A stretch of 64,000 nt of DNA from Alphaproteobacteria bacterium SO-S41 (GTDB taxonomy: Bacteria; Pseudomonadota; Alphaproteobacteria; Micropepsales; Micropepsaceae). A program made the translations under genes and the position numbers. Each line of letters begins with the position of its first letter. Within the stretch, counting starts at the first letter, position 1. The stretch lies in assembly GCA_019670725.1 (NCBI GenBank), contig AP024629.1, positions 806,001 through 870,000 of the forward strand. The letters are read 5' to 3'. Below the pieces are notes generated by a model. It made no database searches. It saw nothing but the letters and a program-made list of their open reading frames with translations, and was not told the DNA's origin. Of this stretch, positions 1 through 64,000 are shown one piece after another.

Positions 1-1146
1 ATGAGGACCCGCATCGCGGCGCTCAAACCCGTGCTGCGCGCGCGCGCTGCTCATGCCGAGGCGCAGCGGCGTCCCGATGACGAAGCCTGGATGGCGATTC
101 GCGACACCGGCATCTTCCGCGCCTTCGTGCCCAAGAAGTATGGCGGGCTGGAACTCGACCCGCGCGAGTTCGTCGATCTGGTCCTGCCGCTCAGCGAAGG
201 CTGCCCCTCCACGGGATGGGTCGCGGCGTTCTGCGTCGAGCACAACTGGCTGCTCGCGAACTTCCCCGAACAGGCACAGGACGAAACCTTCGGGCGCCAA
301 TCGTATGTCATCGCGCCCGCGGTGACCGTGCCGCCCGGCAAGGCGCGCCCGGTTCCGGGCGGCTTCCGGCTCGACGGCCGCTGGCGCTGGGGCACCGGCA
401 TCATGCATGCCGACTGGGTGATCGCGAGTGCCTTCATCGAAGGCGGCAACGGCCCCGACATGGCGATGTTCCTGATGCCGGCGACCGATGTCGATGTGCC
501 CGATACCTGGCGCATGGACGGCATGGCCGCGACCGGCAGTCACGATCTCGTCGTGCGCGATCTCTTCGTACCCGAACACCGCATGGTTCGTTCCGGTCCG
601 ATGCGCGATGGCCGCGGGCCGGCGTCGAAGTTCTACACGTCGCCGCTCTATCGCATGCCGATGGCGCCGTTCCTCGCATCGACCGCGGCGATCTCCGCCA
701 TCGGCGCCGCCAAGGCGACGGTCGAGCTGACGCGCGAGCGCCTCGGCGGCCACACCAAGATGGGTTCGGACGCCAAGCAGTCCGAGAAGCCCGCGTCGCA
801 GCTCCGGCTTGCCCGCGCCGAGACCATGACCCGTACCGCCGAACTGCTGATCAGGGATGCACTCGCCGCGACCTGGGCGTTGGGCGATCTCGAAGGCCCG
901 GCGCAACTTCGCGGCCGCATCGCAACGCGGGCCCAGATCGCCTACGCGGTCGGGCTCTGCCGGCACGCCATTCTCCTGCTGTGCGAAGCGGGCGGCTCCA
1001 GCGTCCATCAACTCGACAACCCGCTGCAGCGCATGCTGCGCGACGTCAACGTCATCTCCAGCCACATCGTGTTCGATGAAGACGTCGCCTTCGAGCAGCA
1101 CGGCCGATCCATGCTCGGCCTACCACCCAACTCAATGCTCGTTTGA
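1..1146 (+). CDS. Acyl-CoA dehydrogenase-fold flavin-dependent monooxygenase (HsaA/HpaB-like), possibly 5'-truncated
   Basis: The 381-residue product has the acyl-CoA dehydrogenase fold as used by two-component flavin monooxygenases. The N-terminal helical part carries the FVPKKYGG motif near residue 43. The C-terminal part ends in LQRMLRDVNVISSHIVFDED and a GRSMLGLPPN tail, typical of the HsaA/4-hydroxyphenylacetate hydroxylase group rather than of true acyl-CoA dehydrogenases. Such enzymes hydroxylate aromatic or polycyclic substrates with FMNH2 or FADH2 supplied by a separate reductase, which is not seen here. The frame is open from the first base, an ATG. Family members usually have some 10-20 more N-terminal residues, so the true start may lie outside the window. 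It converges on fahA with a shared hairpin between them. The substrate is unknown. Confidence 0.75.
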   Translation: MRTRIAALKPVLRARAAHAEAQRRPDDEAWMAIRDTGIFRAFVPKKYGGLELDPREFVDLVLPLSEGCPSTGWVAAFCVEHNWLLANFPEQAQDETFGRQSYVIAPAVTVPPGKARPVPGGFRLDGRWRWGTGIMHADWVIASAFIEGGNGPDMAMFLMPATDVDVPDTWRMDGMAATGSHDLVVRDLFVPEHRMVRSGPMRDGRGPASKFYTSPLYRMPMAPFLASTAAISAIGAAKATVELTRERLGGHTKMGSDAKQSEKPASQLRLARAETMTRTAELLIRDALAATWALGDLEGPAQLRGRIATRAQIAYAVGLCRHAILLLCEAGGSSVHQLDNPLQRMLRDVNVISSHIVFDEDVAFEQHGRSMLGLPPNSMLV

Positions 1147-1160
1147 GCCGAGGTAGATCG

Positions 1161-1180
1161 GGGCGGCGTGAGCGCCGCCC
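1161..1180. terminator. Hairpin between convergent genes, probable bidirectional terminator
   Basis: A perfect 8-bp stem (GGGCGGCG at 1161-1168, CGCCGCCC at 1173-1180) with a TGAG loop sits in the 39-bp gap between the monooxygenase stop and the fahA stop. Flanking CCGAG/CTCGG bases could lengthen it. There is no T-tract, so termination is inferred from position and stem strength. Confidence 0.5.
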
Positions 1181-1185
1181 TCGGC

Positions 1186-2484
1186 CTATCCTTCGATACG
1201 CCCCTCACAGGCGCCAAATCCGATGCTGACAAACCCGTCGGCAACGGCGCGGCCCGCGAGGATGATCTCGTCGCCGTTCAGCAGGAACGTGCGGACCTCG
1301 CCGCTGGGCAGGGTGATCGGCGCCTGACCGCCGCGCGTCAGTTCCAGAAGACTGCCGACGCCGCTTATGTCGGGCGCTGAGATCGTGCCGGTGCCCAGTA
1401 AATCGCCCGGATTGAGATTGCAGCCGCCCGACGTGTGATGGGCGACGAGTTGGGCCAGCGTCCAGTAGAGATTGGACGCCGGACCGTTCGCCAGCCGATG
1501 CGGCGCATGGCCGTCACGCCGCATCGCCTCGGTCGTGATCGCCACCTCCAGGTCGAGTGCATAGGCGCCTTTCGCCTGGTCCGCATCATTCCACAGATAG
1601 GGCAGGGGGCGCGGATCGCCGTCGGGACGCGGCGGCTGGGCGATCCGGAACGGCGCCAGCGCCTCGGCGGTGACGATCCAGGGCGAAACCGTGGTCATGA
1701 AATTCTTCGCGAGGAACGGCCCGAGCGGCTGGTACTCCCACGCTTGCAGATCGCGCGCCGACCAGTCGTTGAGCAGGCAGAGCCCCGCAATGTGATCGTC
1801 GGCCTCATCGATCGCAATCGGTGCGCCGAGCGCATTGCCCGCGCCGATCCAGACGCCCAGTTCCAGTTCGATGTCCAGCCGCTGGCTCGGGCCAAACAGC
1901 GGCGCCGTCGCGCCGGGCGGCATCGTCTGTCCGCTCGGCCGCCGCACCGGTGCGCCCGATGGGCGCACGGACGAGGCCCGGCCGTGATAGCCGATCGGCA
2001 CATGCTTGTAGTTGGGCAGCAGCGGACTGTCGGGCCGGAACTGCTTGCCGACATTGAGGGCGTGATGAATGCCGGCGTAGAAATCGGTGTAGTCGCCGAT
2101 CCGCGCCGGCAGGTGCAGCGCGCACGCCGATGCCGGATGCAGCCAGCGCTCCACCTCTGCCTGCTCGGGCGCACCTTGCGCCAGCAAGGACGAAAGACGT
2201 CGCCGCAGAGCGCGACGGCGCGCGGCAGGCAAAGCGAGCAACGCATTGAGCTCGGGTCCCGCACCGGCGCGCGCGGCGTCTTTCGCATCGCCCTCGAGCA
2301 GGACGGATTGCGCTGCTGCGGCGAGGTCGAGAATCTGGTCGCCGATCGCCACGCCACCGCGCGGCGCCCCGCCCACGCTGAACACCCCGAACGGCAGGTT
2401 CTGAATCGGAAAGTCGCGATGCCTGTTGGCTGAGGCGACCCATGACGCCAGATCTGGGTCGTGCGTCTCATCGATGACGGGCAT
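1186..2484 (-). CDS. fahA: Fumarylacetoacetase
   Basis: Hydrolyses fumarylacetoacetate to fumarate and acetoacetate, the last step of tyrosine/homogentisate degradation, in the cytoplasm. The 432-residue product has the eukaryotic-type FAH layout: an N-terminal SH3-like part (FPIQNLPFGVFS, about residues 20-31), then the catalytic beta-roll with the metal-ligand region IELELGVWIG, the LLNDWSARDLQAWEYQPLG block and GDLLGTGTIS. The ATG at 2484 overlaps the hmgA stop (TGATG), so I prefer it to upstream in-frame starts that would lie deep inside hmgA. It is the last gene of the phhA-tyrB-hppD-hmgA-fahA operon. No maleylacetoacetate isomerase gene lies between hmgA and fahA. Confidence 0.95.
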   Translation of the reverse strand: MPVIDETHDPDLASWVASANRHRDFPIQNLPFGVFSVGGAPRGGVAIGDQILDLAAAAQSVLLEGDAKDAARAGAGPELNALLALPAARRRALRRRLSSLLAQGAPEQAEVERWLHPASACALHLPARIGDYTDFYAGIHHALNVGKQFRPDSPLLPNYKHVPIGYHGRASSVRPSGAPVRRPSGQTMPPGATAPLFGPSQRLDIELELGVWIGAGNALGAPIAIDEADDHIAGLCLLNDWSARDLQAWEYQPLGPFLAKNFMTTVSPWIVTAEALAPFRIAQPPRPDGDPRPLPYLWNDADQAKGAYALDLEVAITTEAMRRDGHAPHRLANGPASNLYWTLAQLVAHHTSGGCNLNPGDLLGTGTISAPDISGVGSLLELTRGGQAPITLPSGEVRTFLLNGDEIILAGRAVADGFVSIGFGACEGRIEG

Positions 2485-3794
2485 CAGCGCGGCACCTCCG
2501 CCTTTTTGAAGTCCGCCCAGCAATGGTCGTAGTCGAGTTGCTTCAGCGGCGTCTCGTCGGCGAACTTCGTAGGCCGAATGACCCAACGGCTCTCGAACAT
2601 GAAGGCGAGCGTCGCCTCGATCTTGTGCGGCCCCAGGTTCGCGACAATCGCCTTCTCATAGCTTTCGCGATCCGGCCCATGCCCGTTCATGGAGTTGTGC
2701 AGCGAGGCGCCGCCGGGCGCGAAGCCGCCGGCCTTGGCGTCATAAGCGCCGAGCACCAGTCCCATGAATTCGCTCATCACGTTGCGATGGAACCAGGGCG
2801 GCCGGAACGTGTGCTCGGCGACCATCCAGCGCGGCGGGAAGATCACGAAGTCGCAATTCGCCGTGCCCGGCGTGTCGCTCGGCGAGGTCAGTACCGTGAA
2901 GATCGACGGATCGGGATGATCGAAGCTGACCGTGTTGATCGTGTTGAAATGCGCCAGATCGTATTTGTACGGCGTCAGATTGCCGTGCCACGCCACGACA
3001 TCCAGCGGCGACCAGGGCAGGGTGGTCGTCCACAGCCGGCCCTGGAATTTCTGGATCACCTCGGTTGGGGTGTCCGTGTCCTCGAAGGCCGCAATGGGGC
3101 TGAGGAAGTCGCGGGGATTGGCGAGCCCGTTCGCGCCGATCGGTCCCAATTCAGGCAGGCGGAAGGCCGCGCCGTAATTCTCGCAGACATAGCCGCGCGC
3201 CGTACCGTCGATGAGGTCCACCGCGAAACGCACGCCGCGCGGCACGACGGCGATCTCGCCCGGGGCAACGGTCAGCACGCCGAACTCGGTGCGCAGTTTC
3301 AGCGCGCCCGACTGCGGCACGATCAGCAATTCACCGTCGGCATTCAGCAGCACGCGGCCCGTCATCGAGCGGTTCGCGGCGTAGAGGTGAATGCCGATCC
3401 CCGCCTGATGGTCGGGCGCGCCGTTGCCGGCATAGGTCGTCAGCCCATCCACGAAGTCGGCGTCTGCAGTCGCGTCGGGGAGCGGGTCCCAGCGGAGACG
3501 GTTCGGGCTCGCGATGACCTCGTCGAACGGTCCCGAGCGCAACAGCTTCGCGCCGTCATACGGCTTGAACGGCGCATGGCTGGCGCTCGGCCGCAGGCGA
3601 TAGAGCCAGCTGCGCCGGTTCTCGTGGCGCGGCGCGGTGAACGCGCTGCCCGAGAGTTGCTCGGCATAGAGCCCGAACGCCACGCACTGCGGCGAGTTCT
3701 GCCCGAGCGGTAACGCGCCCGCGACGGCCTCGGTCTCGAAATACGAGCCGAAGCCGGAGAGATAGGAAGTGTCTGAACCTGGCCGCACGATCAT
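2484..3794 (-). CDS. hmgA: Homogentisate 1,2-dioxygenase
   Basis: A non-haem Fe(II) ring-cleavage dioxygenase that opens homogentisate to maleylacetoacetate. The product is 436 residues, the usual length. Recognisable blocks are [13 protein letters not shown] at the N-terminus, the [13 protein letters not shown] segment, and the C-terminal cupin metal region [20 protein letters not shown] followed by MSEFMG, which supplies the His/Glu iron ligands. The ATG at 3794 lies 10 bp after the hppD stop, so the genes are surely co-transcribed. Its stop overlaps the fahA start by one base. Confidence 0.97.
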
Positions 3795-3804
3795 GTCTTC
3801 GCCC

Positions 3805-4866
3805 TCAGGCGTCGACCGTCACGACGCCGCGCCGAATTTGATCGAGTTCGATGCTTTCGAACAGGGCCTGGAAATTGCCATGCCCGAACGCCTCGTTGCC
3901 CTTGCGCTGAATGATCTCGAAGAAAATCGGCCCGAACAGGTTCTCGGTGAAGATCTGCAGCAGCAGACCCTCTTCGCCGACGCTGCCGTCCAGCAGGATG
4001 CGGTTCTTCCTCAGCCGCGCCAGATCCTCGCCATGACCGGGCACGCGCTTGTCGACCAGTTCGTAATAGGTCTCGATCGTGTCCTGCAGCTTCACGCCAC
4101 GCGCGCGCAGCCGCTCGACGGTCTCGTAGATATCGTCCGTCGTCAGCGCGAGATGCTGGATGCCCTCGCCGTTATACTGGCGGATGAACTCCTCGATCTG
4201 GCTGTTGTCGTCCTGGCTCTCGTTCAGGGGAATGCGGATCGCCTTGTCCGGCGCGATCATCGCCTGACTGAACAGGCCCGTCGCCTGGCCCTTGATGTCG
4301 AAATACTTCTGCTCCTCGAAGCCGAAGATGTCGCGATAGAAGCCGGACCACGTCCGCATCTCGCCGCGCCGGACATTGTGGGTGAGGTGGTCGAGCAGAT
4401 CGAGCCCGACGGAGTTGACAGCTTCGGCCGCCGCTGCGCCCGGCACCGGCGTCCAGTCCGCAAAGGCGGCGTCACGGTTTTGGGTGAGATACAGCAGCGA
4501 CCCGCCGATCCCCTCGATGACCCGCGCGTCCGTGCCCAGCATCGACGCGCTGGCATCGGCGGCCACCGCGCCGCGCTTCAGCGCTTCCGCATAGGCGGCT
4601 TCCACGTCGTCGACGACGAACCCCATGCCGTTCGCGGATGGCCCATGTGCGGCGCGGAACGCGGCGGCCTGGCCCGACGGCGCGTCGTTGATGACGAGGT
4701 TGATGCGGCCCTGCTTGTAGCGCGTCACCGCCTTCGTGGGATGCGTGCTCGCGGCGACGAAGCCGAGCTGTTCGAACAGGCCCTTCATGCCCGCGGGATC
4801 GGGGCTGGTGAATTCCACGAAGGCGAAGCCGTCGAGGCCGAGCGGATTGTCATGCGTCGTCGTCAT
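3805..4866 (-). CDS. hppD: 4-Hydroxyphenylpyruvate dioxygenase
   Basis: Converts 4-hydroxyphenylpyruvate to homogentisate with O2 and Fe(II). The 353-residue product has two VOC-type domains. The probable iron ligands are His160 in [10 protein letters not shown], His238 in GEGIQHLAL and Glu317 in FFEIIQRKG, matching the bacterial HPPD pattern. The C-terminal [14 protein letters not shown] block is also diagnostic. The start at 4866 ([10 protein letters not shown]) overlaps the aminotransferase stop by 4 bp. The frame stays open further upstream, but that part is out-of-frame aminotransferase sequence. Confidence 0.97.
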
Positions 4867-6053
4867 GGCGATGTCTCCTTGAGGCAGGCGGCATAGGCGG
4901 TGGCGAAGGCGGGAATGGTCGCCGGCGTCAGTCCGGCGAGGTTGATGCGGCCGGAACCCGCCATGTAGACGGCGTGTTGCTCGCGCAGTGTCGCGACCTG
5001 CGCGGGGGTGACGGGCAATTGCGCGAACATGCCGTGCTGGTGCCCGAGCGCACTCAGCGACGGCGCCGCAACCACCAGCGCCTGGCGCACCGCGACGATG
5101 CGCAGCCGCATCTCTTCCAGTTCCGCACGCCAGTCCGCGGCGAGCGCGGCGTCTTCCAGGATGATCCGCACGACCGCCGCGCCGTGATCGGGCGGCATCG
5201 ACCAGTTCGCGCGGGCCAGCGCCTTGATGTTTGAGGCGGCAAGCTCCAGCCGCGCTGCATTGTCCGACATCGCATAGAGCGCGCCGGTGCGCTCGCGATA
5301 GAGCCCGAAATTCTTGTCGCAGGAATAGGCGATCAGCGCGTCCGGCGCGGCCTCCAGCACCAGCCGCATCCCCGCCGCGTCGCCTTCCAGCCCCAGCCCG
5401 AGACCCTGATAGGCGAGATCGATCAGCGGCAGCAGCCCGCGCGCCGCAACGATTTCGGCGACCGCGCGCCATTGATCGAGCGTGAGATCGGCCCCTGTCG
5501 GGTTGTGGCAACACGCTTGCAGCAGTACGGCATCGCCGGCTCCGCCCGTCGCCAGCATGCTCATCATCTCATCGAACCGCACCGCCTGCGTGGCCGGATC
5601 GAAATAGCGATAGGCGACCGTCGTCAGGCCGGTCACGTCGAAGATCTGCGGATGATTGGGCCAGGTCGGCGTGCCCATGAAGATCCGCGCGCCGGGCTTC
5701 GCGGCGGCGATGAGATCGGCCGCCAGCCGCAGCGCGCCGGTGCCCCCCGGCGTCTGCACGCCGAACACCGGCGTCGTCGCGCCCGCGCCGAAGATGATCG
5801 GCTGCAACCCCGCGACAAAGCCGATATCGCCTTCGGGGCCGAGATAGGACTTGGTCGCCTGCGTCGTCAGCAGCCGCGCCTCCGCCGCCTTTACGGCGCG
5901 CAGCACCGGCGTCGCGCCCGTCGCATCACGATAGACGCCGACGCCGAGGTCGAGCTTCGTCGCGCGCGCATCGTCGCGATAAAGCCCGATCAGCGAGAGC
6001 AGTGCGTCCGGCGCCTGTGGCGCGAGGCGTCCGAAGAGATGTCCGTCAGACAT
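4863..6053 (-). CDS. tyrB: Aromatic amino acid aminotransferase (class I, AspC/TyrB type)
   Basis: A PLP-dependent aminotransferase of 396 residues, probably converting tyrosine to 4-hydroxyphenylpyruvate with 2-oxoglutarate as acceptor. The family Ia aspartate/tyrosine aminotransferase layout is clear: KLDLGVGVYRD near residue 33, the CCHNPTGADLT block, and the Schiff-base lysine Lys247 in SCDKNFGLYRERTG. The start at 6053 (MSDGHLFG) overlaps the 3' end of phhA by 8 bp, and the stop overlaps the hppD start by 4 bp. Operon position between phhA and hppD points to tyrosine rather than aspartate as main substrate. The symbol is by function and context; paralogues are called aatA or aspC. Confidence 0.88.
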   Translation of the reverse strand: MSDGHLFGRLAPQAPDALLSLIGLYRDDARATKLDLGVGVYRDATGATPVLRAVKAAEARLLTTQATKSYLGPEGDIGFVAGLQPIIFGAGATTPVFGVQTPGGTGALRLAADLIAAAKPGARIFMGTPTWPNHPQIFDVTGLTTVAYRYFDPATQAVRFDEMMSMLATGGAGDAVLLQACCHNPTGADLTLDQWRAVAEIVAARGLLPLIDLAYQGLGLGLEGDAAGMRLVLEAAPDALIAYSCDKNFGLYRERTGALYAMSDNAARLELAASNIKALARANWSMPPDHGAAVVRIILEDAALAADWRAELEEMRLRIVAVRQALVVAAPSLSALGHQHGMFAQLPVTPAQVATLREQHAVYMAGSGRINLAGLTPATIPAFATAYAACLKETSP

Positions 6054-6918
6054 GCGCCGCCCCTTGCTTGGCAGTCGCATAGGCCTGCGTGCCGCGTGTG
6101 ATGACCCGGTCGGTCGGCAGCACTGTGTCCGTCGCGAATTCCGCGCCGTCCTTCAGCCGCGCATAGAGCGGTGCGAAATCGGTCTCCAGCGTCTGGCGCA
6201 GCAGATCGGCATATGAGTCGATGACGAAATAGGTCTGCTGGTAATCGTCGATCTTGTAGTCGGTGCGCATCACGCGCTCGAGGTCGAAACCGATCCGGTT
6301 GGGCGAGGGATCGTCCAGCGCGAAGCGCGACTCGCCGAAGCTGGAAACGATGCCGGCGCCATAGAGGCGCAGATCGCCGTCCTCGCGGATCAGTCCGAAC
6401 TCCACTGTGTACCAATAGAGCCGCGCCAGCTGATGCATCGCGCCGAACTCCAGCGAGCGAAGCCCGCCTTCACCATAGGCCTGCATGTAGTCGGCGAAGA
6501 CCGGATCGGCGAGCAACGGCACATGGCCGAAGACGTCGTGGAAAATGTCGGGTTCTTCCAGATAGTCGATCTGCGCGGGCGTGCGGATGAAGCGCCCGGC
6601 GACGAAGGTGCGGTTGGCGAGATGGCGGAAGAAATCCTCTTCCGGCACGAGGCCCGGCACCGCGACGACCTTCCAGCCGGTCAGCTTCATCAGACGCTCG
6701 GACAGCTCGTCGAAATCGGGAATGCCCGGCTTTGACATGCGCAGCACGTCGAGTCCTTTGAGAAAGGCCGGGCTGACGCGACCGGGCAGCATTTTCGACT
6801 GCCGCTCGAACAGCGTGTCCCACATCCCGTGCTCGGCCGGCGTATAGGCGGCCCAGTCCTGCGGGATGGTCCAGTCCGCGGCAGCGCCCGGCGGCGGCGA
6901 AGAGTTCGGCGTGTTCAT
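6046..6918 (-). CDS. phhA: Phenylalanine 4-monooxygenase
   Basis: A tetrahydropterin- and Fe(II)-dependent hydroxylase that turns phenylalanine into tyrosine. At 290 residues it is the short bacterial form, without the regulatory ACT domain of animal enzymes. Iron ligands are His127 and His132 in FHDVFGHVP and Glu173 in YWYTVEFGL. The PEEDFFRHLANRTF segment near residue 92 is also characteristic. It is the first gene of the operon and is divergent from an Lrp-type regulator 93 bp away. The pterin recycling partner PhhB (4a-carbinolamine dehydratase) is not in this window. Confidence 0.96.
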   Translation of the reverse strand: MNTPNSSPPPGAAADWTIPQDWAAYTPAEHGMWDTLFERQSKMLPGRVSPAFLKGLDVLRMSKPGIPDFDELSERLMKLTGWKVVAVPGLVPEEDFFRHLANRTFVAGRFIRTPAQIDYLEEPDIFHDVFGHVPLLADPVFADYMQAYGEGGLRSLEFGAMHQLARLYWYTVEFGLIREDGDLRLYGAGIVSSFGESRFALDDPSPNRIGFDLERVMRTDYKIDDYQQTYFVIDSYADLLRQTLETDFAPLYARLKDGAEFATDTVLPTDRVITRGTQAYATAKQGAAHV

Positions 6919-6983
6919 GAAAGCATCTTGCGATGCTCGTGCCGAAAATCGCTTTCATTTCACCGCGTTCTGCGGCGTATAAT
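6917..6983. promoter_or_regulatory. phhA/Lrp divergent control region: inverted repeats and a TATAAT
   Basis: ATGAAAGC at 6917-6924 is exactly mirrored by GCTTTCAT at 6951-6958, centred 20 bp upstream of the phhA start. A second, smaller inverted repeat (GCATC at 6923-6927, GATGC at 6932-6936) lies inside. A perfect TATAAT at 6978-6983 points towards the Lrp gene, but its -35 is poor. Binding by the adjacent Lrp-type regulator is inferred from position. Confidence 0.45.
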
Positions 6984-7011
6984 GGCGATACGTTTCGCTG
7001 ACGGCATGATT

Positions 7012-7482
7012 ATGAAAGAAAATCATCAAATCGACGATCTCGACCGCCGGCTGTTGCGGGCCTTGCAGGCCGATGCCGGACTCAGCCACGAGGCGCTGGC
7101 CGAAAAGGTCGGCGCGTCACCTGCCTCCTGCTGGCGCCGGATTCGCGCACTGGAGAAGGCCGGTATCCTCCGCGCGCCGGTGCGACTGGTCGATCCTGAG
7201 CGGGTCGGGCGCGGCGTCAGCGTGATGCTGCAGGTCCGTCTCAAATCCCACGCGATGGACCTCCGCCAGGTCTTCGAAAGCTTCCTGCGCGGGCGGCCGG
7301 AAATCATGGAATGCCATTCGATGTCCGGCGAGTGGGACTACCTCATGCGCATCGTCGTCGCCGATGTCGCGGACTACGAACGCTTCCTGATGCGCGACCT
7401 GCTCGCCAACCCCAATGTCGCGACCTCTGCCTCACACTTCGCGCTCAGCCAGGTGAAATACACGACGGCGGTGCCGGTCTAG
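7012..7482 (+). CDS. Lrp/AsnC-family transcriptional regulator
   Basis: A 156-residue DNA-binding protein with an N-terminal winged HTH (IDDLDRRLLRALQADAGLSHEALAEKVGASPASCWRRI) followed by an Lrp ligand-sensing RAM/ACT-like domain (VSVMLQVRLKSHAMDLRQVFESFL, then ECHSMSGEWDYLMRIVVADV). Divergence from phhA suggests it responds to an aromatic amino acid and controls the tyrosine operon, an arrangement known for PhhR-less bacteria. Starts at 6982, 7006 and 7012 are in frame. The one at 6982 would lie inside the TATAAT box, so 7006 or 7012 is more likely. No strong Shine-Dalgarno sequence is visible. Confidence 0.88.
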   Translation: MKENHQIDDLDRRLLRALQADAGLSHEALAEKVGASPASCWRRIRALEKAGILRAPVRLVDPERVGRGVSVMLQVRLKSHAMDLRQVFESFLRGRPEIMECHSMSGEWDYLMRIVVADVADYERFLMRDLLANPNVATSASHFALSQVKYTTAVPV

Positions 7483-7485
7483 GCA

Positions 7486-8355
7486 TCACGGCGCTGTCTG
7501 GAACGCACTCCGATTGCGCAGCAGCACGCCGCTCGTCTGGATCACCGCCGCCAGTGCCTTGGCCGGCCCGCGCTTGGCCGCGCGCCCCGCGATGACGGCG
7601 AACTCGATCTCGCCAAGCGCGGGCAGGGCTGCTACCTCGACATGGCCGGGCGGGGCCAGCGACCGTGCATGCGGCGCAACGCCGAGGCCCGCAAACACTG
7701 CGGCGTGCACCCCGCTCTGGCTGGCGCTGGTGCAGACGACGCGCCAGCCGAGCCCCTGCCGCTCCAGCGCTGCCAGCGCGGCGGAGCGCGTCAAGCTTGG
7801 CGGCGCGAGCACGACGAGCGGCACGGGGCGTCCGCGCTCCAGCCGGAAGTCCGGCGCGGCGATCCAGACCAGCGGCTCGCGCCAGACCAGCTCGCCATGC
7901 GTCTCGCCGATCCGGCGCTTGAGGAAGACGAGATCCAACTCGCCCGCCGTGAGCTGCTTGCGCATCGCCTCGCTCAACCCCACGGTCAGTTCCAGCTCCA
8001 CCTGCGGGTTCTCGCTGGTGAAACGGCGCAGCGCCTCGGGCAGGCCGCGCAGCACCACATCCTCCGAAACCCCCAACCGGATGCGCCCGCGAATATCGTC
8101 GCCCGCGAAATGGCGCTGCGCCCGCGCATGGGTGTCCAGAATCGAGGCGGCAAAACCGAGCATTGCCTCGCCGTCAGCGGTGATCGAGACCGAGTGCGTG
8201 TCGCGCGCGAAGAGGCGGCGGCCGCACGCGGCCTCCAGCTTGCGCACATGCTCGCTGACCGTGGATTGGCGCAGGTCAAGCCGCGCGGCCGCGGCGGTGA
8301 AGTTCAGCGTCTCTGCCACCGCCACGAAACTCGCCAGCCACAACGGGTCAAACAT
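7486..8355 (-). CDS. LysR-family transcriptional regulator
   Basis: A 289-residue LysR protein: N-terminal HTH (FVAVAETLNFTAAAARLDLRQSTVSEHVRKLE, about residues 9-40) and a periplasmic-binding-protein-like effector domain that begins near residue 85 with IRLGVSEDVVL. The start at 8355 (MFDPLWL) fits the family; a more upstream ATG at 8379 would add eight residues. It is divergent from the BASS-type transporter at 8452 with about 96 bp between them, so that transporter is its likely target. It converges on the Lrp gene with a 3-bp gap. Confidence 0.88.
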   Translation of the reverse strand: MFDPLWLASFVAVAETLNFTAAAARLDLRQSTVSEHVRKLEAACGRRLFARDTHSVSITADGEAMLGFAASILDTHARAQRHFAGDDIRGRIRLGVSEDVVLRGLPEALRRFTSENPQVELELTVGLSEAMRKQLTAGELDLVFLKRRIGETHGELVWREPLVWIAAPDFRLERGRPVPLVVLAPPSLTRSAALAALERQGLGWRVVCTSASQSGVHAAVFAGLGVAPHARSLAPPGHVEVAALPALGEIEFAVIAGRAAKRGPAKALAAVIQTSGVLLRNRSAFQTAP

Positions 8356-8451
8356 GCGGTCATTCCATTTCCCGATCACAGTAAGCCGGGTAAGCGCACT
8401 TCACAATCGGCGCGTAGTAGGCCCATCTGTCTCTAACAAGGAGACGATCCT

Positions 8452-9447
8452 GTGCTGAACCGGCTACGCGGGGTGCTCGACCCCTATATCGCCCTGATGC
8501 TGGCGACCGTCGCGCTCGCGGCGGTGCTGCCGGCGCGCGGCGATGGCGCCGTCGTCGCCGGCATCGCGGCCGATGCGGGCATCGTCTTCCTGTTCTTTCT
8601 CTACGGCACGCGCATTTCGCCGCGCGCCGCCTGGAACGGCCTCAAGCAATGGCAGCTCCATCTCGCGGTGCTGCTCAGCACCTTCGTTCTCTTTCCGGTG
8701 CTCGGGATCGGCCTCAATCTCGCGGCCGGCTCGCTCCTGCCGTCCGCGCTCGCCACGGGCATCATCTTCCTCTGCGTGCTGCCGTCGACGGTGCAGTCCT
8801 CGATCGCCTTCACCTCGATCGCCCGCGGCAATGTCGCTGCCGCGCTCTGCGCCGCCTCGGCCTCCAACATTCTCGGCATCTTCCTGACGCCGCTGCTTGC
8901 GGCGGCACTGCTGCATACCGGCGGTGTGCAGCTTTCCTTCGGTGTCTTCCGCGACATCGTGCTTCAGCTTCTCGTGCCCTTTGTGGCGGGACAGCTCCTG
9001 CGTCCCTGGGTCGGCGGCTTCGTGCAGCGCCACAAGCAGATCCTCGGCTATGCCGATCGCGGCTCGATCCTGCTCATCATCTATGTCGCCTTCTCCAAGG
9101 GCATGGTCGACAATGTCTGGTCCCAGGTCGCGCCGCTCGACCTTGTCGTTCTCCTCATCCTGCTCGCGGGCCTGCTCGCGGCGGCGCTGGCACTAACCGC
9201 ACTCATCGCCCGTCGCTTCATGCGTCTCAGCGTCGAGGACGAGATCGTCCTGCAGTTCTGCGGTTCGAAGAAATCGCTGGCGAGCGGCCTGCCCATTGCC
9301 AGCGTGCTGTTCGCGGGGCCGCAGCTCAGCCTCATCGTGCTGCCACTGATGCTCTTCCATCAGCTTCAGCTGATGGTCTGCGCGGTCCTGGCGCGGCGCT
9401 ATGCCGTGCGGCCCGAGCGGGCGGCGGTGTCCAGCGCCGTCGCCTGA
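8452..9447 (+). CDS. Bile acid:Na+ symporter (BASS/SLC10A7-like) family transporter
   Basis: A very hydrophobic 331-residue inner-membrane protein with about ten predicted transmembrane segments, of the YfeH/SLC10A7-like branch. Diagnostic stretches are VFLFFLYGTRISPRAAWNGLKQW, CVLPSTVQSSIAFTSIARGN and FCGSKKSLASGLPIASVLF. Family members move organic anions with sodium, but substrates of this branch are mostly unknown. GTG at 8452 is preceded by AAGGAG at 8438-8443, a good Shine-Dalgarno. Its last 49 bp overlap the end of the convergent NTF2-like gene. Confidence 0.85.
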   Translation: MLNRLRGVLDPYIALMLATVALAAVLPARGDGAVVAGIAADAGIVFLFFLYGTRISPRAAWNGLKQWQLHLAVLLSTFVLFPVLGIGLNLAAGSLLPSALATGIIFLCVLPSTVQSSIAFTSIARGNVAAALCAASASNILGIFLTPLLAAALLHTGGVQLSFGVFRDIVLQLLVPFVAGQLLRPWVGGFVQRHKQILGYADRGSILLIIYVAFSKGMVDNVWSQVAPLDLVVLLILLAGLLAAALALTALIARRFMRLSVEDEIVLQFCGSKKSLASGLPIASVLFAGPQLSLIVLPLMLFHQLQLMVCAVLARRYAVRPERAAVSSAVA

Positions 9448-9809
9448 TGCGAGACATTCATCCAGCCGCCGGAGCGGCGGACATAGACGCGGATATGCCG
9501 CGCCGTCTTGGCGGTGCACTGCCCATCGGCCGCGCGATAAGCGTTCTCGAACACACCCGTCACCACGGCGGCATCGCCGTAGAGCTGGATGACATTCTCC
9601 CTGATATCGTAGCGTTCGAACCGTCCCGGACCTGATCGCAGCGTCTCCAGGAAATCCTGCTTCGTCCGTACGCGTCCGCTGGTTTCGACATGGACGTAAT
9701 CCGCATCCGTCATCGCCGCGAGCGTATCGACGTCGGCAGCAATAATCGCCGCCGCGCGCCGGTCTTCGAGCGCCGCGATGACCAGTCGGTCGGCATCGCC
9801 ATCACTCAT
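9399..9809 (-). CDS. NTF2-like/SnoaL (DUF4440-type) protein
   Basis: A 136-residue protein whose pattern (ALEDRRAAAIIAADVDTLAAMTDADYVHVETSGRVRTKQDFLETLRSG, then a strand-rich second half ending SGGWMNVSHQAT) matches the small NTF2-like cone fold of DUF4440/SnoaL proteins. These act as isomerases, hydratases or ligand binders; no function can be assigned. It overlaps the ornithine-cyclodeaminase-like gene by 4 bp at its start, so it is the last gene of a three-gene operon. It overlaps the end of the opposite-strand transporter by 49 bp. Confidence 0.75.
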   Translation of the reverse strand: MSDGDADRLVIAALEDRRAAAIIAADVDTLAAMTDADYVHVETSGRVRTKQDFLETLRSGPGRFERYDIRENVIQLYGDAAVVTGVFENAYRAADGQCTAKTARHIRVYVRRSGGWMNVSHQATALDTAARSGRTA

Positions 9810-10756
9810 GGCTCGACCGCTGTCGCATAGAGCGCGCCCGCCGCAGCCAGATCCTGTACGACATGCCCCAGAGACTTATAGATCGTCACCTGGTCCGGTG
9901 ACTGGCGCCCTTCCAGCGTCCCGGCCAGCACTTCGCCGATTTCGCCCACGACATGCGCGTCATCGACGAGGCCGGTCTGTTTCGCACGCAGGAACTCGCC
10001 GCCCTGCGCGAGTACGCCTTCGCGGCTGTCGGCGATAAAGCGGGCACGGGCCACGAGTGCCTCGTCGATTTCCGCCGGTCCCGCGACGCTTGATCCGACG
10101 ACGTTCAGATGCGTGCCCGGCTTGATCCACTGCGACAGGAGAATGGGCTCCGCCGCGCCCGTCACGGTGCAGACAATCTGCGCATCTGACACCGCCGCTT
10201 CCACCGACGGCGCCGCCACTGTCGCGACGGCCAATTCGGCGCCGATCGTCTCGGCGAGACGCGCGGCCTTGTCCGACGCACGCGCCCAGACGGTGATATG
10301 CGACAGCGCGCGCACCTCCGCGATGGCGCGGGCATGGGCCAGCGCCTGGACGCCGCTGCCGAGAATGGCGAGCCGCGTCGCGTCGGGCCGAGCGAGCGCA
10401 TCGGTCGCGACCGCGCTGGCGGCGGCGGTGCGGATCGCGGTGATCTCGCCGCCGTCGACGATGCAGACCGGCGCGCCGGTCTTGCCGTCGAACAGCACGA
10501 CGACGCCCTGATGCGACGGCCCGCCTTTCAGGACATTGTCGTGGAAAATGCTGACCAGCTTGGCGCCGAACAGCGCTTCGCCGCCGAGCGCGCCGGGCAT
10601 GATGCCGAAGATCTTGCCGGCGCCGAGCGGAATGATCGACCGCAGCAACTGCCGTGTCTCGCCGCGCGAGAAGGCGATCATCGCATTGCGCACGATGGGA
10701 ATGCACAGGGGATAGGTCAGCCGTGCCCTGACCTCGGCGGCATCGATGAAACGCAT
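9806..10756 (-). CDS. Ornithine cyclodeaminase/mu-crystallin family protein
   Basis: The 316-residue product has the OCD/mu-crystallin layout: N-terminal substrate part (IPLGAGKIFGIMPGALGGEALFGAKLVSIFHDN), then a Rossmann NAD(P) domain starting at RLAILGSGVQALAHARAIAEV and the block IKPGTHLNVVGSSVAGPAEID. Family activities include ornithine cyclodeaminase, alanine dehydrogenase, ketimine reductase, the ectoine-pathway protein EutC and iminosuccinate reductase (BhcD). Its partner, 2 bp upstream, is a serine/threonine dehydratase, the same pairing as EutB-EutC and BhcB-BhcD. I therefore suspect an imine/enamine-handling role rather than proline synthesis. The start at 10756 is chosen because the upstream frame runs through the dehydratase gene. 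Confidence 0.85.
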   Translation of the reverse strand: MRFIDAAEVRARLTYPLCIPIVRNAMIAFSRGETRQLLRSIIPLGAGKIFGIMPGALGGEALFGAKLVSIFHDNVLKGGPSHQGVVVLFDGKTGAPVCIVDGGEITAIRTAAASAVATDALARPDATRLAILGSGVQALAHARAIAEVRALSHITVWARASDKAARLAETIGAELAVATVAAPSVEAAVSDAQIVCTVTGAAEPILLSQWIKPGTHLNVVGSSVAGPAEIDEALVARARFIADSREGVLAQGGEFLRAKQTGLVDDAHVVGEIGEVLAGTLEGRQSPDQVTIYKSLGHVVQDLAAAGALYATAVEP

Positions 10757-10758
10757 GA

Positions 10759-11724
10759 CTAGCTGATGCCTTCGTTCAGGATGCCGCCGAGCACGGCGGC
10801 ATCGATATTGCCGCCGGAGACGATGCAGACGATCGCCCCCGTGCCCGCGCGGCCCGAAAAAGCCGCCGCGACTGCAGCCGCGCCGGCGCCCTCCGCGATA
10901 ACGTGATGCTTGGCGGCCAGCAGGCGAATGGCGGCCTTGATCTCGTCCAGCGAGACGCAGACCGGTGCATCGACGGTGTCGCGGAACAGCGGCCACATCT
11001 CGTCCAGCACGACGGAGCTCCCCATGCCGTCGACGAAACTGGGCATGTACGTCACCGCGACCGGCTTCGCGGCGCCAAACGCCGCGGCCACCGGTTGCGC
11101 CATCTCCGACTCCACGGCGAGGATCTTCGTCCCCGGCCGTTTGCGGCGCATCACCGATCCGATGCCGGCGATCAACCCGCCGCCGCCGACCGGCGCGATG
11201 ATCGTCGTGGGTTCGGCCAAGTCCTCCAGGATCTCATCGGCGATCGTCGCATTCCCCGCAATCACGTCGGAATCGGCGACGGGGTGGAAGAAGACGCCAT
11301 CTTCGCCTGCAAACCGGCGCGTGGTCAGCACCTCCCACCAATCCGCGAAGGGAATGCGGATCACCTTGGCGCCCAGCGCCTCAAGCGCCGCGATCTTGGT
11401 TTTCGCGGCCGTCTCCGGCGCGACGATCGTGACGGGCAGGCCGAGCTGGCGCGCCGCCCAGGCGAGCCCCTGGCCGAAATTGCCGGCGCTCGGCGCCATC
11501 ACGCCGCGGCGGAGCGAGGCCGGATCCTTGCTCTTCAGCGCATTCAGCGCCGCGCGGATCTTGAACGAGCCGAGCGGCTGCAGGTTTTCGAGCTTCAGAT
11601 AGATCGTCGTGCCGGGGATCTCGACATCCAGCCGCCACAGCGGCGTGCGCCGCGCGACGCCGGCGATATTTGCGCGAGCCTGCCGGACCTCGGCTTCGGT
11701 GGGGAGCCGCACCTCATTGACCAT
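10759..11724 (-). CDS. PLP-dependent threonine/serine dehydratase-like enzyme (fold type II)
   Basis: A 321-residue tryptophan-synthase-beta-fold enzyme without a C-terminal ACT regulatory domain, so of the catabolic dehydratase, serine racemase or EutB/BhcB type. The PLP lysine is Lys55 in LGSFKIRAAL. APSAGNFGQGLAWAARQLG binds the cofactor phosphate region, and the glycine loop is PVGGGGLIAGIG. It forms a unit with the OCD-family gene (2-bp gap) and the NTF2-like gene. Start at 11724 (MVNEVRLP); the frame is open far upstream but that part does not look coding. Substrates to consider are threonine, serine or beta-hydroxyaspartate. Confidence 0.87.
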   Translation of the reverse strand: MVNEVRLPTEAEVRQARANIAGVARRTPLWRLDVEIPGTTIYLKLENLQPLGSFKIRAALNALKSKDPASLRRGVMAPSAGNFGQGLAWAARQLGLPVTIVAPETAAKTKIAALEALGAKVIRIPFADWWEVLTTRRFAGEDGVFFHPVADSDVIAGNATIADEILEDLAEPTTIIAPVGGGGLIAGIGSVMRRKRPGTKILAVESEMAQPVAAAFGAAKPVAVTYMPSFVDGMGSSVVLDEMWPLFRDTVDAPVCVSLDEIKAAIRLLAAKHHVIAEGAGAAAVAAAFSGRAGTGAIVCIVSGGNIDAAVLGGILNEGIS

Positions 11725-11953
11725 GGACTTCACGACACCCTGTACGACCGACCGCGCGATGTTTGCCCCGGCCCACGCCGGCGCAATGACCGTTTTGTCA
11801 TGGCGACGATGCGTGCCGGGCATGAGCGCCGCGTGCCCCCATGACTGCCGGACATCCCCGCTATGAGAAATATGTTTTAGCGCAAGGCCGCGGCGCTCAA
11901 TAGCGTCGATCCCAGGGCGCGCTGCGCATGCTGCATCAAGTGCTGAGGATTTC

Positions 11954-13759
11954 ATGGAGTACTTCACGACGCGTCCCGATCTCGCCGGCACGTTCGGCGC
12001 GGTGGGTTCGACGCATTGGATCGCGTCTGCGGTGGCGATGAAGCTCTTGGAGTCCGGCGGCAATGCGTTCGATGCGGCGGTGGCGGCGGGTTTCACGCTG
12101 CAGATCGTGGAGCCCCACCTCAACGGCCCCGGCGGCGATGCGCCGATCCTGCTCGCGCGGCACGACGATGCCGAACCGACCGTCATCTGCGGCCAGGGCG
12201 GCGCGCCAGCGGGGGCGACGCTGGAGCACTTCGCGGCTCTTGGTCTCGACCTCATCCCCGGCACCGGCCTTCTCGCTGCCTGCATCCCGGGCGCGTTCGG
12301 GGCGTGGCTCACCATGCTGCGCGACTGGGGCAGCGTTTCGCTTCGCACAGCGCTGGCGCCGGCCATTGCCTATGCCGCCGAGGGTCATCCGATCCTCGCC
12401 GGCGCCGTCGCGACGATCAAATCGGTCGAAGGCATTTTCCGCGAGGAATGGCCGACCTCGGCTGCGGTTTTCTTGAAAGACGGCGCGCTGCCCACGGCGG
12501 GTAGCCTGTTCGCGAATCCCGCGCTGGCTGCGCTCTACACAACCATCGTCGAGCACGCGGAAGCCGCCGGCGGCAGCCGCGAGGCTCAGATCGATGCGGC
12601 GCTCGCCTATTGGTATGACGGCCCGGTCGCCGCCGCCATCGGCCGCTTCATGCACGACAACGCCGTCATGGATATTTCCGGCCGCAGGCATCGCGGCGTC
12701 CTCGCAGCATCCGACATGCACGGCTGGCGGCCGCCCGTCGAGCGCCCCGTGAGCATCGACTATCGCGGCCACCAAGTCTTCAAATGCGGCGCGTGGAGCC
12801 AGGGCCCCTCGATGCTCCAGGCCCTGCGCATCCTCGAAGGCGACGACATCGCCGCGCTCGACGATCAAGGTCCGGACTTCGTCCACCTCGTCGCCGAAAC
12901 GCTGAAGCTCGTGATGGCCGACCGCGATGCCTGGTACGGCGACGACCCCGGCGTGCCCATCGACGACCTCCTCAGCAGCACTTACGCGGCGCAGCGCCGA
13001 TCGCTGATCGGCGACACCGCCAGCCTCGATCTACGCCCCGGTGCGCCCGGCGGCCGCAATTCCATGATGCCCGAGATCGCCGGGCTGCGCCGGAATGCAG
13101 CCGGCGCGGGCGGCGGCGAGCCGACCTTTGCGCCCACTGAAAAGCCCGCCGCCGAGACCGGCGTCGAAGGCGTCGTCGGCGATACCTGCCATCTCGACGT
13201 CGTCGACCGCTGTGGCAACATGGTCTCCGCGACGCCGTCGGGCGGCTGGCTCCAGTCCAGCCCGATCGTGCCGGAGCTCGGCTTCGCGCTCGGCACCCGC
13301 ATGCAGATGTTCTGGCTCCAGCCGGGCCATGTGAATTCGCTCGCGCCCGGCAAGCGGCCGCGCACCACGCTGACGCCCTCGATGGTCTTCAAGGTCGGCA
13401 AACCCTATCTCGCTTACGGCACGCCGGGCGGCGATCAGCAGGAGCAGTGGTCGCTGCTCTTCCTGCTGCGCCATATCGACAAGGGGCTCAGCCTCCAGCG
13501 CACGATCGACGCGCCCGCCTTCCACACCGATCACCTCATCGCCAGCTTCTGGCCCCGTGATGTCACGCCCGGCATCATAGCGCTGGAAAGCCGGTTCCCC
13601 GAAGCGACGCTGCAGGCGCTGCGCGACAAGGGGCACACGATCAAGCTCGGCGGGCCCTGGTCGGAAGGACGGCTCTCCGCCTGTTCCAGGGACGCGTCGG
13701 GAATCCTGCATGCGGCGGCCAATCCGCGCGGCATGCAGGGTTATGCCATCGCAAGGTGA
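11954..13759 (+). CDS. Gamma-glutamyltransferase family protein (Ntn hydrolase)
   Basis: A 601-residue gamma-glutamyltranspeptidase-like proenzyme. The N-terminal part carries ASAVAMKLLESGGNAFDAAVAAGF and GPGGDAPILL. The autocleavage and nucleophile threonine is probably Thr411 in VVGDTCHLDVVD, followed by SATPSGGW and the tail part RPRTTLTPSMV and YGTPGGDQQEQW. No signal peptide is visible, so it may be cytoplasmic like the amidohydrolase/acylase members of the family. A GAGGA Shine-Dalgarno lies about 6 bp before the ATG. It is divergent from the dehydratase operon across about 230 bp, a spacer in which I see no clear element. Substrate unknown: glutathione, gamma-glutamyl amides or acylated compounds are possible. 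Confidence 0.88.
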   Translation: MEYFTTRPDLAGTFGAVGSTHWIASAVAMKLLESGGNAFDAAVAAGFTLQIVEPHLNGPGGDAPILLARHDDAEPTVICGQGGAPAGATLEHFAALGLDLIPGTGLLAACIPGAFGAWLTMLRDWGSVSLRTALAPAIAYAAEGHPILAGAVATIKSVEGIFREEWPTSAAVFLKDGALPTAGSLFANPALAALYTTIVEHAEAAGGSREAQIDAALAYWYDGPVAAAIGRFMHDNAVMDISGRRHRGVLAASDMHGWRPPVERPVSIDYRGHQVFKCGAWSQGPSMLQALRILEGDDIAALDDQGPDFVHLVAETLKLVMADRDAWYGDDPGVPIDDLLSSTYAAQRRSLIGDTASLDLRPGAPGGRNSMMPEIAGLRRNAAGAGGGEPTFAPTEKPAAETGVEGVVGDTCHLDVVDRCGNMVSATPSGGWLQSSPIVPELGFALGTRMQMFWLQPGHVNSLAPGKRPRTTLTPSMVFKVGKPYLAYGTPGGDQQEQWSLLFLLRHIDKGLSLQRTIDAPAFHTDHLIASFWPRDVTPGIIALESRFPEATLQALRDKGHTIKLGGPWSEGRLSACSRDASGILHAAANPRGMQGYAIAR

Positions 13760-13829
13760 CCGCACGGCAGCGTTGCAACCGCGGCGTACAGGGGCAATAG
13801 TCCGCCGGGTAGATGAAGGAGGCTGAACG

Positions 13830-14828
13830 GTGGAACTTCGCCAGCTGCGCTACTTCAAGACCATCGCGGACGCCCGCAGCTTCGTGCGCGGGGCCCAGCA
13901 TCTGAACGTCGCCCAGCCCGCGCTCAGCCGCTCGATCGCCAAGCTGGAAGACGAAATCGGCCAGCTGCTCTTCGTGCGCCACAATGGCGGCGTCTCGCTG
14001 ACCGATGCCGGCACGCGCTTCTACGAACATGCCTGCAATGTCCTGCGCCGGGTTCAAATGCTGCGCGATGATATGGCGGCGGAGATGGGCGTGCCCCACG
14101 GCATCGTGGCGCTGGGCATGCCCGCCTCGCTCCAGTCGCTGCTCGCCGCGCCGGTCGCCGCGGCCTTCATGAAGGCCTATCCCGGCGTCACGCTGAACGT
14201 CGTGCTCAACACCAGCATCAATCTGCGCGATGCGCTGACGGCTGGGCTGATCGACATCGCGGTCCTTTCCTCGCACACGCCGGCGCGGGGCCTCCGCTAT
14301 GCGCCGCTCTTCACCGAAGGCGCCTTCCTCGTCCAGCGCGCCGATGCGGCGCAGAGCTTTGATGGGCCGATCGAGGTTGCCGATCTCGTCGACATGCCGC
14401 TGCTGCTCTGCGGCTATCCGAATTCCATGCGGCTCCTGCTCGAAGACGCCTTCGCGAAGCTGGGCGCGCGGCCGGATTTCCGCTGCGAGGTCAACGCCTC
14501 CTCGCTGCTGATGGATCTGGTGGAGCAGGGCGCCGGCGCGGGCATCGTGCCCAGCAGCGCGGTCGTTTCAAGCACCTCGGGCGCGCTCAAGGCGACGCCG
14601 ATCAAGGGGCTGGATTGCAGCTGGTCGGTCGCGACCTCGTTCGACCGCATCGGCTCGGCCTCGGTCAACCAGCTCAACGCCATGATCTTCGATCATATGG
14701 CGCAGATGATCGATGAGACCGATTGGCCGACGGCGCGCCTCAATGGCGGGCGCGAGGGCCTGCGCAATGCCGGCCTTGCGCTGCCGCCCGGTGCGCTCGG
14801 TCTCGGCCCCTCGCTCGACGTGCACTAG
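13830..14828 (+). CDS. LysR-family transcriptional regulator
   Basis: A 332-residue LysR protein with the classical N-terminus MELRQLRYFKTIADARSFVRGA, then QHLNVAQPALSRSIAKLE (the recognition helix), and an effector domain starting with GIVALGMPASLQSLLAAPV. This type resembles the CbbR/nitrogen-assimilation-like branch. GTG start at 13830 is fixed by a perfect AAGGAGG Shine-Dalgarno at 13816-13822. Its 3' end overlaps the convergent VOC gene by 4 bp. Likely targets are the hydroxylase/hydrolase module at 15.5 kb or the VOC gene, by proximity only. Confidence 0.88.
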   Translation: MELRQLRYFKTIADARSFVRGAQHLNVAQPALSRSIAKLEDEIGQLLFVRHNGGVSLTDAGTRFYEHACNVLRRVQMLRDDMAAEMGVPHGIVALGMPASLQSLLAAPVAAAFMKAYPGVTLNVVLNTSINLRDALTAGLIDIAVLSSHTPARGLRYAPLFTEGAFLVQRADAAQSFDGPIEVADLVDMPLLLCGYPNSMRLLLEDAFAKLGARPDFRCEVNASSLLMDLVEQGAGAGIVPSSAVVSSTSGALKATPIKGLDCSWSVATSFDRIGSASVNQLNAMIFDHMAQMIDETDWPTARLNGGREGLRNAGLALPPGALGLGPSLDVH

Positions 14829-15259
14829 TCCGGGTCGAGTACGCTCCGCCCCGCCGGCGCGCTGTCGTCGGAAGCGATGCGCGCCGCGCCCAGCGGTTCC
14901 TCGAAGGTGATCTCGATCCTGACACCGTTCGGGTCGAAATGGTGGATCTGGGTATAGGGCGTCTCGTCCACCGGTCGCGCCTCGAACCAGCAGCCGTCAT
15001 TCCGCAATTTCTCGATATAGGCGGGCAGCCCCTCGCCCCGGAAGGCGATGTGGTTGAACATGCCGCTGCCCTCGCGCTTGGGGCGTTCCAGCAGATGCAG
15101 GATCGGGTAGTCGCCGTCGGCGGCATAAAGCCAAGCCCCGCCGACCCCGAAAGGCGGCCGCCAGCCCGGCTTCAGGCCCAGATAATGGCCGTAAAACGCG
15201 ACGCTCGCCGCCACGTCGTCCGTGTCGATGGTCGCATGGTCAAGCCTGACGCCCTTCAT
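14825..15259 (-). CDS. VOC (glyoxalase/extradiol dioxygenase superfamily) protein
   Basis: A small 144-residue single-module VOC protein: the start MKGVRLDHATIDTDDVAASVAFYGHYLGLKPG is a textbook beta-alpha-beta metal-binding half, with FDPNGVRIEITFEEPL as the C-terminal strand containing a Glu ligand. Possible metal residues are His8, His in MFNHIAFRGEG and Glu in RIEITF. Such proteins include glyoxalases, dioxygenases and ring-cleavage helpers. It is divergent from the flavin hydroxylase at 15483 across 223 bp. That spacer holds a near-palindromic CATGCCCGGCATG at about 15340, but nothing I can name. Confidence 0.78.
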   Translation of the reverse strand: MKGVRLDHATIDTDDVAASVAFYGHYLGLKPGWRPPFGVGGAWLYAADGDYPILHLLERPKREGSGMFNHIAFRGEGLPAYIEKLRNDGCWFEARPVDETPYTQIHHFDPNGVRIEITFEEPLGAARIASDDSAPAGRSVLDPD

Positions 15260-15482
15260 CCCGCACCTCGCTGCCGCACGGGCACGACTATACGAAACCT
15301 CGCCGCGCCGTCACAAAGACCTGATGGTCATGACTCCATGCATGCCCGGCATGGCAAGCCGGCCGGAACCGCGGGGTGCACCATGCCGCGCGGGCATAAC
15401 CGCGATGAAAATTCAGCTTTGGAAAGGCAGGACGGCTTGGCTCTAACTGACCGCCTGGATCTGGATCGGTGGAGTTTGCATC

Positions 15483-17084
15483 ATGTCGCTGAGTGACGTT
15501 CCCATCACGATTGTCGGCGGCGGTCCGGTCGGCCTTTCGATGGCGCTGGTCCTCTCGCGCCAGGGCATCGCCTCGCGCGTGCTGGAGATCAACGCGACCA
15601 CCACCGATCATCCCAAGGCGCGCGGCGTGTGGATCCGCGCCATGGAGATCTTTCGCCAATGGGGCGTCTATCAGCCCATTAAGGATCGCGGTCTGCCGGA
15701 TGCGTCCGACAGCATGGTGCTGATGGACGGCATCGACCGTGAAATCGCCCGCACCGCGCCCGAGCCCTTCAACGACGAAAGCCCCGCCCGCAAGAGCATC
15801 GTGGCGCAGGACGCGGTGGAGGAGGCGCTGGCCGCCGAACTCAAGAACCATCCGCTCGCCCAGGTCTATTGGCGCACCGAATTCGTCGGCGTCGAGGAAA
15901 CGCCCGACGGGCTCCGCATCACCGCGAATGATCTCAGGACCGGCGAGACGCTGACCTGGAACAGCACCTACCTGATCGGTGCTGACGGCGGAAAGGCGGG
16001 CGTCGCCAAGCTTGCCGGCATCGAATTCGAAGGCCCGCCGGTCATGGCGACCATGCTCAACACCTATTTCCGGGCCGATCTCAGCCGGTTCCCCGCCGCA
16101 CGCGATGCCGCCGGCCTCTATTTCCGCCCACGCAAGCCCGAGGACGATGCGTTCAACATCCTCAATACCAACGGCGCCGATCGCTGGCTCTGGCTCAACC
16201 GTATCGGCCTGGAGCGTGACGAGCGTCCTCGCCCGCTGACCGAGGCGGAGACCATCGCGCGCATCCGCTATGCGCTGGGTGTCGACGACATCAAGATCGA
16301 GCTCATCAACGAATCCGTCTGGCGCGTCACTCGCCGCATCGCCAAGACTTTCCGCAAGGGCCGCATCTTCCTCGTCGGCGACGCCGCCCACCGCTTCCCG
16401 CCCTATGGCGGCTTCGGCATGAATTCGGGCGTGCAGGACGCCCATAACCTCGCCTGGAAGCTCGCCTTCGTGCTGGCGGGCAAGGCCGGCGACGCGCTGC
16501 TCGATACCTACGATACTGAACGCCGCCCCATCGCCCACGCCAATGCCGACATCGCGCTGGTGAACGGCGCGCGCATCCCGCATCTTATGGACGCCCATCG
16601 CAGCGGCGATCCCGACCGCATCCGCTTCTGGTTGCAGGATTCGGAAAATCACATCCATTCCATCGGCCACACGCTCGGCTTCGTCTATGAGAAGGGCGCG
16701 CTGGTGCCTGACCACACCACGCCGCCCGACCGCACGCCGCGGTACTACAAGCCGACCGACCGCCCCGGCAGTCGCTATCCCCATTTCTGGCTCGACGATG
16801 CGCGAACGACCTCCTCGCTCGACCTCTTCGATCGCGACTTCGTGCTGATGATCGGGCCAGAGGCCGACGCCTGGGAGGCGGCCGCGAAGGAGGTCGCGCA
16901 GGCCCGCGGCATTCCGATCCATGTCCACCGTCTTGCCTCAGTCGATCCGAAAAAGGGCTTCGCCGTCGGTCCGCACGGCGCGGCGCTGGTCCGGCCGGAC
17001 GGCGTGACGGCCTGGCGCACCGGTTGGGTCGGCGCCCAGCCGGCGCAGGACCTCGCCACCGTGCTCGACGCGATCCTCGCATGA
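15483..17084 (+). CDS. FAD-dependent aromatic hydroxylase (PheA/TfdB family)
   Basis: A 533-residue group A flavoprotein monooxygenase using NAD(P)H and O2 to hydroxylate an aromatic ring. Visible motifs are the dinucleotide fold IVGGGPVGLSMALVLSRQG near residue 9, the GADGGKAGVAKLAG (DG) region, and the FAD ribityl motif GRIFLVGDAAHRFPPYGG near residue 295 followed by NSGVQDAHNLAWKL. The C-terminal thioredoxin-like extension (LIGPEADAWEAAAKEVA, then VRPDGVTAWRTG) marks it as the phenol or dichlorophenol hydroxylase type. The downstream alpha/beta hydrolase overlaps by ATGA, so the two act together. GGTGGAG before the ATG is a plausible ribosome site. Confidence 0.9.
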   Translation: MSLSDVPITIVGGGPVGLSMALVLSRQGIASRVLEINATTTDHPKARGVWIRAMEIFRQWGVYQPIKDRGLPDASDSMVLMDGIDREIARTAPEPFNDESPARKSIVAQDAVEEALAAELKNHPLAQVYWRTEFVGVEETPDGLRITANDLRTGETLTWNSTYLIGADGGKAGVAKLAGIEFEGPPVMATMLNTYFRADLSRFPAARDAAGLYFRPRKPEDDAFNILNTNGADRWLWLNRIGLERDERPRPLTEAETIARIRYALGVDDIKIELINESVWRVTRRIAKTFRKGRIFLVGDAAHRFPPYGGFGMNSGVQDAHNLAWKLAFVLAGKAGDALLDTYDTERRPIAHANADIALVNGARIPHLMDAHRSGDPDRIRFWLQDSENHIHSIGHTLGFVYEKGALVPDHTTPPDRTPRYYKPTDRPGSRYPHFWLDDARTTSSLDLFDRDFVLMIGPEADAWEAAAKEVAQARGIPIHVHRLASVDPKKGFAVGPHGAALVRPDGVTAWRTGWVGAQPAQDLATVLDAILA

Positions 17085-17881
17085 CCAAGGCCAGCATCCA
17101 GCGCCGCAAGGTCGGCCAGCTCAACATCGCCTTCCGCAATGTCGGCAAGGGTGCGCCGCTCATCATGTTTCACGGGGCAGAGGGCGATCATCAGATCTAT
17201 GACCGCCTCCAAGACGAACTCGGCGACGGCGTCCGCTCGATCTCCTTCGATCAGCGCGATTGCGGCCTCACCGAATATGCCGACCCCCAGCCCTACACGC
17301 TGAAGGATGTCGCGCACGACGCCGTGCGCCTGATGGATTCGCTGGGTCTCGCCTCGGCCCATGTCATGGGCAACTCGATCGGCGGCAATCTCGCGCAGTT
17401 GATGGCGTTCCATTGGCCCGACCGGGTCGATCGCCTGATTCTCGGCCTTACCTGGCCGGCGGATGAGAGCCTGCAGGAGCTGAACCCCGACGGCATCGCC
17501 AAGCGCGCCGAGTATGCCGCGATGGGCGCGGCGGGCGAGCGCTTGATGGTCGAACACATGGCGAGCCCTGAATACGTCGCCGCCCATCCCGGCATCATCG
17601 ACGAACTCCGCAGTCTCCGCACCGAGGTGACGCCCGAAGCGCGCCAGCGCCGCTGGACGGCCTTCACTTCACCCTATGCCGTCGATCCCGCACGTATCCG
17701 CCACAAGACGCTGCTGATCGGCGGCGGTGCGGACCGCATGGTGCCCGCCGCCATTACGCAACGTCTTGCAGCCCGGATGCCCGACGCGCGCTTTGAAGTT
17801 CTACAGGGCGCTGGCCATCTCGGGGCACGCCAGATGCCGCGCGAGCTCGCTGCGCTGATCGGTAATTTCCTGAACGAGTAG
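17081..17881 (+). CDS. Alpha/beta-fold hydrolase
   Basis: A 266-residue alpha/beta hydrolase with oxyanion region LIMFHGAEGDHQIYD, the nucleophile elbow GNSIGGNLAQLMAF (Ser in G-N-S-I-G, about residue 93), and a C-terminal catalytic His in GAGHLGARQMP. It may be a C-C bond hydrolase or esterase acting on the product of the neighbouring hydroxylase. The start at 17081 overlaps the hydroxylase stop (ATGA). The frame is open further upstream, but there it is hydroxylase sequence read out of frame. Confidence 0.88.
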   Translation: MTKASIQRRKVGQLNIAFRNVGKGAPLIMFHGAEGDHQIYDRLQDELGDGVRSISFDQRDCGLTEYADPQPYTLKDVAHDAVRLMDSLGLASAHVMGNSIGGNLAQLMAFHWPDRVDRLILGLTWPADESLQELNPDGIAKRAEYAAMGAAGERLMVEHMASPEYVAAHPGIIDELRSLRTEVTPEARQRRWTAFTSPYAVDPARIRHKTLLIGGGADRMVPAAITQRLAARMPDARFEVLQGAGHLGARQMPRELAALIGNFLNE

Positions 17882-17884
17882 CAG

Positions 17885-17913
17885 TTGGCGCGCTGTTATT
17901 GGCGCGCCGCCAA
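17885..17913. repeat. Direct and inverted repeat downstream of the hydrolase gene
   Basis: TTGGCGCGC occurs at 17885-17893 and again at 17899-17907. The second copy is part of an inverted repeat (TTGGCG at 17899-17904, CGCCAA at 17908-17913). It lies just after the hydrolase stop and about 130 bp before the TonB receptor gene. It could be an operator or a weak terminator; no T-tract follows. Confidence 0.35.
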
Positions 17914-18040
17914 GGCCATACCGTCATGGCATTGGCCAAATGAGCAAACGGTTTTTGCGTGGCCCTAACACGCTGCCCATAGTCAGCCTGCCGGTAGAGA
18001 GCCAGCGCGGCTCTGCCTACCATGAGGGGGTCAAAATTAT

Positions 18041-20257
18041 ATGTCCGATATTCGTCAATTCGGTTTGTGGCAGAAGCTTCTCGGCGGCGTCAGCGTTTTC
18101 GGCATGGCGGGTGCGCTGCTGCTGGCCCCGGCCTATGCGCAGGCGGCCGGCGCGGCCGACGACGAGGAAATCATCGTCACGGCGCGCAAGAAGGAAGAGC
18201 GCCTCCAGGACGTCCCGGCGACCATCGCCGCTGTCACCGCCGACCAGATTTCAAACGCCGGTGCGCGCAAGCTCAGCGACCTCTCCGCGATGACCTCGGG
18301 TCTCTCCTATGTCGGCCTCGGCGGGTCGCAGACGCTGATCTCGGTGCGCGGCGATTCCAACAAGATCGGCTCGGGCGAAACCGGCACCGGCGTCTTCATC
18401 GACGGCATTTTCGTCTCCCGCGGCACCCAGCTCGGCGTCGGCCCGGTCGACGTAGCGCGCGTCGAATTCCTCAAGGGTCCGCAATCCACGCTCTTCGGCA
18501 AGAACACCATCGCCGGCGCGATCAATATCATCACCGCCGACCCGACCTGGGAGAACTATAACGAGATCGAGGCCGGCTATGGCGGGTCGTCGGAGAACGG
18601 CGAGAATCTCTGGCACGCGCAGTTCATCGCCTCAGGCCCCATCGTCGCCGACAAAATCGCCGGCCGCATCACGATCGCGCATCAACAGCGCGACGGCTAT
18701 CTCTACGACAGCGGAACCGGCGTGCGCGGCCTCGGCTATGACGCGACCTATATCCGCGGCAAGCTGCTCTTCCATCTCGCCGACAATGTCAACTGGCGCG
18801 TCTCCGCGAGCTACCGCAAAGACAACGCTCCGCGCATGGAGGCGGCGGTGCCGGGTTCGGGCACCACGGTGCTCCAGGCGCGGCCGGGCATTCCCGCGCC
18901 GATCTTCCCGGCTTCCATCTGGGAATCGTATTCGAACTTCCAGGGTTTTGCGCGTTCGCGCTCGGCCAGCTTCACCAGCGATCTCAGCGTCGAAACCTTC
19001 ATCGGCACCATCACCGCGCTGACCAACTATCAGGTCAACCGCCAGTACTTCGCGACCGACACGGACACGACGCGCTACCAGGTCGGCGCCTCGCGCGTGC
19101 TCGACGACGGCAACACGTTCAGCCAGGAGCTCCGTCTCGTCGGATCGTCGGGCCGGATCAGCTGGCTGGGTGGGCTCTTCTACTTCCGCGACGACGTGAA
19201 GACGACGCACCAGACCGTCACCTTCGGCCCGGACTCCGCGAACTATGCCGGCGGCGTCGGCTTTCAGGACGTCAACTTCCCGGTCTCCACCACCACCAAA
19301 TCCGTCTTCGCCCAGATCGGCTATGACGTGACCGAGGACTTCAACATCACCGCCGGTCTGCGCTATTCGGAAGACGAAAAGTCCGGTTATGTCCGCCTCG
19401 CGCTACTCAACCTCACCGGCGGTCTCTTCCGCGAGGTCGTGCCCGCCACGAACCGCTCGGCGACGTTCCGCTCGACGACCGGCAGCATCACCGCGACCTA
19501 TCGCCTGAACGACAGCGCGCTGCTCTATGCCAGCTATTCCACCGGCAACAAGGCGGGCGGTTTCGCGGGTGTCGCCAGCCCGACGACGGTGCAGATTCCG
19601 TTCGACGAGGCCGAAGTCGCCGCCACGGAAATCGGCATCAAGTCCGACTGGTTCGACAAGCGGCTGCGCGTGAACCTCTCGATCTTCAACAACGACTACG
19701 ACAATCTGCAGCTCGCCCAGGCGGTGCCGATCGCCGGCGTCGTGCAGACCATCACGCAGAACGCCGCGAAGGCGCGCGCCTATGGCGCCGATCTCGAAGT
19801 CCGCGCCTTCATCACACCGGAACTCGAATTCAATCTGTCCTACACCTATCTGCACGCGCGGATCGACGAGTACCTGTTCGCGCCGGGCGTCGTGCTCACC
19901 GACATTACGCCGGCCCGCAATCCCGATCACTCCGGCGTCGTCGGCCTCACCTACACGACGGCGCTGGGCGACGGCGAGTTGCGGCTCAACGGCAACGTTG
20001 CCTTCAAGAGCAAATACAACAACGATATCGGACGCAGCGCCGCCGGCGTGGTGCTGCTGGCGCCGACGCCCGCATACGAGCTCTTCAACGCGCAGATCTC
20101 GTATGCCTGGGACGACTACGAGATCAGCGCCTACGTGAAGAACATCACGAACGAGGAATATTACGTGGCGCAGGTCATCGCGATCCCCGGCTCCTTCTAC
20201 TACGGCTCGCCGGGCGAACCGCGGACCTTCGAGGTGACCTTGAAAGCCCGGTTCTGA
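18041..20257 (+). CDS. TonB-dependent outer-membrane receptor
   Basis: A 738-residue outer-membrane importer. It starts with a signal peptide (hydrophobic LLGGVSVFGMAGALLLAPA, cleavage probably after AYAQA). A TonB-box/plug entry follows (DDEEIIVTARKKEERLQDVP), then a plug domain with the VEFLKGPQSTLFGKNTIAGAINI motif, and a beta barrel ending in TFEVTLKARF with terminal Phe. This subtype (VTARK-EE-QDVP) is expanded in sphingomonads and caulobacters, where it imports plant or aromatic compounds as well as siderophores. A GAGGGGG Shine-Dalgarno lies about 10 bp before the ATG. It is coupled to an MFS gene, suggesting a two-membrane uptake route for the substrate of the upstream hydroxylase. 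Confidence 0.93.
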   Translation: MSDIRQFGLWQKLLGGVSVFGMAGALLLAPAYAQAAGAADDEEIIVTARKKEERLQDVPATIAAVTADQISNAGARKLSDLSAMTSGLSYVGLGGSQTLISVRGDSNKIGSGETGTGVFIDGIFVSRGTQLGVGPVDVARVEFLKGPQSTLFGKNTIAGAINIITADPTWENYNEIEAGYGGSSENGENLWHAQFIASGPIVADKIAGRITIAHQQRDGYLYDSGTGVRGLGYDATYIRGKLLFHLADNVNWRVSASYRKDNAPRMEAAVPGSGTTVLQARPGIPAPIFPASIWESYSNFQGFARSRSASFTSDLSVETFIGTITALTNYQVNRQYFATDTDTTRYQVGASRVLDDGNTFSQELRLVGSSGRISWLGGLFYFRDDVKTTHQTVTFGPDSANYAGGVGFQDVNFPVSTTTKSVFAQIGYDVTEDFNITAGLRYSEDEKSGYVRLALLNLTGGLFREVVPATNRSATFRSTTGSITATYRLNDSALLYASYSTGNKAGGFAGVASPTTVQIPFDEAEVAATEIGIKSDWFDKRLRVNLSIFNNDYDNLQLAQAVPIAGVVQTITQNAAKARAYGADLEVRAFITPELEFNLSYTYLHARIDEYLFAPGVVLTDITPARNPDHSGVVGLTYTTALGDGELRLNGNVAFKSKYNNDIGRSAAGVVLLAPTPAYELFNAQISYAWDDYEISAYVKNITNEEYYVAQVIAIPGSFYYGSPGEPRTFEVTLKARF

Positions 20258-21579
20258 TGAGCGTTGCGGGGGAGGCGAGGGTGGCGCCGGCCGCCGGCAA
20301 GGCGGCGGGCGTGGGCCTCAACGGCAGCTACATATTGGTCGCGCTTACCATCGCAACCACCATCGCCTTCCTCGACCGGCTGCTGATCAATCTCGTCGTC
20401 GACCCGATCCGGGCCGACGTCGCGATCAGCGACACGCAGTTCAGCTTGCTTCAGGGGGCGGCCTTCGCCATCACCTACACGCTGGCGATGCTGCCGATTG
20501 CCTGGGCGTCTGACCAGTTCAACCGCAAATACATCATCATCGCCAGCGTGCTCGCCTGGAGCGTGATGACCGCCGCCTTCGGTCTTGCCGAGGGCTTCAT
20601 CGCGCTGCTGCTGCTGCGCGCGGGCGTGGCGCTCGGCGAGGCGGGACTGACCCCGGCCTCGGTCTCGATCATCCGCGACGTCTATCCGCGCCATCGCCAG
20701 GCCATGGCCGTGTCGGTGCTGACGCTCGGCGTCTATCTCGGCGGCGCGATTTCGCTCTCCGTCGGCGGTCCCGCACTCGCCTGGCTGCAGGGCCTGCACG
20801 ACGCCGGCAGCCTGCCGGGAAATCTCTCGCCCTGGCGTTATCTCTTCATCGGCGCCGGCGCGATCGGCATCGCCGCCGTTGCGCTGCTCCTATTCATCCG
20901 CGAGCCCGCACGAGCGCCGCGTCCGGCGGGACAATCTTCGGCGTCCTGGGGCGCCTTTCTGCGCGCCTTCGGTCAGGTTCGCGGGCGCGCCTTGGCCTTC
21001 CTGCTGGCCTGTATCGGCATCCACGGCGTCGCCACGGCGGCCGGGGCCTGGGTGCCCGCCCTTTTCATGCGCAATCACGGCTGGCCGCCGGAAACGGTCG
21101 GTCTCACCTTCGGCATTGTTCATCTGGCGGCCGGCACGCTGGGCGCTCTGGGTGGCGGCTGGCTGGTTGATCGTCTCACGGCGCGCGGCGACGAGGCGGC
21201 CTTGGTGCGGATCCTCCGCATCGGTGCTGCCGCTCTGGCGATCGGCACAACGCTCTGTGCCATCCTGCCCAGTCCCATGATGGCGCTCGCCGCGAATGCG
21301 GTGGCGACGGTCGGGATGGGTGTGTGCATCGGGCTTGGCGGTCTCGGCTTCCAGGCGATGCTCCCCGCCCAGTTCAGCGCGCGGGGGATGGCGACCTATG
21401 TCCTCGCCATCGGCGTCGTCGGCGGCTCGATCGGTCCGACCGTCGTACCGCTGATCGCCGGCGCGCTCGGCGACGGCCAGAATGTCGGCCCCGCGTTGAC
21501 GCTATGGGCGGCGGCCGGCGCGATCTGGAGCGTCTTCTGGTTCTCCTTGATTCTCCGGATGCCGGCCCCGAAGATCTGA
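20257..21579 (+). CDS. MFS transporter
   Basis: A 440-residue major-facilitator protein with about twelve transmembrane segments. The first cytoplasmic loop motif is recognisable as AWASDQFNRKYIIIASVLAWSVMTAAFG after helix 2, and a second-half equivalent GGWLVDRLTARGDEA is seen. It resembles the anion:cation/aromatic-acid and sphingolipid-transporter-like (Spinster) MFS families. Its start overlaps the TonB receptor stop by one base (TGATG), so the two are translated together. Likely inner-membrane partner for the compound brought in by that receptor; substrate unknown. Confidence 0.9.
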   Translation: MSVAGEARVAPAAGKAAGVGLNGSYILVALTIATTIAFLDRLLINLVVDPIRADVAISDTQFSLLQGAAFAITYTLAMLPIAWASDQFNRKYIIIASVLAWSVMTAAFGLAEGFIALLLLRAGVALGEAGLTPASVSIIRDVYPRHRQAMAVSVLTLGVYLGGAISLSVGGPALAWLQGLHDAGSLPGNLSPWRYLFIGAGAIGIAAVALLLFIREPARAPRPAGQSSASWGAFLRAFGQVRGRALAFLLACIGIHGVATAAGAWVPALFMRNHGWPPETVGLTFGIVHLAAGTLGALGGGWLVDRLTARGDEAALVRILRIGAAALAIGTTLCAILPSPMMALAANAVATVGMGVCIGLGGLGFQAMLPAQFSARGMATYVLAIGVVGGSIGPTVVPLIAGALGDGQNVGPALTLWAAAGAIWSVFWFSLILRMPAPKI

Positions 21580-21581
21580 AG

Positions 21582-22235
21582 CTAAGGCGCGCTTTCCGCG
21601 ATCGAGGCGAGCAGCGTGTGCTGCGCCGACAGGATATGGCTCGCCATGACGCTGCGCGACCACGCACCGTCGCGCGCCTCCAGCGCCGTCACCAGCTCCA
21701 GATGCTGGCTCATGCTGCGGCGCAGTTCGGGCAGGCTGTAGCGGCGGAAGGTGCTGAGCACGAGGGGCACCTCGACGATCGAGCTGAGCAGATCCTGCAG
21801 CCTCAGATTGCCCGAGGCCTGGACGATCAGCTTGTGAAAGCGGTTGTTGCGGTCGGCGACCTCGTCGACCAGGTCCGGCCCGGCCTCGCCCACCAGCCGC
21901 TCCATCTCCTCGGCCAACGCCCGCAGCTCGGTCAGTTGGTCATCGGTCGCGTGCTGCGCCGCCGCCTCGGCCGCAAAGCCCTCCAGCAGCAGTCGCAACT
22001 GATAGATCTGGTGGATCTCGCCTTCGCTCCAGCTCGAGACAAAGGCGCCGCGATTGGCGATCAGCTTGATGAGGCCCTCGGCATGCAGCCGCCGCATTGC
22101 TTCGCGCACCGGCGTCCGGCTGAGCCCGCTTGCCGCCGCCAGCGACTGCGCGGTGATGTGCGAGCCCTGCGCATAGACGCCGCGCACGATCCCGTCGCGG
22201 ATCACTTCATAGGCTTTGTCGACAGAAGCGGCCAT
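21582..22235 (-). CDS. GntR-family transcriptional regulator (FCD/FadR-type)
   Basis: A 217-residue regulator with N-terminal winged HTH (GSHITAQSLAAASGLSRTPVREAMRRLHAEGL, about residues 24-55) and an all-helical FCD effector domain (YQLRLLLEGFAAEAAAQH, NNRFHKLIVQASGN, HLELVTALEARD), which normally binds a carboxylic acid or acyl-CoA with a metal. It follows the HMG-CoA-lyase-like gene by 46 bp on the same strand, so it is probably auto-regulated with that operon. It converges on the MFS gene with a 2-bp gap. Confidence 0.9.
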   Translation of the reverse strand: MAASVDKAYEVIRDGIVRGVYAQGSHITAQSLAAASGLSRTPVREAMRRLHAEGLIKLIANRGAFVSSWSEGEIHQIYQLRLLLEGFAAEAAAQHATDDQLTELRALAEEMERLVGEAGPDLVDEVADRNNRFHKLIVQASGNLRLQDLLSSIVEVPLVLSTFRRYSLPELRRSMSQHLELVTALEARDGAWSRSVMASHILSAQHTLLASIAESAP

Positions 22236-22281
22236 CGATCCCCTTTACCCGCGCCGGGCCCCAGTGCCTAGCCAGGCGTGC

Positions 22282-23178
22282 CTAGCCGGGAAAGCGCCCC
22301 GCCCGTGATAGGGCGGAGGGGTGGACGCGGCCCAGCTTCGCGCCGATCCATTCGGCCGTCTGGATCAGCCCGTCGAGATCGAGCCCAGTCGAAAACCCGC
22401 CGCGTTCCGCCATGTAGACGAGGTCTTCCGTCGCGATATTGCCCGTTGCATTCGGCGCGAAGGGGCAGCCGCCGATCCCGCCGCAGCTCGCATCCAGGAT
22501 GTCGACCCCGGCATCGATCGCCGCCGCGGCATTGGCGAGGCCGGTATTGCGGGTGTCGTGAAAATGGACGCGCAGTTTGGCGTTCGGCGCTGCTGCACGT
22601 GTCGCCGCGACGCGGGCCCGTACGCCCCAAGGGTCGCCAACGCCGATCGTATCCGCGAGCGCGATTTCGGCGATCCCGGCTGCGTCGCACTCCGCCGCGA
22701 TGGCCGCGACCTGGGCCGGCGTCACCTCGCCATCGAACGGGCAGCCAAAGGCGACGCCGATGGTGACGGAGAGGCGCGGCCCGCCGGCCTTCGCCAGCGC
22801 GGCGATGGCGTGCAGCGCGGTGATCTGTTCGGCGACCGAGGCGCCCTGGTTGCGAATGCCGAACGTGTCGCTGGCGGTGACGACCAGATTGGCCTCGTCG
22901 CAACCCGCCGCGACGGCGCGCTCCCAGCCCTTGAGATTAAGCGCCAGCCCGATGCGCGAACGCCCGCCGGTGGGGGCGAGTCCCGCCATCACCTCTTCGG
23001 CACCCGCCATTTGCGGCACGCGCTTGGGGTTCACGAACGACACCGCCTCGATGCGCCGAATGCCGGTCGCCTCAAGCCGCGCGATGAAGTCCAGCTTCTC
23101 CTCGACGGAGAGCAGCACCTTCTCGTTCTGCAGCCCATCCCGGGGCCCCACTTCGACGATCTCGATCGCTTGCGCCAT
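22282..23178 (-). CDS. Hydroxymethylglutaryl-CoA lyase family protein
   Basis: A 298-residue TIM-barrel lyase of the HMG-CoA lyase/citramalyl-CoA lyase type. Diagnostic motifs are EVGPRDGLQNEK at the N-terminus, the VSFVNPKRVPQMAG block, LRVHFHDTRNTGLANA with two metal His residues, and the active-site cysteine loop DASCGGIGGCPFAPNATGNIATEDL. These enzymes cleave 3-hydroxy-3-methyl acyl-CoAs to a ketone or ketoacid and acetyl-CoA. With the divergent class III CoA-transferase it could form an acid-activation plus retro-Claisen cleavage pair. The start at 23178 (MAQAIEIVE) begins at the conserved domain; an upstream ATG at 23238 is less likely. Confidence 0.9.
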   Translation of the reverse strand: MAQAIEIVEVGPRDGLQNEKVLLSVEEKLDFIARLEATGIRRIEAVSFVNPKRVPQMAGAEEVMAGLAPTGGRSRIGLALNLKGWERAVAAGCDEANLVVTASDTFGIRNQGASVAEQITALHAIAALAKAGGPRLSVTIGVAFGCPFDGEVTPAQVAAIAAECDAAGIAEIALADTIGVGDPWGVRARVAATRAAAPNAKLRVHFHDTRNTGLANAAAAIDAGVDILDASCGGIGGCPFAPNATGNIATEDLVYMAERGGFSTGLDLDGLIQTAEWIGAKLGRVHPSALSRAGRFPG

Positions 23179-23229
23179 ATCCTGAAATGATCCGTACTGG
23201 TGCGGCACCTCCCGCAGGTTGCCGCAATA

Positions 23230-23333
23230 TGGATACAATATGCCCCAGTGAGCGCCTTTTCAATAAAGGCGAGTCTTGAAAATCTCTAATTCCGTCAGCT
23301 TCTATTGCCTCGTTGTGGCGTAAAATGTATGCA
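23230..23333. promoter_or_regulatory. Candidate GntR operators and hairpin in divergent spacer
   Basis: The 212-bp spacer between the HMG-CoA-lyase-like and CMD-like genes contains TGGATACA at 23230-23237 (TGTATCCA on the other strand) and TGTATGCA at 23326-23333. Both fit a TGTATNCA core similar to FCD-type GntR sites. A perfect hairpin (CGCCTTT at 23253-23259, AAAGGCG at 23265-23271) lies between them. Operator function is inferred. Confidence 0.35.
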
Positions 23334-23390
23334 AATCGCCGATCGAACCGTCTAACCCTTTAGAAATCAGAACATCCCAGGGAGATCCTT

Positions 23391-24044
23391 ATGCCGAGGC
23401 TTCGTCAGGTTCCGCGCAGTGAAGCGACCAATCCGATCGTGACGGAATGGTATAATGCCCTTTTCGGCCCCGACCGCGACCCGGTCGCCGAACCCGGCAC
23501 CCGCACCGGCACGCCCGGCAATTGGTGGACGGTCTTCGCGCTGGTGCCGGACATCCTCGACCATGCGGGCCGGGGCTTCCGTTACTACTCCAGCCCGAAC
23601 CGCCACCTCGACCCCAAACTGCGCGAACTCGGCCAGACCCGCGCCGGCTGGGCGGTGGGCAGTCAATTCGTCTACTCGCAGCACTGCAAGTCGTGCCGCG
23701 GTCTCGGCATGCCCGAGGACAAGATCGACGCGATCAAGCAATGGGAAGTCAGCCCGCTCTTCGACGAGCAGGAACGCGCCATCCTCGCCTATGTCGACTA
23801 TCTGGTCCTGATGCGCGGCCGCATGCCGGAAGCGATCATGACCAATCTCAAGCGCTTCCTGAACGACGAACAGATCATGGAGCTGACCTACACGACCTGC
23901 CTCTATGACATGCACGCCGTCATCACCAAGGCGCTGCGCCTTGAGTTCGACGACCGCGACGATCCGATCGTCGAGGTCGCGGCCCCCGACAGCTACACGG
24001 GTACCAGCTTCCTCGACACCAGCTCGCCGTCATCCTCGACCTGA
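23391..24044 (+). CDS. Carboxymuconolactone decarboxylase/AhpD-like protein
   Basis: A 217-residue alpha-helical protein of the CMD/AhpD superfamily. It carries the AhpD-type redox pair Cys99 and Cys102 in SQHCKSCRGLGM after LRELGQTRAGWAVGSQFVY, plus a second helical repeat (LVLMRGRMPEAIMTNLKRFLNDEQIMELTYTTC). It may be a peroxidase-like or decarboxylase-like helper in acid or CoA-ester metabolism. It precedes the CoA-transferase gene, with a strong hairpin between, and is divergent from the GntR/lyase operon. A GGGAGA ribosome site lies shortly before the ATG. Confidence 0.82.
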   Translation: MPRLRQVPRSEATNPIVTEWYNALFGPDRDPVAEPGTRTGTPGNWWTVFALVPDILDHAGRGFRYYSSPNRHLDPKLRELGQTRAGWAVGSQFVYSQHCKSCRGLGMPEDKIDAIKQWEVSPLFDEQERAILAYVDYLVLMRGRMPEAIMTNLKRFLNDEQIMELTYTTCLYDMHAVITKALRLEFDDRDDPIVEVAAPDSYTGTSFLDTSSPSSST

Positions 24045-24051
24045 GCGATCC

Positions 24052-24080
24052 GGGACACGCCGGTGCTTCCGGCGTGTCCC
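24052..24080 (+). terminator. Strong hairpin between CMD-like and CoA-transferase genes
   Basis: A perfect 12-bp stem (GGGACACGCCGG at 24052-24063, CCGGCGTGTCCC at 24069-24080) with loop TGCTT starts 8 bp after the stop codon. No U-tract follows. It may terminate or attenuate transcription, or stabilise the upstream message so that the two genes are expressed at different levels. Confidence 0.55.
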
Positions 24081-24120
24081 GCCTTCATCACCTGATTTAG
24101 CTTTGCCGGAGTTTTGAGAC

Positions 24121-25332
24121 GTGCGTGCGCTTGAAGGAATTACGGTCATCGACCTCACCCATATGCTGTCGGGGCCTTACGGCACGATGCTGATGGCCGA
24201 TCTTGGTGCTCGCACGATCAAGGTCGAACCGCCCGGCAAGGGCGAAGGCACGCGGCGGCTGCTGGAAAAGGACCCCGACTATTCCCGCGACGGGATGGGC
24301 GCCTATTTCCTCACGCTCTGCCGCAACAAGGAAAGCGTCGCGCTCGACCTCAAGTCCGACGAAGGCCGCGCGCTCTTCTACGAACTCGTCAAGCATGCCG
24401 ACGTCGTCGTCTCGAATTTCGGCGTCGGCGTCGTGGAGCGGCTGAAGATCGATTACCACACGCTCGCCGCCTACAACCCGCGCATCATCACCTGCGCGAT
24501 CTCCGGCTTCGGCGAAACCGGCCCCTGCCGCGACTGGCCATCCTTCGATCTTGTCGCCCAGGGCATGGGCGGCGGTATGTCGCTGACGGGCATTGAGGGC
24601 GGGGATTATCTCCGCTCGGGCATCCCGATCGGCGATCTCGGCGGCGGCATGTTCGGCGTCATCGGCATCCTCGCCGCGCTGCAGGCCCGCCACGTCACGG
24701 GCGTCGGCCAGCACATCGACATCTCCATGCTCGATTGCCAGCTTTCGATGCTGAACTATATCGGCACGATGAACCTGATGTCGGGCAAGATGACCGAGCG
24801 GGTCGGCAACGGCCACTTCGTCCACGTGCCCTACAACGCCTTCCGCACCACGACGCGGCCGATCATCATCGCCGTCATCACCGACAATTTCTGGGCGACG
24901 CTGGTCGATCTCCTCGGCGACGACGCGCTGCGGCGCGAGGAATTCCTGACCCAGCCGGCGCGCCTCCGCGAGAAGGCTTTCATCGAGGAGCGCGTCCAGG
25001 CCGCCTTCGCGACGCAGAGCTGCGAATACTGGATGGCGGCGCTGCAGAGGGCCCGGATCCCCGCCGCGCCCGTCAACGATGTCGAGCAGGCCTTCGCCGA
25101 ACCGCAGGCAGCCGCGCGCAACATGAAGGTGAAGGTCCAGCTCCCCAGCGGCGACTGGATCGACCAGCCCGGCAACCCCGTGAAGCTCTCCGTCAACAAT
25201 GAAGAGCGCTACACGACGCCGCCTGGTCTTGTCGGTCGCGATACGCGCGCCGTCCTGACCTCCATGCTGGGCCTCGATGAGGCGCAGCTCACGAGGCTCG
25301 CCAAGGCAGGAACGATCGGCCTCCCGGCCTGA
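24121..25332 (+). CDS. CaiB/BaiF (class III) CoA-transferase
   Basis: A 403-residue family III CoA-transferase that moves CoA between carboxylic acids through a mixed anhydride. Motifs are VIDLTHMLSGPYGTMLMADLGARTIKVE near the N-terminus, LTLCRNKESVALDLKSDEG, and the catalytic aspartate in DWPSFDLVAQGMGG (about residue 144). The C-terminal part contains APVNDVEQAFAEPQAAAR. GTG start at 24121 begins exactly at the conserved N-terminus. Neighbours (CMD-like protein, HMG-CoA-lyase-like enzyme, GntR) suggest it activates a branched or hydroxy acid for cleavage. Confidence 0.92.
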   Translation: MRALEGITVIDLTHMLSGPYGTMLMADLGARTIKVEPPGKGEGTRRLLEKDPDYSRDGMGAYFLTLCRNKESVALDLKSDEGRALFYELVKHADVVVSNFGVGVVERLKIDYHTLAAYNPRIITCAISGFGETGPCRDWPSFDLVAQGMGGGMSLTGIEGGDYLRSGIPIGDLGGGMFGVIGILAALQARHVTGVGQHIDISMLDCQLSMLNYIGTMNLMSGKMTERVGNGHFVHVPYNAFRTTTRPIIIAVITDNFWATLVDLLGDDALRREEFLTQPARLREKAFIEERVQAAFATQSCEYWMAALQRARIPAAPVNDVEQAFAEPQAAARNMKVKVQLPSGDWIDQPGNPVKLSVNNEERYTTPPGLVGRDTRAVLTSMLGLDEAQLTRLAKAGTIGLPA

Positions 25333-25440
25333 TACGTCCGGCCCCTATGAGATTCCTATAGCGCGGCGGCCGGCACCACCTGTCGGCCAACGCCGGCGCG
25401 CGCGATTTTCAGGTCCGAAACATCGGGTCTGGAATCCAAA

Positions 25441-25530
25441 TTGAGCGATCTCATTCTTCTTCTTGGCGGCGCGGCCTTGTTCGCCGCCGCCCTTCTTTAC
25501 GTCGCCGCCTGCGAGGCGCTGCGGTCATGA
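25441..25530 (+). CDS. Tiny membrane peptide preceding kdpF
   Basis: A 29-residue reading frame from TTG, MSDLILLLGGAALFAAALLY followed by VAACEALRS, a single transmembrane helix with a short polar tail. Its stop overlaps the kdpF ATG (ATGA). Similar one-helix ORFs ending in a Tyr...Cys-x-x-Leu pattern sit upstream of kdpF in many bacterial kdp operons and are rarely annotated. Evidence for translation is the coupling and hydrophobic profile; the Shine-Dalgarno is weak. Possible role as an accessory subunit of the Kdp complex is inference. Confidence 0.6.
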   Translation: MSDLILLLGGAALFAAALLYVAACEALRS

Positions 25531-25616
25531 CCCTCGATTATGTCCTCGGCGCCGCGGTCGCGGCCGTCATCGCCGTCTATCTCGTCTTCGCGCTGCTGCG
25601 TCCCGAGAAGCTCTGA
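25527..25616 (+). CDS. kdpF: K+-transporting ATPase subunit KdpF
   Basis: A 29-residue single-helix peptide, MTLDYVLGAAVAAVIAVYLV followed by FALLRPEKL, with the KdpF signature end (LLRPEK-L). KdpF lies in the lipid interface of the KdpFABC complex and stabilises it. The ATG at 25527 overlaps the preceding tiny gene's stop; kdpA begins 9 bp after its stop. Confidence 0.9.
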   Translation: MTLDYVLGAAVAAVIAVYLVFALLRPEKL

Positions 25617-25625
25617 AGGCGCATC

Positions 25626-27335
25626 ATGACCCTCAATGGCTGGCTCCAAATCCTTCTCTTCTGCGTCATCGTCATCGCGCTGGTGAAACCGCTCGGGTTC
25701 TTCCTGACGCGGCTCCTGAGCGGCGAGCGCACCTTCCTCTCGCCCGTGCTCGGCCCAGTCGAGCGCGGCTTCTATCGTCTCGCCGGCGTAAAGCCCGACA
25801 CCGACCAGCACTGGACCGCCTATGCCGGCGCCGTGCTGGTGTTCAATCTCGTCGGCTTCCTCTTCCTTTACGGCCTGATGCGCCTGCAGGACGTGCTGCC
25901 GCTGAACCCGCAGGGTTTTCCGGCGGTCAGCGACCACCTCGCCTTCAACACCGCGATCTCCTTCGTCACCAACACGAACTGGCAGTCCTATGCCGGTGAA
26001 ACGACCATGAGCCATTTCACGCAGATGGCCGGCCTTACCGTGCAGAACTTCCTGTCGGCGGCGACGGGCATCGCGCTGGCTGTTGCCTTCATTCGCGGCT
26101 TTGTGCGCCGGTCGGCGCGCGGCATCGGCAATTTCTGGGCGGACGTGACGCGCGTGACGCTTTACGTCCTGTTGCCGCTCTCCTTCCTCCTCGCGCTCGT
26201 CTTCGTCTGGCAGGGCGTGCCGCAGACCTTCGCCGCGTCAGCGACCGCCACCACCCTTGAAGGCACGACGCAGACCATCGCGCTCGGCCCGGTCGCCAGC
26301 CAGGAGGCGATCAAGATGCTCGGCACCAATGGCGGCGGCTTCTTCAACGCCAACTCCGCGCATCCGTTCGAAAACCCGACGCCGCTCACCAATCTCCTTC
26401 AGATGGTCGCGATCTTCGCGCTCGGTGCGGCGCTCACCAATGTCTTCGGCCGCATGGCCGGCGACCAGCGCCAGGGCTGGGCGATCCTCGCCGCGATGGG
26501 CGTCGTCTTCTTCGTCGGCGTCGCGGTCACCTACTGGGCCGAAGCCGTGGGCAATCCCATGCTGACGGCGCTCGGCCTCGACCCCGCCATGGGCAATATG
26601 GAGGGCAAGGAGGTCCGTTTCGGCATCTCCATGTCCTCGCTCTTCGCGGTCGTCACCACTGCCGCCTCCTGCGGTGCGGTCAACGCGATGCACGCCAGCT
26701 TCACCGCGCTCGGCGGCATGATCCCGCTAATCAACATGGAGCTCGGCGAGGTCATCGTCGGCGGCGTCGGCGCGGGCCTCTATGGCATGCTGCTCTTCGC
26801 CATCCTCGCGGTCTTCGTCGCCGGGCTCATGGTCGGCCGCACGCCGGAATATCTCGGCAAGAAGATCGAGCCGCGCGAGGTCAAGATGACCATGCTCGCA
26901 CTCCTCGTCCTGCCGCTGGCCATGCTCACCTTCACGGCCATTGCGGTCGGGCTCGAGGACGGACTTGCCGGCCGTCTGAACCAGGGGCCGCATGGGTTCG
27001 TGGAGATCCTCTACGCCTACACCTCGGCGACCGCGAACAATGGCAGCGCCTTCGCCGGCCTCACCGCGAACACGCCGTTCTACAATGTGACGCTCGGCAT
27101 CGCGATGTTCATGGGCCGCTTCCTGATGATCGTGCCGATGCTCGCCATTGCCGGTTCGCTGGCCGCGAAGAAGGCGGCGCCGCCCTCGCTCGGCACCTTC
27201 CCGACCCATGGCGGCCTCTTCGTCGGCCTCCTCGTCGGCACCATCCTCATCGTGGGGGGGCTCACCTTCCTGCCCGCGCTCGCCCTCGGCCCCATTGTCG
27301 AGCATCTCGCGATGCTGGCCGGCCAGACCTTCTAA
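25626..27335 (+). CDS. kdpA: K+-transporting ATPase subunit A
   Basis: A 569-residue membrane protein of the SKT superfamily that forms the K+ selectivity filter and channel of KdpFABC. Four filter-type loops are seen, including [18 protein letters not shown] (about residue 107), [35 protein letters not shown] and [15 protein letters not shown]. The length is normal. It follows kdpF by 9 bp and precedes kdpB by 12 bp. Expression in the family is induced by K+ limitation through KdpDE, both encoded downstream. Confidence 0.97.
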
Positions 27336-27347
27336 GGCACCCCCCCC

Positions 27348-29390
27348 ATGACCGCCCGTACCCGCTCCTCCCTGTTCGACCCCGCCATCGTCCTCCCCGC
27401 GCTTGGCGACGCGGTCGCCAAACTCGACCCGCGCAAGATGATCCGCTCGCCCGTCATGTTCGTGGTCGAGCTCGTCGCCGTGCTCGCGACGATCCTCACC
27501 ATCCGCGACATCGCAGGCGGCGCCGCTTTCGGCTTCCAGCTCCAAATCGTGCTCTGGCTCTGGGCGACGTTGCTGTTCGCGACCTTCGCCGAGGCGATCG
27601 CCGAAGGCCGCGGCAAGGCCCAGGCCGACAGCCTCCGCCGCACGCGCAGCGACATCATGGCGAAGCTGATCGTCGACTATCCCAAGGCGTCTTTAATGGT
27701 GCCGACGCCCGCCCTCGAACTCGCGCCCGGCCAGGTCGTGATGGTCGAGGCCGGCGACCTCATCCCGTCGGACGGCGAGGTCATCGAAGGTGTCGCCTCG
27801 GTCAACGAGGCCGCCATCACCGGCGAGAGTGCGCCCGTCATCCGCGAAAGCGGCGGCGACCGCAGCGCCGTCACCGGCGGCACGATGGTCATCTCCGACT
27901 GGATCAAGGTCCGCATCACCGCCGCGCCGGGCTCGACCTTCCTCGATCGCATGATCGCGCTCGTCGAAGGCGCCAAGCGCCAGAAGACGCCGAACGAGAT
28001 CGCGCTCGACATATTGCTCGCCGGCATGACGCTGATCTTCCTGATGGCCGTCGCGACCATCCCCAGCTTCGCCGCCTATGCCGGCGGCGCGGTGCCGGTC
28101 GTCGTCCTCGTCGCGCTCTTTGTCACGCTGATCCCGACGACCATCGGCGCGCTGCTCTCGGCCATCGGCATCGCCGGCATGGACCGGCTGGTGCGCTTCA
28201 ACGTCCTCGCCATGTCCGGCCGCGCGGTAGAAGCAGCGGGCGACGTGGATACGCTGCTGCTCGACAAGACCGGCACGATCACTCTCGGCAATCGCGTCGC
28301 GACGCAGTTCTTCCCCGCGCCCGGCATCGCCGAGGCCGCGCTGGCCGAAGCCGCCCAGCTCTCTTCGCTCGCGGACGAAACGCCGGAGGGCCGCTCGATC
28401 GTGGTGCTCGCAAAGGAACAACACGGCCTGCGAGCCCGCGACATGGCGAACGCCGCTTTCGTCCCCTTCACCGCGCAGACCCGCATGAGCGGCATCGACA
28501 TTGACGGCCGCGAAATCCGCAAGGGCGCCGCGGATGCCGTCTACGCCTATGTGAAGTCCAAGGGCGGCAACGCGCCCGACGCGGCCATCGTGAAGGACGT
28601 CGAGACCATCGCCCGCGCCGGCGGCACACCGCTGGTCGTTACGGAGGGCGCGCGCGTGCTCGGCGTCGTGCAGCTGAAAGACGTCGTCAAAGGCGGCATC
28701 CGCGAGCGCTTCGCCGAGCTGCGCGCCATGGGCATCCGCACGGTGATGATCACCGGCGACAACGCCCTCACCGCCGCCGCCATCGCGGCTGAGGCGGGCG
28801 TGGACGACTTCCTCGCCCAGGCGACGCCCGAAATGAAGCTCGCGCTCATCAAGGACGAGCAGGCCAAGGGCAAGCTCGTCGCCATGTGCGGCGACGGCAC
28901 CAATGATGCGCCGGCGCTTGCCCAGGCCGATGTCGGCGTCGCCATGAATTCAGGGACCGCGGCGGCGCGCGAGGCCGGCAACATGGTCGATCTCGACAGT
29001 GACCCGACCAAGCTCATCGAGATCGTCGCCATCGGCAAGCAGCTGCTGATGACCCGCGGCGCGCTCACCACCTTCTCCATCGCCAACGACGTCGCGAAAT
29101 ATTTCGCGATCATCCCCGCGATGTTCGTCGCCTTCTATCCCCAGCTCGGCGCGCTCAACATCATGGGCCTCGCCTCGCCGGAAAGCGCGATCCTCTCGGC
29201 GATCATCTTCAATGCGCTGGTGATCCTCGCGCTCGTGCCGCTCGCGCTGAAGGGCGTCGCCTACCGCGCCGTCGGCGCCGCGGGCCTGCTCCGCCGCAAC
29301 CTCCTCGTCTACGGCCTGGGCGGCATCCTCGTCCCCTTCGCCGGCATCAAGCTGATCGACATGGCCGTCAGCGCCCTGGGGTTGGCGTAA
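27348..29390 (+). CDS. kdpB: K+-transporting ATPase ATP-binding subunit B
   Basis: A 680-residue P-type ATPase (P1A). The phosphorylated aspartate is Asp306 in [14 protein letters not shown]. The actuator-domain motif is [17 protein letters not shown], where the Ser of TGES is the residue known for inhibitory phosphorylation in E. coli KdpB. The hinge motif is [21 protein letters not shown]. Seven transmembrane helices are expected. After its stop the usual short gap to kdpC is expanded to 171 bp by a palindromic repeat. Confidence 0.97.
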
Positions 29391-29412
29391 TGCGCAACGC
29401 GATCACACACCT

Positions 29413-29527
29413 TGTCATCCCGGGCGAGGCCGCCGGAGGCGCCCGAGACCCGGGACCCAGGGGCGACAAGCACTGGAGCCCAGTCACCTGGGTCCCGGCT
29501 CTCCGCTTCGCTACGGCCGGGATGACA
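29413..29527. repeat. 115-bp nested palindromic intergenic repeat between kdpB and kdpC
   Basis: Outer arms are TGTCATCCCGG (29413-29423) and CCGGGATGACA (29517-29527). A second, inner pair is CGGGACCCAGG (29451-29461) and CCTGGGTCCCG (29487-29497), which encloses ACTGG/CCAGT. GGGCG/CGCCC near 29422-29444 makes a side hairpin. This architecture belongs to the widespread alphaproteobacterial intergenic repeats that begin GTCATCCCGG. It is not related to the ATGGCC-type elements in this window. Confidence 0.8.
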
Positions 29528-29561
29528 TCTTCTCTAAACTCACAAAGAACCGAGTAATTCC

Positions 29562-30125
29562 ATGCTCCGCCACCTCCGCCCCGCTATCGTCCTCCTCGCG
29601 CTCTTCACCGTGCTGACGGGACTTCTTTATCCCGCCGCCGTTACGGCCATCGCGCAGACCGTCTTCCCCACGCAGGCGAGCGGCTCGCTGATCACCCGCA
29701 ACGGCCAGATCGTCGGCTCTGCGCTGATTGGCCAGAGCTTCACGACCGATGCCTATTTCCACAGCCGCCCCTCGGCCGCCGGCAAAGGCTACGACGCCGC
29801 GGCGTCCAGCGGTTCCAATCTCGGCCCGACCAGCCCGGCGCTGATCGAGCGCGTGAAGACCGACACCGAAACGCTTCGTGCCGCCGGAGCGACCGGCGCG
29901 ATCTCCGCCGATCTCGTCACCACCTCCAGCTCGGGCCTCGACCCGCATATCTCGCCGGCCGCGGCCGGGCTCCAGATCGCACGCGTCGCCAAGGCCCGCG
30001 GCCTCGACGAAGCCACGGTCCGCGCCCTCGTCACTGCAGCCACAGAGGGCCGCGACCTCGGCCTGCTGGGCGAGCCGCGGGTCAATGTCCTCGAACTCAA
30101 TCTCGCACTGGACGTGACGCGGTAG
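29562..30125 (+). CDS. kdpC: K+-transporting ATPase subunit C
   Basis: A 187-residue subunit with one N-terminal transmembrane helix ([20 protein letters not shown]) and a periplasmic domain. Family motifs are [50 protein letters not shown], and the C-terminal [20 protein letters not shown] with [21 protein letters not shown]. It helps K+ capture and complex assembly. It is separated from kdpB by a 115-bp repeat, so coupling to kdpB translation is lost. Confidence 0.96.
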
Positions 30126-30156
30126 AATGTGGCCGGTCCCAACAGAACCCACTCAA

Positions 30157-30241
30157 CCGTCATGGCCGGGCTTGACCCGGCCATCCAGTACCACCGCTCC
30201 GTTGCCTGCTTGGATGGCCGCCGCAAGGGCGGCCATGACGG
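30157..30241. repeat. REPIN-like double-hairpin element, copy 1
   Basis: Two hairpins face each other. Stem 1 is ATGGCCGGG (30162-30170) and CCCGGCCAT (30176-30184), loop CTTGA. Stem 2 is ATGGCCGCC (30214-30222) and GGCGGCCAT (30228-30236), loop GCAAG. The ends also pair: CCGTCATGGCC (30157-30167) with GGCCATGACGG (30231-30241). It is the same element as 53409-53491, in the opposite orientation. It sits in the kdpC-kdpD spacer. Confidence 0.85.
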
Positions 30242-30273
30242 GATGGGAGCACCTATCCGTTCCAACCCAAGGC

Positions 30274-30301
30274 TTGACATAAAAGACAAAATTCCTATAT
30301 T
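30274..30301 (+). promoter_or_regulatory. Sigma70-like promoter upstream of the small ORF/kdpDE
   Basis: A perfect TTGACA (30274-30279), a 16-bp spacer and TATATT (30296-30301) form an A/T-rich island in GC-rich DNA. The predicted start site falls at about 30308, practically on the GTG/ATG codons at 30307/30310. The small ORF may therefore be read from a leaderless message, and kdpDE would have a promoter independent of kdpFABC. Confidence 0.6.
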
Positions 30302-30309
30302 GGCGAGTG

Positions 30310-30561
30310 ATGGAACAACCCGCCGGGAAAGGTGCGATGGCACGGCCCAAATCACCCTTCCAGCGTCCAAAACGGCGGCGCGGCGGCCAGCCGGGCAACA
30401 CCAACCGTCTGCGTCACGGCTTCTATACGCGTGCTACACGACAGGAGAATCTCGCAGCCCGCCTCCTGCTCGGCGAGGTCGAGCTGACGCTCGCCCGCCT
30501 GACGACCGGGCAGGAAGGGGAGGGACCCACCCCCGGTTTTCCGGGTTCGAATAAGGGATAA
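30310..30561 (+). CDS. Small basic protein with PGNTN-HGFY motif, function unknown
   Basis: An 83-residue ORF between kdpC and kdpD. After a lysine- and arginine-rich start (PKSPFQRPKRRRGGQPGNTN, about residues 14-33) comes RLRHGFYTR, then a helical part rich in Leu and Glu. The GGQPGN-N...HGFY pattern recurs in short uncharacterised bacterial and phage-related proteins. The start could also be GTG 30307 or ATG 30337. The TTGACA/TATATT promoter lies just upstream and kdpD begins 8 bp after the stop. It may be a passenger left by a mobile element, or a real leader gene for kdpDE. I do not assign a function. Confidence 0.5.
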   Translation: MEQPAGKGAMARPKSPFQRPKRRRGGQPGNTNRLRHGFYTRATRQENLAARLLLGEVELTLARLTTGQEGEGPTPGFPGSNKG

Positions 30562-30569
30562 CTGCCGTA

Positions 30570-33257
30570 ATGGCGGATGGCCTCGCTCCCGAAACGACTC
30601 CGTTAGTCCAGCCCCGCCGTGGCCGGCTGAAGATTTTCCTCGGCGCCGCGCCCGGTGTCGGCAAGACCTATGAAATGCTGCTCACGGCCCGCGCGCGGCT
30701 TGCCGACGGCGCGGACGTCGTGATCGGCGTCGTCGAAACCCACGGCCGGAAAGAGACCGCCGCCCTCATTGAGGGCTTCGCGACGATCCCCCAGCGCAGC
30801 ATCACCCATGCTAGCCAGACACTCGCGGAGATGGACCTCGATGCCATTCTCGCCCGCCACCCCGCGCTGGTTCTGGTGGACGAACTCGCCCACACCAACG
30901 CACCGGGCAGCCGCCACCCCAAGCGTTGGATGGATGTCGAGGAACTGCTCGCTGCCGGCATCGACGTGATGACGACGCTGAACATCCAGCATGTCGAAAG
31001 CCTCAACGATGTCGTCGCGCGGATCACGCGCATCCGCGTGCGCGAAACCGTGCCCGACGCCGTGCTCGACGCCGCCGACGATATCGAAGTGGTGGACCTC
31101 GCCCCCGACGATCTCATCCAGCGTCTCACCGACGGCAAAGTCTATGTCCCCGACCAGGCCCGCCGCGCGCTGGAGAAATTCTTCACCCGCGGCAACCTCA
31201 CCGCCTTGCGCGAACTCGCCTTGCGCCGCACGGCCGAGCGGGTGGACGACGCGCTGCTCGACCATATGCGCAGCCACGCCATTCGCGGTCCCTGGCCGGC
31301 GGGCGAGCGGATCCTGGTCTGCGTCAATGCCGATCACACCTCGGCCGGCCTCGTGCGCTACGCCAAGCGCCTCGCCGACCGCCAGCGCGCGCCCTGGATC
31401 GCGCTTTATGTCGAGACGCCCCGCGAGGCCGGTCTCTCCGACGAGGTGAAGGCGCGGGTGGGGGAGGCGCTCCATCTCGCCGGTCGGCTTGGCGGCGAGG
31501 CGGTGACGGTGCCCGGCGGGGCGATCGCCGAAGACATTCTTGCCTTCGCGCGCGACCGCAACGTGACGCAGATCGTGATCGGCAAGTCGCGCCGCTCGTG
31601 GTGGTTTGAATTCCTCAACGGCTCCGTCGCGCATCAGCTCGTGCGTCATGCCGGCACGATCGCCGTCTCGGTCGTGGCCGGTGACGAGGCCCCGGCGGGC
31701 GAGGCGCCGCTGCTCGCCCCGCCGCCGCGTCCCACCAATCCGTTTCCGTGGCTTGCCTATGCCGTCGCCACGCTCGTCGTGGCGTTCTCCACCGCGGCCG
31801 GTCTCCTCATTCAGCCCATTGTGGGACTTGAGACGATCGACCTCGTCTATCTCGTCGGCATCCTCGCCGTCGCCGCCCGCTACGGCACCGGCCCCTCGCT
31901 CTTTGCCAGCGTCGCGGCGGCGCTCGGCTACAACTTCTTCTTCATCGCGCCGGTCCACACCTTCACCATCGCGGACCCCAAGAACATCGCCGCCTTCGCG
32001 GTTTTCACCATCGTCTCGCTGGTGGTCAGCCAGCTCGCCGCGCGGGTGCGGGCGCAGATCATCGCCGCGCGCGCCCGCGCCCGCACGACCGAGGCGCTCT
32101 ACACGTTCAGCCGCAAGATCGCCGACGCCGCCTCGCTGGACGATCTCCTCTGGGCCGTCGCGTTCCAGATCGCCTCGATGCTGCGGCTCGAGGTCGTGCT
32201 GCTGATGCCCGAAAACGGCCAGCTCGTGGTCCGCGCGGCGTACCCTCCCGATGACGAGATCGACGAGGCCGATCTCGGCGCCGCGCGCTGGGCATTCGAC
32301 CGTAACCGCGAGGCGGGGCGCGGCGCCGATACGCTGCCCGGCGCGCATCGCCTTTTCGTCCCGCTCGCGACCGCCAAGGGCGCGGTCGGCGTCGCTGGCC
32401 TGGCGCGCGAAAAGCCCGGCCCACTGATGACGCCTGACGGCAAGCGCCTGCTCAACGCGTTGCTCGGCCAGGCCGCCGTCGCCATCGAACGCATCGCGCT
32501 CGCCCGCGACATGGAGGCGGCCCGCGTCGAGACGGAAACCGAGCGCCTCCGCTCCGCGCTGCTCGCCTCGCTCTCGCACGATTTGAAGACCCCGCTCGCC
32601 TCCATCATCGGCGCGGCGGCGTCGCTCCGCGAATACGGCGCGCTGCTCGATCCCGCTGGCCGCGCCGATCTCGTCGCGACGATTGAGGGCGAGGGGACAC
32701 GCATGGCGCGCTTCGTCTCCAACCTGCTCGACATGTCGCGCCTGGAATCCGGCGCCATCCGGCTCGACCGCACGCCCGTCGATCTCGCTGACCAGGCAGC
32801 GAGCGCGGTTGCGCGCGTTGCCCCGGTTCTTGGCGGCCACGCCATCGCGCTCGATCTGGCCGGGGACTTGCCCCTCGTCCTCGCGGACGCGATGCTGCTG
32901 GAACAGGTCCTCGTGAATCTCCTCGAAAACGCCGCCAAATATGCCCCCGCCGGCACGGCCATCACGGTCAGCGCACGCCGCAGCGACGGCGGTGTCGTGC
33001 TCGACATCGCCGATGAAGGCCCCGGCCTGAGGTCGGCCGATCTGGAGCGCGTCTTCGAGAAATACTATCGCGCCGCCGATGGCGATCGCCGGCAGGCCGG
33101 TGCGGGCCTCGGCCTCGCGATCTGCCGCGGCTTCATGACCGCGATGGGCGGCAGCATCGCCGCCGCCAACCGCACCGATCGCTCGGGCGCCGTCTTCACG
33201 CTGACCTTTCCACCGCCGCTCGTCGTCGCCAACAGCGGCGCAGAGAGTGCAGCATGA
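30570..33257 (+). CDS. kdpD: Osmosensitive K+ channel sensor histidine kinase KdpD
   Basis: An 895-residue membrane histidine kinase sensing K+ limitation. In order: N-terminal KdpD domain with P-loop GAAPGVGKTYEM (about residues 25-36) and DELAHTNAPGSRHPKRWMDVEELL; a USP-like domain (about 250-370); four transmembrane helices of DUF4118 (about 390-500, PFPWLAYAVATLVVAF onward); a GAF-like region; then the kinase core with phospho-acceptor His670 in SLSHDLKTPLASIIGA. N box (NLLENAAKYAP), G1 (DIADEGPGL) and G2 (GAGLGLAICRG) follow. The stop overlaps the kdpE start by 4 bp. Confidence 0.97.
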   Translation: MADGLAPETTPLVQPRRGRLKIFLGAAPGVGKTYEMLLTARARLADGADVVIGVVETHGRKETAALIEGFATIPQRSITHASQTLAEMDLDAILARHPALVLVDELAHTNAPGSRHPKRWMDVEELLAAGIDVMTTLNIQHVESLNDVVARITRIRVRETVPDAVLDAADDIEVVDLAPDDLIQRLTDGKVYVPDQARRALEKFFTRGNLTALRELALRRTAERVDDALLDHMRSHAIRGPWPAGERILVCVNADHTSAGLVRYAKRLADRQRAPWIALYVETPREAGLSDEVKARVGEALHLAGRLGGEAVTVPGGAIAEDILAFARDRNVTQIVIGKSRRSWWFEFLNGSVAHQLVRHAGTIAVSVVAGDEAPAGEAPLLAPPPRPTNPFPWLAYAVATLVVAFSTAAGLLIQPIVGLETIDLVYLVGILAVAARYGTGPSLFASVAAALGYNFFFIAPVHTFTIADPKNIAAFAVFTIVSLVVSQLAARVRAQIIAARARARTTEALYTFSRKIADAASLDDLLWAVAFQIASMLRLEVVLLMPENGQLVVRAAYPPDDEIDEADLGAARWAFDRNREAGRGADTLPGAHRLFVPLATAKGAVGVAGLAREKPGPLMTPDGKRLLNALLGQAAVAIERIALARDMEAARVETETERLRSALLASLSHDLKTPLASIIGAAASLREYGALLDPAGRADLVATIEGEGTRMARFVSNLLDMSRLESGAIRLDRTPVDLADQAASAVARVAPVLGGHAIALDLAGDLPLVLADAMLLEQVLVNLLENAAKYAPAGTAITVSARRSDGGVVLDIADEGPGLRSADLERVFEKYYRAADGDRRQAGAGLGLAICRGFMTAMGGSIAAANRTDRSGAVFTLTFPPPLVVANSGAESAA

Positions 33258-33931
33258 GCGTTCCCATCCTCATCGTCGATGACGAGGCCCCGATCCGCCG
33301 CCTCCTGCGCACCAGCCTCGGCACGCAAGGCTTCGAGATCTTCGAAGCCGCGACGGCCGCAGAGGCCGAAACCCTGCTGGCGCGCGAGAAACCCGACATC
33401 GTGCTGCTCGATCTCGGCCTCCCCGACAAAGACGGCATGGATGTCGTCCGCGCCCTCCGCGCCGCCGGCGACCGCACGCCGGTCATCATCCTCTCCGCCC
33501 GCGGCGAGGAGCGTTCCAAGGTCGAGGCGCTCGACGCCGGGGCCGACGACTACGTCACCAAACCCTTTGGCATCGCCGAACTCGTCGCCCGCATCCGCGC
33601 CGCGCTCCGTCACCGCGTGCAGGAACAGGGGGCCGAGCCGGTCTTCGACCATGACGGACTCCACGTCGATCTCACCCGCCGCCTCGTCACCGTCGAGGGC
33701 CGCGAGGTGAAGCTCTCGCCCAAGGAGTTCGACATCCTCCGCCAGCTCGTGCTTCACGCCGGCAAGGTGCTGACCCATCGCATGCTGATGCGCGAGGTCT
33801 GGGGCGCCGGCGGCGATGTGCAGTATCTGCGCATCTATGTCCGCCAGCTCCGCCACAAGCTGGAGCGCGATCCCGAGCGCCCCAGCCGCATCCTCACCGA
33901 AACCGGCATCGGCTACCGGTTGTCGGCATGA
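33254..33931 (+). CDS. kdpE: Two-component response regulator KdpE
   Basis: A 225-residue OmpR/PhoB-type regulator. The receiver domain has phospho-acceptor Asp53 in DIVLLDLGLPDKDG, the acidic pair in IVDDEAP and Lys in YVTKPFGIAEL. The C-terminal winged helix contains LSPKEFDILRQLVLHAGKVLTHRMLMREVWG and YLRIYVRQLRHKLE. It partners KdpD and should activate kdpFABC. It ends 6 bp from the convergent RND gene. Confidence 0.97.
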   Translation: MSVPILIVDDEAPIRRLLRTSLGTQGFEIFEAATAAEAETLLAREKPDIVLLDLGLPDKDGMDVVRALRAAGDRTPVIILSARGEERSKVEALDAGADDYVTKPFGIAELVARIRAALRHRVQEQGAEPVFDHDGLHVDLTRRLVTVEGREVKLSPKEFDILRQLVLHAGKVLTHRMLMREVWGAGGDVQYLRIYVRQLRHKLERDPERPSRILTETGIGYRLSA

Positions 33932-33937
33932 AGCATC

Positions 33938-36900
33938 TCACTCCGCCGGCAATGCTACCGCCGCAATCGTTGCTTCCTCCGGCCGCGCCCGGGCGGTGCG
34001 TGTCTCAAGCGCGCGCACGAGCACATAGAAGACCGGCGTCAGGAACAGGCCGAACGCCGTGACCCCCAGCATGCCCGAGAACACCGCGACGCCCATGGCG
34101 TGGCGCATCTCGGCGCCCGCGCCCGACGAGATGACCAGCGGCACCACGCCCATGATGAAGGCGAGCGAGGTCATCAGGATCGGGCGGAGCCGCAGCCGCG
34201 CCGCCTCGATCGCTGCCGCCACCGTCGAACGGCCGTGCTGCTCCAGCTCGCGCGCGAATTCAACGATCAGAATGGCGTTCTTCGATGCCAGTCCGATCAG
34301 CACGAATAGTCCGATCTGCGTGAAGACGTTGTTGTCGCCGCCGACCAGCCACACGCCGGTGATCGCCGACAGCAGGGTCATCGGCACGATCAGGATGATC
34401 GCCAGCGGCAGGAACAGGCTCTCATACTGCGCAGCGAGCACGAGATAGACGAGCAGAAGGCAGATCGGGAAGACGAGCAGCGCCGTGTTGCCCGCCAGGA
34501 TCTGCTGATAGGTGATCTCGGTCCACTCGAACCGCGTCCCCTTGGGCAGCGTCTCCTCCAGGATCTTGGTGATCGCCGCCTGGGCCTGGCCGCTGGAATA
34601 GCCGGGCGCCGCATCGCCGCTGAGATCGGCGGCGCGGAACCCGTTATAGCGCATGGCGGTGTCGGGACCGGCGGTCTCGCGCACCTTCATGATCGCGCCC
34701 AGCGGTACCATGCGCCCCTCCGCATTGCGGGTCTGCAGACGCAAGATGTCGTCGGGCGTGCCGCGATACTGCTGGTCGGCCTGCGCGATCACCTGATAGG
34801 TGCGGCCGAACTTGTTGAAATCGCCGACATAGATCGAGCCAAGATAGGTCTGCATCGTCTCGAAGACCTCCTGCACGTCGACACCGAGCTGCATCGCCTT
34901 GGTGCGATCGAGATCGGCGAAGAGTTGCGGCACGCCGACCTTGTAGCTGGAGAAGACGTTCATCAGCTCCGGCGCCTGGCGGGCCTTCGCGACCACGGCC
35001 TGCATCGTCGCATCGAGCGCCTCATAGCCCTCGTCGGTGCGGTCCTCGACCTCCAGCTTGAAGCCGCCGATCGTACCCAGGCCCTGCACCGGCGGCGGCG
35101 GGAAGATCGCGATCATCGCCCCCTGCAGCGCACCGAACTTCTGCTGCAGCTTGCCGGCAATCGCACCGCCGGACAGGTCCGCACTGGTGCGCTCCTCGAA
35201 CGGCTTCAGCGTCACGAACACGATGCCGGCCGAGGCGCTGTTGATGAAACCGTTGATCGAAAGACCGGGGAACGCGATGGCGCTGGCGACGCCCGGCTCG
35301 GCCAAGGCGATGGCCGACATGTCGCGCACCACCTGTTCGGTGCGGTCCAGCGTCGCGCCGTCGGGCAGTTGCGCAAAGCTGACGAGATACTGCTTGTCCT
35401 GCGTCGGCACGAAGCCCGACGGCACCTGGTTGAAGCCGACCACGGTCGCGCCGAGCAGGAGGACATAGACGGTCATGGCGATCGCCTTGCGCCCCAGCAG
35501 ACCGCCAAGTCCGTTGCCGTAGCGCTCCGATCCGCGATGGAAGCTGCGGTTGAACCAGCCGAAAAACGGCCCCAGCACGCGGTTCATCAACCGCGTCAGC
35601 CCGTCCGGCGGCGCGTCGCGCCCGCGCAGCAGGTAGGCGGCGAGGGCCGGCGACAGGGTCAGGGAGTTGAAGGCAGAGATCAGCGTCGAGAACGCGATGG
35701 TCAGCGCGAACTGGCGGTAGAACTGACCGGTCAGCCCGCTGATGAAGGCGATGGGGATAAAGACGGCGCACAGCACGAGCGCGATCGCGACGATCGGCCC
35801 GGTGACTTCGCGCATTGCCTTGAATGCGGCGTCGCGCGGGCTGAGCCCCTCCTCGATATTGCGCTCCACATTCTCGACCACGACGATTGCGTCGTCGACG
35901 ACGATGCCGATGGCGAGGACCAGCCCGAACAGCGACAGCGCGTTGATCGAAAAGCCGAAGAGATACATCGCCGCGAAGGTGCCGATGATCGAGACCGGCA
36001 CGGCGAGCAGGGGAATGATCGAGGCGCGCCAGGTCTGCAGGAACAGGATCACGACCAGCACGACCAGCAGGATCGCCTCAAGCAGCGTATCGATCACCGC
36101 CTCGATCGAGCCGCGCACGAAGACGGTCGGGTCATAGGCGATGGCGTAATCGACGCCTTCGGGGAAGTTCTGCTTCAGCTCCTCCATGGTCGCGCGAACC
36201 TGGTTGGAGATCTCGATGGAGTTCGAGCCGGGCGCCTGGAAGATCGGAATGGCCACGGCCTGCTGGTTATCCAGCAACGAGCGCAGCCCGTATTCCGACG
36301 CCGCGATTTCTACCCGCGCGACATCGGCAAGCCGCGTCACCACGCCGCCCTCGCGCTTGACGACGATTTGCTCGAACTCGGCGGGGTCGCTGAGGCGGCC
36401 CTGCGCGTTGATCGGCAATTGCAGATCGCCGCCCTTGCCATAGGGCGGGCCGTTGATGACGCCGGCCGCGACCTGAACGTTCTGCCGGCGGATCGCGGCG
36501 ATGACGTCGTTCGCGGTCATGCCGCGTTCAGCAACCTTTTCCGGGTTCAGCCAGATGCGCATGGCGTAGTCGCCCGAGCCGAACATCTGCACGCTGCCGA
36601 CGCCTTCGATCTTGGCGAGCTGGTCCTTGACGTTCAGCAGCGCGTAGTTGCGCAGGTACAGCATGTTGTAGCGCCCGCCCGGCGAGGTCAGGTGCACCAC
36701 CATGGTGAGGTCGGGTGAGCTCTTGATCGTCGTGACGCCCAGATTGCGCGTGACCTCGGGCAGGCGCGGCAGCGCCTGGTTCACGCGGTTCTGCACCATC
36801 TGCTGCGCAAGATTGGGATCGGTGCCGAGCTTGAAGGTGACGGTCAGCGTCAGCGTGCCGTCGGAGGCGGCCTGCGAGAACATGTAGAGCATGTTCTCGG

Positions 36901-37120
36901 TGCCGTTGATCTGCTCCTCCAGCGGCGTCGCCACGCTCTCGGCGATCACCTTGGGGTTCGCGCCGGGAAACTGCGCCTTCACGACGATCGAAGGCGGCAC
37001 GACCTCGGGATATTCCGAGATCGGCAGCGAAAACATCGAGATGAGACCGGCCAGCAGAATGGCGATGGAAACGACGCCGGCGAAGATCGGCCGGTCGATG
37101 AAAAATTTGGGCAAGCTCAT
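33938..37120 (-). CDS. RND multidrug efflux permease (AcrB/MexF-like, HAE-1 family)
   Basis: A 1060-residue inner-membrane proton antiporter. It begins with FFIDRPIFAGVVSIAILLAG and has the large periplasmic loops after helices 1 and 7. The proton-relay residues are in GIVVDDAIVVVENVERNI (two Asp in helix 4) and Lys in GLASKNAILIVEFARE (helix 10). The GFVPTQDKQYLV segment after helix 7 is also typical. Its partner adaptor is 89 bp upstream. No outer-membrane TolC/OprM-type gene is adjacent, so the pump must borrow one. Regulation is probably by the divergent TetR at 38500. Confidence 0.95.
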   Translation of the reverse strand: MSLPKFFIDRPIFAGVVSIAILLAGLISMFSLPISEYPEVVPPSIVVKAQFPGANPKVIAESVATPLEEQINGTENMLYMFSQAASDGTLTLTVTFKLGTDPNLAQQMVQNRVNQALPRLPEVTRNLGVTTIKSSPDLTMVVHLTSPGGRYNMLYLRNYALLNVKDQLAKIEGVGSVQMFGSGDYAMRIWLNPEKVAERGMTANDVIAAIRRQNVQVAAGVINGPPYGKGGDLQLPINAQGRLSDPAEFEQIVVKREGGVVTRLADVARVEIAASEYGLRSLLDNQQAVAIPIFQAPGSNSIEISNQVRATMEELKQNFPEGVDYAIAYDPTVFVRGSIEAVIDTLLEAILLVVLVVILFLQTWRASIIPLLAVPVSIIGTFAAMYLFGFSINALSLFGLVLAIGIVVDDAIVVVENVERNIEEGLSPRDAAFKAMREVTGPIVAIALVLCAVFIPIAFISGLTGQFYRQFALTIAFSTLISAFNSLTLSPALAAYLLRGRDAPPDGLTRLMNRVLGPFFGWFNRSFHRGSERYGNGLGGLLGRKAIAMTVYVLLLGATVVGFNQVPSGFVPTQDKQYLVSFAQLPDGATLDRTEQVVRDMSAIALAEPGVASAIAFPGLSINGFINSASAGIVFVTLKPFEERTSADLSGGAIAGKLQQKFGALQGAMIAIFPPPPVQGLGTIGGFKLEVEDRTDEGYEALDATMQAVVAKARQAPELMNVFSSYKVGVPQLFADLDRTKAMQLGVDVQEVFETMQTYLGSIYVGDFNKFGRTYQVIAQADQQYRGTPDDILRLQTRNAEGRMVPLGAIMKVRETAGPDTAMRYNGFRAADLSGDAAPGYSSGQAQAAITKILEETLPKGTRFEWTEITYQQILAGNTALLVFPICLLLVYLVLAAQYESLFLPLAIILIVPMTLLSAITGVWLVGGDNNVFTQIGLFVLIGLASKNAILIVEFARELEQHGRSTVAAAIEAARLRLRPILMTSLAFIMGVVPLVISSGAGAEMRHAMGVAVFSGMLGVTAFGLFLTPVFYVLVRALETRTARARPEEATIAAVALPAE

Positions 37121-37209
37121 GGCGTCATCTCTGCCGAAGGCATGAAGAAGTGCGGAAACGCTAAGAAAAAAGCGGCGGCGGGATCGGGGTGGATCCCGCC
37201 GCCCAGGGA

Positions 37210-38391
37210 CTAGCGGCGGCCGAGCGACAGGTCGGCGACAGCTTTTTCGACGCGCACGGGCGCGCCGGGCGTGATGTGCTGCACGCCTTCCAGGATGACC
37301 CGGTCGCCGGCATTGAGACCGCTCAGCACGATCCGCTCGTCCTCGACCGCGGCGCCCAACGTGATCTCGCGCGACACCGCCTTGCTCTCGCCGTCGACGA
37401 CGTAGAGGAACTTCTTGTCCTGGTCGGTGCCGATGGCCCGCTCGGGCACCGTCAGCGCGACGGCGTCTTCGCTCGCGGCCAGCTTGACCGACACGAACAT
37501 GCCGGGGACCAGGCCCGCATCGGCATTCTCGAACCGCGCCCGGGCCCGGATGGTGCCGGAGGCCGTGTCGATCTGATTGTCGAAGCTGGTCAGCGTGCCG
37601 CGATAGACGCGCTGGCCGTCGTCCTGGAGCGTCAGTTCGACGGGGATGGCGGGCGAGACGCCGTCCGTGCGGCGGCTGTTCAGATAGGTCTGCTCGTCCA
37701 CCTCGAAATCGGCATAGATGCTGCCGCTCGAGACGATCGAGGCGAGCAGCGGCGCGCCGGGTCCGGTCTGGACGAGATTGCCGATCGTGATCTCCGGCCG
37801 GCTGATCCGTCCGTCGATCGGCGCCTTCATATAGGCATGATCGACATTCACCTCGGCTTCCGCGAGCGCGGCCTCGGCGGCGGCGACCCCGGCGCGGGCG
37901 ACGCGTTCGGCGTTGTTGCGCTGGTCGTAGACGCTGCGCGACAGGTTCTTGGTCGCGACCAGCTTCGCGGCGCGCTGCAATTCCCCGGCTGCGAGCGTCG
38001 CCACGGTCTGGGCGGACAGGAGGTCGGCCTTGGCCTTCGCCACCGCCGCCTCATAGCTGCGCGGGTCGATTACGAAAAGAATATCGCCGCGCTTCACCAG
38101 ATCGCCGTCGCGGAAGTGGATTTCGGTGATCCGGCCGCTTACTTCAGGGCGGAGCTCCGCGGAATCGACGGCTTTCAGGCGGCCTGAAAACGACGACCAG
38201 ACCTGCACTTTGCGCGGCGTTACGGTCCGGACATTCACGATCGGCGCCTGGTTTTCGGCCTGGATCTGGACCGGCTCGCTGGCGACGAAGCCGGATTCGG
38301 CCAGCACGGCGCCTCCGGTCAGCAGGCCGACAAGGGCAACGCCTGCGAGCAGCACGCCCCGGCTCTTCATCAGTTTGGATATCGTCGGCAT
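37210..38391 (-). CDS. RND efflux periplasmic adaptor (membrane fusion protein)
   Basis: A 393-residue adaptor with N-terminal membrane anchor (GVLLAGVALVGLLTGGAVL, about residues 12-30). A beta-barrel/lipoyl half follows (SGRITEIHFRDGDLVKRGDILFVIDPRSYEAAVAKAKADL), then a coiled-coil hairpin (about 100-170), the second lipoyl half (AYMKAPIDGRISRPEITIGNLV), and membrane-proximal strands. No lipobox is seen. The start at 38391 (MPTISKLMKSRG) is preferred to 38433, which adds a non-family leader. First gene of the pump operon, 109 bp from the divergent TetR. Confidence 0.93.
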   Translation of the reverse strand: MPTISKLMKSRGVLLAGVALVGLLTGGAVLAESGFVASEPVQIQAENQAPIVNVRTVTPRKVQVWSSFSGRLKAVDSAELRPEVSGRITEIHFRDGDLVKRGDILFVIDPRSYEAAVAKAKADLLSAQTVATLAAGELQRAAKLVATKNLSRSVYDQRNNAERVARAGVAAAEAALAEAEVNVDHAYMKAPIDGRISRPEITIGNLVQTGPGAPLLASIVSSGSIYADFEVDEQTYLNSRRTDGVSPAIPVELTLQDDGQRVYRGTLTSFDNQIDTASGTIRARARFENADAGLVPGMFVSVKLAASEDAVALTVPERAIGTDQDKKFLYVVDGESKAVSREITLGAAVEDERIVLSGLNAGDRVILEGVQHITPGAPVRVEKAVADLSLGRR

Positions 38392-38405
38392 AGTGCACCC
38401 GCGTT

Positions 38406-38473
38406 CTGTAGTGAGAAATACAGATGTGGGCATGGACGGACCGCTTCAAGGTCCTTATGTATTGACCGATACA
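38406..38473. promoter_or_regulatory. Inverted repeats between the RND operon and TetR
   Basis: Three short perfect inverted repeats fill the 108-bp divergent spacer: CTGTA/TACAG (38406-38410, 38419-38423), GGACC/GGTCC (38438-38442, 38450-38454) and TGTAT/ATACA around TGACCG (38458-38462, 38469-38473). The last is the best candidate for a TetR operator because it is also the most A/T-rich and is close to the regulator start. Confidence 0.45.
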
Positions 38474-38499
38474 AAAAAGTTTTCCGGGAGAATACGGCC

Positions 38500-39150
38500 A
38501 TGGCGATGGGAAGACCCCGCGCCTTCGACACCTGCAAAGCCCTCGATGCCGCCATGGATGTCTTCTGGCGCAAGAGCTACCAGGGCGCCTCGATCGTCGA
38601 CCTGACGACGGCGATGGGGATCAACGCCCCCAGCCTTTATGCAGCGTTCGGCAGCAAGGAAGGTCTCTTCCGTGCCGTGCTTGAGCGTTACGACGAGGAT
38701 AAGCAGGGCTTTCTTACCCGCGTTCTCGAAGCGCCGACCGGGCTCGATGCCGTGACCCTGTTCCTCAAAGGCACCGCCGACAAGGCGACTGAGCCTGGCG
38801 AACCCGCGGGATGCCTTCTCGTCCAGTGCGGCCTCTCCGCCGGCGACGAGGCGGCCACCATTCCAGAAGAACTCGCCAAGCGCCGGACAGGCGCGGAAAT
38901 CACCCTGCGCGGGCGCCTCGAATGCGCCAAGCAGCAGGGCGAACTGCACGCGCATGTCGATCCGTCCGCCCTCGCGCGCTATATCGTCGCGGTTTCCAAC
39001 GGCATGTGCCTTCAGGCCGCCGCCGGGGCGAGCCGCACGACGCTCTACGAGATCGCCGACATGGCGCTCGGAGCGTGGCCGGGCAAAAAGGCAGATGCCG
39101 CCGAACCAGCGCCGGCGAAGCGGGCGCGGAAACCGGCCGCCGTCGGCTAG
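38500..39150 (+). CDS. TetR/AcrR-family transcriptional regulator
   Basis: A 216-residue regulator. The N-terminal HTH has the GRPRAFDTCKALDAAMDVFW start followed by RKSYQGASIVDLTTAMGINAPSLYAAFGSKEGLF. The ligand domain contains PAGCLLVQCGLSAG, typical of the AcrR/YcdC-like sub-branch. A basic, Ala/Pro/Lys-rich tail (AEPAPAKRARKPAAVG) is unusual and may be disordered. Divergence from the adaptor gene implies repression of the RND pump until a toxic ligand binds. Confidence 0.92.
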   Translation: MAMGRPRAFDTCKALDAAMDVFWRKSYQGASIVDLTTAMGINAPSLYAAFGSKEGLFRAVLERYDEDKQGFLTRVLEAPTGLDAVTLFLKGTADKATEPGEPAGCLLVQCGLSAGDEAATIPEELAKRRTGAEITLRGRLECAKQQGELHAHVDPSALARYIVAVSNGMCLQAAAGASRTTLYEIADMALGAWPGKKADAAEPAPAKRARKPAAVG

Positions 39151-39220
39151 GGCGCGATCTTAGCGTTCTGTTGAGGCGGCTGTTCCAGAATGGCGGCCGC
39201 CGGATTTTCGACAGCCCCCC

Positions 39221-40738
39221 ATGACGCCACCCTTCCTGCTGCACCATCTGCTGGCCTGCAACGCTGCCGATCCCGCGAAGACCGCGATCGTCGATGGTGC
39301 GCGCGTGTGGAGCTATGGCGAATTCGGCAATGCGATCGACCGGCTGGCCGCGGCGCTCCATGGCGCGGGCGCAGTGCGCGGCGATCGCATCGCGATCTAT
39401 CTCCCCAAGAGTCTCGAGGAATGCGCCGCGATCTTCGCCGCGAGCCGGGCCGACGGCGTCTTCGTGCCGATCAATCCCGGCCTCAAGGCCGCTCAGGTGC
39501 GCCACATCATCACCGACTGCAGCGCCCGCGTGCTCGTCACCTCGGCCGCGATGCAGGCAAAGCTCGGCGATGCGGTCGATGGGATAGCGGACATCCAGAT
39601 CGTCCTGATCGACGATCTCCCCGCTGCCGCCCCGCCGCCGCCCGCGCGCGCCATCGGCCAGGACCTCGCCGCCATCCTCTATACGTCGGGCTCCACCGGC
39701 CAGCCCAAGGGCGTGATGCTCAGCCACGCCAATTTGTTGGCGGGCGCGCGGATCGTCAGGACCTATCTCGACATCACCGCCGCCGATCGCATCCTCTCGC
39801 TGCTGCCCTTCAGCTTCGACTACGGCCTCAACCAGCTCACGACATCGGTGGAGCAGGGCGCGACCATCGTGCTGGCAAGCTTCCAGTTCGGCGACGACAT
39901 CGTGAAGCTGCTCGCCGAGAACGAGATCACCGGCCTCGCGGGCGTGCCGACGATCTGGGCGATCCTGACACGCACCGCGCCCAGCCTGAAGCGCACGGCG
40001 TTGCCGCAGCTCCGCTACATCACCAATTCCGGCGGTGCGGTGCCCGAGACGACGGTGCGGCGCCTGCGCGAGCTGCTGCCCGCGACCCGCATCTTCCTGA
40101 TGTACGGCCTCACCGAGGCCTTCCGCTCCACCTTCCTGCCGCCCGACGAGATCGACCGGCGCCCGACCTCGATCGGCAAGGCGATCCCGGAATGCGAAGT
40201 CTTTCCCGTGACGGCCGAGGGGCGGCGCGCCAAACCCGGCGAGCCCGGCATTCTCGTCCATCGCGGCCCGACCGTTTCGCTTGGCTACTGGAACCGCCCC
40301 GAGGATACGGCGCGCGTGCTGCGCCCCAATCCCTTCCGCTCCGCGACCGAGGGCGGTGAGACCGTCTGCTATTCCGGCGATCTCGTCACCGAGGACGAGG
40401 ACGGCTTCCTCTTCTTCGTCGGCCGCGAGGACGCGATGATCAAGTCGTCGGGCTATCGCATCAGCCCGACCGAGGTCGAGGACGCCATCATGTCGGCGGG
40501 CGGTTTCCACCACGTCGCGGTCATCGGCGTCCGCGACGAATGGGTGGGCCAGAAGGTCGTCGCCGTCGCGGTTGCCGAAAACGCCGCGACGCTCGATCTC
40601 AAGGCGGTGATGCAACAGGTCGGCTCCCAGCTCCCGGCCTATATGGTGCCGGCCCGCATCGAGCTGACCGACGCTTTACCGCTCTCGCCCAACGGCAAGG
40701 TCGACTACAAGCGCCTCGTGGCGGACCGGGCGCGCTGA
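39221..40738 (+). CDS. AMP-dependent acyl-CoA synthetase/ligase (exosortase-A-associated-ligase-like)
   Basis: A 505-residue ANL-superfamily adenylating enzyme. Motif A3 is ILYTSGSTGQPKGVMLSHAN (about residue 157), A5 is YGLTEAFRSTF, A7/A8 is CYSGDLVTEDEDGFLFFVGR, and the catalytic lysine is in LSPNGKVDYKRL. The LSLLPFSFDYGLNQL segment resembles acyl-CoA ligases found with exosortase A/PEP-CTERM systems, but no exosortase genes are here. It activates a carboxylic acid of unknown identity to its CoA thioester. The guanine deaminase gene begins 2 bp after its stop, an odd functional pairing. Confidence 0.88.
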   Translation: MTPPFLLHHLLACNAADPAKTAIVDGARVWSYGEFGNAIDRLAAALHGAGAVRGDRIAIYLPKSLEECAAIFAASRADGVFVPINPGLKAAQVRHIITDCSARVLVTSAAMQAKLGDAVDGIADIQIVLIDDLPAAAPPPPARAIGQDLAAILYTSGSTGQPKGVMLSHANLLAGARIVRTYLDITAADRILSLLPFSFDYGLNQLTTSVEQGATIVLASFQFGDDIVKLLAENEITGLAGVPTIWAILTRTAPSLKRTALPQLRYITNSGGAVPETTVRRLRELLPATRIFLMYGLTEAFRSTFLPPDEIDRRPTSIGKAIPECEVFPVTAEGRRAKPGEPGILVHRGPTVSLGYWNRPEDTARVLRPNPFRSATEGGETVCYSGDLVTEDEDGFLFFVGREDAMIKSSGYRISPTEVEDAIMSAGGFHHVAVIGVRDEWVGQKVVAVAVAENAATLDLKAVMQQVGSQLPAYMVPARIELTDALPLSPNGKVDYKRLVADRAR

Positions 40739-40740
40739 GC

Positions 40741-42111
40741 GTGGCCCGCGCGGCCCTCTATGCCGGCACCTTCTTTCACGCCCCCATCCGCGGCGAAGTC
40801 GCCTGCCTCGAGGACGCGCTGGTCGAGGTCAACGCGGACGGCATCATTGCCGCCGTCACGCTAGCAGACGATCCGAATGCGGCGACGCTGAAGCGCGAAG
40901 CAGACCGCCGCGGCGATCTCGTCCGCATCGGCGCCGGCGCCTATGTCCTGCCCGGCTTCGTCGATCTCCACATCCACGCGCCGCAATATCCCCAGCTCGG
41001 CACGGCGCTCCATCTCCCGCTCGAGGTCTGGCTGCAGCAGCACACGTTTCCGCTGGAGGCGCGCTACGCCGATCTCGCCTTCGCCGGCCGCGTCTACGAG
41101 GCGCTGATCGACGATCTGCTCGCGCAGGGCACGACGACCGCGCTGATGTTCGCGACAGTCCATGCTGACGCGACACGACTCCTGGTCGATCACGCCGTCG
41201 CCAAAGGAATGCGCGCGCTCATCGGCAAGGTCGCGATGGACAATCCCGATCAGTGCCCCGATTTCTACCGCGATGCCTCCGTCGATGCCGCGCTCGCGGG
41301 CACGCGGGCCGTCATCGACCACGCCCGCGCGCATCTGGACAATCGTGCCGGTCTCGTCCGCCCCGTCGTCACGCCGCGCTTCATTCCCAGCTGCACCGAC
41401 GCGCTGCTCGGCGAGCTCGGCGCCATGGCGAAGGCGTGCGGCTGTCACATCCAGACCCATTGCTCCGAAAGCGATTGGGAGCACGGCTATGTGCAGACCC
41501 GCATGAGCCGCAGCGATACCGAAAGCCTTGATGGCTTCGGCCTCCTCACGCGCCATACCATCCTTGCCCACGGCACGCTGCTGACGACGACCGACATGGA
41601 CCGCATCGCGTCACGCGGCGCGGGCGTCGCGCATTGTCCGCTCTCCAATGTCTACTTTTCCAATGCCGTCTTCCCGCTGAAAGCGGCGCTTGCGAAAGGT
41701 CTCCGCGTCGGCCTCGGCACCGACATTGCCGGCGGCCCCAGCGCCTCGATGTTCGACACGGCGCGCATGGCCGTCGCCGCCTCGCGCCTGCTGGACGAGG
41801 GTGTCGATCCCGCAAAGGATCAGGCGTCGCGCGGCACGCCGGGCGTTCGGATCGACTGGCAGACCGCCTTCCATCTCGCCACCGCCGGCGGCGCCGCGGC
41901 GCTGGACCTGCCGGTCGGGACGTTCGAACCCGGCAGGGCTTTCGATGCGATGGTCATCGATACCGCCGCGAAGGCCGGCACGGTCCGGCTCTTCGACGAA
42001 GTCGACGATTCCGTCAGCATCCTGCAGAAAATCCTCTTCACCGCCTCACGCACCAATGTGCGGCAGGTCTTCGTGCAGGGCAGGGCGGTCGCGGGGACCG
42101 CCCGCGCCTAG
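40741..42111 (+). CDS. guaD: Guanine deaminase (amidohydrolase)
   Basis: A 456-residue zinc amidohydrolase converting guanine to xanthine and ammonia. Key features are the metal motif VLPGFVDLHIHAPQYPQLGT (about residue 72), the guanine-deaminase-specific LPLEVWLQQHTFPLEARYAD, QTHCSESDWE, ILAHGTLLTTTDMD, and HCPLSNVYFSNAVFPL with GLGTDIAGGPSASMF. GTG at 40741, 2 bp after the ligase stop, is the natural start. No other purine catabolic genes (xdh, uricase) are in view. Confidence 0.93.
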   Translation: MARAALYAGTFFHAPIRGEVACLEDALVEVNADGIIAAVTLADDPNAATLKREADRRGDLVRIGAGAYVLPGFVDLHIHAPQYPQLGTALHLPLEVWLQQHTFPLEARYADLAFAGRVYEALIDDLLAQGTTTALMFATVHADATRLLVDHAVAKGMRALIGKVAMDNPDQCPDFYRDASVDAALAGTRAVIDHARAHLDNRAGLVRPVVTPRFIPSCTDALLGELGAMAKACGCHIQTHCSESDWEHGYVQTRMSRSDTESLDGFGLLTRHTILAHGTLLTTTDMDRIASRGAGVAHCPLSNVYFSNAVFPLKAALAKGLRVGLGTDIAGGPSASMFDTARMAVAASRLLDEGVDPAKDQASRGTPGVRIDWQTAFHLATAGGAAALDLPVGTFEPGRAFDAMVIDTAAKAGTVRLFDEVDDSVSILQKILFTASRTNVRQVFVQGRAVAGTARA

Positions 42112-42891
42112 CTACTGCGTACGGCCGCGCGACTGGATGCCGGCGCGCCGCGCCTCGATCTCCTCGGGCTTCACGGCCGCGTTGCGCTTGCTGGTCGTGT
42201 CGCCTTCCAGCGCCCGCGCCTCGCCGCCGGCCAGCGCGAAACCATCGTCGATCAGCTTCTTGTAGTCGGCCAGCGTATCCGCCGGGATGCTCGCCATGTC
42301 CGCCGCCAGCTTGCGGGCGGTGGGCAGCAGCTCGTCGGCGGGCACCACGCGATTGACGAGGCCCCATGCCGCCGCGGTTTCGGCGTCGAGGAAGTTCCCC
42401 GTCAGCGACAGCTCCTTGGCGCGCATCACGCCGACGGCGCGCGAGAGTTTCTGCGACAGGCCCCAGCCGGGCAGGATGCCGACCCGCGCATGGGTGTCGG
42501 CAAAGCGGGCATTGGCGGCGGCGATCAGCACGTCGCAGGCGAGCGCCACCTCGAAGCCGCCGGTGATCGCGACGCCGTTGACCGCGCCGATGATCGGCTT
42601 GCGGCAGGCTTCCATCGAGAGGACCGGATCGTTCTCCGCGCTCTTCGGGTTCGCGGCGCCGAGCGCGCCCGGCGTGCCGCCGAGTTCCTTGAGGTCCAGC
42701 CCCGCCGTGAAGGCCCGCGTTCCCGCGCCGGTCAGGATGATGACCTTCACCGAGGGGTCAGCGTCCGCCGCACGGATCGCCGCGGCGAGTTCCGCACGCA
42801 GCGCAATCGACAGCGCGTTCATCGCGTCCGGCCGATTCATCGTCAGCGTCGTAATGCCGTTGTCGTCTTCGCGCAGCACCAATCCGGTCAT
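42112..42891 (-). CDS. Enoyl-CoA hydratase/isomerase family protein
   Basis: A 259-residue crotonase-fold protein, normally hydrating 2-enoyl-CoA or acting on related CoA esters. The oxyanion-hole regions are AFTAGLDLKELGG (about residue 60) and AVNGVAITGGFEVALACD (about residue 105), followed by ARFADTHARVGILPGWGLSQKL. In this position bona fide hydratases have a catalytic Glu pair; a Glu is seen only in the GGFEVALACD helix and the second is replaced by Gly/Trp, so the reaction may differ. Its stop abuts the guanine deaminase stop (convergent). Start at 42891. Confidence 0.88.
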   Translation of the reverse strand: MTGLVLREDDNGITTLTMNRPDAMNALSIALRAELAAAIRAADADPSVKVIILTGAGTRAFTAGLDLKELGGTPGALGAANPKSAENDPVLSMEACRKPIIGAVNGVAITGGFEVALACDVLIAAANARFADTHARVGILPGWGLSQKLSRAVGVMRAKELSLTGNFLDAETAAAWGLVNRVVPADELLPTARKLAADMASIPADTLADYKKLIDDGFALAGGEARALEGDTTSKRNAAVKPEEIEARRAGIQSRGRTQ

Positions 42892-42956
42892 GGTCGTCCT
42901 CCAATTTTCTTGACGACAGACCTTTAGGCGAAGCCCGGCCGCTCTCCAAGACGAAT

Positions 42957-43006
42957 GCCGGGACCCGGAGGCGGCAGCTCGCTCTGCCGACGCTCCGGGT
43001 CCCGGC
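42957..43006. repeat. 50-bp nested perfect hairpin between sulfatase and enoyl-CoA hydratase
   Basis: Outer 14-bp arms GCCGGGACCCGGAG (42957-42970) and CTCCGGGTCCCGGC (42993-43006) are perfect. An inner stem GGCAG (42973-42977)/CTGCC (42984-42988) closes on a 6-nt loop. It lies downstream of the sulfatase and upstream of the hydratase on the same (minus) strand. It could end or protect the sulfatase transcript, or be a mobile repeat related to the one at 29413. Confidence 0.7.
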
Positions 43007-43031
43007 CGTTCGCCCCCCGGCGACCTGATCT

Positions 43032-45263
43032 CTACTGGCGCGCCATTTCGGCCGCGCCCGCGGCTTCCCAATCCAGCTCCTGCTCCGGATTCATCGTCAC
43101 GGTGACCTTGCGCAGCAAGGCGGCGAACGCGAAGGGCGACTCGTAGTCCGACACCGGGCTGCCTCGGTCGCGGCCGATATCGAGGCCCGACCACGAGATC
43201 AGCGCGAAGAAGCCGTGCTTCGGCTGGAAGCGGCCGCAGGGCACACCGTCGATCGCCATGGTGACGGTCTTGGTCGGGCCCTCCTGCCGCATCAGCAGCG
43301 ACAGGACATGATCGCCGGCCGGCACCGCGCGGTCCGACACCAGCATCTGGTGCTCGCCGCCGATATTGAGATCGTAGACGAGCTTCCCGTCGCGCATGAA
43401 CACCGCATAGCCCGAGGTCGCATCGCCATGGGCGATCAGCACGCCGCTGTCGCCGCCATTCAGCTGCACGTCCGCTTCGATCAGATACGAGCGCCCGCGC
43501 ACGTCCGGCGCCGCATCGGTCGGGACATGGCCAACGCCGCGATGAAAGACGAACTCGCGCCGCGCGTGGTTGCGCTTGGCGCTGTCGAGGAAGCGGAGGC
43601 CGAAACGGTCGTCGAGCGGCAGGACTTTGCTCGCCTCAGCGGCCTTCCACCATTCGGCGATCAGCGCCTGCAGCTTTTCCGGCTCCTTCTCGGCCAGATC
43701 GTCCGTCTCCGAAAAATCGTAGTCGAGATTGTAAAGCTCCCACACATCGTCCTCGAACGCCGTGCCGGTGGGGTGATAGGCGACGGCCTTCCAACCGTCC
43801 TTCCACAGGCCGCGATGGCCGAACATCTCGAAATATTGCGGCTTGGCCCGCGCCGCCGCGCCGGAATCGGTCAGGCTCGCCGCGAAGCTCTGGCCCTCGA
43901 GCGGCATCTGCGCGACGCCGTTGACCTCGACCGGCGGTTCGATGCCGATCAGCTCCAGCAGCGTCGGGGTCAGATCGCTCGCGTGGCAGAACTGGTTGCG
44001 GATTTCGCCGCGCGCCGGAATCCGGTTCGGCCACGAGATCACCAGCGGATCCCGGATGCCGCCGCCATGGGTGTTCTGCTTGTAGCGGCGCAGCGGCGTG
44101 TTCGACGCCATCGCCCAACCATGGGGGAAGTTCGAATGCGTGTCGGGCCCGCCGATATCGTCGATCCGCGCCAGCTTCTCGGCCATCGACTCCGGGCGGA
44201 AATTGTACGGCCCCATCGCGTTGATGAAGCCGTTCGCGCCGCCCTCCTGGCTCGCGCCGTTGTCGGAAAGAATGAGGATCAGCGTGTCGTCGCGCTGGCC
44301 GGTCGTCTCGAGGAAATCGAACAACCGCGCCAGATGCTGATCGGCATGGGTCAGCATCGCCGCATAGGCCGCCTGCAGCCGCGTGAAGATGCGCTTTTCG
44401 TCGTCGCTGTGCTCGTTCCAAGCCTGCACGCCTTCATTGCGCGCCGGCATGCGCGTGTCTTTCGGGACGATGCCCAGACCCTTCTGCCGGGTCAGCCGCC
44501 ATTCGCGCTCGACATCCCAGCCTTCGCCGAACGCCGCGTCGTAATGCTTGATGAGTTCGTCCGGCGCCTGGTGCGGCGCATGGCAGGCGCCGAGCGCCAC
44601 CCAGGTTAGCCAGGGCTTGTCCGGCGCGCCCACTTTGTGATCGGCGATCATGCGGATCGCCTGGTCGATCAGGTCTTCGGTCAGGTGATAGCCGGTCGCG
44701 TAGGTGCCGGGCGCGTCGATACCGGTATTGTCGCGCACGAGTTCCGGGGAATACTGGTCGGTCTCGGCATCCATGAAACCGTAATAGCGGTCGAAGCCGC
44801 GGCCGAGCGGCCAGCCGTCGAACGGCCCCGCCGGACCCGCCTCGCGCAGCGGCGTCACATGCCACTTGCCGAGCATGTAGTTGCGATAGCCGTGCGGCCG
44901 CAGCATCTCGGCTAGCGTCCCGGCCTCCTTCGCTATCTTGCCGCGATAGCCGGGATAGCCGCTGTCGAAATTGGCGAGACAGCCCATGCCGACCGAATGG
45001 TGGTTGCGCCCGGTCAGCAGCGCGGCGCGCGTCGTCGAGCACATCGCCGTCGTGTGAAAGCTGCTGTAGCGGAGGCCCCTTGCCGCGACCGCATCGATCG
45101 CCGGCGTCGCGATGGGCGAGCCGTAGCAGCCGAAATCGGAAAAACCGACATCGTCGAACAACACGACCAGAATATTGGGCGAGCCCTTGGGCGGGGTCGG
45201 CGCCTCCGGCCAATGAGGCGTCGAATCCTTGTAGGTCGCGCCGATCTTTCCGGGGAAGGTCAT
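43032..45263 (-). CDS. Arylsulfatase (type I sulfatase), no signal peptide, CSTTR active site
   Basis: A 743-residue alkaline-phosphatase-fold sulfatase that hydrolyses sulfate esters. Metal residues are in NILVVLFDDVGFSDFGCYG (about residues 30-48) and ILSDNGASQEGG; LGKWHVTPLREAG is also typical. The residue to be converted to formylglycine is Cys75 in AMCSTTRAALLTGRN. The motif is C-S-T-T-R, with Thr where the usual consensus C-x-P/A-x-R has Pro or Ala. A C-terminal extension of beta strands (about 600-740) resembles a concanavalin/LamG-like module. No signal peptide is present, so it should be cytoplasmic. Last gene of the dehalogenase-TetR-MBL operon. Confidence 0.92.
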   Translation of the reverse strand: MTFPGKIGATYKDSTPHWPEAPTPPKGSPNILVVLFDDVGFSDFGCYGSPIATPAIDAVAARGLRYSSFHTTAMCSTTRAALLTGRNHHSVGMGCLANFDSGYPGYRGKIAKEAGTLAEMLRPHGYRNYMLGKWHVTPLREAGPAGPFDGWPLGRGFDRYYGFMDAETDQYSPELVRDNTGIDAPGTYATGYHLTEDLIDQAIRMIADHKVGAPDKPWLTWVALGACHAPHQAPDELIKHYDAAFGEGWDVEREWRLTRQKGLGIVPKDTRMPARNEGVQAWNEHSDDEKRIFTRLQAAYAAMLTHADQHLARLFDFLETTGQRDDTLILILSDNGASQEGGANGFINAMGPYNFRPESMAEKLARIDDIGGPDTHSNFPHGWAMASNTPLRRYKQNTHGGGIRDPLVISWPNRIPARGEIRNQFCHASDLTPTLLELIGIEPPVEVNGVAQMPLEGQSFAASLTDSGAAARAKPQYFEMFGHRGLWKDGWKAVAYHPTGTAFEDDVWELYNLDYDFSETDDLAEKEPEKLQALIAEWWKAAEASKVLPLDDRFGLRFLDSAKRNHARREFVFHRGVGHVPTDAAPDVRGRSYLIEADVQLNGGDSGVLIAHGDATSGYAVFMRDGKLVYDLNIGGEHQMLVSDRAVPAGDHVLSLLMRQEGPTKTVTMAIDGVPCGRFQPKHGFFALISWSGLDIGRDRGSPVSDYESPFAFAALLRKVTVTMNPEQELDWEAAGAAEMARQ

Positions 45264-45276
45264 GCCGCGTCTCCTT

Positions 45277-46371
45277 CTAGCGTCCAAGATCGCTGAACTT
45301 CACGTCCTTCGAGCCCGCTGGCAATTCGATCAGCATACCGTCGAAGGCGAGATGCGTATCGACCCCGTCGATCCCGGTATCACGCAGGAAGAGGATGCGC
45401 CCGAACCAGCCCGGCACCGGCGGGATCAGATGGCTCAACACCAGCGTCGGCACGCCAGCGGCCGCCGCCGTCTCCGCCGCGTCGCGAGGCGAAGAATGGT
45501 AGTCGGGAATATCGTGCAGGATCTTCTCGAACCGCGGCAGCTTGTTGCGCTTGGCGGTCTCTTCCATGATCGCGACCTCCTCCATCGCCATCGCCTCGTG
45601 GATCAGCACATCGGCGCCCTTTGCGGCCTCCGCGAGCGCCGCCGACTTGTGTGTATCGCCCGAAAAGACGACCGAACGGCCCTTGTAGTCGAAACGATAG
45701 CCGAAGGCGGGCTCGATCGGCTGGTGGTCGACTGCGAAGGCGGTGATCTTGAGGCCGTTGCGCTCCAGCACGACGACCGAGCCCGAACCGTGCGTCACGC
45801 CTTCGATGACATGCGCTTCCATCGGCCCCAGTTCGGGTTTCAGGAATTCCGGTCCGTGGTGCGCGATGCGGTGGGTGCGGTCCATCGCATAGGCCTCGTT
45901 GAAGCCCGCCACGACACGCTCGACACCCGGGCCGCCATAGACCGCGAGCGGCGCGGCGCGGCCGCCGACCCAGCTCTGCAGATTGACCTCGCCGAGATCG
46001 CCGATGTGATCGGAATGAAAATGGGTCAGCAGCACCGTGCCGACGCGGCCGGCGTCGACGCGCCAGCTCGCCGCACGCTGCCACGAGCCCGACCCGGCAT
46101 CGACGACGAACATTTCGCCGGCGGCGAAGACGATGTTGCAGGCCGGTGTGCGATTCGCGTCGGGCATGGGCGAGCCGCTGCCGCAAATGCCGACACGCAG
46201 GCCGTCCTCGGCGGTGAGGCTGCTGGTGTCGCGGCTCATCACCTGTTCCACCATCATGCCGAACACGCGGTCCTGCAGCGCCGGGCTGAAGCACAGCGCA
46301 GCATAGCCGCCGGCGCCCAGCAGCACGACGAGCGCAATCCCATAGACCAGAATCCGGCGTACCGTTTTCAC
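45277..46371 (-). CDS. Metallo-beta-lactamase-fold hydrolase with N-terminal membrane anchor
   Basis: A 364-residue MBL-fold enzyme of the arylsulfatase/RNase-Z-like type. An N-terminal hydrophobic helix (ILVYGIALVVLLGAGGYAAL) marks export or anchoring. The two-zinc site is VLLTHFHSDHIGDLGEV, with further ligands in VVFSGDTHKSAAL and LVLSHLIPPV. GTG at 46371, 4 bp after the TetR stop, is preferred; TTG at 46386 is an in-frame alternative. Its position between TetR and arylsulfatase suggests hydrolysis of an ester or sulfate/sulfonate-linked compound in the same pathway; substrate unknown. Confidence 0.87.
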   Translation of the reverse strand: MKTVRRILVYGIALVVLLGAGGYAALCFSPALQDRVFGMMVEQVMSRDTSSLTAEDGLRVGICGSGSPMPDANRTPACNIVFAAGEMFVVDAGSGSWQRAASWRVDAGRVGTVLLTHFHSDHIGDLGEVNLQSWVGGRAAPLAVYGGPGVERVVAGFNEAYAMDRTHRIAHHGPEFLKPELGPMEAHVIEGVTHGSGSVVVLERNGLKITAFAVDHQPIEPAFGYRFDYKGRSVVFSGDTHKSAALAEAAKGADVLIHEAMAMEEVAIMEETAKRNKLPRFEKILHDIPDYHSSPRDAAETAAAAGVPTLVLSHLIPPVPGWFGRILFLRDTGIDGVDTHLAFDGMLIELPAGSKDVKFSDLGR

Positions 46372-46375
46372 AAAC

Positions 46376-46978
46376 CTACTCCGCAACCAGATGATGGATC
46401 GTCAGCCCCATGACGTGTTCCGCATCTGCGGGGCTCAATTGTTGTTCGTGACGCAGCCGCCGCCAGGCCTCGTAGCTGCTGGCGAGATCCAGCGCCTCAA
46501 GCCGCAGCCGGTCATGCGCAATGGCGGAAGGCAGCACGTCCAGCAGATAGGAGCGCTGTAACTGCACGAAATCGCTCTGGCGGGCCGTGATGGTGGGCGA
46601 GGCATGGCGATGCACGTCGGCCGCAACGCGGAACGGCATGATGCGTTCGAAAAGTTCGGCGCGGCGGCGGATAACCTCGTCCAGCTTCTCGCGCCAGCTC
46701 GTCCCGGTCAGCGGCCGCTCGATGATCGGCCGCACCTGCCCTTCGATCTCGTTGGCGATCTCGCGATAGAGCTGCTCCATGTCCTCGAAATGGCGGAACA
46801 CAGTGCGGAGCCCGACATCGGCGCGGGCCGCGATCTCCTCGGCGGTCGGCCCGATCTTGCCTTCGCGGACGAAATCCATGAAGGCCGCCACGATCTTGCG
46901 GCGGTTCTCTTCGCCGCGCTGACGCCGGCCATCGGGCGGGGCGTCCGTCTCACCAGTCATCGGTACCTTCACCTTCAT
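46376..46978 (-). CDS. TetR-family transcriptional regulator
   Basis: A 200-residue TetR protein: HTH from RRQRGEENRRKIVAAFMDFV to GLRTVFRHFEDMEQLYREIA (about residues 16-72) and an all-helical ligand domain with HRHASPTITARQSDFVQLQRSYL. It lies inside the operon DUF1330-TetR-MBL-sulfatase and is the only regulator between the two arms of the cluster. The palindrome at 48347-48369 is its probable operator, giving control of both arms. Confidence 0.9.
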   Translation of the reverse strand: MKVKVPMTGETDAPPDGRRQRGEENRRKIVAAFMDFVREGKIGPTAEEIAARADVGLRTVFRHFEDMEQLYREIANEIEGQVRPIIERPLTGTSWREKLDEVIRRRAELFERIMPFRVAADVHRHASPTITARQSDFVQLQRSYLLDVLPSAIAHDRLRLEALDLASSYEAWRRLRHEQQLSPADAEHVMGLTIHHLVAE

Positions 46979-46988
46979 GCGCGCGCCC

Positions 46989-47399
46989 TTAAATCCGCTG
47001 GGTGCACTGAATCAGCAGCTGCCCCGCCATACCAGCCTCGCGGTGAACGCCGAAGGCGGCGACATCCTGGGAGGTAGCGATTTCGACAAAGGCCTTGGCC
47101 GAGGGGTATTCCATCAGCGCGACCATGTCCCACAGCTCACCGACCGTGCCGATCGCCAGCGTGCCCATGTCGCCCGTGAAATGCATCTTGCCGCCGCGCG
47201 CGATCACGAACGGCGCCATCTGCTCGCCATAGAGCATATAGGCCTCGCGCCCGGTCAGCGTGGTTGCGCGGCCATCCTTGTATTCCGCGCGGTCGCGGAA
47301 CTTCAGCAGGTTCAGCATGACGATCGGCCCGCTCTCCGGCAGCGCCATCAGCGCGGCGAGCTGCGTGCTCTTGGGATAGACGGCGTTCTCGACGTTCAT
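46989..47399 (-). CDS. DUF1330 family protein (dimeric alpha/beta-barrel fold)
   Basis: A 136-residue protein with the ferredoxin-like beta-alpha-beta start GPIVMLNLLKFRDRAEY and the second half ELWDMVALMEYPSAKAFVEIATS typical of DUF1330. Such small proteins often accompany catabolic enzymes, but their role is unknown. The start at 47399 (MNVENAVYP) is 4 bp after the dehalogenase gene ends; a start at 47426 would overlap that gene. Same operon as TetR and arylsulfatase. Confidence 0.8.
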   Translation of the reverse strand: MNVENAVYPKSTQLAALMALPESGPIVMLNLLKFRDRAEYKDGRATTLTGREAYMLYGEQMAPFVIARGGKMHFTGDMGTLAIGTVGELWDMVALMEYPSAKAFVEIATSQDVAAFGVHREAGMAGQLLIQCTQRI

Positions 47400-47403
47400 G
47401 GCT

Positions 47404-48306
47404 TCAGGCCTTCCGGATGAAGGCATCGATGAGGGCGATAAGTTCGTCCGGCGCGTCTTCCTGCAGGAAGTGGCCGCCGCCCTTGATGATCGTGTGCGGC
47501 TGGCCCTTGGCGCCGGGCACGCGCGCCTGGAACACGGCCTCGCCGCCCTTGGTCACCATATCCTGGTCGCTGAAGGCGGTGAGGAAGGGCTTCTCGAAGC
47601 GCTCCAGCACCTTCCACGCCGCCATGTTCTCGGCGACCGATTCGTGTTCGGGCGTGATCGGCACGAGGGCCGGAAAGCGCCGTGCGCCGGCCTTGTAAGT
47701 CTCGTCGGGAAACGGCGCTTCATAGGCCGCCTTCTCCGCCTCGCTCAGCGTCCGCGTGCTGCCGCCGTCCAGGATGAAGCCGATGGGGAGCACCGGCACG
47801 GTCTGGCTGAAGTTCAGCCAGGCATTGAAGCCTTCGCTGAAGCCCGATCCGGTCGGCAGACCGGTATTGCCGACGACGACGCGCGCAAAGCGGTCGGGGA
47901 AGGCGGCGACGAGGCGGAGGCCGATCAGCCCGCCCCAATCCTGGCAGAACAGCGTGATGTCCTGCAGATCGTTGGCATCGAGCCACGCGCTCATCCACGC
48001 GACATGGCGCTCATAGGTATAGTCCGCCTGCTCCGTGGGCTTGTCGGACTTGCCGAAGCCGATGAGGTCCGGCGCCCAGACGCGATGTCCGACATCGGCG
48101 AGGCCCTTGATCATCTTGCGATAGAGATACGACCACGAGGGCTCGCCATGCATCAGCAGCACGGTCTCGCCGTCGCGCGGGCCTTCATCGACCGCGTGGA
48201 TGCGCAGGCGCGTGCCGTCGGCGTCGCCGATCTCGGTATAGTGGGGCGCATAGGGAAAATCCGGCAGGTCGGCGAAGCGCGCGTCCGGCGTTCTCAATAC
48301 CTTCAT
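47404..48306 (-). CDS. Haloalkane dehalogenase (HLD-I/DhlA-like)
   Basis: A 300-residue alpha/beta hydrolase that would hydrolyse carbon-halogen bonds. The nucleophile is Asp123 in [12 protein letters not shown], with the halide-stabilising Trp124 next to it. The oxyanion motif is [16 protein letters not shown], where the second halide Trp is Trp58. The catalytic His279 is in [12 protein letters not shown]. These match the HLD-I subfamily that includes DhlA. GxEPxW and QDW together separate it from epoxide hydrolases. The start at 48306 ([11 protein letters not shown]) is the family start; M at 48315 is also possible. First gene of the minus-strand arm of the cluster. True dehalogenase activity needs testing, since close relatives include serine hydrolases. 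Confidence 0.88.
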
Positions 48307-48319
48307 AGACCCCATCCCA

Positions 48320-48369
48320 TTGACCGCCTCTACGAGCGGCTTTATATAGTGGCACAAAGAGTGTCACTA
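48320..48369 (+). promoter_or_regulatory. Consensus promoter overlapped by a palindromic operator
   Basis: TTGACC (48320-48325), a 17-bp spacer and TATATA (48343-48348) make a near-consensus sigma70 promoter facing the right arm. A near-perfect inverted repeat, TAGTGGCAC (48347-48355) and GTGTCACTA (48361-48369) with one mismatch and a 5-bp spacer, covers the end of the -10 and the expected start site. It is the expected location and shape of a TetR operator. The left-arm promoter has not been located. Confidence 0.65.
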
Positions 48370-48407
48370 CAAGCGCGTCGCGTCAAGATGTGCAGGGGAG
48401 GGCGGCG

Positions 48408-49706
48408 ATGAAAGCCGCGATCAGCCGGACGATATCCGGAGCGCTCACCAGCCATGCGTTGCGCGATGCGCAGCGCGGCGTGCGCGCGCTCATCCGCAAG
48501 GCGAGGGGACGCATGGCAGAGGTTTCGTATTTCCATCAGGCCGACGATCCCTACAGCCACCTGGCTGTGCAGACGCTCGAACGGCTTGCCGCGCGCTATG
48601 CGATCGCGCTGAAGATCCACATCGTCCCGCCACCCGACGACGGCGCCGCGCCTGACCGCGAGCGCCTCGCGGCCTGGTCCCTGCGCGACGCTGCGACGCT
48701 GGCGCAGCGTCTGGGCCTTGTCTGGCCCGAACAGCCCGTTACACCAGCCCGCGATGCCATCGCGCTGGCCAATGCCGCGCTGGCGGCTGCCGCAGCGGCC
48801 CCCGACTTCGCGCGCCGCGCGATCGAGATCGGCACGGCCTTCTGGCGCGGCGACGGCGAGGCGCTGACCCAGCATGCCGTCGCCGGCTCGCCCGAGACCT
48901 CCGCCGCGGCGATGGGCGAAAGCGCCAAGCTCCGCGCCGAGCGCGGCCACTATCTGGGCGCGACCTTTCACTTCGAAGGCGAATGGTATTGGGGCGTCGA
49001 CCGCCTGCACTATCTGGAAGCGCGCCTCCGCGCCGCCGGTCTCGCCAAGGCCGAGGACGAAGGCTTCATCGCCCCTGTCAAGGATGTGGAGCTTGCCGTG
49101 CAGCCGACCAACGGCGCACGGCCCGAGCTCCACTTCTTCTTCTCGTTCCGCAGTCCCTACACCTATATCAGCGTGCCGCGCGTCCGCCGCCTCGCGAAGC
49201 ATTATGGCGCGGATCTGAAGCTCCGCTTCATCTTGCCGATGGTGATGCGCGGCCTGCCGGTGCCGCGCGCGAAGAGCATGTACATCATGCGCGACACCAA
49301 GCGCGAAGCCGACCGCGTCGGCATGCCCTTCGGCCGCATCGTCGATCCCGTCGGCCTCGCGACCGAACGCGGCATCGCGGTGCTGCATCACGCGATCCCG
49401 CTCGGCCGCGGCGAGGATTTCGCCGAATCCTTTCTGCGCGGCGTCTGGTCGGAAGGCGTCGATGCCACGACCGAAGCCGGCCTCAACACCATCGCCGCGC
49501 GCGCCGGCCTCCAACCCGACTTCGTTGCCGAAGCGCTGAAGGACGACAGCTGGCGCGCGCCTGCCGAAGTCAATCGCGCCGAGCTCCTGTCGATGGGCCT
49601 CTGGGGCGCGCCGACGCTTCGCGTCAACGACCGTCCGGGACAATGGGGCCAGGACCGGCTCTGGGTCATCGAGAACGACCTCATCGCCGCGACGGAGGCC
49701 AAATGA
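48408..49706 (+). CDS. Tandem DsbA-like/2-hydroxychromene-2-carboxylate isomerase-like protein
   Basis: A 432-residue protein containing two kappa-class thioredoxin-fold repeats. The first starts at MAEVSYFHQADDPYSHLAV (about residue 36); the second at LHFFFSFRSPYTYISVPRVR (about residue 245). Each has the Ser/Asp-Pro-Tyr active-site turn of the HCCA-isomerase/GST-kappa group instead of DsbA's CxxC, and the second ends in LWGAPTLRVND. Single-domain relatives use glutathione to isomerise aromatic catabolites. The duplicated form and co-transcription with a GST (ATGA overlap) point to a glutathione-dependent step. GGGGAGGG precedes ATG 48408. Substrate unknown. Confidence 0.85.
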   Translation: MKAAISRTISGALTSHALRDAQRGVRALIRKARGRMAEVSYFHQADDPYSHLAVQTLERLAARYAIALKIHIVPPPDDGAAPDRERLAAWSLRDAATLAQRLGLVWPEQPVTPARDAIALANAALAAAAAAPDFARRAIEIGTAFWRGDGEALTQHAVAGSPETSAAAMGESAKLRAERGHYLGATFHFEGEWYWGVDRLHYLEARLRAAGLAKAEDEGFIAPVKDVELAVQPTNGARPELHFFFSFRSPYTYISVPRVRRLAKHYGADLKLRFILPMVMRGLPVPRAKSMYIMRDTKREADRVGMPFGRIVDPVGLATERGIAVLHHAIPLGRGEDFAESFLRGVWSEGVDATTEAGLNTIAARAGLQPDFVAEALKDDSWRAPAEVNRAELLSMGLWGAPTLRVNDRPGQWGQDRLWVIENDLIAATEAK

Positions 49707-50728
49707 GCGACGCCGTTCAACTCAGCGGCGCGCCGGGCTCGCCGTATACGCGCAAGATGCTCGCCGTGCTGCGCTATCGGCGCATCCCCTATCGCTTCCT
49801 GATCGGCACGCATGGCGGTCCGCCCGGCCTGCCCAAGCCCAAGGTCGAACTCCTCCCCACCTTCTATCTGCCGAACAAGGACGGCGTGCTCGAAGCGGTG
49901 GTGGATTCGACGCCTATCATCCGCCGCCTCGAACGCGAACATGCCGGGCGTGCCGTCGTGCCCTCCGATCCAGCGCTCCGCTTCATCGACGAGCTGCTGG
50001 AAGACTATGCCGACGAGTGGCTGACCAAGGCGATGTTCCACTATCGCTGGTACTACACGGCGGATATCGAACGGGCTGGCGACATCCTCCCGATCTGGCG
50101 CGGCATCACCGCGCCCGCCGATCAACTCACCGCCGCCAAGGCCATGTTCTCCCAGCGCCAGATCGACCGCCTCTATGTTGTCGGCTCGAATGCAGTGACC
50201 GCACCGGTCATCGAAGCCAGCTATGTCCGCTTCCTCGCGCTGATGGAGGCGCATCTCGCACACCATCCCTTCCTGATGGGCGGGCGGCCCGGCGCCAGCG
50301 ACTTCGGCGCCTATGGTCAGCTCACTCAGCTCAGCCATTTCGACCCGACGCCGATGGCCCTCACGCTTGAAAAAGCCAAGCGCGTCTTTGCCTGGACCGA
50401 TGTGATGGAGGATCTGTCCGGCCTCGAACCTGGCGCCTGGCTCGATCCCGCCGATCTGCCGCCGACGCTGATCGCCCTGTTCGGCGAACTCGCACGCACC
50501 TACGTCCCGGTCATGCTCGCCAATGCGCGGGCGCTGAAGGCGGGGGACGACACGGTGGAGACCGAGATCGACGGCCTGCCCTGGACCCAGCAACCGTTCC
50601 CCTATCAAGGAAAATGCCTCTCCTGGCTGCGCCTCTCGCACGCGACCCTGCCCGACAAGGCCAAGGCGATCGTCGATGCGCTGCTCGATGCCACCGGTTG
50701 CGCGCCGCTTATCCGCGAGACCATCTGA
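49703..50728 (+). CDS. Glutathione S-transferase family protein (large form)
   Basis: A 341-residue protein with an N-terminal thioredoxin-like GST domain (VQLSGAPGSPYTRKMLAVLRYRRIPYRFL, then VDSTPIIRRLEREHAG, the glutathione gamma-glutamyl site) and a long helical C-terminal domain (FLMGGRPGASDFGAYGQLTQL). At about 340 residues it is longer than typical 200-230-residue GSTs. The Ser/Tyr in SPYTRK may activate glutathione. It overlaps the double-thioredoxin gene at its start and the FGE gene at its stop (TGATG), so all four right-arm genes form one operon. It does not show the zeta-class maleylacetoacetate isomerase signature (SSCSxR). Confidence 0.85.
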   Translation: MSDAVQLSGAPGSPYTRKMLAVLRYRRIPYRFLIGTHGGPPGLPKPKVELLPTFYLPNKDGVLEAVVDSTPIIRRLEREHAGRAVVPSDPALRFIDELLEDYADEWLTKAMFHYRWYYTADIERAGDILPIWRGITAPADQLTAAKAMFSQRQIDRLYVVGSNAVTAPVIEASYVRFLALMEAHLAHHPFLMGGRPGASDFGAYGQLTQLSHFDPTPMALTLEKAKRVFAWTDVMEDLSGLEPGAWLDPADLPPTLIALFGELARTYVPVMLANARALKAGDDTVETEIDGLPWTQQPFPYQGKCLSWLRLSHATLPDKAKAIVDALLDATGCAPLIRETI

Positions 50729-51723
50729 TGCGCGCCCGTCTCGCCCTCGCCGCCGTCGCGCTGCTTCTGGCAGCCTGCGGCGACGCGACGGTGGAGACCG
50801 CGCAATGCGGCATCGCGCCCCCGCCGCCTCAGCCTGGCGACACCGCCGGCATGGCCGCGATCCCCGCGGGCACGATGACCATGGGCGCCGCGGCGATGCA
50901 GCCGGGCGAAGGTCCCGCTTTGCGCGTTGACGTCGCCGCCTTCCGCATCGACCGCACCGACGTGACGAACGCGCAGTTCGCCGCCTTCGTCGCCGCGACG
51001 GGGTATGTGACGCTCGCCGAACGCGGCCCGGAACCGGCCTCGCTCGTCTTCACTGGCGCCGAGGGACCGATCAACATCAACGATCCCTCGGAGTGGTGGC
51101 GCATCGTGCCCGGCGCGGACTGGCGCCACCCGACTGGTCCGGACAGCGATCTCGACGGCAGGGCCAATCTCCCGGTCGTGCACATCGCCTATGAGGATGC
51201 GCTCGCCTATGCGCACTGGCTCGGCCGCGATCTGCCGACCGAGGCGGAATGGGAATATGCCGCGCGCGGCGGCATCGATGGCGCGCGCTATGCCTGGGGC
51301 GACGCCGCGCCCGATCCCGCCCATCCCCGCGCCAATACCTGGCAGGGCATGTTCCCACTGCAGGACACCGGCGGCGACGGCTTCAAGGCGTCGGCCTCGC
51401 CGGTCGGCTGCTACGCGCCCAACGGCTACGGCCTCTACGACATGGCCGGCAATGTCTGGCAGTGGACCAAGGATGTCTGGCGTCCCGGCCTCGACGCGCG
51501 CGACGAGGAACCCGAGACCGCCTCCTACGATCCGCGCGACGCGCTGGCCGAACAGCGCGTCATCAAGGGCGGTTCGTTCCTCTGCGCCGACAATTACTGC
51601 CTGCGCTATCGCCCCGCCGCGCGCACCGCGGCGGCGTCGGGCGACGGCGCATCCCATATCGGCTTCCGCACCGTGCTGCGGCCGCCGCAACAGCAACAAC
51701 AAGCGGAGGCGGGCTCGCCATGA
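50728..51723 (+). CDS. Formylglycine-generating enzyme (FGE/SUMF1 family), lipoprotein
   Basis: A 331-residue FGE-sulfatase-domain protein that oxidises the active-site Cys of sulfatases to formylglycine. The N-terminal signal LALAAVALLLAAC has a lipobox with lipidated Cys17, followed by Gly, so outer-membrane sorting is likely. Domain motifs include MAAIPAGTMTMG, FRIDRTDVTNAQFAAFV, GRDLPTEAEWEYAARGG and YGLYDMAGNVWQWT. The redox/copper cysteines of true FGEs are present as Cys286 and Cys291 in SFLCADNYCLRYRPAAR, matching the SUMF1 active site, unlike generic SUMF1-domain lipoproteins. A Gln-rich tail ends it. It overlaps the sulfatase start by ATGA. Confidence 0.92.
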   Translation: MRARLALAAVALLLAACGDATVETAQCGIAPPPPQPGDTAGMAAIPAGTMTMGAAAMQPGEGPALRVDVAAFRIDRTDVTNAQFAAFVAATGYVTLAERGPEPASLVFTGAEGPININDPSEWWRIVPGADWRHPTGPDSDLDGRANLPVVHIAYEDALAYAHWLGRDLPTEAEWEYAARGGIDGARYAWGDAAPDPAHPRANTWQGMFPLQDTGGDGFKASASPVGCYAPNGYGLYDMAGNVWQWTKDVWRPGLDARDEEPETASYDPRDALAEQRVIKGGSFLCADNYCLRYRPAARTAAASGDGASHIGFRTVLRPPQQQQQAEAGSP

Positions 51724-53384
51724 TCAAGAAAATCCTGTTGGGCGTCGTCATTCTCGCCCTTGTCGTGGTCGGCGGCTATTTCGCGCTCGGCGGCCGCGAG
51801 GGCCTGATCCTCCTTTATGCGAACTACATGAAGGAGACGCCCGCCCCGAACCACGAGGTCGTCTGGCAGCAAGGCCCCGACGCGCCGCCGGTGTTGGCCG
51901 CGGGCGAGAAGCGTAAGCCCAACATCATCGTCATCCTCGCCGACGATCTCGGCTTCAACGACGTCTCCTTTTATGGCGGCGGCACGGCGGGCGGCCTCAT
52001 CAAAACGCCGAACATCGATTCGATCGGCAAGGGCGGCGTCAACTTTCCCGCGGGCTATGCAGGCAATGCGACCTGCGCCCCGTCCCGCGCGGCGCTGATG
52101 ACCGGGCGCTACGCCACGCGCTTCGGTTATGAGTTCACGCCGACCGCCCTCGGCTTCCAGCGCCTCGTCGGCAACTCGCACGGGATGAGCCCCTTGCCGC
52201 CGATCTATCATGCGGACCGCGAAGCCGACGTGCCTGACTTCCGCCAGCTCGGCCTGCCGCTGACCGAAACGACGATCGGCGGCATGCTGCAGAAGGCGGG
52301 CTACCACACCATCCATCTCGGCAAGTGGCACCTCGGCGAACAGCCCGAGCAGCGGCCGGAAGCGCGCGGCTTCGATGAAAGCCTCGGCTTCTACGCTGGC
52401 GCCTCGATGTTCATGCGCGAGGACGATCCGGACGTCGTCAACTCCAAGCAGGATTTCGACCCGATCGACAAGTTCCTGTGGGCCGCGCTGAACAACGGCG
52501 TGCGGTACAATTCCAGCCCGGTCTTCGAGGCCAAGGGCCACATGACCGACTACCTCACCGATCAGGCAGTGGCGGCGATCCAGGCCAACCGCAACCGGCC
52601 CTTCTTCATGTATCTCGCCTATAACGCGGTCCACACGCCGTTGCAGGCGACCAAGGAAGACTACGACGCACTGCCGGAGATCAAGGACCACACGCTGCGC
52701 GTCTACGCCGCGATGGTCCGCCAGCTCGATCGCGACATCGGCAAGGTGCTGGCCGAGCTGAAGGCCCAGGGCCTTGAAGGCGACACGCTCGTCATCTTCA
52801 CCAGCGACAATGGCGGCGCGCACTATGTCGGGCTCGACGATCTAAACAAGCCCTATAGCGGCTGGAAGGCGACCTTCTACGAAGGCGGCATCCGCATTCC
52901 GTTCTTCATGCGCTGGCCGGGCGTGATCCCCGCCGGCTCGACCTATGCGGCGCCGATCAGCCATTTCGATGTCTTCGCGACCGCGGCCGGCGCGGCGGGC
53001 GAAGCGGTGCCGGCGGATCGCAAGATCGACGGCGTCAACCTGCTGCCGTTCCTCACGGGCGGGCAGGGCGGCGAGCCGCACCAGCGTCTCTTCTGGCGCT
53101 CGGGACCTTATGTCGTGGTGCGCGAAGGCGACTGGAAGCTGCAGGTCGACGGCACGCAGAAGCTGACCATGCTCTATGACCTCGCGACCGATCCGGCCGA
53201 AAAGACCAACCTCGCCGACCGGAACCCCGAAAAGGTCGCGGCGCTGCAGGCCGAGATCGCCGACTTCCAGAAGGAACAGGTGAAGCCGCTCTGGCCGGCG
53301 CTGATGGAAGGCGTCGTCCCCATCGACCACCCGCTGAACCGCCCGTGGGGCGAGAAGGACCGCTACATCTACTGGTCGAACTGA
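51720..53384 (+). CDS. Membrane-anchored sulfatase (type I, CAPSR)
   Basis: A 554-residue sulfatase with an N-terminal uncleaved or signal-type helix (KKILLGVVILALVVVGGYFAL), so it acts in the periplasm. Metal residues are in NIIVILADDLGFNDVSFYGG (about 68-87) and FTSDNGGAHYVG. The formylglycine precursor is Cys119 in NATCAPSRAALMTGR, the canonical C-x-P-x-R. LGKWHLGEQPEQRPEARGFD follows. It is coupled to the lipoprotein FGE by a 4-bp overlap, implying maturation in the same compartment. Related members act on arylsulfates, carbohydrates or steroid sulfates; the substrate is open. Confidence 0.94.
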   Translation: MIKKILLGVVILALVVVGGYFALGGREGLILLYANYMKETPAPNHEVVWQQGPDAPPVLAAGEKRKPNIIVILADDLGFNDVSFYGGGTAGGLIKTPNIDSIGKGGVNFPAGYAGNATCAPSRAALMTGRYATRFGYEFTPTALGFQRLVGNSHGMSPLPPIYHADREADVPDFRQLGLPLTETTIGGMLQKAGYHTIHLGKWHLGEQPEQRPEARGFDESLGFYAGASMFMREDDPDVVNSKQDFDPIDKFLWAALNNGVRYNSSPVFEAKGHMTDYLTDQAVAAIQANRNRPFFMYLAYNAVHTPLQATKEDYDALPEIKDHTLRVYAAMVRQLDRDIGKVLAELKAQGLEGDTLVIFTSDNGGAHYVGLDDLNKPYSGWKATFYEGGIRIPFFMRWPGVIPAGSTYAAPISHFDVFATAAGAAGEAVPADRKIDGVNLLPFLTGGQGGEPHQRLFWRSGPYVVVREGDWKLQVDGTQKLTMLYDLATDPAEKTNLADRNPEKVAALQAEIADFQKEQVKPLWPALMEGVVPIDHPLNRPWGEKDRYIYWSN

Positions 53385-53408
53385 GGGGCGCTAGCCGGTC
53401 CGTCCCCT

Positions 53409-53491
53409 TCCTCATGGCCGCCCTTGAGGCGGCCATCCATGCAAACACCTGGGCGGTTGGTGGATGGCCGGGTCAGGCCCGGCCATGAGGA
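53409..53491. repeat. REPIN-like double-hairpin element, copy 2
   Basis: Stem 1 is ATGGCCGCC (53414-53422)/GGCGGCCAT (53428-53436), loop CTTGA. Stem 2 is ATGGCCGGG (53464-53472)/CCCGGCCAT (53478-53486), loop TCAGG. Ends pair as TCCTCATGGCC/GGCCATGAGGA (53409-53419, 53481-53491). It is the reverse complement of the arrangement at 30157-30241. The downstream TetR reading frame ends inside stem 2's loop. Confidence 0.85.
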
Positions 53492-54069
53492 GATGGGGAC
53501 AACGAAGGGCGTGTAACGCTAACCGCGTCCGCCAACTCCGCCTTCGTCGCCTTCAGGATCTCGTTTGCCAAGGCGGGGTCGTCGGCGATGCGGCTGAGGA
53601 TCACGCCGCCCACCATCGCTGCCCAGCCGGCGATGGCCGCGCGCCGCCGGGCCTTGGGCGTCGCGCCCGGTGCGGTGGCGCTGAAGCGCGCGATCTGGCG
53701 TTCGATCGCGTCCGTCATCACCTGTCGCGCTTCCGGGTTCGTGCGTACCGCCTCGCTTCCCAGCGCCGAGAACGGACAGCCGCCGGCGTGATCGTCGCGA
53801 TGCGCGGCGCTGAGATAGGTCGCGCCGTAGTCAGCCATGCTCTTGCCTCGGCCCGCCGCGCGTTCGGGATCGAGCACATGCGCCAGCGCCGCGGCGATCA
53901 GCGCGTCCTTGCTCTCGAAATGGCCATAGAACCCGCCATGGGTCAGGCCCGCCGCCGCCATGATCTCCGCGACGCTCACCCCGTCGAAGCCGCGCGCACG
54001 GAACAGCTTCCCGGCGGCGTCGAGAATGCGCCCGCGATTCTCGGCCATCTGCTCGCGCGTCACTTTCAT
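53473..54069 (-). CDS. TetR-family transcriptional regulator
   Basis: A 198-residue TetR protein: HTH (TREQMAENRGRILDAAGKLFRARGF and VAEIMAAAGLTHGGFYGHFESKDALI) and a ligand domain with GGCPFSALGSEAVRTNPEAR, typical of the TetR branch near oxidoreductases that respond to electrophiles. The last codons (SPHGRA) and stop are supplied by the REPIN-like element, so the native C-terminus may have been replaced. Divergent from the SDR gene with two palindromic operators between them; it should repress that gene. Confidence 0.9.
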   Translation of the reverse strand: MKVTREQMAENRGRILDAAGKLFRARGFDGVSVAEIMAAAGLTHGGFYGHFESKDALIAAALAHVLDPERAAGRGKSMADYGATYLSAAHRDDHAGGCPFSALGSEAVRTNPEARQVMTDAIERQIARFSATAPGATPKARRRAAIAGWAAMVGGVILSRIADDPALANEILKATKAELADAVSVTRPSLSPSPHGRA

Positions 54070-54088
54070 CGTTCGCCTCCATGCTCCC

Positions 54089-54138
54089 TTGACATCTTAC
54101 ATGACGATCATCATAAATACAATCATGATGATCATCAT
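54089..54138. promoter_or_regulatory. Tandem TetR operators with promoter, TetR/SDR spacer
   Basis: ATGATGATCATCAT (54125-54138) is a perfect 14-bp palindrome. ATGACGATCATCAT (54101-54114) is a second copy with one mismatch, 24 bp away centre to centre. TTGACA (54089-54094) followed at 17-18 bp by CATAAA or ATAAAT (54112-54118) forms a rightward promoter whose spacer and -10 are covered by the first operator. Confidence 0.7.
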
Positions 54139-54164
54139 ATAAAGATCTGAACGGGAATTCTGCC

Positions 54165-54953
<789 letters not shown>

Positions 54954-54995
54954 ACGCCCGGCTCCTCAAGCTGCTTGCAAATATGACCGATTGGT

Positions 54996-55023
54996 ACAAT
55001 AATGACCGTATGGTCATTATTGT
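54996..55023. promoter_or_regulatory. 28-bp palindromic operator in front of TetR-led ring-cleavage operon
   Basis: Perfect 12-bp arms ACAATAATGACC (54996-55007) and GGTCATTATTGT (55012-55023) flank GTAT. The site ends 6 bp before the GTG start, and another ATGACC half-site lies at about 54983. A/T-rich arms in GC-rich DNA and the position over the start region indicate tight autorepression by the following TetR. Confidence 0.7.
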
Positions 55024-55029
55024 CCGGTC

Positions 55030-55680
55030 GTGTCTGTGAACGCTGAAATCCCCCGTCCCGATCGCCGCCGCACGCGCAACCGCGCGGCGATCCTGTCGGC
55101 GGCCGAGGCCCTGTTCGGCACGCACGGCGTCGACGGCGTCAGCATCGACGACATCGCCGCCGCGGCCGATCTCGCCAAGGGCACGCTCTACAACCACTTC
55201 GCCGACAAGGACGCGCTCGCCGCCGAAGTCATGCTGGTGGCGCGCGAGGACGCCGAGGCCCGGGTCGCCGCGGCCAATGACGGCGTCGTCGAACCCGCCA
55301 GCCGCCTGGTGCGCGGCGTCATCGTCTATGCGCGTTTTGCGCTGGAGCGGCCCGACCGTTCGCGTGCGGGCCTCCGCATGATCCCGAACGTCGCCGACCT
55401 CGACGCCCCCATCAATCGTGGTCTCAAGCACGATATCGACCTCGGCTTCGCCGCCGAACGGTTCAGCGGCATCAGCCGCGAAGGCGCGGCGCTCGGCCTC
55501 ATCGGCACCGCGCACGCGCTCGTCTCGCGCATTCTCGATCGGCCCGGAGATCGCGCCGCCGCCATGACCGCATCGCGCGAGGCCGCGACCTTCATCCTGC
55601 GCGGCGTCGGGCTGACCGCGCGCGAAGCCACCACCATCGCAGCCCGCGAAACCAATTCTATTTTCGGAGAGGAACCATGA
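55030..55680 (+). CDS. TetR-family transcriptional regulator
   Basis: A 216-residue TetR protein: HTH (RRRTRNRAAILSAAEALFGTHGVDGVSIDDIAAAADLAKGTLYNHF, about residues 11-56) and a ligand domain. GTG at 55030 or the next GTG at 55036 can start translation; both directly follow the 28-bp palindrome. Its stop overlaps the next gene's ATG, so it is transcribed as the first gene of the ring-cleavage operon and probably represses it, with an aromatic ligand as inducer. Confidence 0.9.
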   Translation: MSVNAEIPRPDRRRTRNRAAILSAAEALFGTHGVDGVSIDDIAAAADLAKGTLYNHFADKDALAAEVMLVAREDAEARVAAANDGVVEPASRLVRGVIVYARFALERPDRSRAGLRMIPNVADLDAPINRGLKHDIDLGFAAERFSGISREGAALGLIGTAHALVSRILDRPGDRAAAMTASREAATFILRGVGLTAREATTIAARETNSIFGEEP

Positions 55681-56603
55681 GCGGCATCAAGATCGCAGAC
55701 ATCGCCTATGTGCGCTTCAACGCGCCCGACCTCGATGCGATGGAGGTTTTCCTCGGCGAGTTCGGCCTCATCCGTGCCGAGCGGACCGAAAACACGCTCT
55801 TCATGCGTGGCGCCGGCACATCGCCGTTCCTCCATGTCACGCATAAGGGCGAGGCGGGCTTTGTCGGTCTCGGCTTCGCGGCGGACTCGGTGAACGATCT
55901 CGAAATCCTCGCGGGCGAGGAGGGCGTCCCGCTCACCCGCAGCGACGCGCCCGGCGGCGGCTTCCTCCTGCAGCTCACGGATCCCGACGGCTTCCGTGTC
56001 GATGTCGTCGCCGGGCAGACGCCGGTCGCGCCCCTCGCTTTGCCGTCGCGCGAGGCGACCAATGACGGCCGCGGCGCGCCGCGCGAGAATTTGGTGAAGC
56101 GCGTCGCCGCCGGCCCCGCCCATGTCCTCCGCCTCGGCCATGGCGTCCTCAACGTCACGGACTTCCGCACGTCCGAGGCCTGGTACAAATCCCGCTTCGG
56201 CTTCATCACCTCCGACGAGATCGCGATCGACGGCATGCCGGATTCGATCGGCGCCTTCATGCGTTGCGATCGCGGCGATGCCCCGACCGACCACCACACG
56301 CTCTTCCTCGTCGGCTCGGGGTCGCCGAAGTTCAACCATGCCGCCTTCGAGGTCGCCGATTTCGACGACCTGATGGCCGGTCACGAACATCTGAAGGCCC
56401 GCCAGCGCAGCCATGAATGGGGCATCGGCCGCCACCTTCTCGGCAGCCAGATCTTCGACTACTGGCGCGATCCCTGGGGCCATGCCGTCGAGCACTGGAC
56501 CGACGGCGACCGCGTCAACGCCGCCTGGGGCTCGCACAAGGTCGGCCTGATGGACCTTATCGGCACACAATGGGGCCCCCAAGCCCCGCCCACCATGGCC
56601 TGA
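55677..56603 (+). CDS. Extradiol-type ring-cleavage dioxygenase (VOC superfamily)
   Basis: A 308-residue two-module VOC enzyme of the 2,3-dihydroxybiphenyl 1,2-dioxygenase type. Metal ligands are probably His155 (LRLGHGVLNV), His221 (KFNHAAFEV) and Glu272 (HAVEHWTDGD), and DYWRDPWGH is the conserved end of the second module. It should cleave a catecholic ring next to the diol with Fe(II) or Mn(II). Position after TetR and before an FAH-family hydrolase and an MhpA-like hydroxylase supports meta-cleavage catabolism. The exact catechol is unknown. Confidence 0.88.
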   Translation: MSGIKIADIAYVRFNAPDLDAMEVFLGEFGLIRAERTENTLFMRGAGTSPFLHVTHKGEAGFVGLGFAADSVNDLEILAGEEGVPLTRSDAPGGGFLLQLTDPDGFRVDVVAGQTPVAPLALPSREATNDGRGAPRENLVKRVAAGPAHVLRLGHGVLNVTDFRTSEAWYKSRFGFITSDEIAIDGMPDSIGAFMRCDRGDAPTDHHTLFLVGSGSPKFNHAAFEVADFDDLMAGHEHLKARQRSHEWGIGRHLLGSQIFDYWRDPWGHAVEHWTDGDRVNAAWGSHKVGLMDLIGTQWGPQAPPTMA

Positions 56604-56637
56604 TCCAGAACACAATAACGCTCAAGGAAACGCTCCC

Positions 56638-57486
56638 ATGAAACTCGCCACCTTCGACGACGGCGCCGGCGCGCGCGTCGGCCTCGTCACCGGAACCGCC
56701 CTGATCGATCTCGCCAAGGCCGCGCCCGGCCTCCCCGCCACCATGATCGGCCTCATCGCCGCCTGGGACGAAGCGCGCACCACTGTCGCCGCCGCCTCCG
56801 GTCCCGCCATCGAGCTCGCCGCCGTGCGCCTGCTCGCCCCGGTGCCCAAGCCTGGCAAGATCATGGCGATCGGCCTCAACTACGCCGACCACATCGCTGA
56901 ATCCGGCCAGACGACGCCGGAACACCAGCTCTGGTTCGCCAAGCTCCCGAACAGTGCCCACGCGCCCCACGCGCCGATCCAGCTGCCCAAGGTTTCCAAC
57001 TTCGTCGATTACGAGGCCGAGATGGTCGCCGTCATCGGCAAGGGCGGCCGCCATATTTCCAAGGCCGACGCGGCCTCGCGCATCTTCGGCTATTGCGTCG
57101 GCAACGACGTCACCGCGCGCGACTGGCAGTTCAAGACGCCGCAATGGGTGCTCGGCAAATCCTTCGACACCCACGCGCCGTTCGGCCCCTGGATCGTCAC
57201 CTCCGACGAGGTCGGCGATCCCCACACGCTCGGCATCCGCGCGCTGGTGAACGGCGAAACGCGGCAGGAGTCGAACACGAAGCATCTCGTCTTCAACGTG
57301 TTCGACCAGCTCGCCCATCTCAGCCAGGCGGTGACGCTCGATCCCGGCGACATCATCTTCACCGGCACGCCCGGCGGCGTCGGCATCGCGATGAAGCCGC
57401 CCGCCGCCTTGAAGGAAGGCGACATCGTCCGCATCGAGATCGACCGTCTCGGCGCGATCGAAGCCAAGATGCAGCCGGAGGCGTAA
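56638..57486 (+). CDS. Fumarylacetoacetate hydrolase family protein (meta-cleavage hydrolase/isomerase-like)
   Basis: A 282-residue FAH-family enzyme of the short bacterial type (HpaG/YcgM-like). Motifs are IMAIGLNYADHIAESG (about residue 80), YEAEMVAVIGKGGRHI with the paired Glu metal ligands, GYCVGNDVTARDWQF (Asp ligand) and ITPGDIIFTGTPGG-type end DIIFTGTPGGVGIAM. It is much smaller than the tyrosine-pathway FahA in this window and not its duplicate. In this operon it would hydrolyse, decarboxylate or hydrate a ring-cleavage product. Confidence 0.92.
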   Translation: MKLATFDDGAGARVGLVTGTALIDLAKAAPGLPATMIGLIAAWDEARTTVAAASGPAIELAAVRLLAPVPKPGKIMAIGLNYADHIAESGQTTPEHQLWFAKLPNSAHAPHAPIQLPKVSNFVDYEAEMVAVIGKGGRHISKADAASRIFGYCVGNDVTARDWQFKTPQWVLGKSFDTHAPFGPWIVTSDEVGDPHTLGIRALVNGETRQESNTKHLVFNVFDQLAHLSQAVTLDPGDIIFTGTPGGVGIAMKPPAALKEGDIVRIEIDRLGAIEAKMQPEA

Positions 57487-57490
57487 GGCT

Positions 57491-58933
57491 GTGCGCGCGG
57501 AAGCGGACGTCCTCATCGTCGGACTCGGCCCGGTCGGCGCGGCGCTGGCGGCGCTGCTCGCCCGTCATGGCGTGTCGGTCATCGCCGCGGAGCGCGAGAC
57601 CGACATCTACCGCCTGCCGCGCGCCGCGCATTTCGATGCCGAGATCATGCGCCTCTTCCAGCAGCTCGGCCTCGCAGAGGACATCCTGCCGGTCTCGCGC
57701 CCCATCTCTGCCTATGAGTTCGTCACTGCGGCGCGTGAGATCATCATGCGCTTTTCGGTGTCGGCCGAAACCTCCCAGGGCTGGGCCGGCGGCTATCTCT
57801 TCCACCAGCCCGCGCTGGAAGAAGCCCTTCGCGCGAAGCTTGCCGCCGCCCCCGAAGTCGAACTCGCGCTCGGCTGGTCGCTCGACACGATCGCTCAGGA
57901 CGAAAGCGGCGTCACCGCGCAGCTCTCGCAAGGGGGCGCCACGCGCACCGTCCGCGCCCGCTTCCTCATCGGCTGCGACGGCGCCAACTCCGCTGTGCGC
58001 AAGCTCTCCGACATCGGCCTCTTCGATTACGGCTTCGACGAACCCTGGCTTGTCATCGACACGCTGATGCCCGACGAGGGCACGCTGCCGCCCTACGGCC
58101 TCCAGGTCTGCGACCCCGCGCGTCCCACCACCGTCATGCCCATGAGCCCCGGCCGCCGCCGCTGGGAGTTCATGCTGCTCCCCAGCGAGGACCCGGCGTC
58201 GATGCTCGACGACGCCGTCGTGCAGCGTCTCCTCGCGCCGTGGGCGACGCCCGACAAGGCGACCGTCATCCGCAAGGCGGTCTATCGCTTCCACGGTCTC
58301 GTGGCGAACGACTGGCGCAAGGGCCGCATCCTCCTCGCCGGCGATGCGGCGCATCAGATGCCGCCCTTCGCGGGCCAGGGCATGTGTTCGGGCCTCCGCG
58401 ACGCCGCCAATCTAGCCTGGAAGCTGGCGCTCGTCCTCAAGGGCGAGGCGCGCGACACGCTGCTCGACACCTACCAGCAGGAACGCGAGCCTCATGTACG
58501 CGGCATGATCGAGCTCGCCATCGCCATGGGTCAGCTCGTCTGCATGCTCGACCCCACCGCCGCCGCGAAACGCGACACCGACATGCTCGCCGCCCGCGTC
58601 GCCCATGCGTCGGACGCGCCCGCGCCACCGCCCGCCGCGCTCGCTGCTGGCTGCCTCCACCCTTCGCCACGCGCGGGCGAGCTCAGCCCGCAGCCGGTAT
58701 CCGCCGGCGCGCGGCTCGACGCCAAGCTCGGTCATGGCTTCTGCCTCGTCACCCGCGGCCCCTATGCTGCTCCGGCAGGCATCGCCCAGCTCGACGCCAC
58801 CGCGCTCGACGACGGCGGCGCGCTCGCCGCCTGGCTGGGCGAGGCCGAGGCGGCGCTGATCCGCCCCGACCGCCACGTCTTCGGCACGGGTGCGCCCGAC
58901 ATGCTTCTGGACCGGCTGGCCGCATCGCTGTAG
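57491..58933 (+). CDS. FAD-dependent aromatic hydroxylase (MhpA-like)
   Basis: A 480-residue group A flavin monooxygenase similar to 3-(3-hydroxyphenyl)propionate hydroxylase. Visible: the FAD fold ADVLIVGLGPVGAALAALLARHG at residue 3, LIGCDGANSAVRKL (GD/DG motif, about 158-171), and GRILLAGDAAHQMPPFAGQGM (about 278-298) with SGLRDAANLAWKL. The C-terminal part is shorter than in MhpA (about 550). GTG start 57491 is 4 bp after the FAH-family stop. It would supply the catechol for the upstream dioxygenase. A distant paralogue is at 15483. Confidence 0.9.
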   Translation: MRAEADVLIVGLGPVGAALAALLARHGVSVIAAERETDIYRLPRAAHFDAEIMRLFQQLGLAEDILPVSRPISAYEFVTAAREIIMRFSVSAETSQGWAGGYLFHQPALEEALRAKLAAAPEVELALGWSLDTIAQDESGVTAQLSQGGATRTVRARFLIGCDGANSAVRKLSDIGLFDYGFDEPWLVIDTLMPDEGTLPPYGLQVCDPARPTTVMPMSPGRRRWEFMLLPSEDPASMLDDAVVQRLLAPWATPDKATVIRKAVYRFHGLVANDWRKGRILLAGDAAHQMPPFAGQGMCSGLRDAANLAWKLALVLKGEARDTLLDTYQQEREPHVRGMIELAIAMGQLVCMLDPTAAAKRDTDMLAARVAHASDAPAPPPAALAAGCLHPSPRAGELSPQPVSAGARLDAKLGHGFCLVTRGPYAAPAGIAQLDATALDDGGALAAWLGEAEAALIRPDRHVFGTGAPDMLLDRLAASL

Positions 58934-58965
58934 CGATGCCCGGTCATTCCACCGGGAGTCCTGCC

Positions 58966-59388
58966 ATGATCGGCCGTCTGAACCATATCGGCGTCGCCAC
59001 GCCCTCGATCGAAGAGTCCGTGAAGCTCTATCGCGACGTCCTCGGCGCGACGAAGATCCACGACAAGTTCGCGATGCCGGAACAGGGCGTCTGGGTCTGC
59101 TTCGTCGACCTGCCCAACGCGCAGATCGAGCTGATCGAGCCCTATGACGACACCTCGCCGATCAAGGGCTTTCTCGCCAAGAACCCGGCCGGCGGACAGC
59201 ATCACATCTGCTACGAGGTCGAGGACATCATCGCCGCCCGCGACGACATGCGGGCCAAGGGCTGCACCGTGCTCGGCACAGGCGAGCCCCGCATCGGCGC
59301 CCATGGCACGCCGATCATCTTCGTCCACCCCAAGAACATGGGCGGCGTCCTCGTCGAGCTGATGGAGACCCCCAAGGGCGCCCACTGA
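58966..59388 (+). CDS. VOC protein, methylmalonyl-CoA epimerase-like
   Basis: A 140-residue two-repeat VOC protein closely resembling methylmalonyl-CoA epimerase: GRLNHIGVATPSIEESVKLYRDVLGA with metal His7, an IELIEP strand, GGQHHICYEVEDI with the second His, and GGVLVELME with the Glu ligand. Epimerases interconvert methylmalonyl-CoA isomers, but no mutase or propionyl-CoA carboxylase is nearby, so a different acyl-CoA or a role in the catabolic operon is possible. Hairpin CCCGGT/ACCGGG (58939-58944, 58951-58956) overlaps its GGGAG ribosome site and might restrict translation. Confidence 0.85.
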   Translation: MIGRLNHIGVATPSIEESVKLYRDVLGATKIHDKFAMPEQGVWVCFVDLPNAQIELIEPYDDTSPIKGFLAKNPAGGQHHICYEVEDIIAARDDMRAKGCTVLGTGEPRIGAHGTPIIFVHPKNMGGVLVELMETPKGAH

Positions 59389-59395
59389 CGATTAC

Positions 59396-59432
59396 CTGAC
59401 GCTGGCGTCAGCGTCCGTCATGTTGGCGTCAT
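59396..59432. promoter_or_regulatory. Palindrome and Pho-box-like tandem repeats before the phosphate transporter
   Basis: CTGACGC (59396-59402) and GCGTCAG (59405-59411) form a perfect hairpin just after the epimerase stop. CGTCAG/CGTCAT repeats begin at 59406, 59416 and 59427, spaced 10-11 bp as in PhoB boxes (TGTCA repeats). They lie 74 bp before the PiT start, so phosphate control is plausible but not shown. Confidence 0.4.
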
Positions 59433-59505
59433 GTCCGTTTGCTTGAGAAGCGCCGACGGGGTTCCGCCATTGGGCGGATAGGGGCCAGCGTCGAGGAGAT
59501 CGCCG

Positions 59506-61116
59506 ATGAGCGACAGCGCGCTTCATGTGCCGCCTGCGGGCGCGCCTCACCGGCCGAAACTCGATCACAGCGGCGGCCGGCTCACGGTGATGATCTTCGG
59601 CGGCGCGCTCGTCGCCGGCCTCGCCTATACGGCGTTCTCGCTCTACCAGGACTACACGGCGACCGGCGTCGTCGCGACGGCCTATCTGCCGTTCGTGCTG
59701 CTCGGTGTCGCGCTCGTCATCGCGCTCGGCTTCGAGTTTGTGAACGGCTTCCACGACACCGCCAATGCGGTGGCGACGGTCATCTACACCAACTCCATGC
59801 CCGCCAATGTCGCGGTGATCTGGTCGGGCTTCTTCAACTTCCTCGGGGTCATCGTCGCCAGCGGCGCGGTGGCGTTCGGCATCATCTCGCTGCTGCCGGT
59901 CGAGCTCATCCTCCAGGTCGGCTCGGGCGCCGGCTTCGCGATGGTCTTCGCGCTGCTGATCGCGGCGATCATCTGGAACCTCTCGACCTGGGCGCTCGGC
60001 CTGCCGGCCTCGTCCTCGCACACGCTGATCGGCTCGATCATCGGCGTCGGCATCGCCAATTCGCTGCTGATGGGCGGCGACGGCACGTCGGGCGTCGACT
60101 GGGGCAAGGCGACCGAGATCGGCTGGTCGCTGCTGCTCTCGCCGCTCATCGGTTTCGGCGCCGCCGCGATCCTGCTGCTGATCCTCAAATTCACCGTCCG
60201 CGACCCCGCCCTCTACGAGGCGCCCAAGGGCGACCAGCCGCCGCCGTGGTGGATCCGCCTTCTCCTCATCGGCACCTGCACGGGCGTCTCCTTCGCGCAC
60301 GGTTCCAATGACGGACAGAAGGGCATGGGCCTCATCATGCTCATCCTCATCGGCACCGTGCCGATGGCCTATGCGCTGAACCGCTCGGTGCCGGACTCCG
60401 AAGTCGTCCAGTTCCAGGCCGTCGCGGCGACCGCCGAAGCGGCGTTCCAGAAACAGGCCGGCAACGTTGCCCCGCCCGCCGATGTGCGCGCCGAGATGAC
60501 CCGCTTCATCCGCGATCGCAAGGCGACGCCGGAAACCCTCCCCGCGCTCGGCCAGCTCTCCGGCGAGATCGGCCGCCAGGTCGCCGAATATGGCGGCCTC
60601 AACAAGGTCCCGACCGCAGCCGTTTCGAACATGCGCAACGACATGTACCTCGCCTCGGAAGGTATCCGCTTCCTCGACAAGGCCAAGGCGTTCAACGACG
60701 AGACCGCGCCCATCGCCAAGGCGCTCAAGGCCGATCTCGACGACGCCACGAAGTTCATCCCGTTCTGGGTGAAGGTCGCGGTCGCCATCGCGCTCGGTCT
60801 CGGCACGATGGTCGGCTGGAAGCGCATCGTCATCACGGTGGGCGAGAAGATCGGCAAGACGCACCTGACCTATGCGCAGGGCGCCTCCGCCGAGCTGGTC
60901 GCCGCCGTCACCATCGGCGCGGCCGATGTCTACGGCCTGCCGGTCTCGACCACGCATGTTCTCTCGTCCGGCGTCGCCGGCACGATGGCGGCGAACCGGT
61001 CGGGCCTGCAGCTCTCCACCATCCGCAACCTGCTGATGGCCTGGGTGCTGACGCTGCCGGTGGCGATGGCGCTGTCGGCCGGTCTCTACGTTCTCTTCCA
61101 CGCGCTCTTCGTCTAG
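59506..61116 (+). CDS. PiT-family inorganic phosphate transporter
   Basis: A 536-residue inner-membrane phosphate permease. The two duplicated signature repeats are GFEFVNGFHDTANAVATVIYT (about residue 81) and SFAHGSNDGQKGMGLIMLIL (about residue 264). About ten to twelve helices are expected, with a large hydrophilic loop (about 300-420) that includes predicted helices rich in Ala and Glu, as in PitA/PitB. The start follows a GAGGAG ribosome site. Followed by a CorA-type gene 3 bp later. Usually moves metal-phosphate complexes with protons. Confidence 0.94.
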   Translation: MSDSALHVPPAGAPHRPKLDHSGGRLTVMIFGGALVAGLAYTAFSLYQDYTATGVVATAYLPFVLLGVALVIALGFEFVNGFHDTANAVATVIYTNSMPANVAVIWSGFFNFLGVIVASGAVAFGIISLLPVELILQVGSGAGFAMVFALLIAAIIWNLSTWALGLPASSSHTLIGSIIGVGIANSLLMGGDGTSGVDWGKATEIGWSLLLSPLIGFGAAAILLLILKFTVRDPALYEAPKGDQPPPWWIRLLLIGTCTGVSFAHGSNDGQKGMGLIMLILIGTVPMAYALNRSVPDSEVVQFQAVAATAEAAFQKQAGNVAPPADVRAEMTRFIRDRKATPETLPALGQLSGEIGRQVAEYGGLNKVPTAAVSNMRNDMYLASEGIRFLDKAKAFNDETAPIAKALKADLDDATKFIPFWVKVAVAIALGLGTMVGWKRIVITVGEKIGKTHLTYAQGASAELVAAVTIGAADVYGLPVSTTHVLSSGVAGTMAANRSGLQLSTIRNLLMAWVLTLPVAMALSAGLYVLFHALFV

Positions 61117-61119
61117 CGC

Positions 61120-62112
61120 GTGGAGGCCCCGCGCCTGCCCGGTCTTGTCTGGGGCTTTCGCTTCAGCGAGGCCGGGGGCGCGCAGTCGCTCACCGACACG
61201 TGCGGGCTCGACACGCTTACCCAGCCTGGCGAGATGATCTGGCTGCATCTCAACGGCCGCGACGGCCGGGTGCCGGCTTTCCTCACGCGGCTCGCTGAAC
61301 TCCCCGATCAGGCCCGCGCCTGCCTCACGGATCGCGACGAACATCTCGCGGTCTCCGCCATGGGCGGCACGGTGTTCGGCGTTTTCCCCGATTTCGAACG
61401 CGACTTCGAAGGGCAGAGCTGGGCGATCGGCCGGTTCCATTTCGCCCTGACCGGACGGCTGCTCGTCACCGTGCGCCGCCATCCGCTCTATTCGCTGGAA
61501 ATGGCGCGCGCCGATATCGGCCATGGCGCGGCGATCCGCGCGCCGGTCGATATCGTCGAACTCATCGTCTCGGCCTTTCACGGCCGACTGACCGTCCTGC
61601 TCGACCGGATCGCCGACACGATCGACGAGGTCGAGGACAGCGTCTTCGACGACGTCCCCCGCGACGAGCGCAAGACGCTCGGCCCGGTGCGCCGCACGCT
61701 CGTCCGCCTGCATCGCCATCTGCGCTCCGTCTCCAGCCTGCTGCGGCGGCTTGAGGCGCATGCCCCGGCGGACCTGCCGGACGGCGCGGCAGCAGCCGCC
61801 GACCGCATGAGCCACCGCCTCGCCAATTCGGACCTCGATGTCGTGACGCTGCAGGACCGCGCCCGCCTGCTGCACGAGGAGATCGACTCCAAACTCAACG
61901 CCCAGACCAACCGGCATCTCTTCACGCTCTCGGTCATGTCGGCCTTCCTCCTGCCGCCGACCCTGATCGTCGGGTTTTTCGGCATGAACACCGCGGATAT
62001 GCCGTTCCAGACCCTGCCCGGCGGCACCTGGATGGCGGGCGGCCTCTGCGTCGCGGCGATCGCTCTGGCGTGGTGGTGGCTGAGGCGCGGCGGGATCGGC
62101 CCCCAAAGGTAA
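61120..62112 (+). CDS. CorA/ZntB-family divalent cation transporter
   Basis: A 330-residue CorA-family protein: N-terminal cytoplasmic alpha/beta domain (IWLHLNGRDGRVPAFLTRLAELP), long coiled stalk helices (LLDRIADTIDEVEDSVFDD, about 150-170), and two C-terminal transmembrane helices with the pore motif GFFGMN (about residue 287). The N-terminal domain (LPGLVWGFRFSEAGG) resembles ZntB, so zinc efflux or Mg2+/Zn2+ transport are both possible. GTG start 3 bp after PiT. Coupling to PiT may relate to metal-phosphate handling. Confidence 0.88.
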   Translation: MEAPRLPGLVWGFRFSEAGGAQSLTDTCGLDTLTQPGEMIWLHLNGRDGRVPAFLTRLAELPDQARACLTDRDEHLAVSAMGGTVFGVFPDFERDFEGQSWAIGRFHFALTGRLLVTVRRHPLYSLEMARADIGHGAAIRAPVDIVELIVSAFHGRLTVLLDRIADTIDEVEDSVFDDVPRDERKTLGPVRRTLVRLHRHLRSVSSLLRRLEAHAPADLPDGAAAAADRMSHRLANSDLDVVTLQDRARLLHEEIDSKLNAQTNRHLFTLSVMSAFLLPPTLIVGFFGMNTADMPFQTLPGGTWMAGGLCVAAIALAWWWLRRGGIGPQR

Positions 62113-62184
62113 ATTCACCGATCGATGAGCATTACGCTGCGCTGCATCATCTGCTAGCGTGACGCCGTCTCCATTGGGGGTGCG

Positions 62185-62886
62185 ATGAGCAAGAAAATCT
62201 ACGCGGACGCCAGGACGGCGCTCGAAGGTCTCACCTTTGACGGCATGGTCGTCATGGCCGGCGGCTTCGGACTTTGCGGCATTCCGGAAAACCTGATTGC
62301 GGCGCTGCGCGACAGCGGCGCGCAGAACATCACGGCGATCTCGAACAATGCCGGGGTCGACGGCTTCGGCCTCGGCATGCTGCTCAACACCAAGCAGATC
62401 AAGAAGATGATCTCGTCCTATGTCGGCGAGAACAAGGAGTTCGAACGCCAGTATCTCTCCGGCGAACTCCAGCTTGAGTTCAATCCGCAGGGCACGCTCG
62501 CCGAGCGCATCCGCGCAGGCGGCGCGGGCATCCCCGCCTTCTTCACTGCGACGGGCTACGGCACGCTGATCGCCGAGGGCAAGGAAACCCGCGAGATCGA
62601 CGGCCGCAACTACGTGCTGGAAACCGGGCTCAAGGCTGACCTCTCCATCATCAAGGCGTGGAAGGGCGATCACGAGGGCAATCTCGTCTATCGAAAGACC
62701 GCACGGAACTTCAACCCGATGATGGCGACCGCCGGCAAGGTCACGATCGCCGAGGTCGAGGAGATCGTCCCCACCGGCACGCTCGACCCCGACAGCATTC
62801 ACACGCCCGGCATCTTCGTGCAGCGCATCTGCCAGGGCACGTTCGAAAAGCGCGTCGAACAACGCACGGTCCGCAAGCAGGCCTAA
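62185..62886 (+). CDS. scoA: 3-Oxoacid CoA-transferase subunit A
   Basis: A 233-residue class I CoA-transferase alpha subunit (SCOT/AtoD type) that with subunit B moves CoA from succinyl-CoA to acetoacetate or a similar acid. Motifs are VMAGGFGLCGIPENLIAALRDSG (about residue 26), ITAISNNAGVDGFGLGMLL, SSYVGENKEFERQYLSGELQLE and the end VEEIVPTGTLDPDSIHTPGIFVQ. A GGGGGTG ribosome site precedes ATG 62185. Subunit B is 706 bp downstream rather than adjacent. Confidence 0.93.
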   Translation: MSKKIYADARTALEGLTFDGMVVMAGGFGLCGIPENLIAALRDSGAQNITAISNNAGVDGFGLGMLLNTKQIKKMISSYVGENKEFERQYLSGELQLEFNPQGTLAERIRAGGAGIPAFFTATGYGTLIAEGKETREIDGRNYVLETGLKADLSIIKAWKGDHEGNLVYRKTARNFNPMMATAGKVTIAEVEEIVPTGTLDPDSIHTPGIFVQRICQGTFEKRVEQRTVRKQA

Positions 62887-62890
62887 CGCC

Positions 62891-63469
62891 ATGGATCTCA
62901 ACGACGCCCGCCTCACCGAGCGCCAGAAGAAATGGTTCGCCTCCGTGCGCGAGGGCCTCGTCCGCGAGACCGGCAAGACGCTTGAGGACTGGGCCAAGAT
63001 CGCCCGCAAGTGCCCAGAGACCAAAACCTCCGCGCGCGTCAAATGGCTGAAGGACACCTACGGTCTCGGCGTCAATCGCGCCGCGACGATCCTCGATGCC
63101 GCCTTCCCCGAAACCATCGGCTGGGACGATCCGGTGGCGATGCTGGACGCGCTCTGGAAGGACCAGGACCTGCGTGCGATCTACGACAAGCTCGCTGCCG
63201 CCGCGATGGCGCTAGGCGGCACGGTCGGCGGCGCGCGGAAGACCTTCAGCGCCTTCTCGCGCAAGGTTCAGTACGCCGCCGCGCGCCCGCACAAAGGCGC
63301 GCTACGCCTCGGTCTCGCCGTGCCGCCATCCGCCGACAAGCGGCTCGAAGCCGCCAAACCCAATGAAGGCTGGTCCGACCGCCTCAAATCCATCGTCACC
63401 CTGACCAAGCCGTCAGACGTCGATGCGGGACTGAAGAAACTCATCAAGCAAGCGTGGGAGGGAGCATGA
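62891..63469 (+). CDS. DUF4287/DUF5655-type protein, function unknown
   Basis: A 192-residue protein with an N-terminal DUF4287-like segment (MDLNDARLTERQKKWFASVR, then LVRETGKTLEDWAKIARKCP, and LKDTYGLGVNRAATILDAAF) and a C-terminal DUF5655-like half (FSAFSRKVQYAAARPHKGALRLGLAVPP). Such proteins are small, widespread and uncharacterised, with possible nucleic-acid or transport-associated roles. It starts 4 bp after scoA and seems co-transcribed, but splits scoA from scoB, which suggests a later insertion into an ancestral scoAB pair. Confidence 0.78.
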   Translation: MDLNDARLTERQKKWFASVREGLVRETGKTLEDWAKIARKCPETKTSARVKWLKDTYGLGVNRAATILDAAFPETIGWDDPVAMLDALWKDQDLRAIYDKLAAAAMALGGTVGGARKTFSAFSRKVQYAAARPHKGALRLGLAVPPSADKRLEAAKPNEGWSDRLKSIVTLTKPSDVDAGLKKLIKQAWEGA

Positions 63470-63486
63470 TAGCCGCCACCCCTCTT

Positions 63487-63567
63487 TGTCATGGTCCGCG
63501 AAGGCGGACCATCCACGACTTGATCGTACCCAGATCCGTAGATGGTCCGCCTTCGCGGACCATGACA
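63487..63567. repeat. REPIN-like double-hairpin element, copy 3 (perfect 27-bp inverted repeat)
   Basis: Arms at 63487-63513 and 63541-63567 are exact reverse complements. Each arm is itself a hairpin: ATGGTCCGC/GCGGACCAT with a GAAG loop on the left and CTTC on the right. The spacer is 27 bp. It has the same plan as the copies at 30157 and 53409 but with a diverged stem sequence (TCC instead of CCG core). It lies between the DUF4287 gene and scoB. Confidence 0.88.
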
Positions 63568-63592
63568 CCTATCCCCGTGTTGGAGACCTGAC

Positions 63593-64000
63593 ATGCCCTG
63601 GACACGCGATCAGATGGCGGCGCGCGCCGCGCAGGAATTGCAGGACGGTTTCTACGTCAATCTCGGCATCGGCATCCCGACGCTGGTGGCGAACTACGTG
63701 CCCGAGGGCATGGATGTCACGCTGCAGTCCGAGAACGGCATGCTCGGCCTTGGGCCATTCCCATACGACAACGAGGTCGATCCCGATCTCATCAATGCCG
63801 GCAAGCAGACGATCACCGCGCTCGACAAGACCTCGTATTTCTCGTCCGCCGACAGCTTCGCGATGATCCGCGGCGGCCACATCAATCTCGCCATTCTCGG
63901 CGCGATGGAGGTCGCCGATAACGGCGATATCGCCAACTGGATGATCCCCGGCAAGATGGTGAAGGGCATGGGCGGCGCGATGGATCTCGTCGCCGGCGTG
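63593..64000 (+). CDS. scoB: 3-Oxoacid CoA-transferase subunit B (partial, runs off the window)
   Basis: The first 136 codons of the beta subunit: [19 protein letters not shown], then [20 protein letters not shown], the catalytic Glu in [16 protein letters not shown] (the glutamate that forms the enzyme-CoA thioester), and [21 protein letters not shown]. The 3' end lies beyond 64000. It starts 25 bp after the third REPIN-like element. Works with ScoA. Confidence 0.93.

Follow-up and report, generated by a model that had tools for sequence, protein, structure and literature searches.

We propose that in Alphaproteobacteria bacterium SO-S41 an exported lipoprotein formylglycine-generating enzyme (FGE) matures an exported sulfatase in the periplasm. 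We estimate the probability of this reading at about 0.84, the place and time of the conversion of sulfatase Cys119 being deduced from sequence comparisons. In the proposed chain of events, Sec would carry the FGE out of the cytoplasm as a lipoprotein and would also insert the sulfatase, whose catalytic domain would face the periplasm; there the FGE would bind the unfolded CAPSR segment and convert Cys119 to formylglycine by its copper/O2 chemistry ahead of sulfatase folding; a Cys27-Cys228 bond in the FGE would be a structural disulfide suiting this compartment. Prokaryotic FGE is placed in the reducing cytosol in the passages considered of PMC4505483, Cys-type sulfatases are described as typically cytosolic in those of PMC3920027, and the portions of the accounts of bacterial FGE examined here describe no exported enzyme.

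The FGE and sulfatase genes and their products

The two genes lie in the window, i.e. the whole stretch of 64,000 nucleotides analysed, and overlap by 4 bp (ATGA, 51720-51723). Translation bore out the original prediction of a LAAC lipobox (Cys17) ahead of a SUMF1 domain with Cys286 and Cys291, and of an overlapping sulfatase gene whose product has a hydrophobic N-terminal helix and a CAPSR motif (Table 1). Together with the DsbA-like gene, which we take to be of the 2-hydroxychromene-2-carboxylate isomerase type, and the GST-like gene, they look like a four-gene operon, since the GST-like gene overlaps the DsbA-like one. Among 36 loci compared, a GST-like orthologue was observed near the FGE-sulfatase pair in L204, L205, L211, L223, L225, L242 and L246.

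Table 1. Features of the putative operon, in window coordinates.
Feature	Position	Strand	Remark
DsbA-like gene, first of putative operon	48390..49706	+	PF01323 E 6.6e-20
GST-like gene (P0003)	49703..50728	+	4-bp overlap with the DsbA-like gene at its start; its stop and the FGE start also overlap
FGE gene (P0001, 331 aa, predicted lipoprotein)	50728..51723	+	PF03781 E 7.6e-78; start inferred
Lipobox LAAC, residues 14-17	50767..50778	+	Cys17 = predicted lipidated residue, +2 = Gly
Cys27, linker cysteine	50806..50808	+	predicted partner of Cys228
Cys228 of FGE	51409..51411	+	in this sample confined to exported FGEs
Active-site motif GGSFLCADNYC	51568..51600	+	Cys286 and Cys291
S1 sulfatase gene (P0002, 554 aa)	51720..53384	+	PF00884 E 1.2e-58
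Hydrophobic N-terminal sulfatase anchor, residues 5-23	51732..51788	+	after Lys3 and Lys4
CAPSR motif	52074..52088	+	Cys119 = predicted formylglycine site, sole Cys of P0002

The FGE reading frame is open upstream of 50728 and contains an alternative in-frame ATG at 50614, which was the automatic start choice and has a Shine-Dalgarno score of 4 against 3 for 50728, but from which the lipobox would lie 54 residues inside the protein. We favour 50728 as the probable translation start, since it shares the TGATG at 50726-50730 with the stop codon of the GST-like gene and the lipobox then falls at residues 14-17. Read from this start, on which the assignment depends, P0001 displays the conserved lipobox after a hydrophobic N-terminus that characterizes bacterial lipoproteins. 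Four genus or family orthologues (L010-L013, 61-69% identical to P0001) carry the lipobox variants LGAC, LAAC, LVAC and LSAC, each with a start that makes the lipobox N-terminal; as the motif has been kept while the remaining N-terminus diverged, it is not a mere chance occurrence. P0001 is predicted to be lipidated at Cys17 and exported. By the E. coli rule, its Gly at +2 presumably predicts no inner-membrane retention.

By sequence and fold P0001 is predicted to be a canonical FGE that converts the Cys of CxPxR with copper and O2. It combines the PF03781 domain with global similarity to proven FGEs (E 9.8e-77 for the T. curvata enzyme) and a CxxxxC pair within GGS(F/Y)xC....C, and Cys286 and Cys291, which with Cys17, Cys27 and Cys228 make up its full set of cysteines, are invariant in 104/104 aligned sequences. 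The AlphaFold model built from this 104-row alignment (pLDDT 90.7; a poor 12-sequence model with pLDDT 56 was set aside) matches copper-FGE crystal structures with TMt values of 0.82-0.88 (0.83 for 6xtq). The best NCBIfam match is nevertheless GldK, a lipoprotein of the same fold, so that P0001 might instead be a non-catalytic GldK/PorK-like lipoprotein, or another FGE-fold enzyme of the PvdO or EgtB type, with the sulfatase as an incidental neighbour. We give this very little credence: the GldK score of 116 bits lies far under the curated cut-off of 350 while true FGEs score much higher (262 bits), PvdO (72 bits, NCBIfam cut-off 500) and the EgtB sulfoxide synthase (95.5 bits, curated cut-off 360) also remain below threshold, PorK superposes less well than the FGE structures (0.43-0.45), the Cys pair is invariant and the pairing with sulfatases recurs.

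P0002 carries the PF00884 domain and the C-x-P-x-R motif of Cys-type S1 sulfatases. Its best match among solved structures is the exo-4S-kappa-carrageenan S1 sulfatase 6prm (E 2.8e-88), which implies no substrate. Its N-terminus, MIKKILLGVVILALVVVGGYFALGG, is hydrophobic and the anchor is conserved in orthologues (e.g. L204, L205, L206, L211 and L222), followed by a GREGLILL-like stretch that is also seen in L204-L206.

Compartments of FGEs and of their neighbouring sulfatases

Relatives of the FGE-sulfatase pair were found in several bacterial phyla, and an exported FGE is not peculiar to this locus. The curated set of FGE homologues with CxxxxC comprised 182 proteins, of which 96 look exported and 86 cytosolic. 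In the search for further pairs with matched signals, suggested with the original prediction, each of the 39 exported FGEs in adjacent pairs has a Sec or lipoprotein sulfatase as neighbour and none a cytosolic or Tat one, whereas for the 39 cytosolic FGEs in such pairs the neighbour is signal-less or Tat in 31 and Sec or lipoprotein in 8 (Fisher p 2e-14 for the compartment match over 78 pairs). Tat sulfatases, which are expected to be folded before export, stand beside cytosolic FGEs in 17/17 cases, L225 having been moved by eye out of the Tat class and into the Sec class. The 8 cytosolic FGEs adjoining Sec or lipoprotein sulfatases indicate that a Sec sulfatase needs no exported FGE. In L050 (4468-6915), a sulfatase and an FGE are naturally fused into one protein whose N-terminus resembles a signal. 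The number of sulfatase cysteines is odd in 39/39 cases beside exported FGEs and in 8/8 Sec or lipoprotein cases beside cytosolic ones; because both FGE classes show the same parity, it speaks for sulfatase export and not for the site of maturation.

N-terminal classes were assigned by a hydrophobicity and lipobox rule with manual overrides, and not by a trained predictor. FGE export labels were set by eye for L065, L077, L079, L213, L289, L295, L308, L050, L064 and L085, as was the lipoprotein label of L313 (the window locus) and L204, since the start chosen automatically fell upstream. For L225, L252, L257, L268 and L306 the sulfatase class was changed manually, and L223 was set to Sec. Ambiguous, truncated or duplicate entries were left out before counting (L049, L084, L092, L108, one of the two FGEs of L229, L230, L234 and L299, together with the duplicate in L213 of the second FGE of L229), and weaker or partial FGE matches (5, 7 and 3 rows) were not counted. 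Removal of sulfatases without a readable start, and of L057 and L078, reduced the pairs from 83 to 78 rows.

The correlation could also reflect lineage only, with diderms having inherited exported FGEs and tending towards Sec sulfatases without any functional link. With the last three label corrections the FGE tree needs no more than 2 switches of export state (5 before them), so that the linkage is carried by few independent events, and several phyla are uniform: all counted rows of Bacteroidota, Planctomycetota and Verrucomicrobiota have an exported FGE and all those of Actinomycetota and Bacillota a cytosolic one. However, both kinds occur within the family of the window organism, each with the matching sulfatase type: cytosolic FGEs beside Tat sulfatases in L209, L216 and L226, exported FGEs beside anchored sulfatases in L204-L206, L211, L220, L222, L223 and L225. 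The only 2 independent contrasts involving both traits, too few for a test, run in the expected direction in 1.8/2 on average and never in the opposite one (with the labels preceding the last three corrections). We therefore hold descent alone to be an unlikely account of the correlation.

Exported FGEs are further distinguished by their cysteines. Cys228 was found in 47/96 exported vs 0/86 cytosolic FGEs, and it is accompanied by a linker Cys in 47/47 cases (41 by rule and 6 by eye: L217, L223, L225, L227, L237 and L272). Some upstream Cys was detected by the same rule in 42/89 FGEs then labelled cytosolic (24 with a vicinal CC, 18 without), and the linker Cys alone is thus no export marker, whereas Cys228 does mark export in this sample. 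From their co-occurrence, Cys27 and Cys228 likely form an extra disulfide. Conversely, a vicinal CC, either N-terminal or in a loop and then often followed by NPR, is present in 81/86 cytosolic homologues, absent from P0001 and nearly absent from exported FGEs; it may be a copper-loading or reductant site. The compartment linkage (39/39 vs 8/39 Sec neighbours) and the export-linked cysteine pair lend inferential support to post-export maturation in the periplasm by the lipoprotein FGE, as originally predicted.

Other sulfatases of the genome and the site of maturation

Two PF03781 proteins were found in the genome, P0001 alone having the Cys pair, and six sulfatases, among which only P0002, encoded by the gene overlapping that of the FGE, carries an export signal. 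As the other five are signal-less, P0002 alone could meet exported P0001 outside the cytoplasm.

These five signal-less sulfatases are Cys-type, and no match to the anSME family, nor any other recognised cytosolic maturase, was found in the genome; P0001 could consequently also act inside the cell. Indeed, the FGE might do its work on the cytoplasmic side, either before it is exported or while this happens, as a precursor, as the longer form starting at the in-frame ATG at 50614 or as a shorter product begun internally, for instance at Met42, which lies at the domain start, maturing the five signal-less sulfatases too and leaving the exported form as a by-product. We consider this improbable, as conservation extends to both the export signal and the Cys27/Cys228 pair. 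An internal start at Met42 was rejected as a general mechanism, since this residue is replaced in L010 (GDV) and L013 (GLV) and has no Shine-Dalgarno match. Moreover, a cytosolic P0001 does not follow from the signal-less Cys-type sulfatases, because such enzymes also occur in relatives without a Cys-pair FGE: L322 (G061), L336 (G093) and L341 (G066, a complete single-contig genome). No anSME scored above the cut-off in these three genomes, G066 having a sub-threshold match of 145 bits (cut-off 349). Eight genomes called FGE-less by the P0001 search all contained PF03781 matches, and CxxxxC was absent from the 16/16 PF03781 loci read in them (a weak match of 24.8 bits, G093:C37:138279, was left unread). 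The five signal-less sulfatases thus probably depend on something other than P0001. Within the same family, sulfatase orthologues (>380 bits) were detected in 20/96 genomes, 18 of which also had an FGE match.

Comparison with known systems and significance

With the cytosolic FGEs of Thermomonospora curvata and Streptomyces coelicolor (6s07/6xtq and 2q17/6muj) P0001 shares the fold, the active-site Cys pair and 42-48% sequence identity as given by the structure search, but it differs from them by its lipobox and Cys27/Cys228 and by lacking the vicinal CC. PvdO of Pseudomonas (5hha) shares the FGE fold; it is periplasmic and has a pyoverdine precursor as its substrate, and it is not known to act on sulfatases or to have a CxxxxC pair. 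GldK/PorK of the type IX secretion system are, like P0001, exported lipoproteins of FGE fold, but they are structural ring components. The anSME radical-SAM maturases also make formylglycine in sulfatases with an enzyme unrelated to FGE. An analogy to the role proposed for P0001 would be eukaryotic FGE (SUMF1), which acts on Sec-translocated, unfolded sulfatases in the oxidising ER. The eukaryotic enzyme is not known to have a lipid anchor, and the human residue aligned to position 228 is not a Cys. Two structural disulfides of SUMF1 are named in the passages considered of PMC4505483.

We lean towards the view that bacterial FGEs divide into groups working in different compartments, with one large exported branch, having periplasmic disulfides in some members, that would mature only Sec-exported sulfatases after translocation in an ER-like manner, and two cytosolic branches with a vicinal CC that would mainly serve signal-less and Tat sulfatases. 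This yields a testable rule: exported FGEs go with Sec sulfatases and cytosolic FGEs mostly with cytosolic or Tat ones. If true, it would bear on the supply of copper and electrons to FGE, on which enzyme matures which sulfatase, and on recombinant production, where an exported FGE-sulfatase pair could be co-expressed in the E. coli periplasm. Bacteria would then mature their sulfatases in two compartments rather than in the cytosol alone and, provided that exported FGEs are active at their destination, formylglycine would be made in the periplasm of many bacteria, in parallel to the ER.

The FGE-sulfatase gene pair

Translation bore out the original prediction of a formylglycine-generating enzyme (FGE) gene sharing a 4-bp overlap with a sulfatase gene, together with the cysteines assigned to both products. 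The FGE, P0001 (331 aa), has only five cysteines, Cys17 in the lipobox, Cys27, Cys228, Cys286 and Cys291, and the S1 sulfatase, P0002 (554 aa), has a single one, Cys119, within its CAPSR motif.

Features of the window discussed in this section and the following ones
Feature	Position	Strand	Remark
FGE gene (P0001)	50728-51723	+	
Sulfatase gene (P0002)	51720-53384	+	
DsbA-like and GST-like genes	48390-50728		orthologues by sulfatase-FGE pairs in other genera
Second sulfatase	43032-45287	-	751 aa; motif CSTTR; no export signal
Metallo-beta-lactamase-fold protein	45277-46386	-	N-terminal hydrophobic segment; 11-bp overlap with second sulfatase frame

Judged by its sequence, predicted fold and Cys pair, P0001 is a genuine FGE. 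It matched Pfam PF03781 (E 7.6e-78), its nearest solved sequence was T. curvata FGE (E 9.8e-77), and its structure model (104 sequences; pLDDT 90.7) retrieved copper-FGE structures on top in Foldseek (6xtq, TMt 0.83, 46% identity). The active-site residues Cys286 and Cys291 were invariant in 104/104 aligned rows. In NCBIfam, P0001 fell below the cut-off of every family listed, the top one being GldK (116 of 350 bits). A second in-frame ATG at 50614, within the GST-like gene, has a Shine-Dalgarno score of 4, versus 3 for the ATG at 50728, and was selected by the automatic start chooser. From the sequence we infer that 50728 is the probable start, since it gives the TGATG overlap and brings the conserved lipobox to the N-terminus.

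This lipobox is retained in four relatives sharing 61-69% overall identity with P0001, while remoter homologues in the family (96 Micropepsaceae-level genomes) carry an N-terminal anchor or signal peptide instead. The N-terminus of P0002 is a conserved hydrophobic anchor, with no obvious cleavage site on inspection, preceded by two Lys. Since Lys residues before an anchor place the downstream domain in the periplasm (positive-inside rule), the catalytic domain of P0002 is predicted to be periplasmic. P0002 orthologues (>380 bits) were found in 20 of the 96 family genomes, 18 of which also had an FGE match; the remaining two, G085 and G091, are 88% and 86% complete, respectively. In a Phycisphaerales MAG (L050, 4468-6915), sulfatase and FGE are fused in one open frame of 815 aa whose N-terminus resembles a signal; its S1 sulfatase part has the motif CTPSR and its FGE part GGSFLCAPGFC.

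Compartments and cysteines of FGEs and adjacent sulfatases

FGE matches were obtained in 30/96 family, 26/289 class and 60/398 phylum genomes; wider regions were fetched for 109 of these matches and for the window's own, 15 weaker or partial rows being left out. A named genome collection contributed its best 80 of 584 confirmed FGE loci. Once ambiguous, truncated and duplicate loci were dropped, 182 FGEs with the CxxxxC Cys pair were labelled by N-terminus (10 exported labels assigned by eye), yielding 86 cytosolic and 96 exported FGEs, the latter comprising 26 classed as lipoproteins (3 by eye), 56 with a Sec signal or anchor, 5 with RR before a hydrophobic stretch and 9 labelled by eye. Among the counted rows of the named set (best 80 of 584), which was picked by similarity to the query and whose counts are not population frequencies, FGEs were exported in Bacteroidota (15/15), Verrucomicrobiota (5/5) and Cyanobacteriota (2/2) and cytosolic in Actinomycetota (15/15), Bacillota (3/3) and Chloroflexota (2/2).

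The search for other FGE/sulfatase pairs with matched signals, proposed with the original prediction, was positive. The comparison covered 78 pairs of neighbouring genes on one strand, separated by -150 to +400 bp and readable at both ends. All 39 sulfatases beside exported FGEs were Sec-type or lipoproteins and none was signal-less or Tat-exported, whereas those beside cytosolic FGEs were signal-less in 14 cases, Tat in 17 and Sec/lipoprotein in 8 (L051, L233, L252, L254, L256, L257, L267 and L275). Fisher's test on these counts gave p 2.3e-14, a value whose strength is limited by kinship. This asymmetry makes sense in terms of compartments, because an exported FGE has no access to sulfatases that remain or fold in the cytoplasm, while a cytosolic FGE can still act on a Sec substrate ahead of its export. 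An odd number of cysteines was present in 39/39 sulfatases beside exported FGEs (exactly one in 30/39) versus 24/38 beside cytosolic ones. Export state changes twice on the FGE tree with the final labels; with earlier labels it changed 5 times, against a shuffled mean of 61. The relatedness of the sequences limits the strength of the linkage: only two independent contrasts carried both traits (FastTree, earlier labels; 1.8 in the expected direction on average, 0 opposite), too few for a test.

Cys228 was present in 47/96 exported versus 0/86 cytosolic FGEs, always together with a cysteine in the linker that joins the signal to the domain (47/47; 41 by rule, 6 by eye), the simplest reading being a putative disulfide pinning the linker to the domain. 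The linker Cys alone does not mark export, because 42/89 cytosolic FGEs have one by rule under the earlier labels, 24 of these as CC; by the same rule and labels it occurs in 12/46 exported FGEs that lack Cys228. Conversely, a vicinal CC, located at the N-terminus or in a loop that aligns between P0001 positions 258 and 259, was found in 81/86 cytosolic versus 4/96 exported FGEs, and is possibly a copper-loading or reductant site. Cys228 changes 4 times on the tree and CC 9 times; when Cys228 was taken as the trait, only 0.8 of 4 cases on average yielded an independent contrast. The loop CC is often followed by NPR (CC examples: L097 5902-6867, L293 4396-5367).

Signal-less sulfatases and their maturation

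The main awkward fact for periplasmic maturation is the presence in the source genome of five signal-less Cys-type sulfatases (L003, L004, L006, L007, L008) without a recognised cytosolic maturase. Two PF03781 proteins were found there, with the Cys pair in P0001 only, and TIGR03942, the family of the radical-SAM maturase anSME, had no match. Six PF00884 proteins were found, P0002 alone having an export signal; none of the candidate starts of the remaining five, whose motifs are CSTTR, CSPTR, CGPGR, CSPSR and CMPAR, yields one. The second window sulfatase has Thr in place of the usual Pro/Ala in its motif, as do relatives from G012 and G013, also CSTTR.

Signal-less Cys-type sulfatases also occur in family relatives with no FGE match to P0001, among others G061 (L322), G066 (L341; a single-contig genome) and G093 (L336). 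Eight such genomes were searched for anSME, which exceeded the 349-bit cut-off in G049, G050 and G051 and was not found above it in G048, G061, G066, G067 and G093 (145 bits in G066, <26 bits in G048, G061 and G067, no match in G093); CxxxxC was present in 0/16 PF03781 loci read from the same eight. As G061, G066 and G093 show neither a Cys-pair FGE nor an above-cut-off anSME, some family members, at least, appear to keep signal-less Cys-type sulfatases without either recognised maturase. A third maturation system is suspected in E. coli, in passages of PMC6189696 (citing Benjdia 2007) and PMC8379841, and PMC6189696 also mentions slow turnover by unmodified choline sulfatase. Seven of the eight family genomes checked encode FGE-fold proteins with signal-like N-termini and no Cys pair (L344-L350; RGGSWDN/RGGAWNN type), candidate PvdO-like or other FGE-fold proteins.

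Proposed periplasmic maturation and its gene context

The original proposal that P0002 is matured in the periplasm by exported P0001 remains the best-supported reading (probability about 0.84), the predicted compartments of the FGE and the Sec-sulfatase being matched. Passages of PMC4505483 place prokaryotic FGE in the reducing cytosol, and of PMC3920027 describe Cys-type sulfatases as typically cytosolic and Ser-type as periplasmic; those of PMC6388578 give a prediction of export for the majority of the sulfatases in two Kiritimatiellales strains and no location for FGE. An exported FGE proper is not described in the passages of these three papers or of PMC6923384, PMC9723792, PMC10154612 and PMC5066984, nor was one found in the open-licence literature as far as accessible, and an earlier description in subscription papers is possible. 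P0001 is better seen as a member of a widespread exported FGE branch than as an oddity.

Upstream, the DsbA-like and GST-like genes overlap one another and the FGE start is overlapped too; with these successive overlaps, the four genes look like a single operon. Of the 36 loci examined for this, seven (L204, L205, L211, L223, L225, L242, L246) have a GST-like orthologue close to the FGE-sulfatase pair and four (L204, L206, L223, L225) a DsbA-like one. These neighbours may point away from the use of polysaccharides and towards a catabolic pathway.
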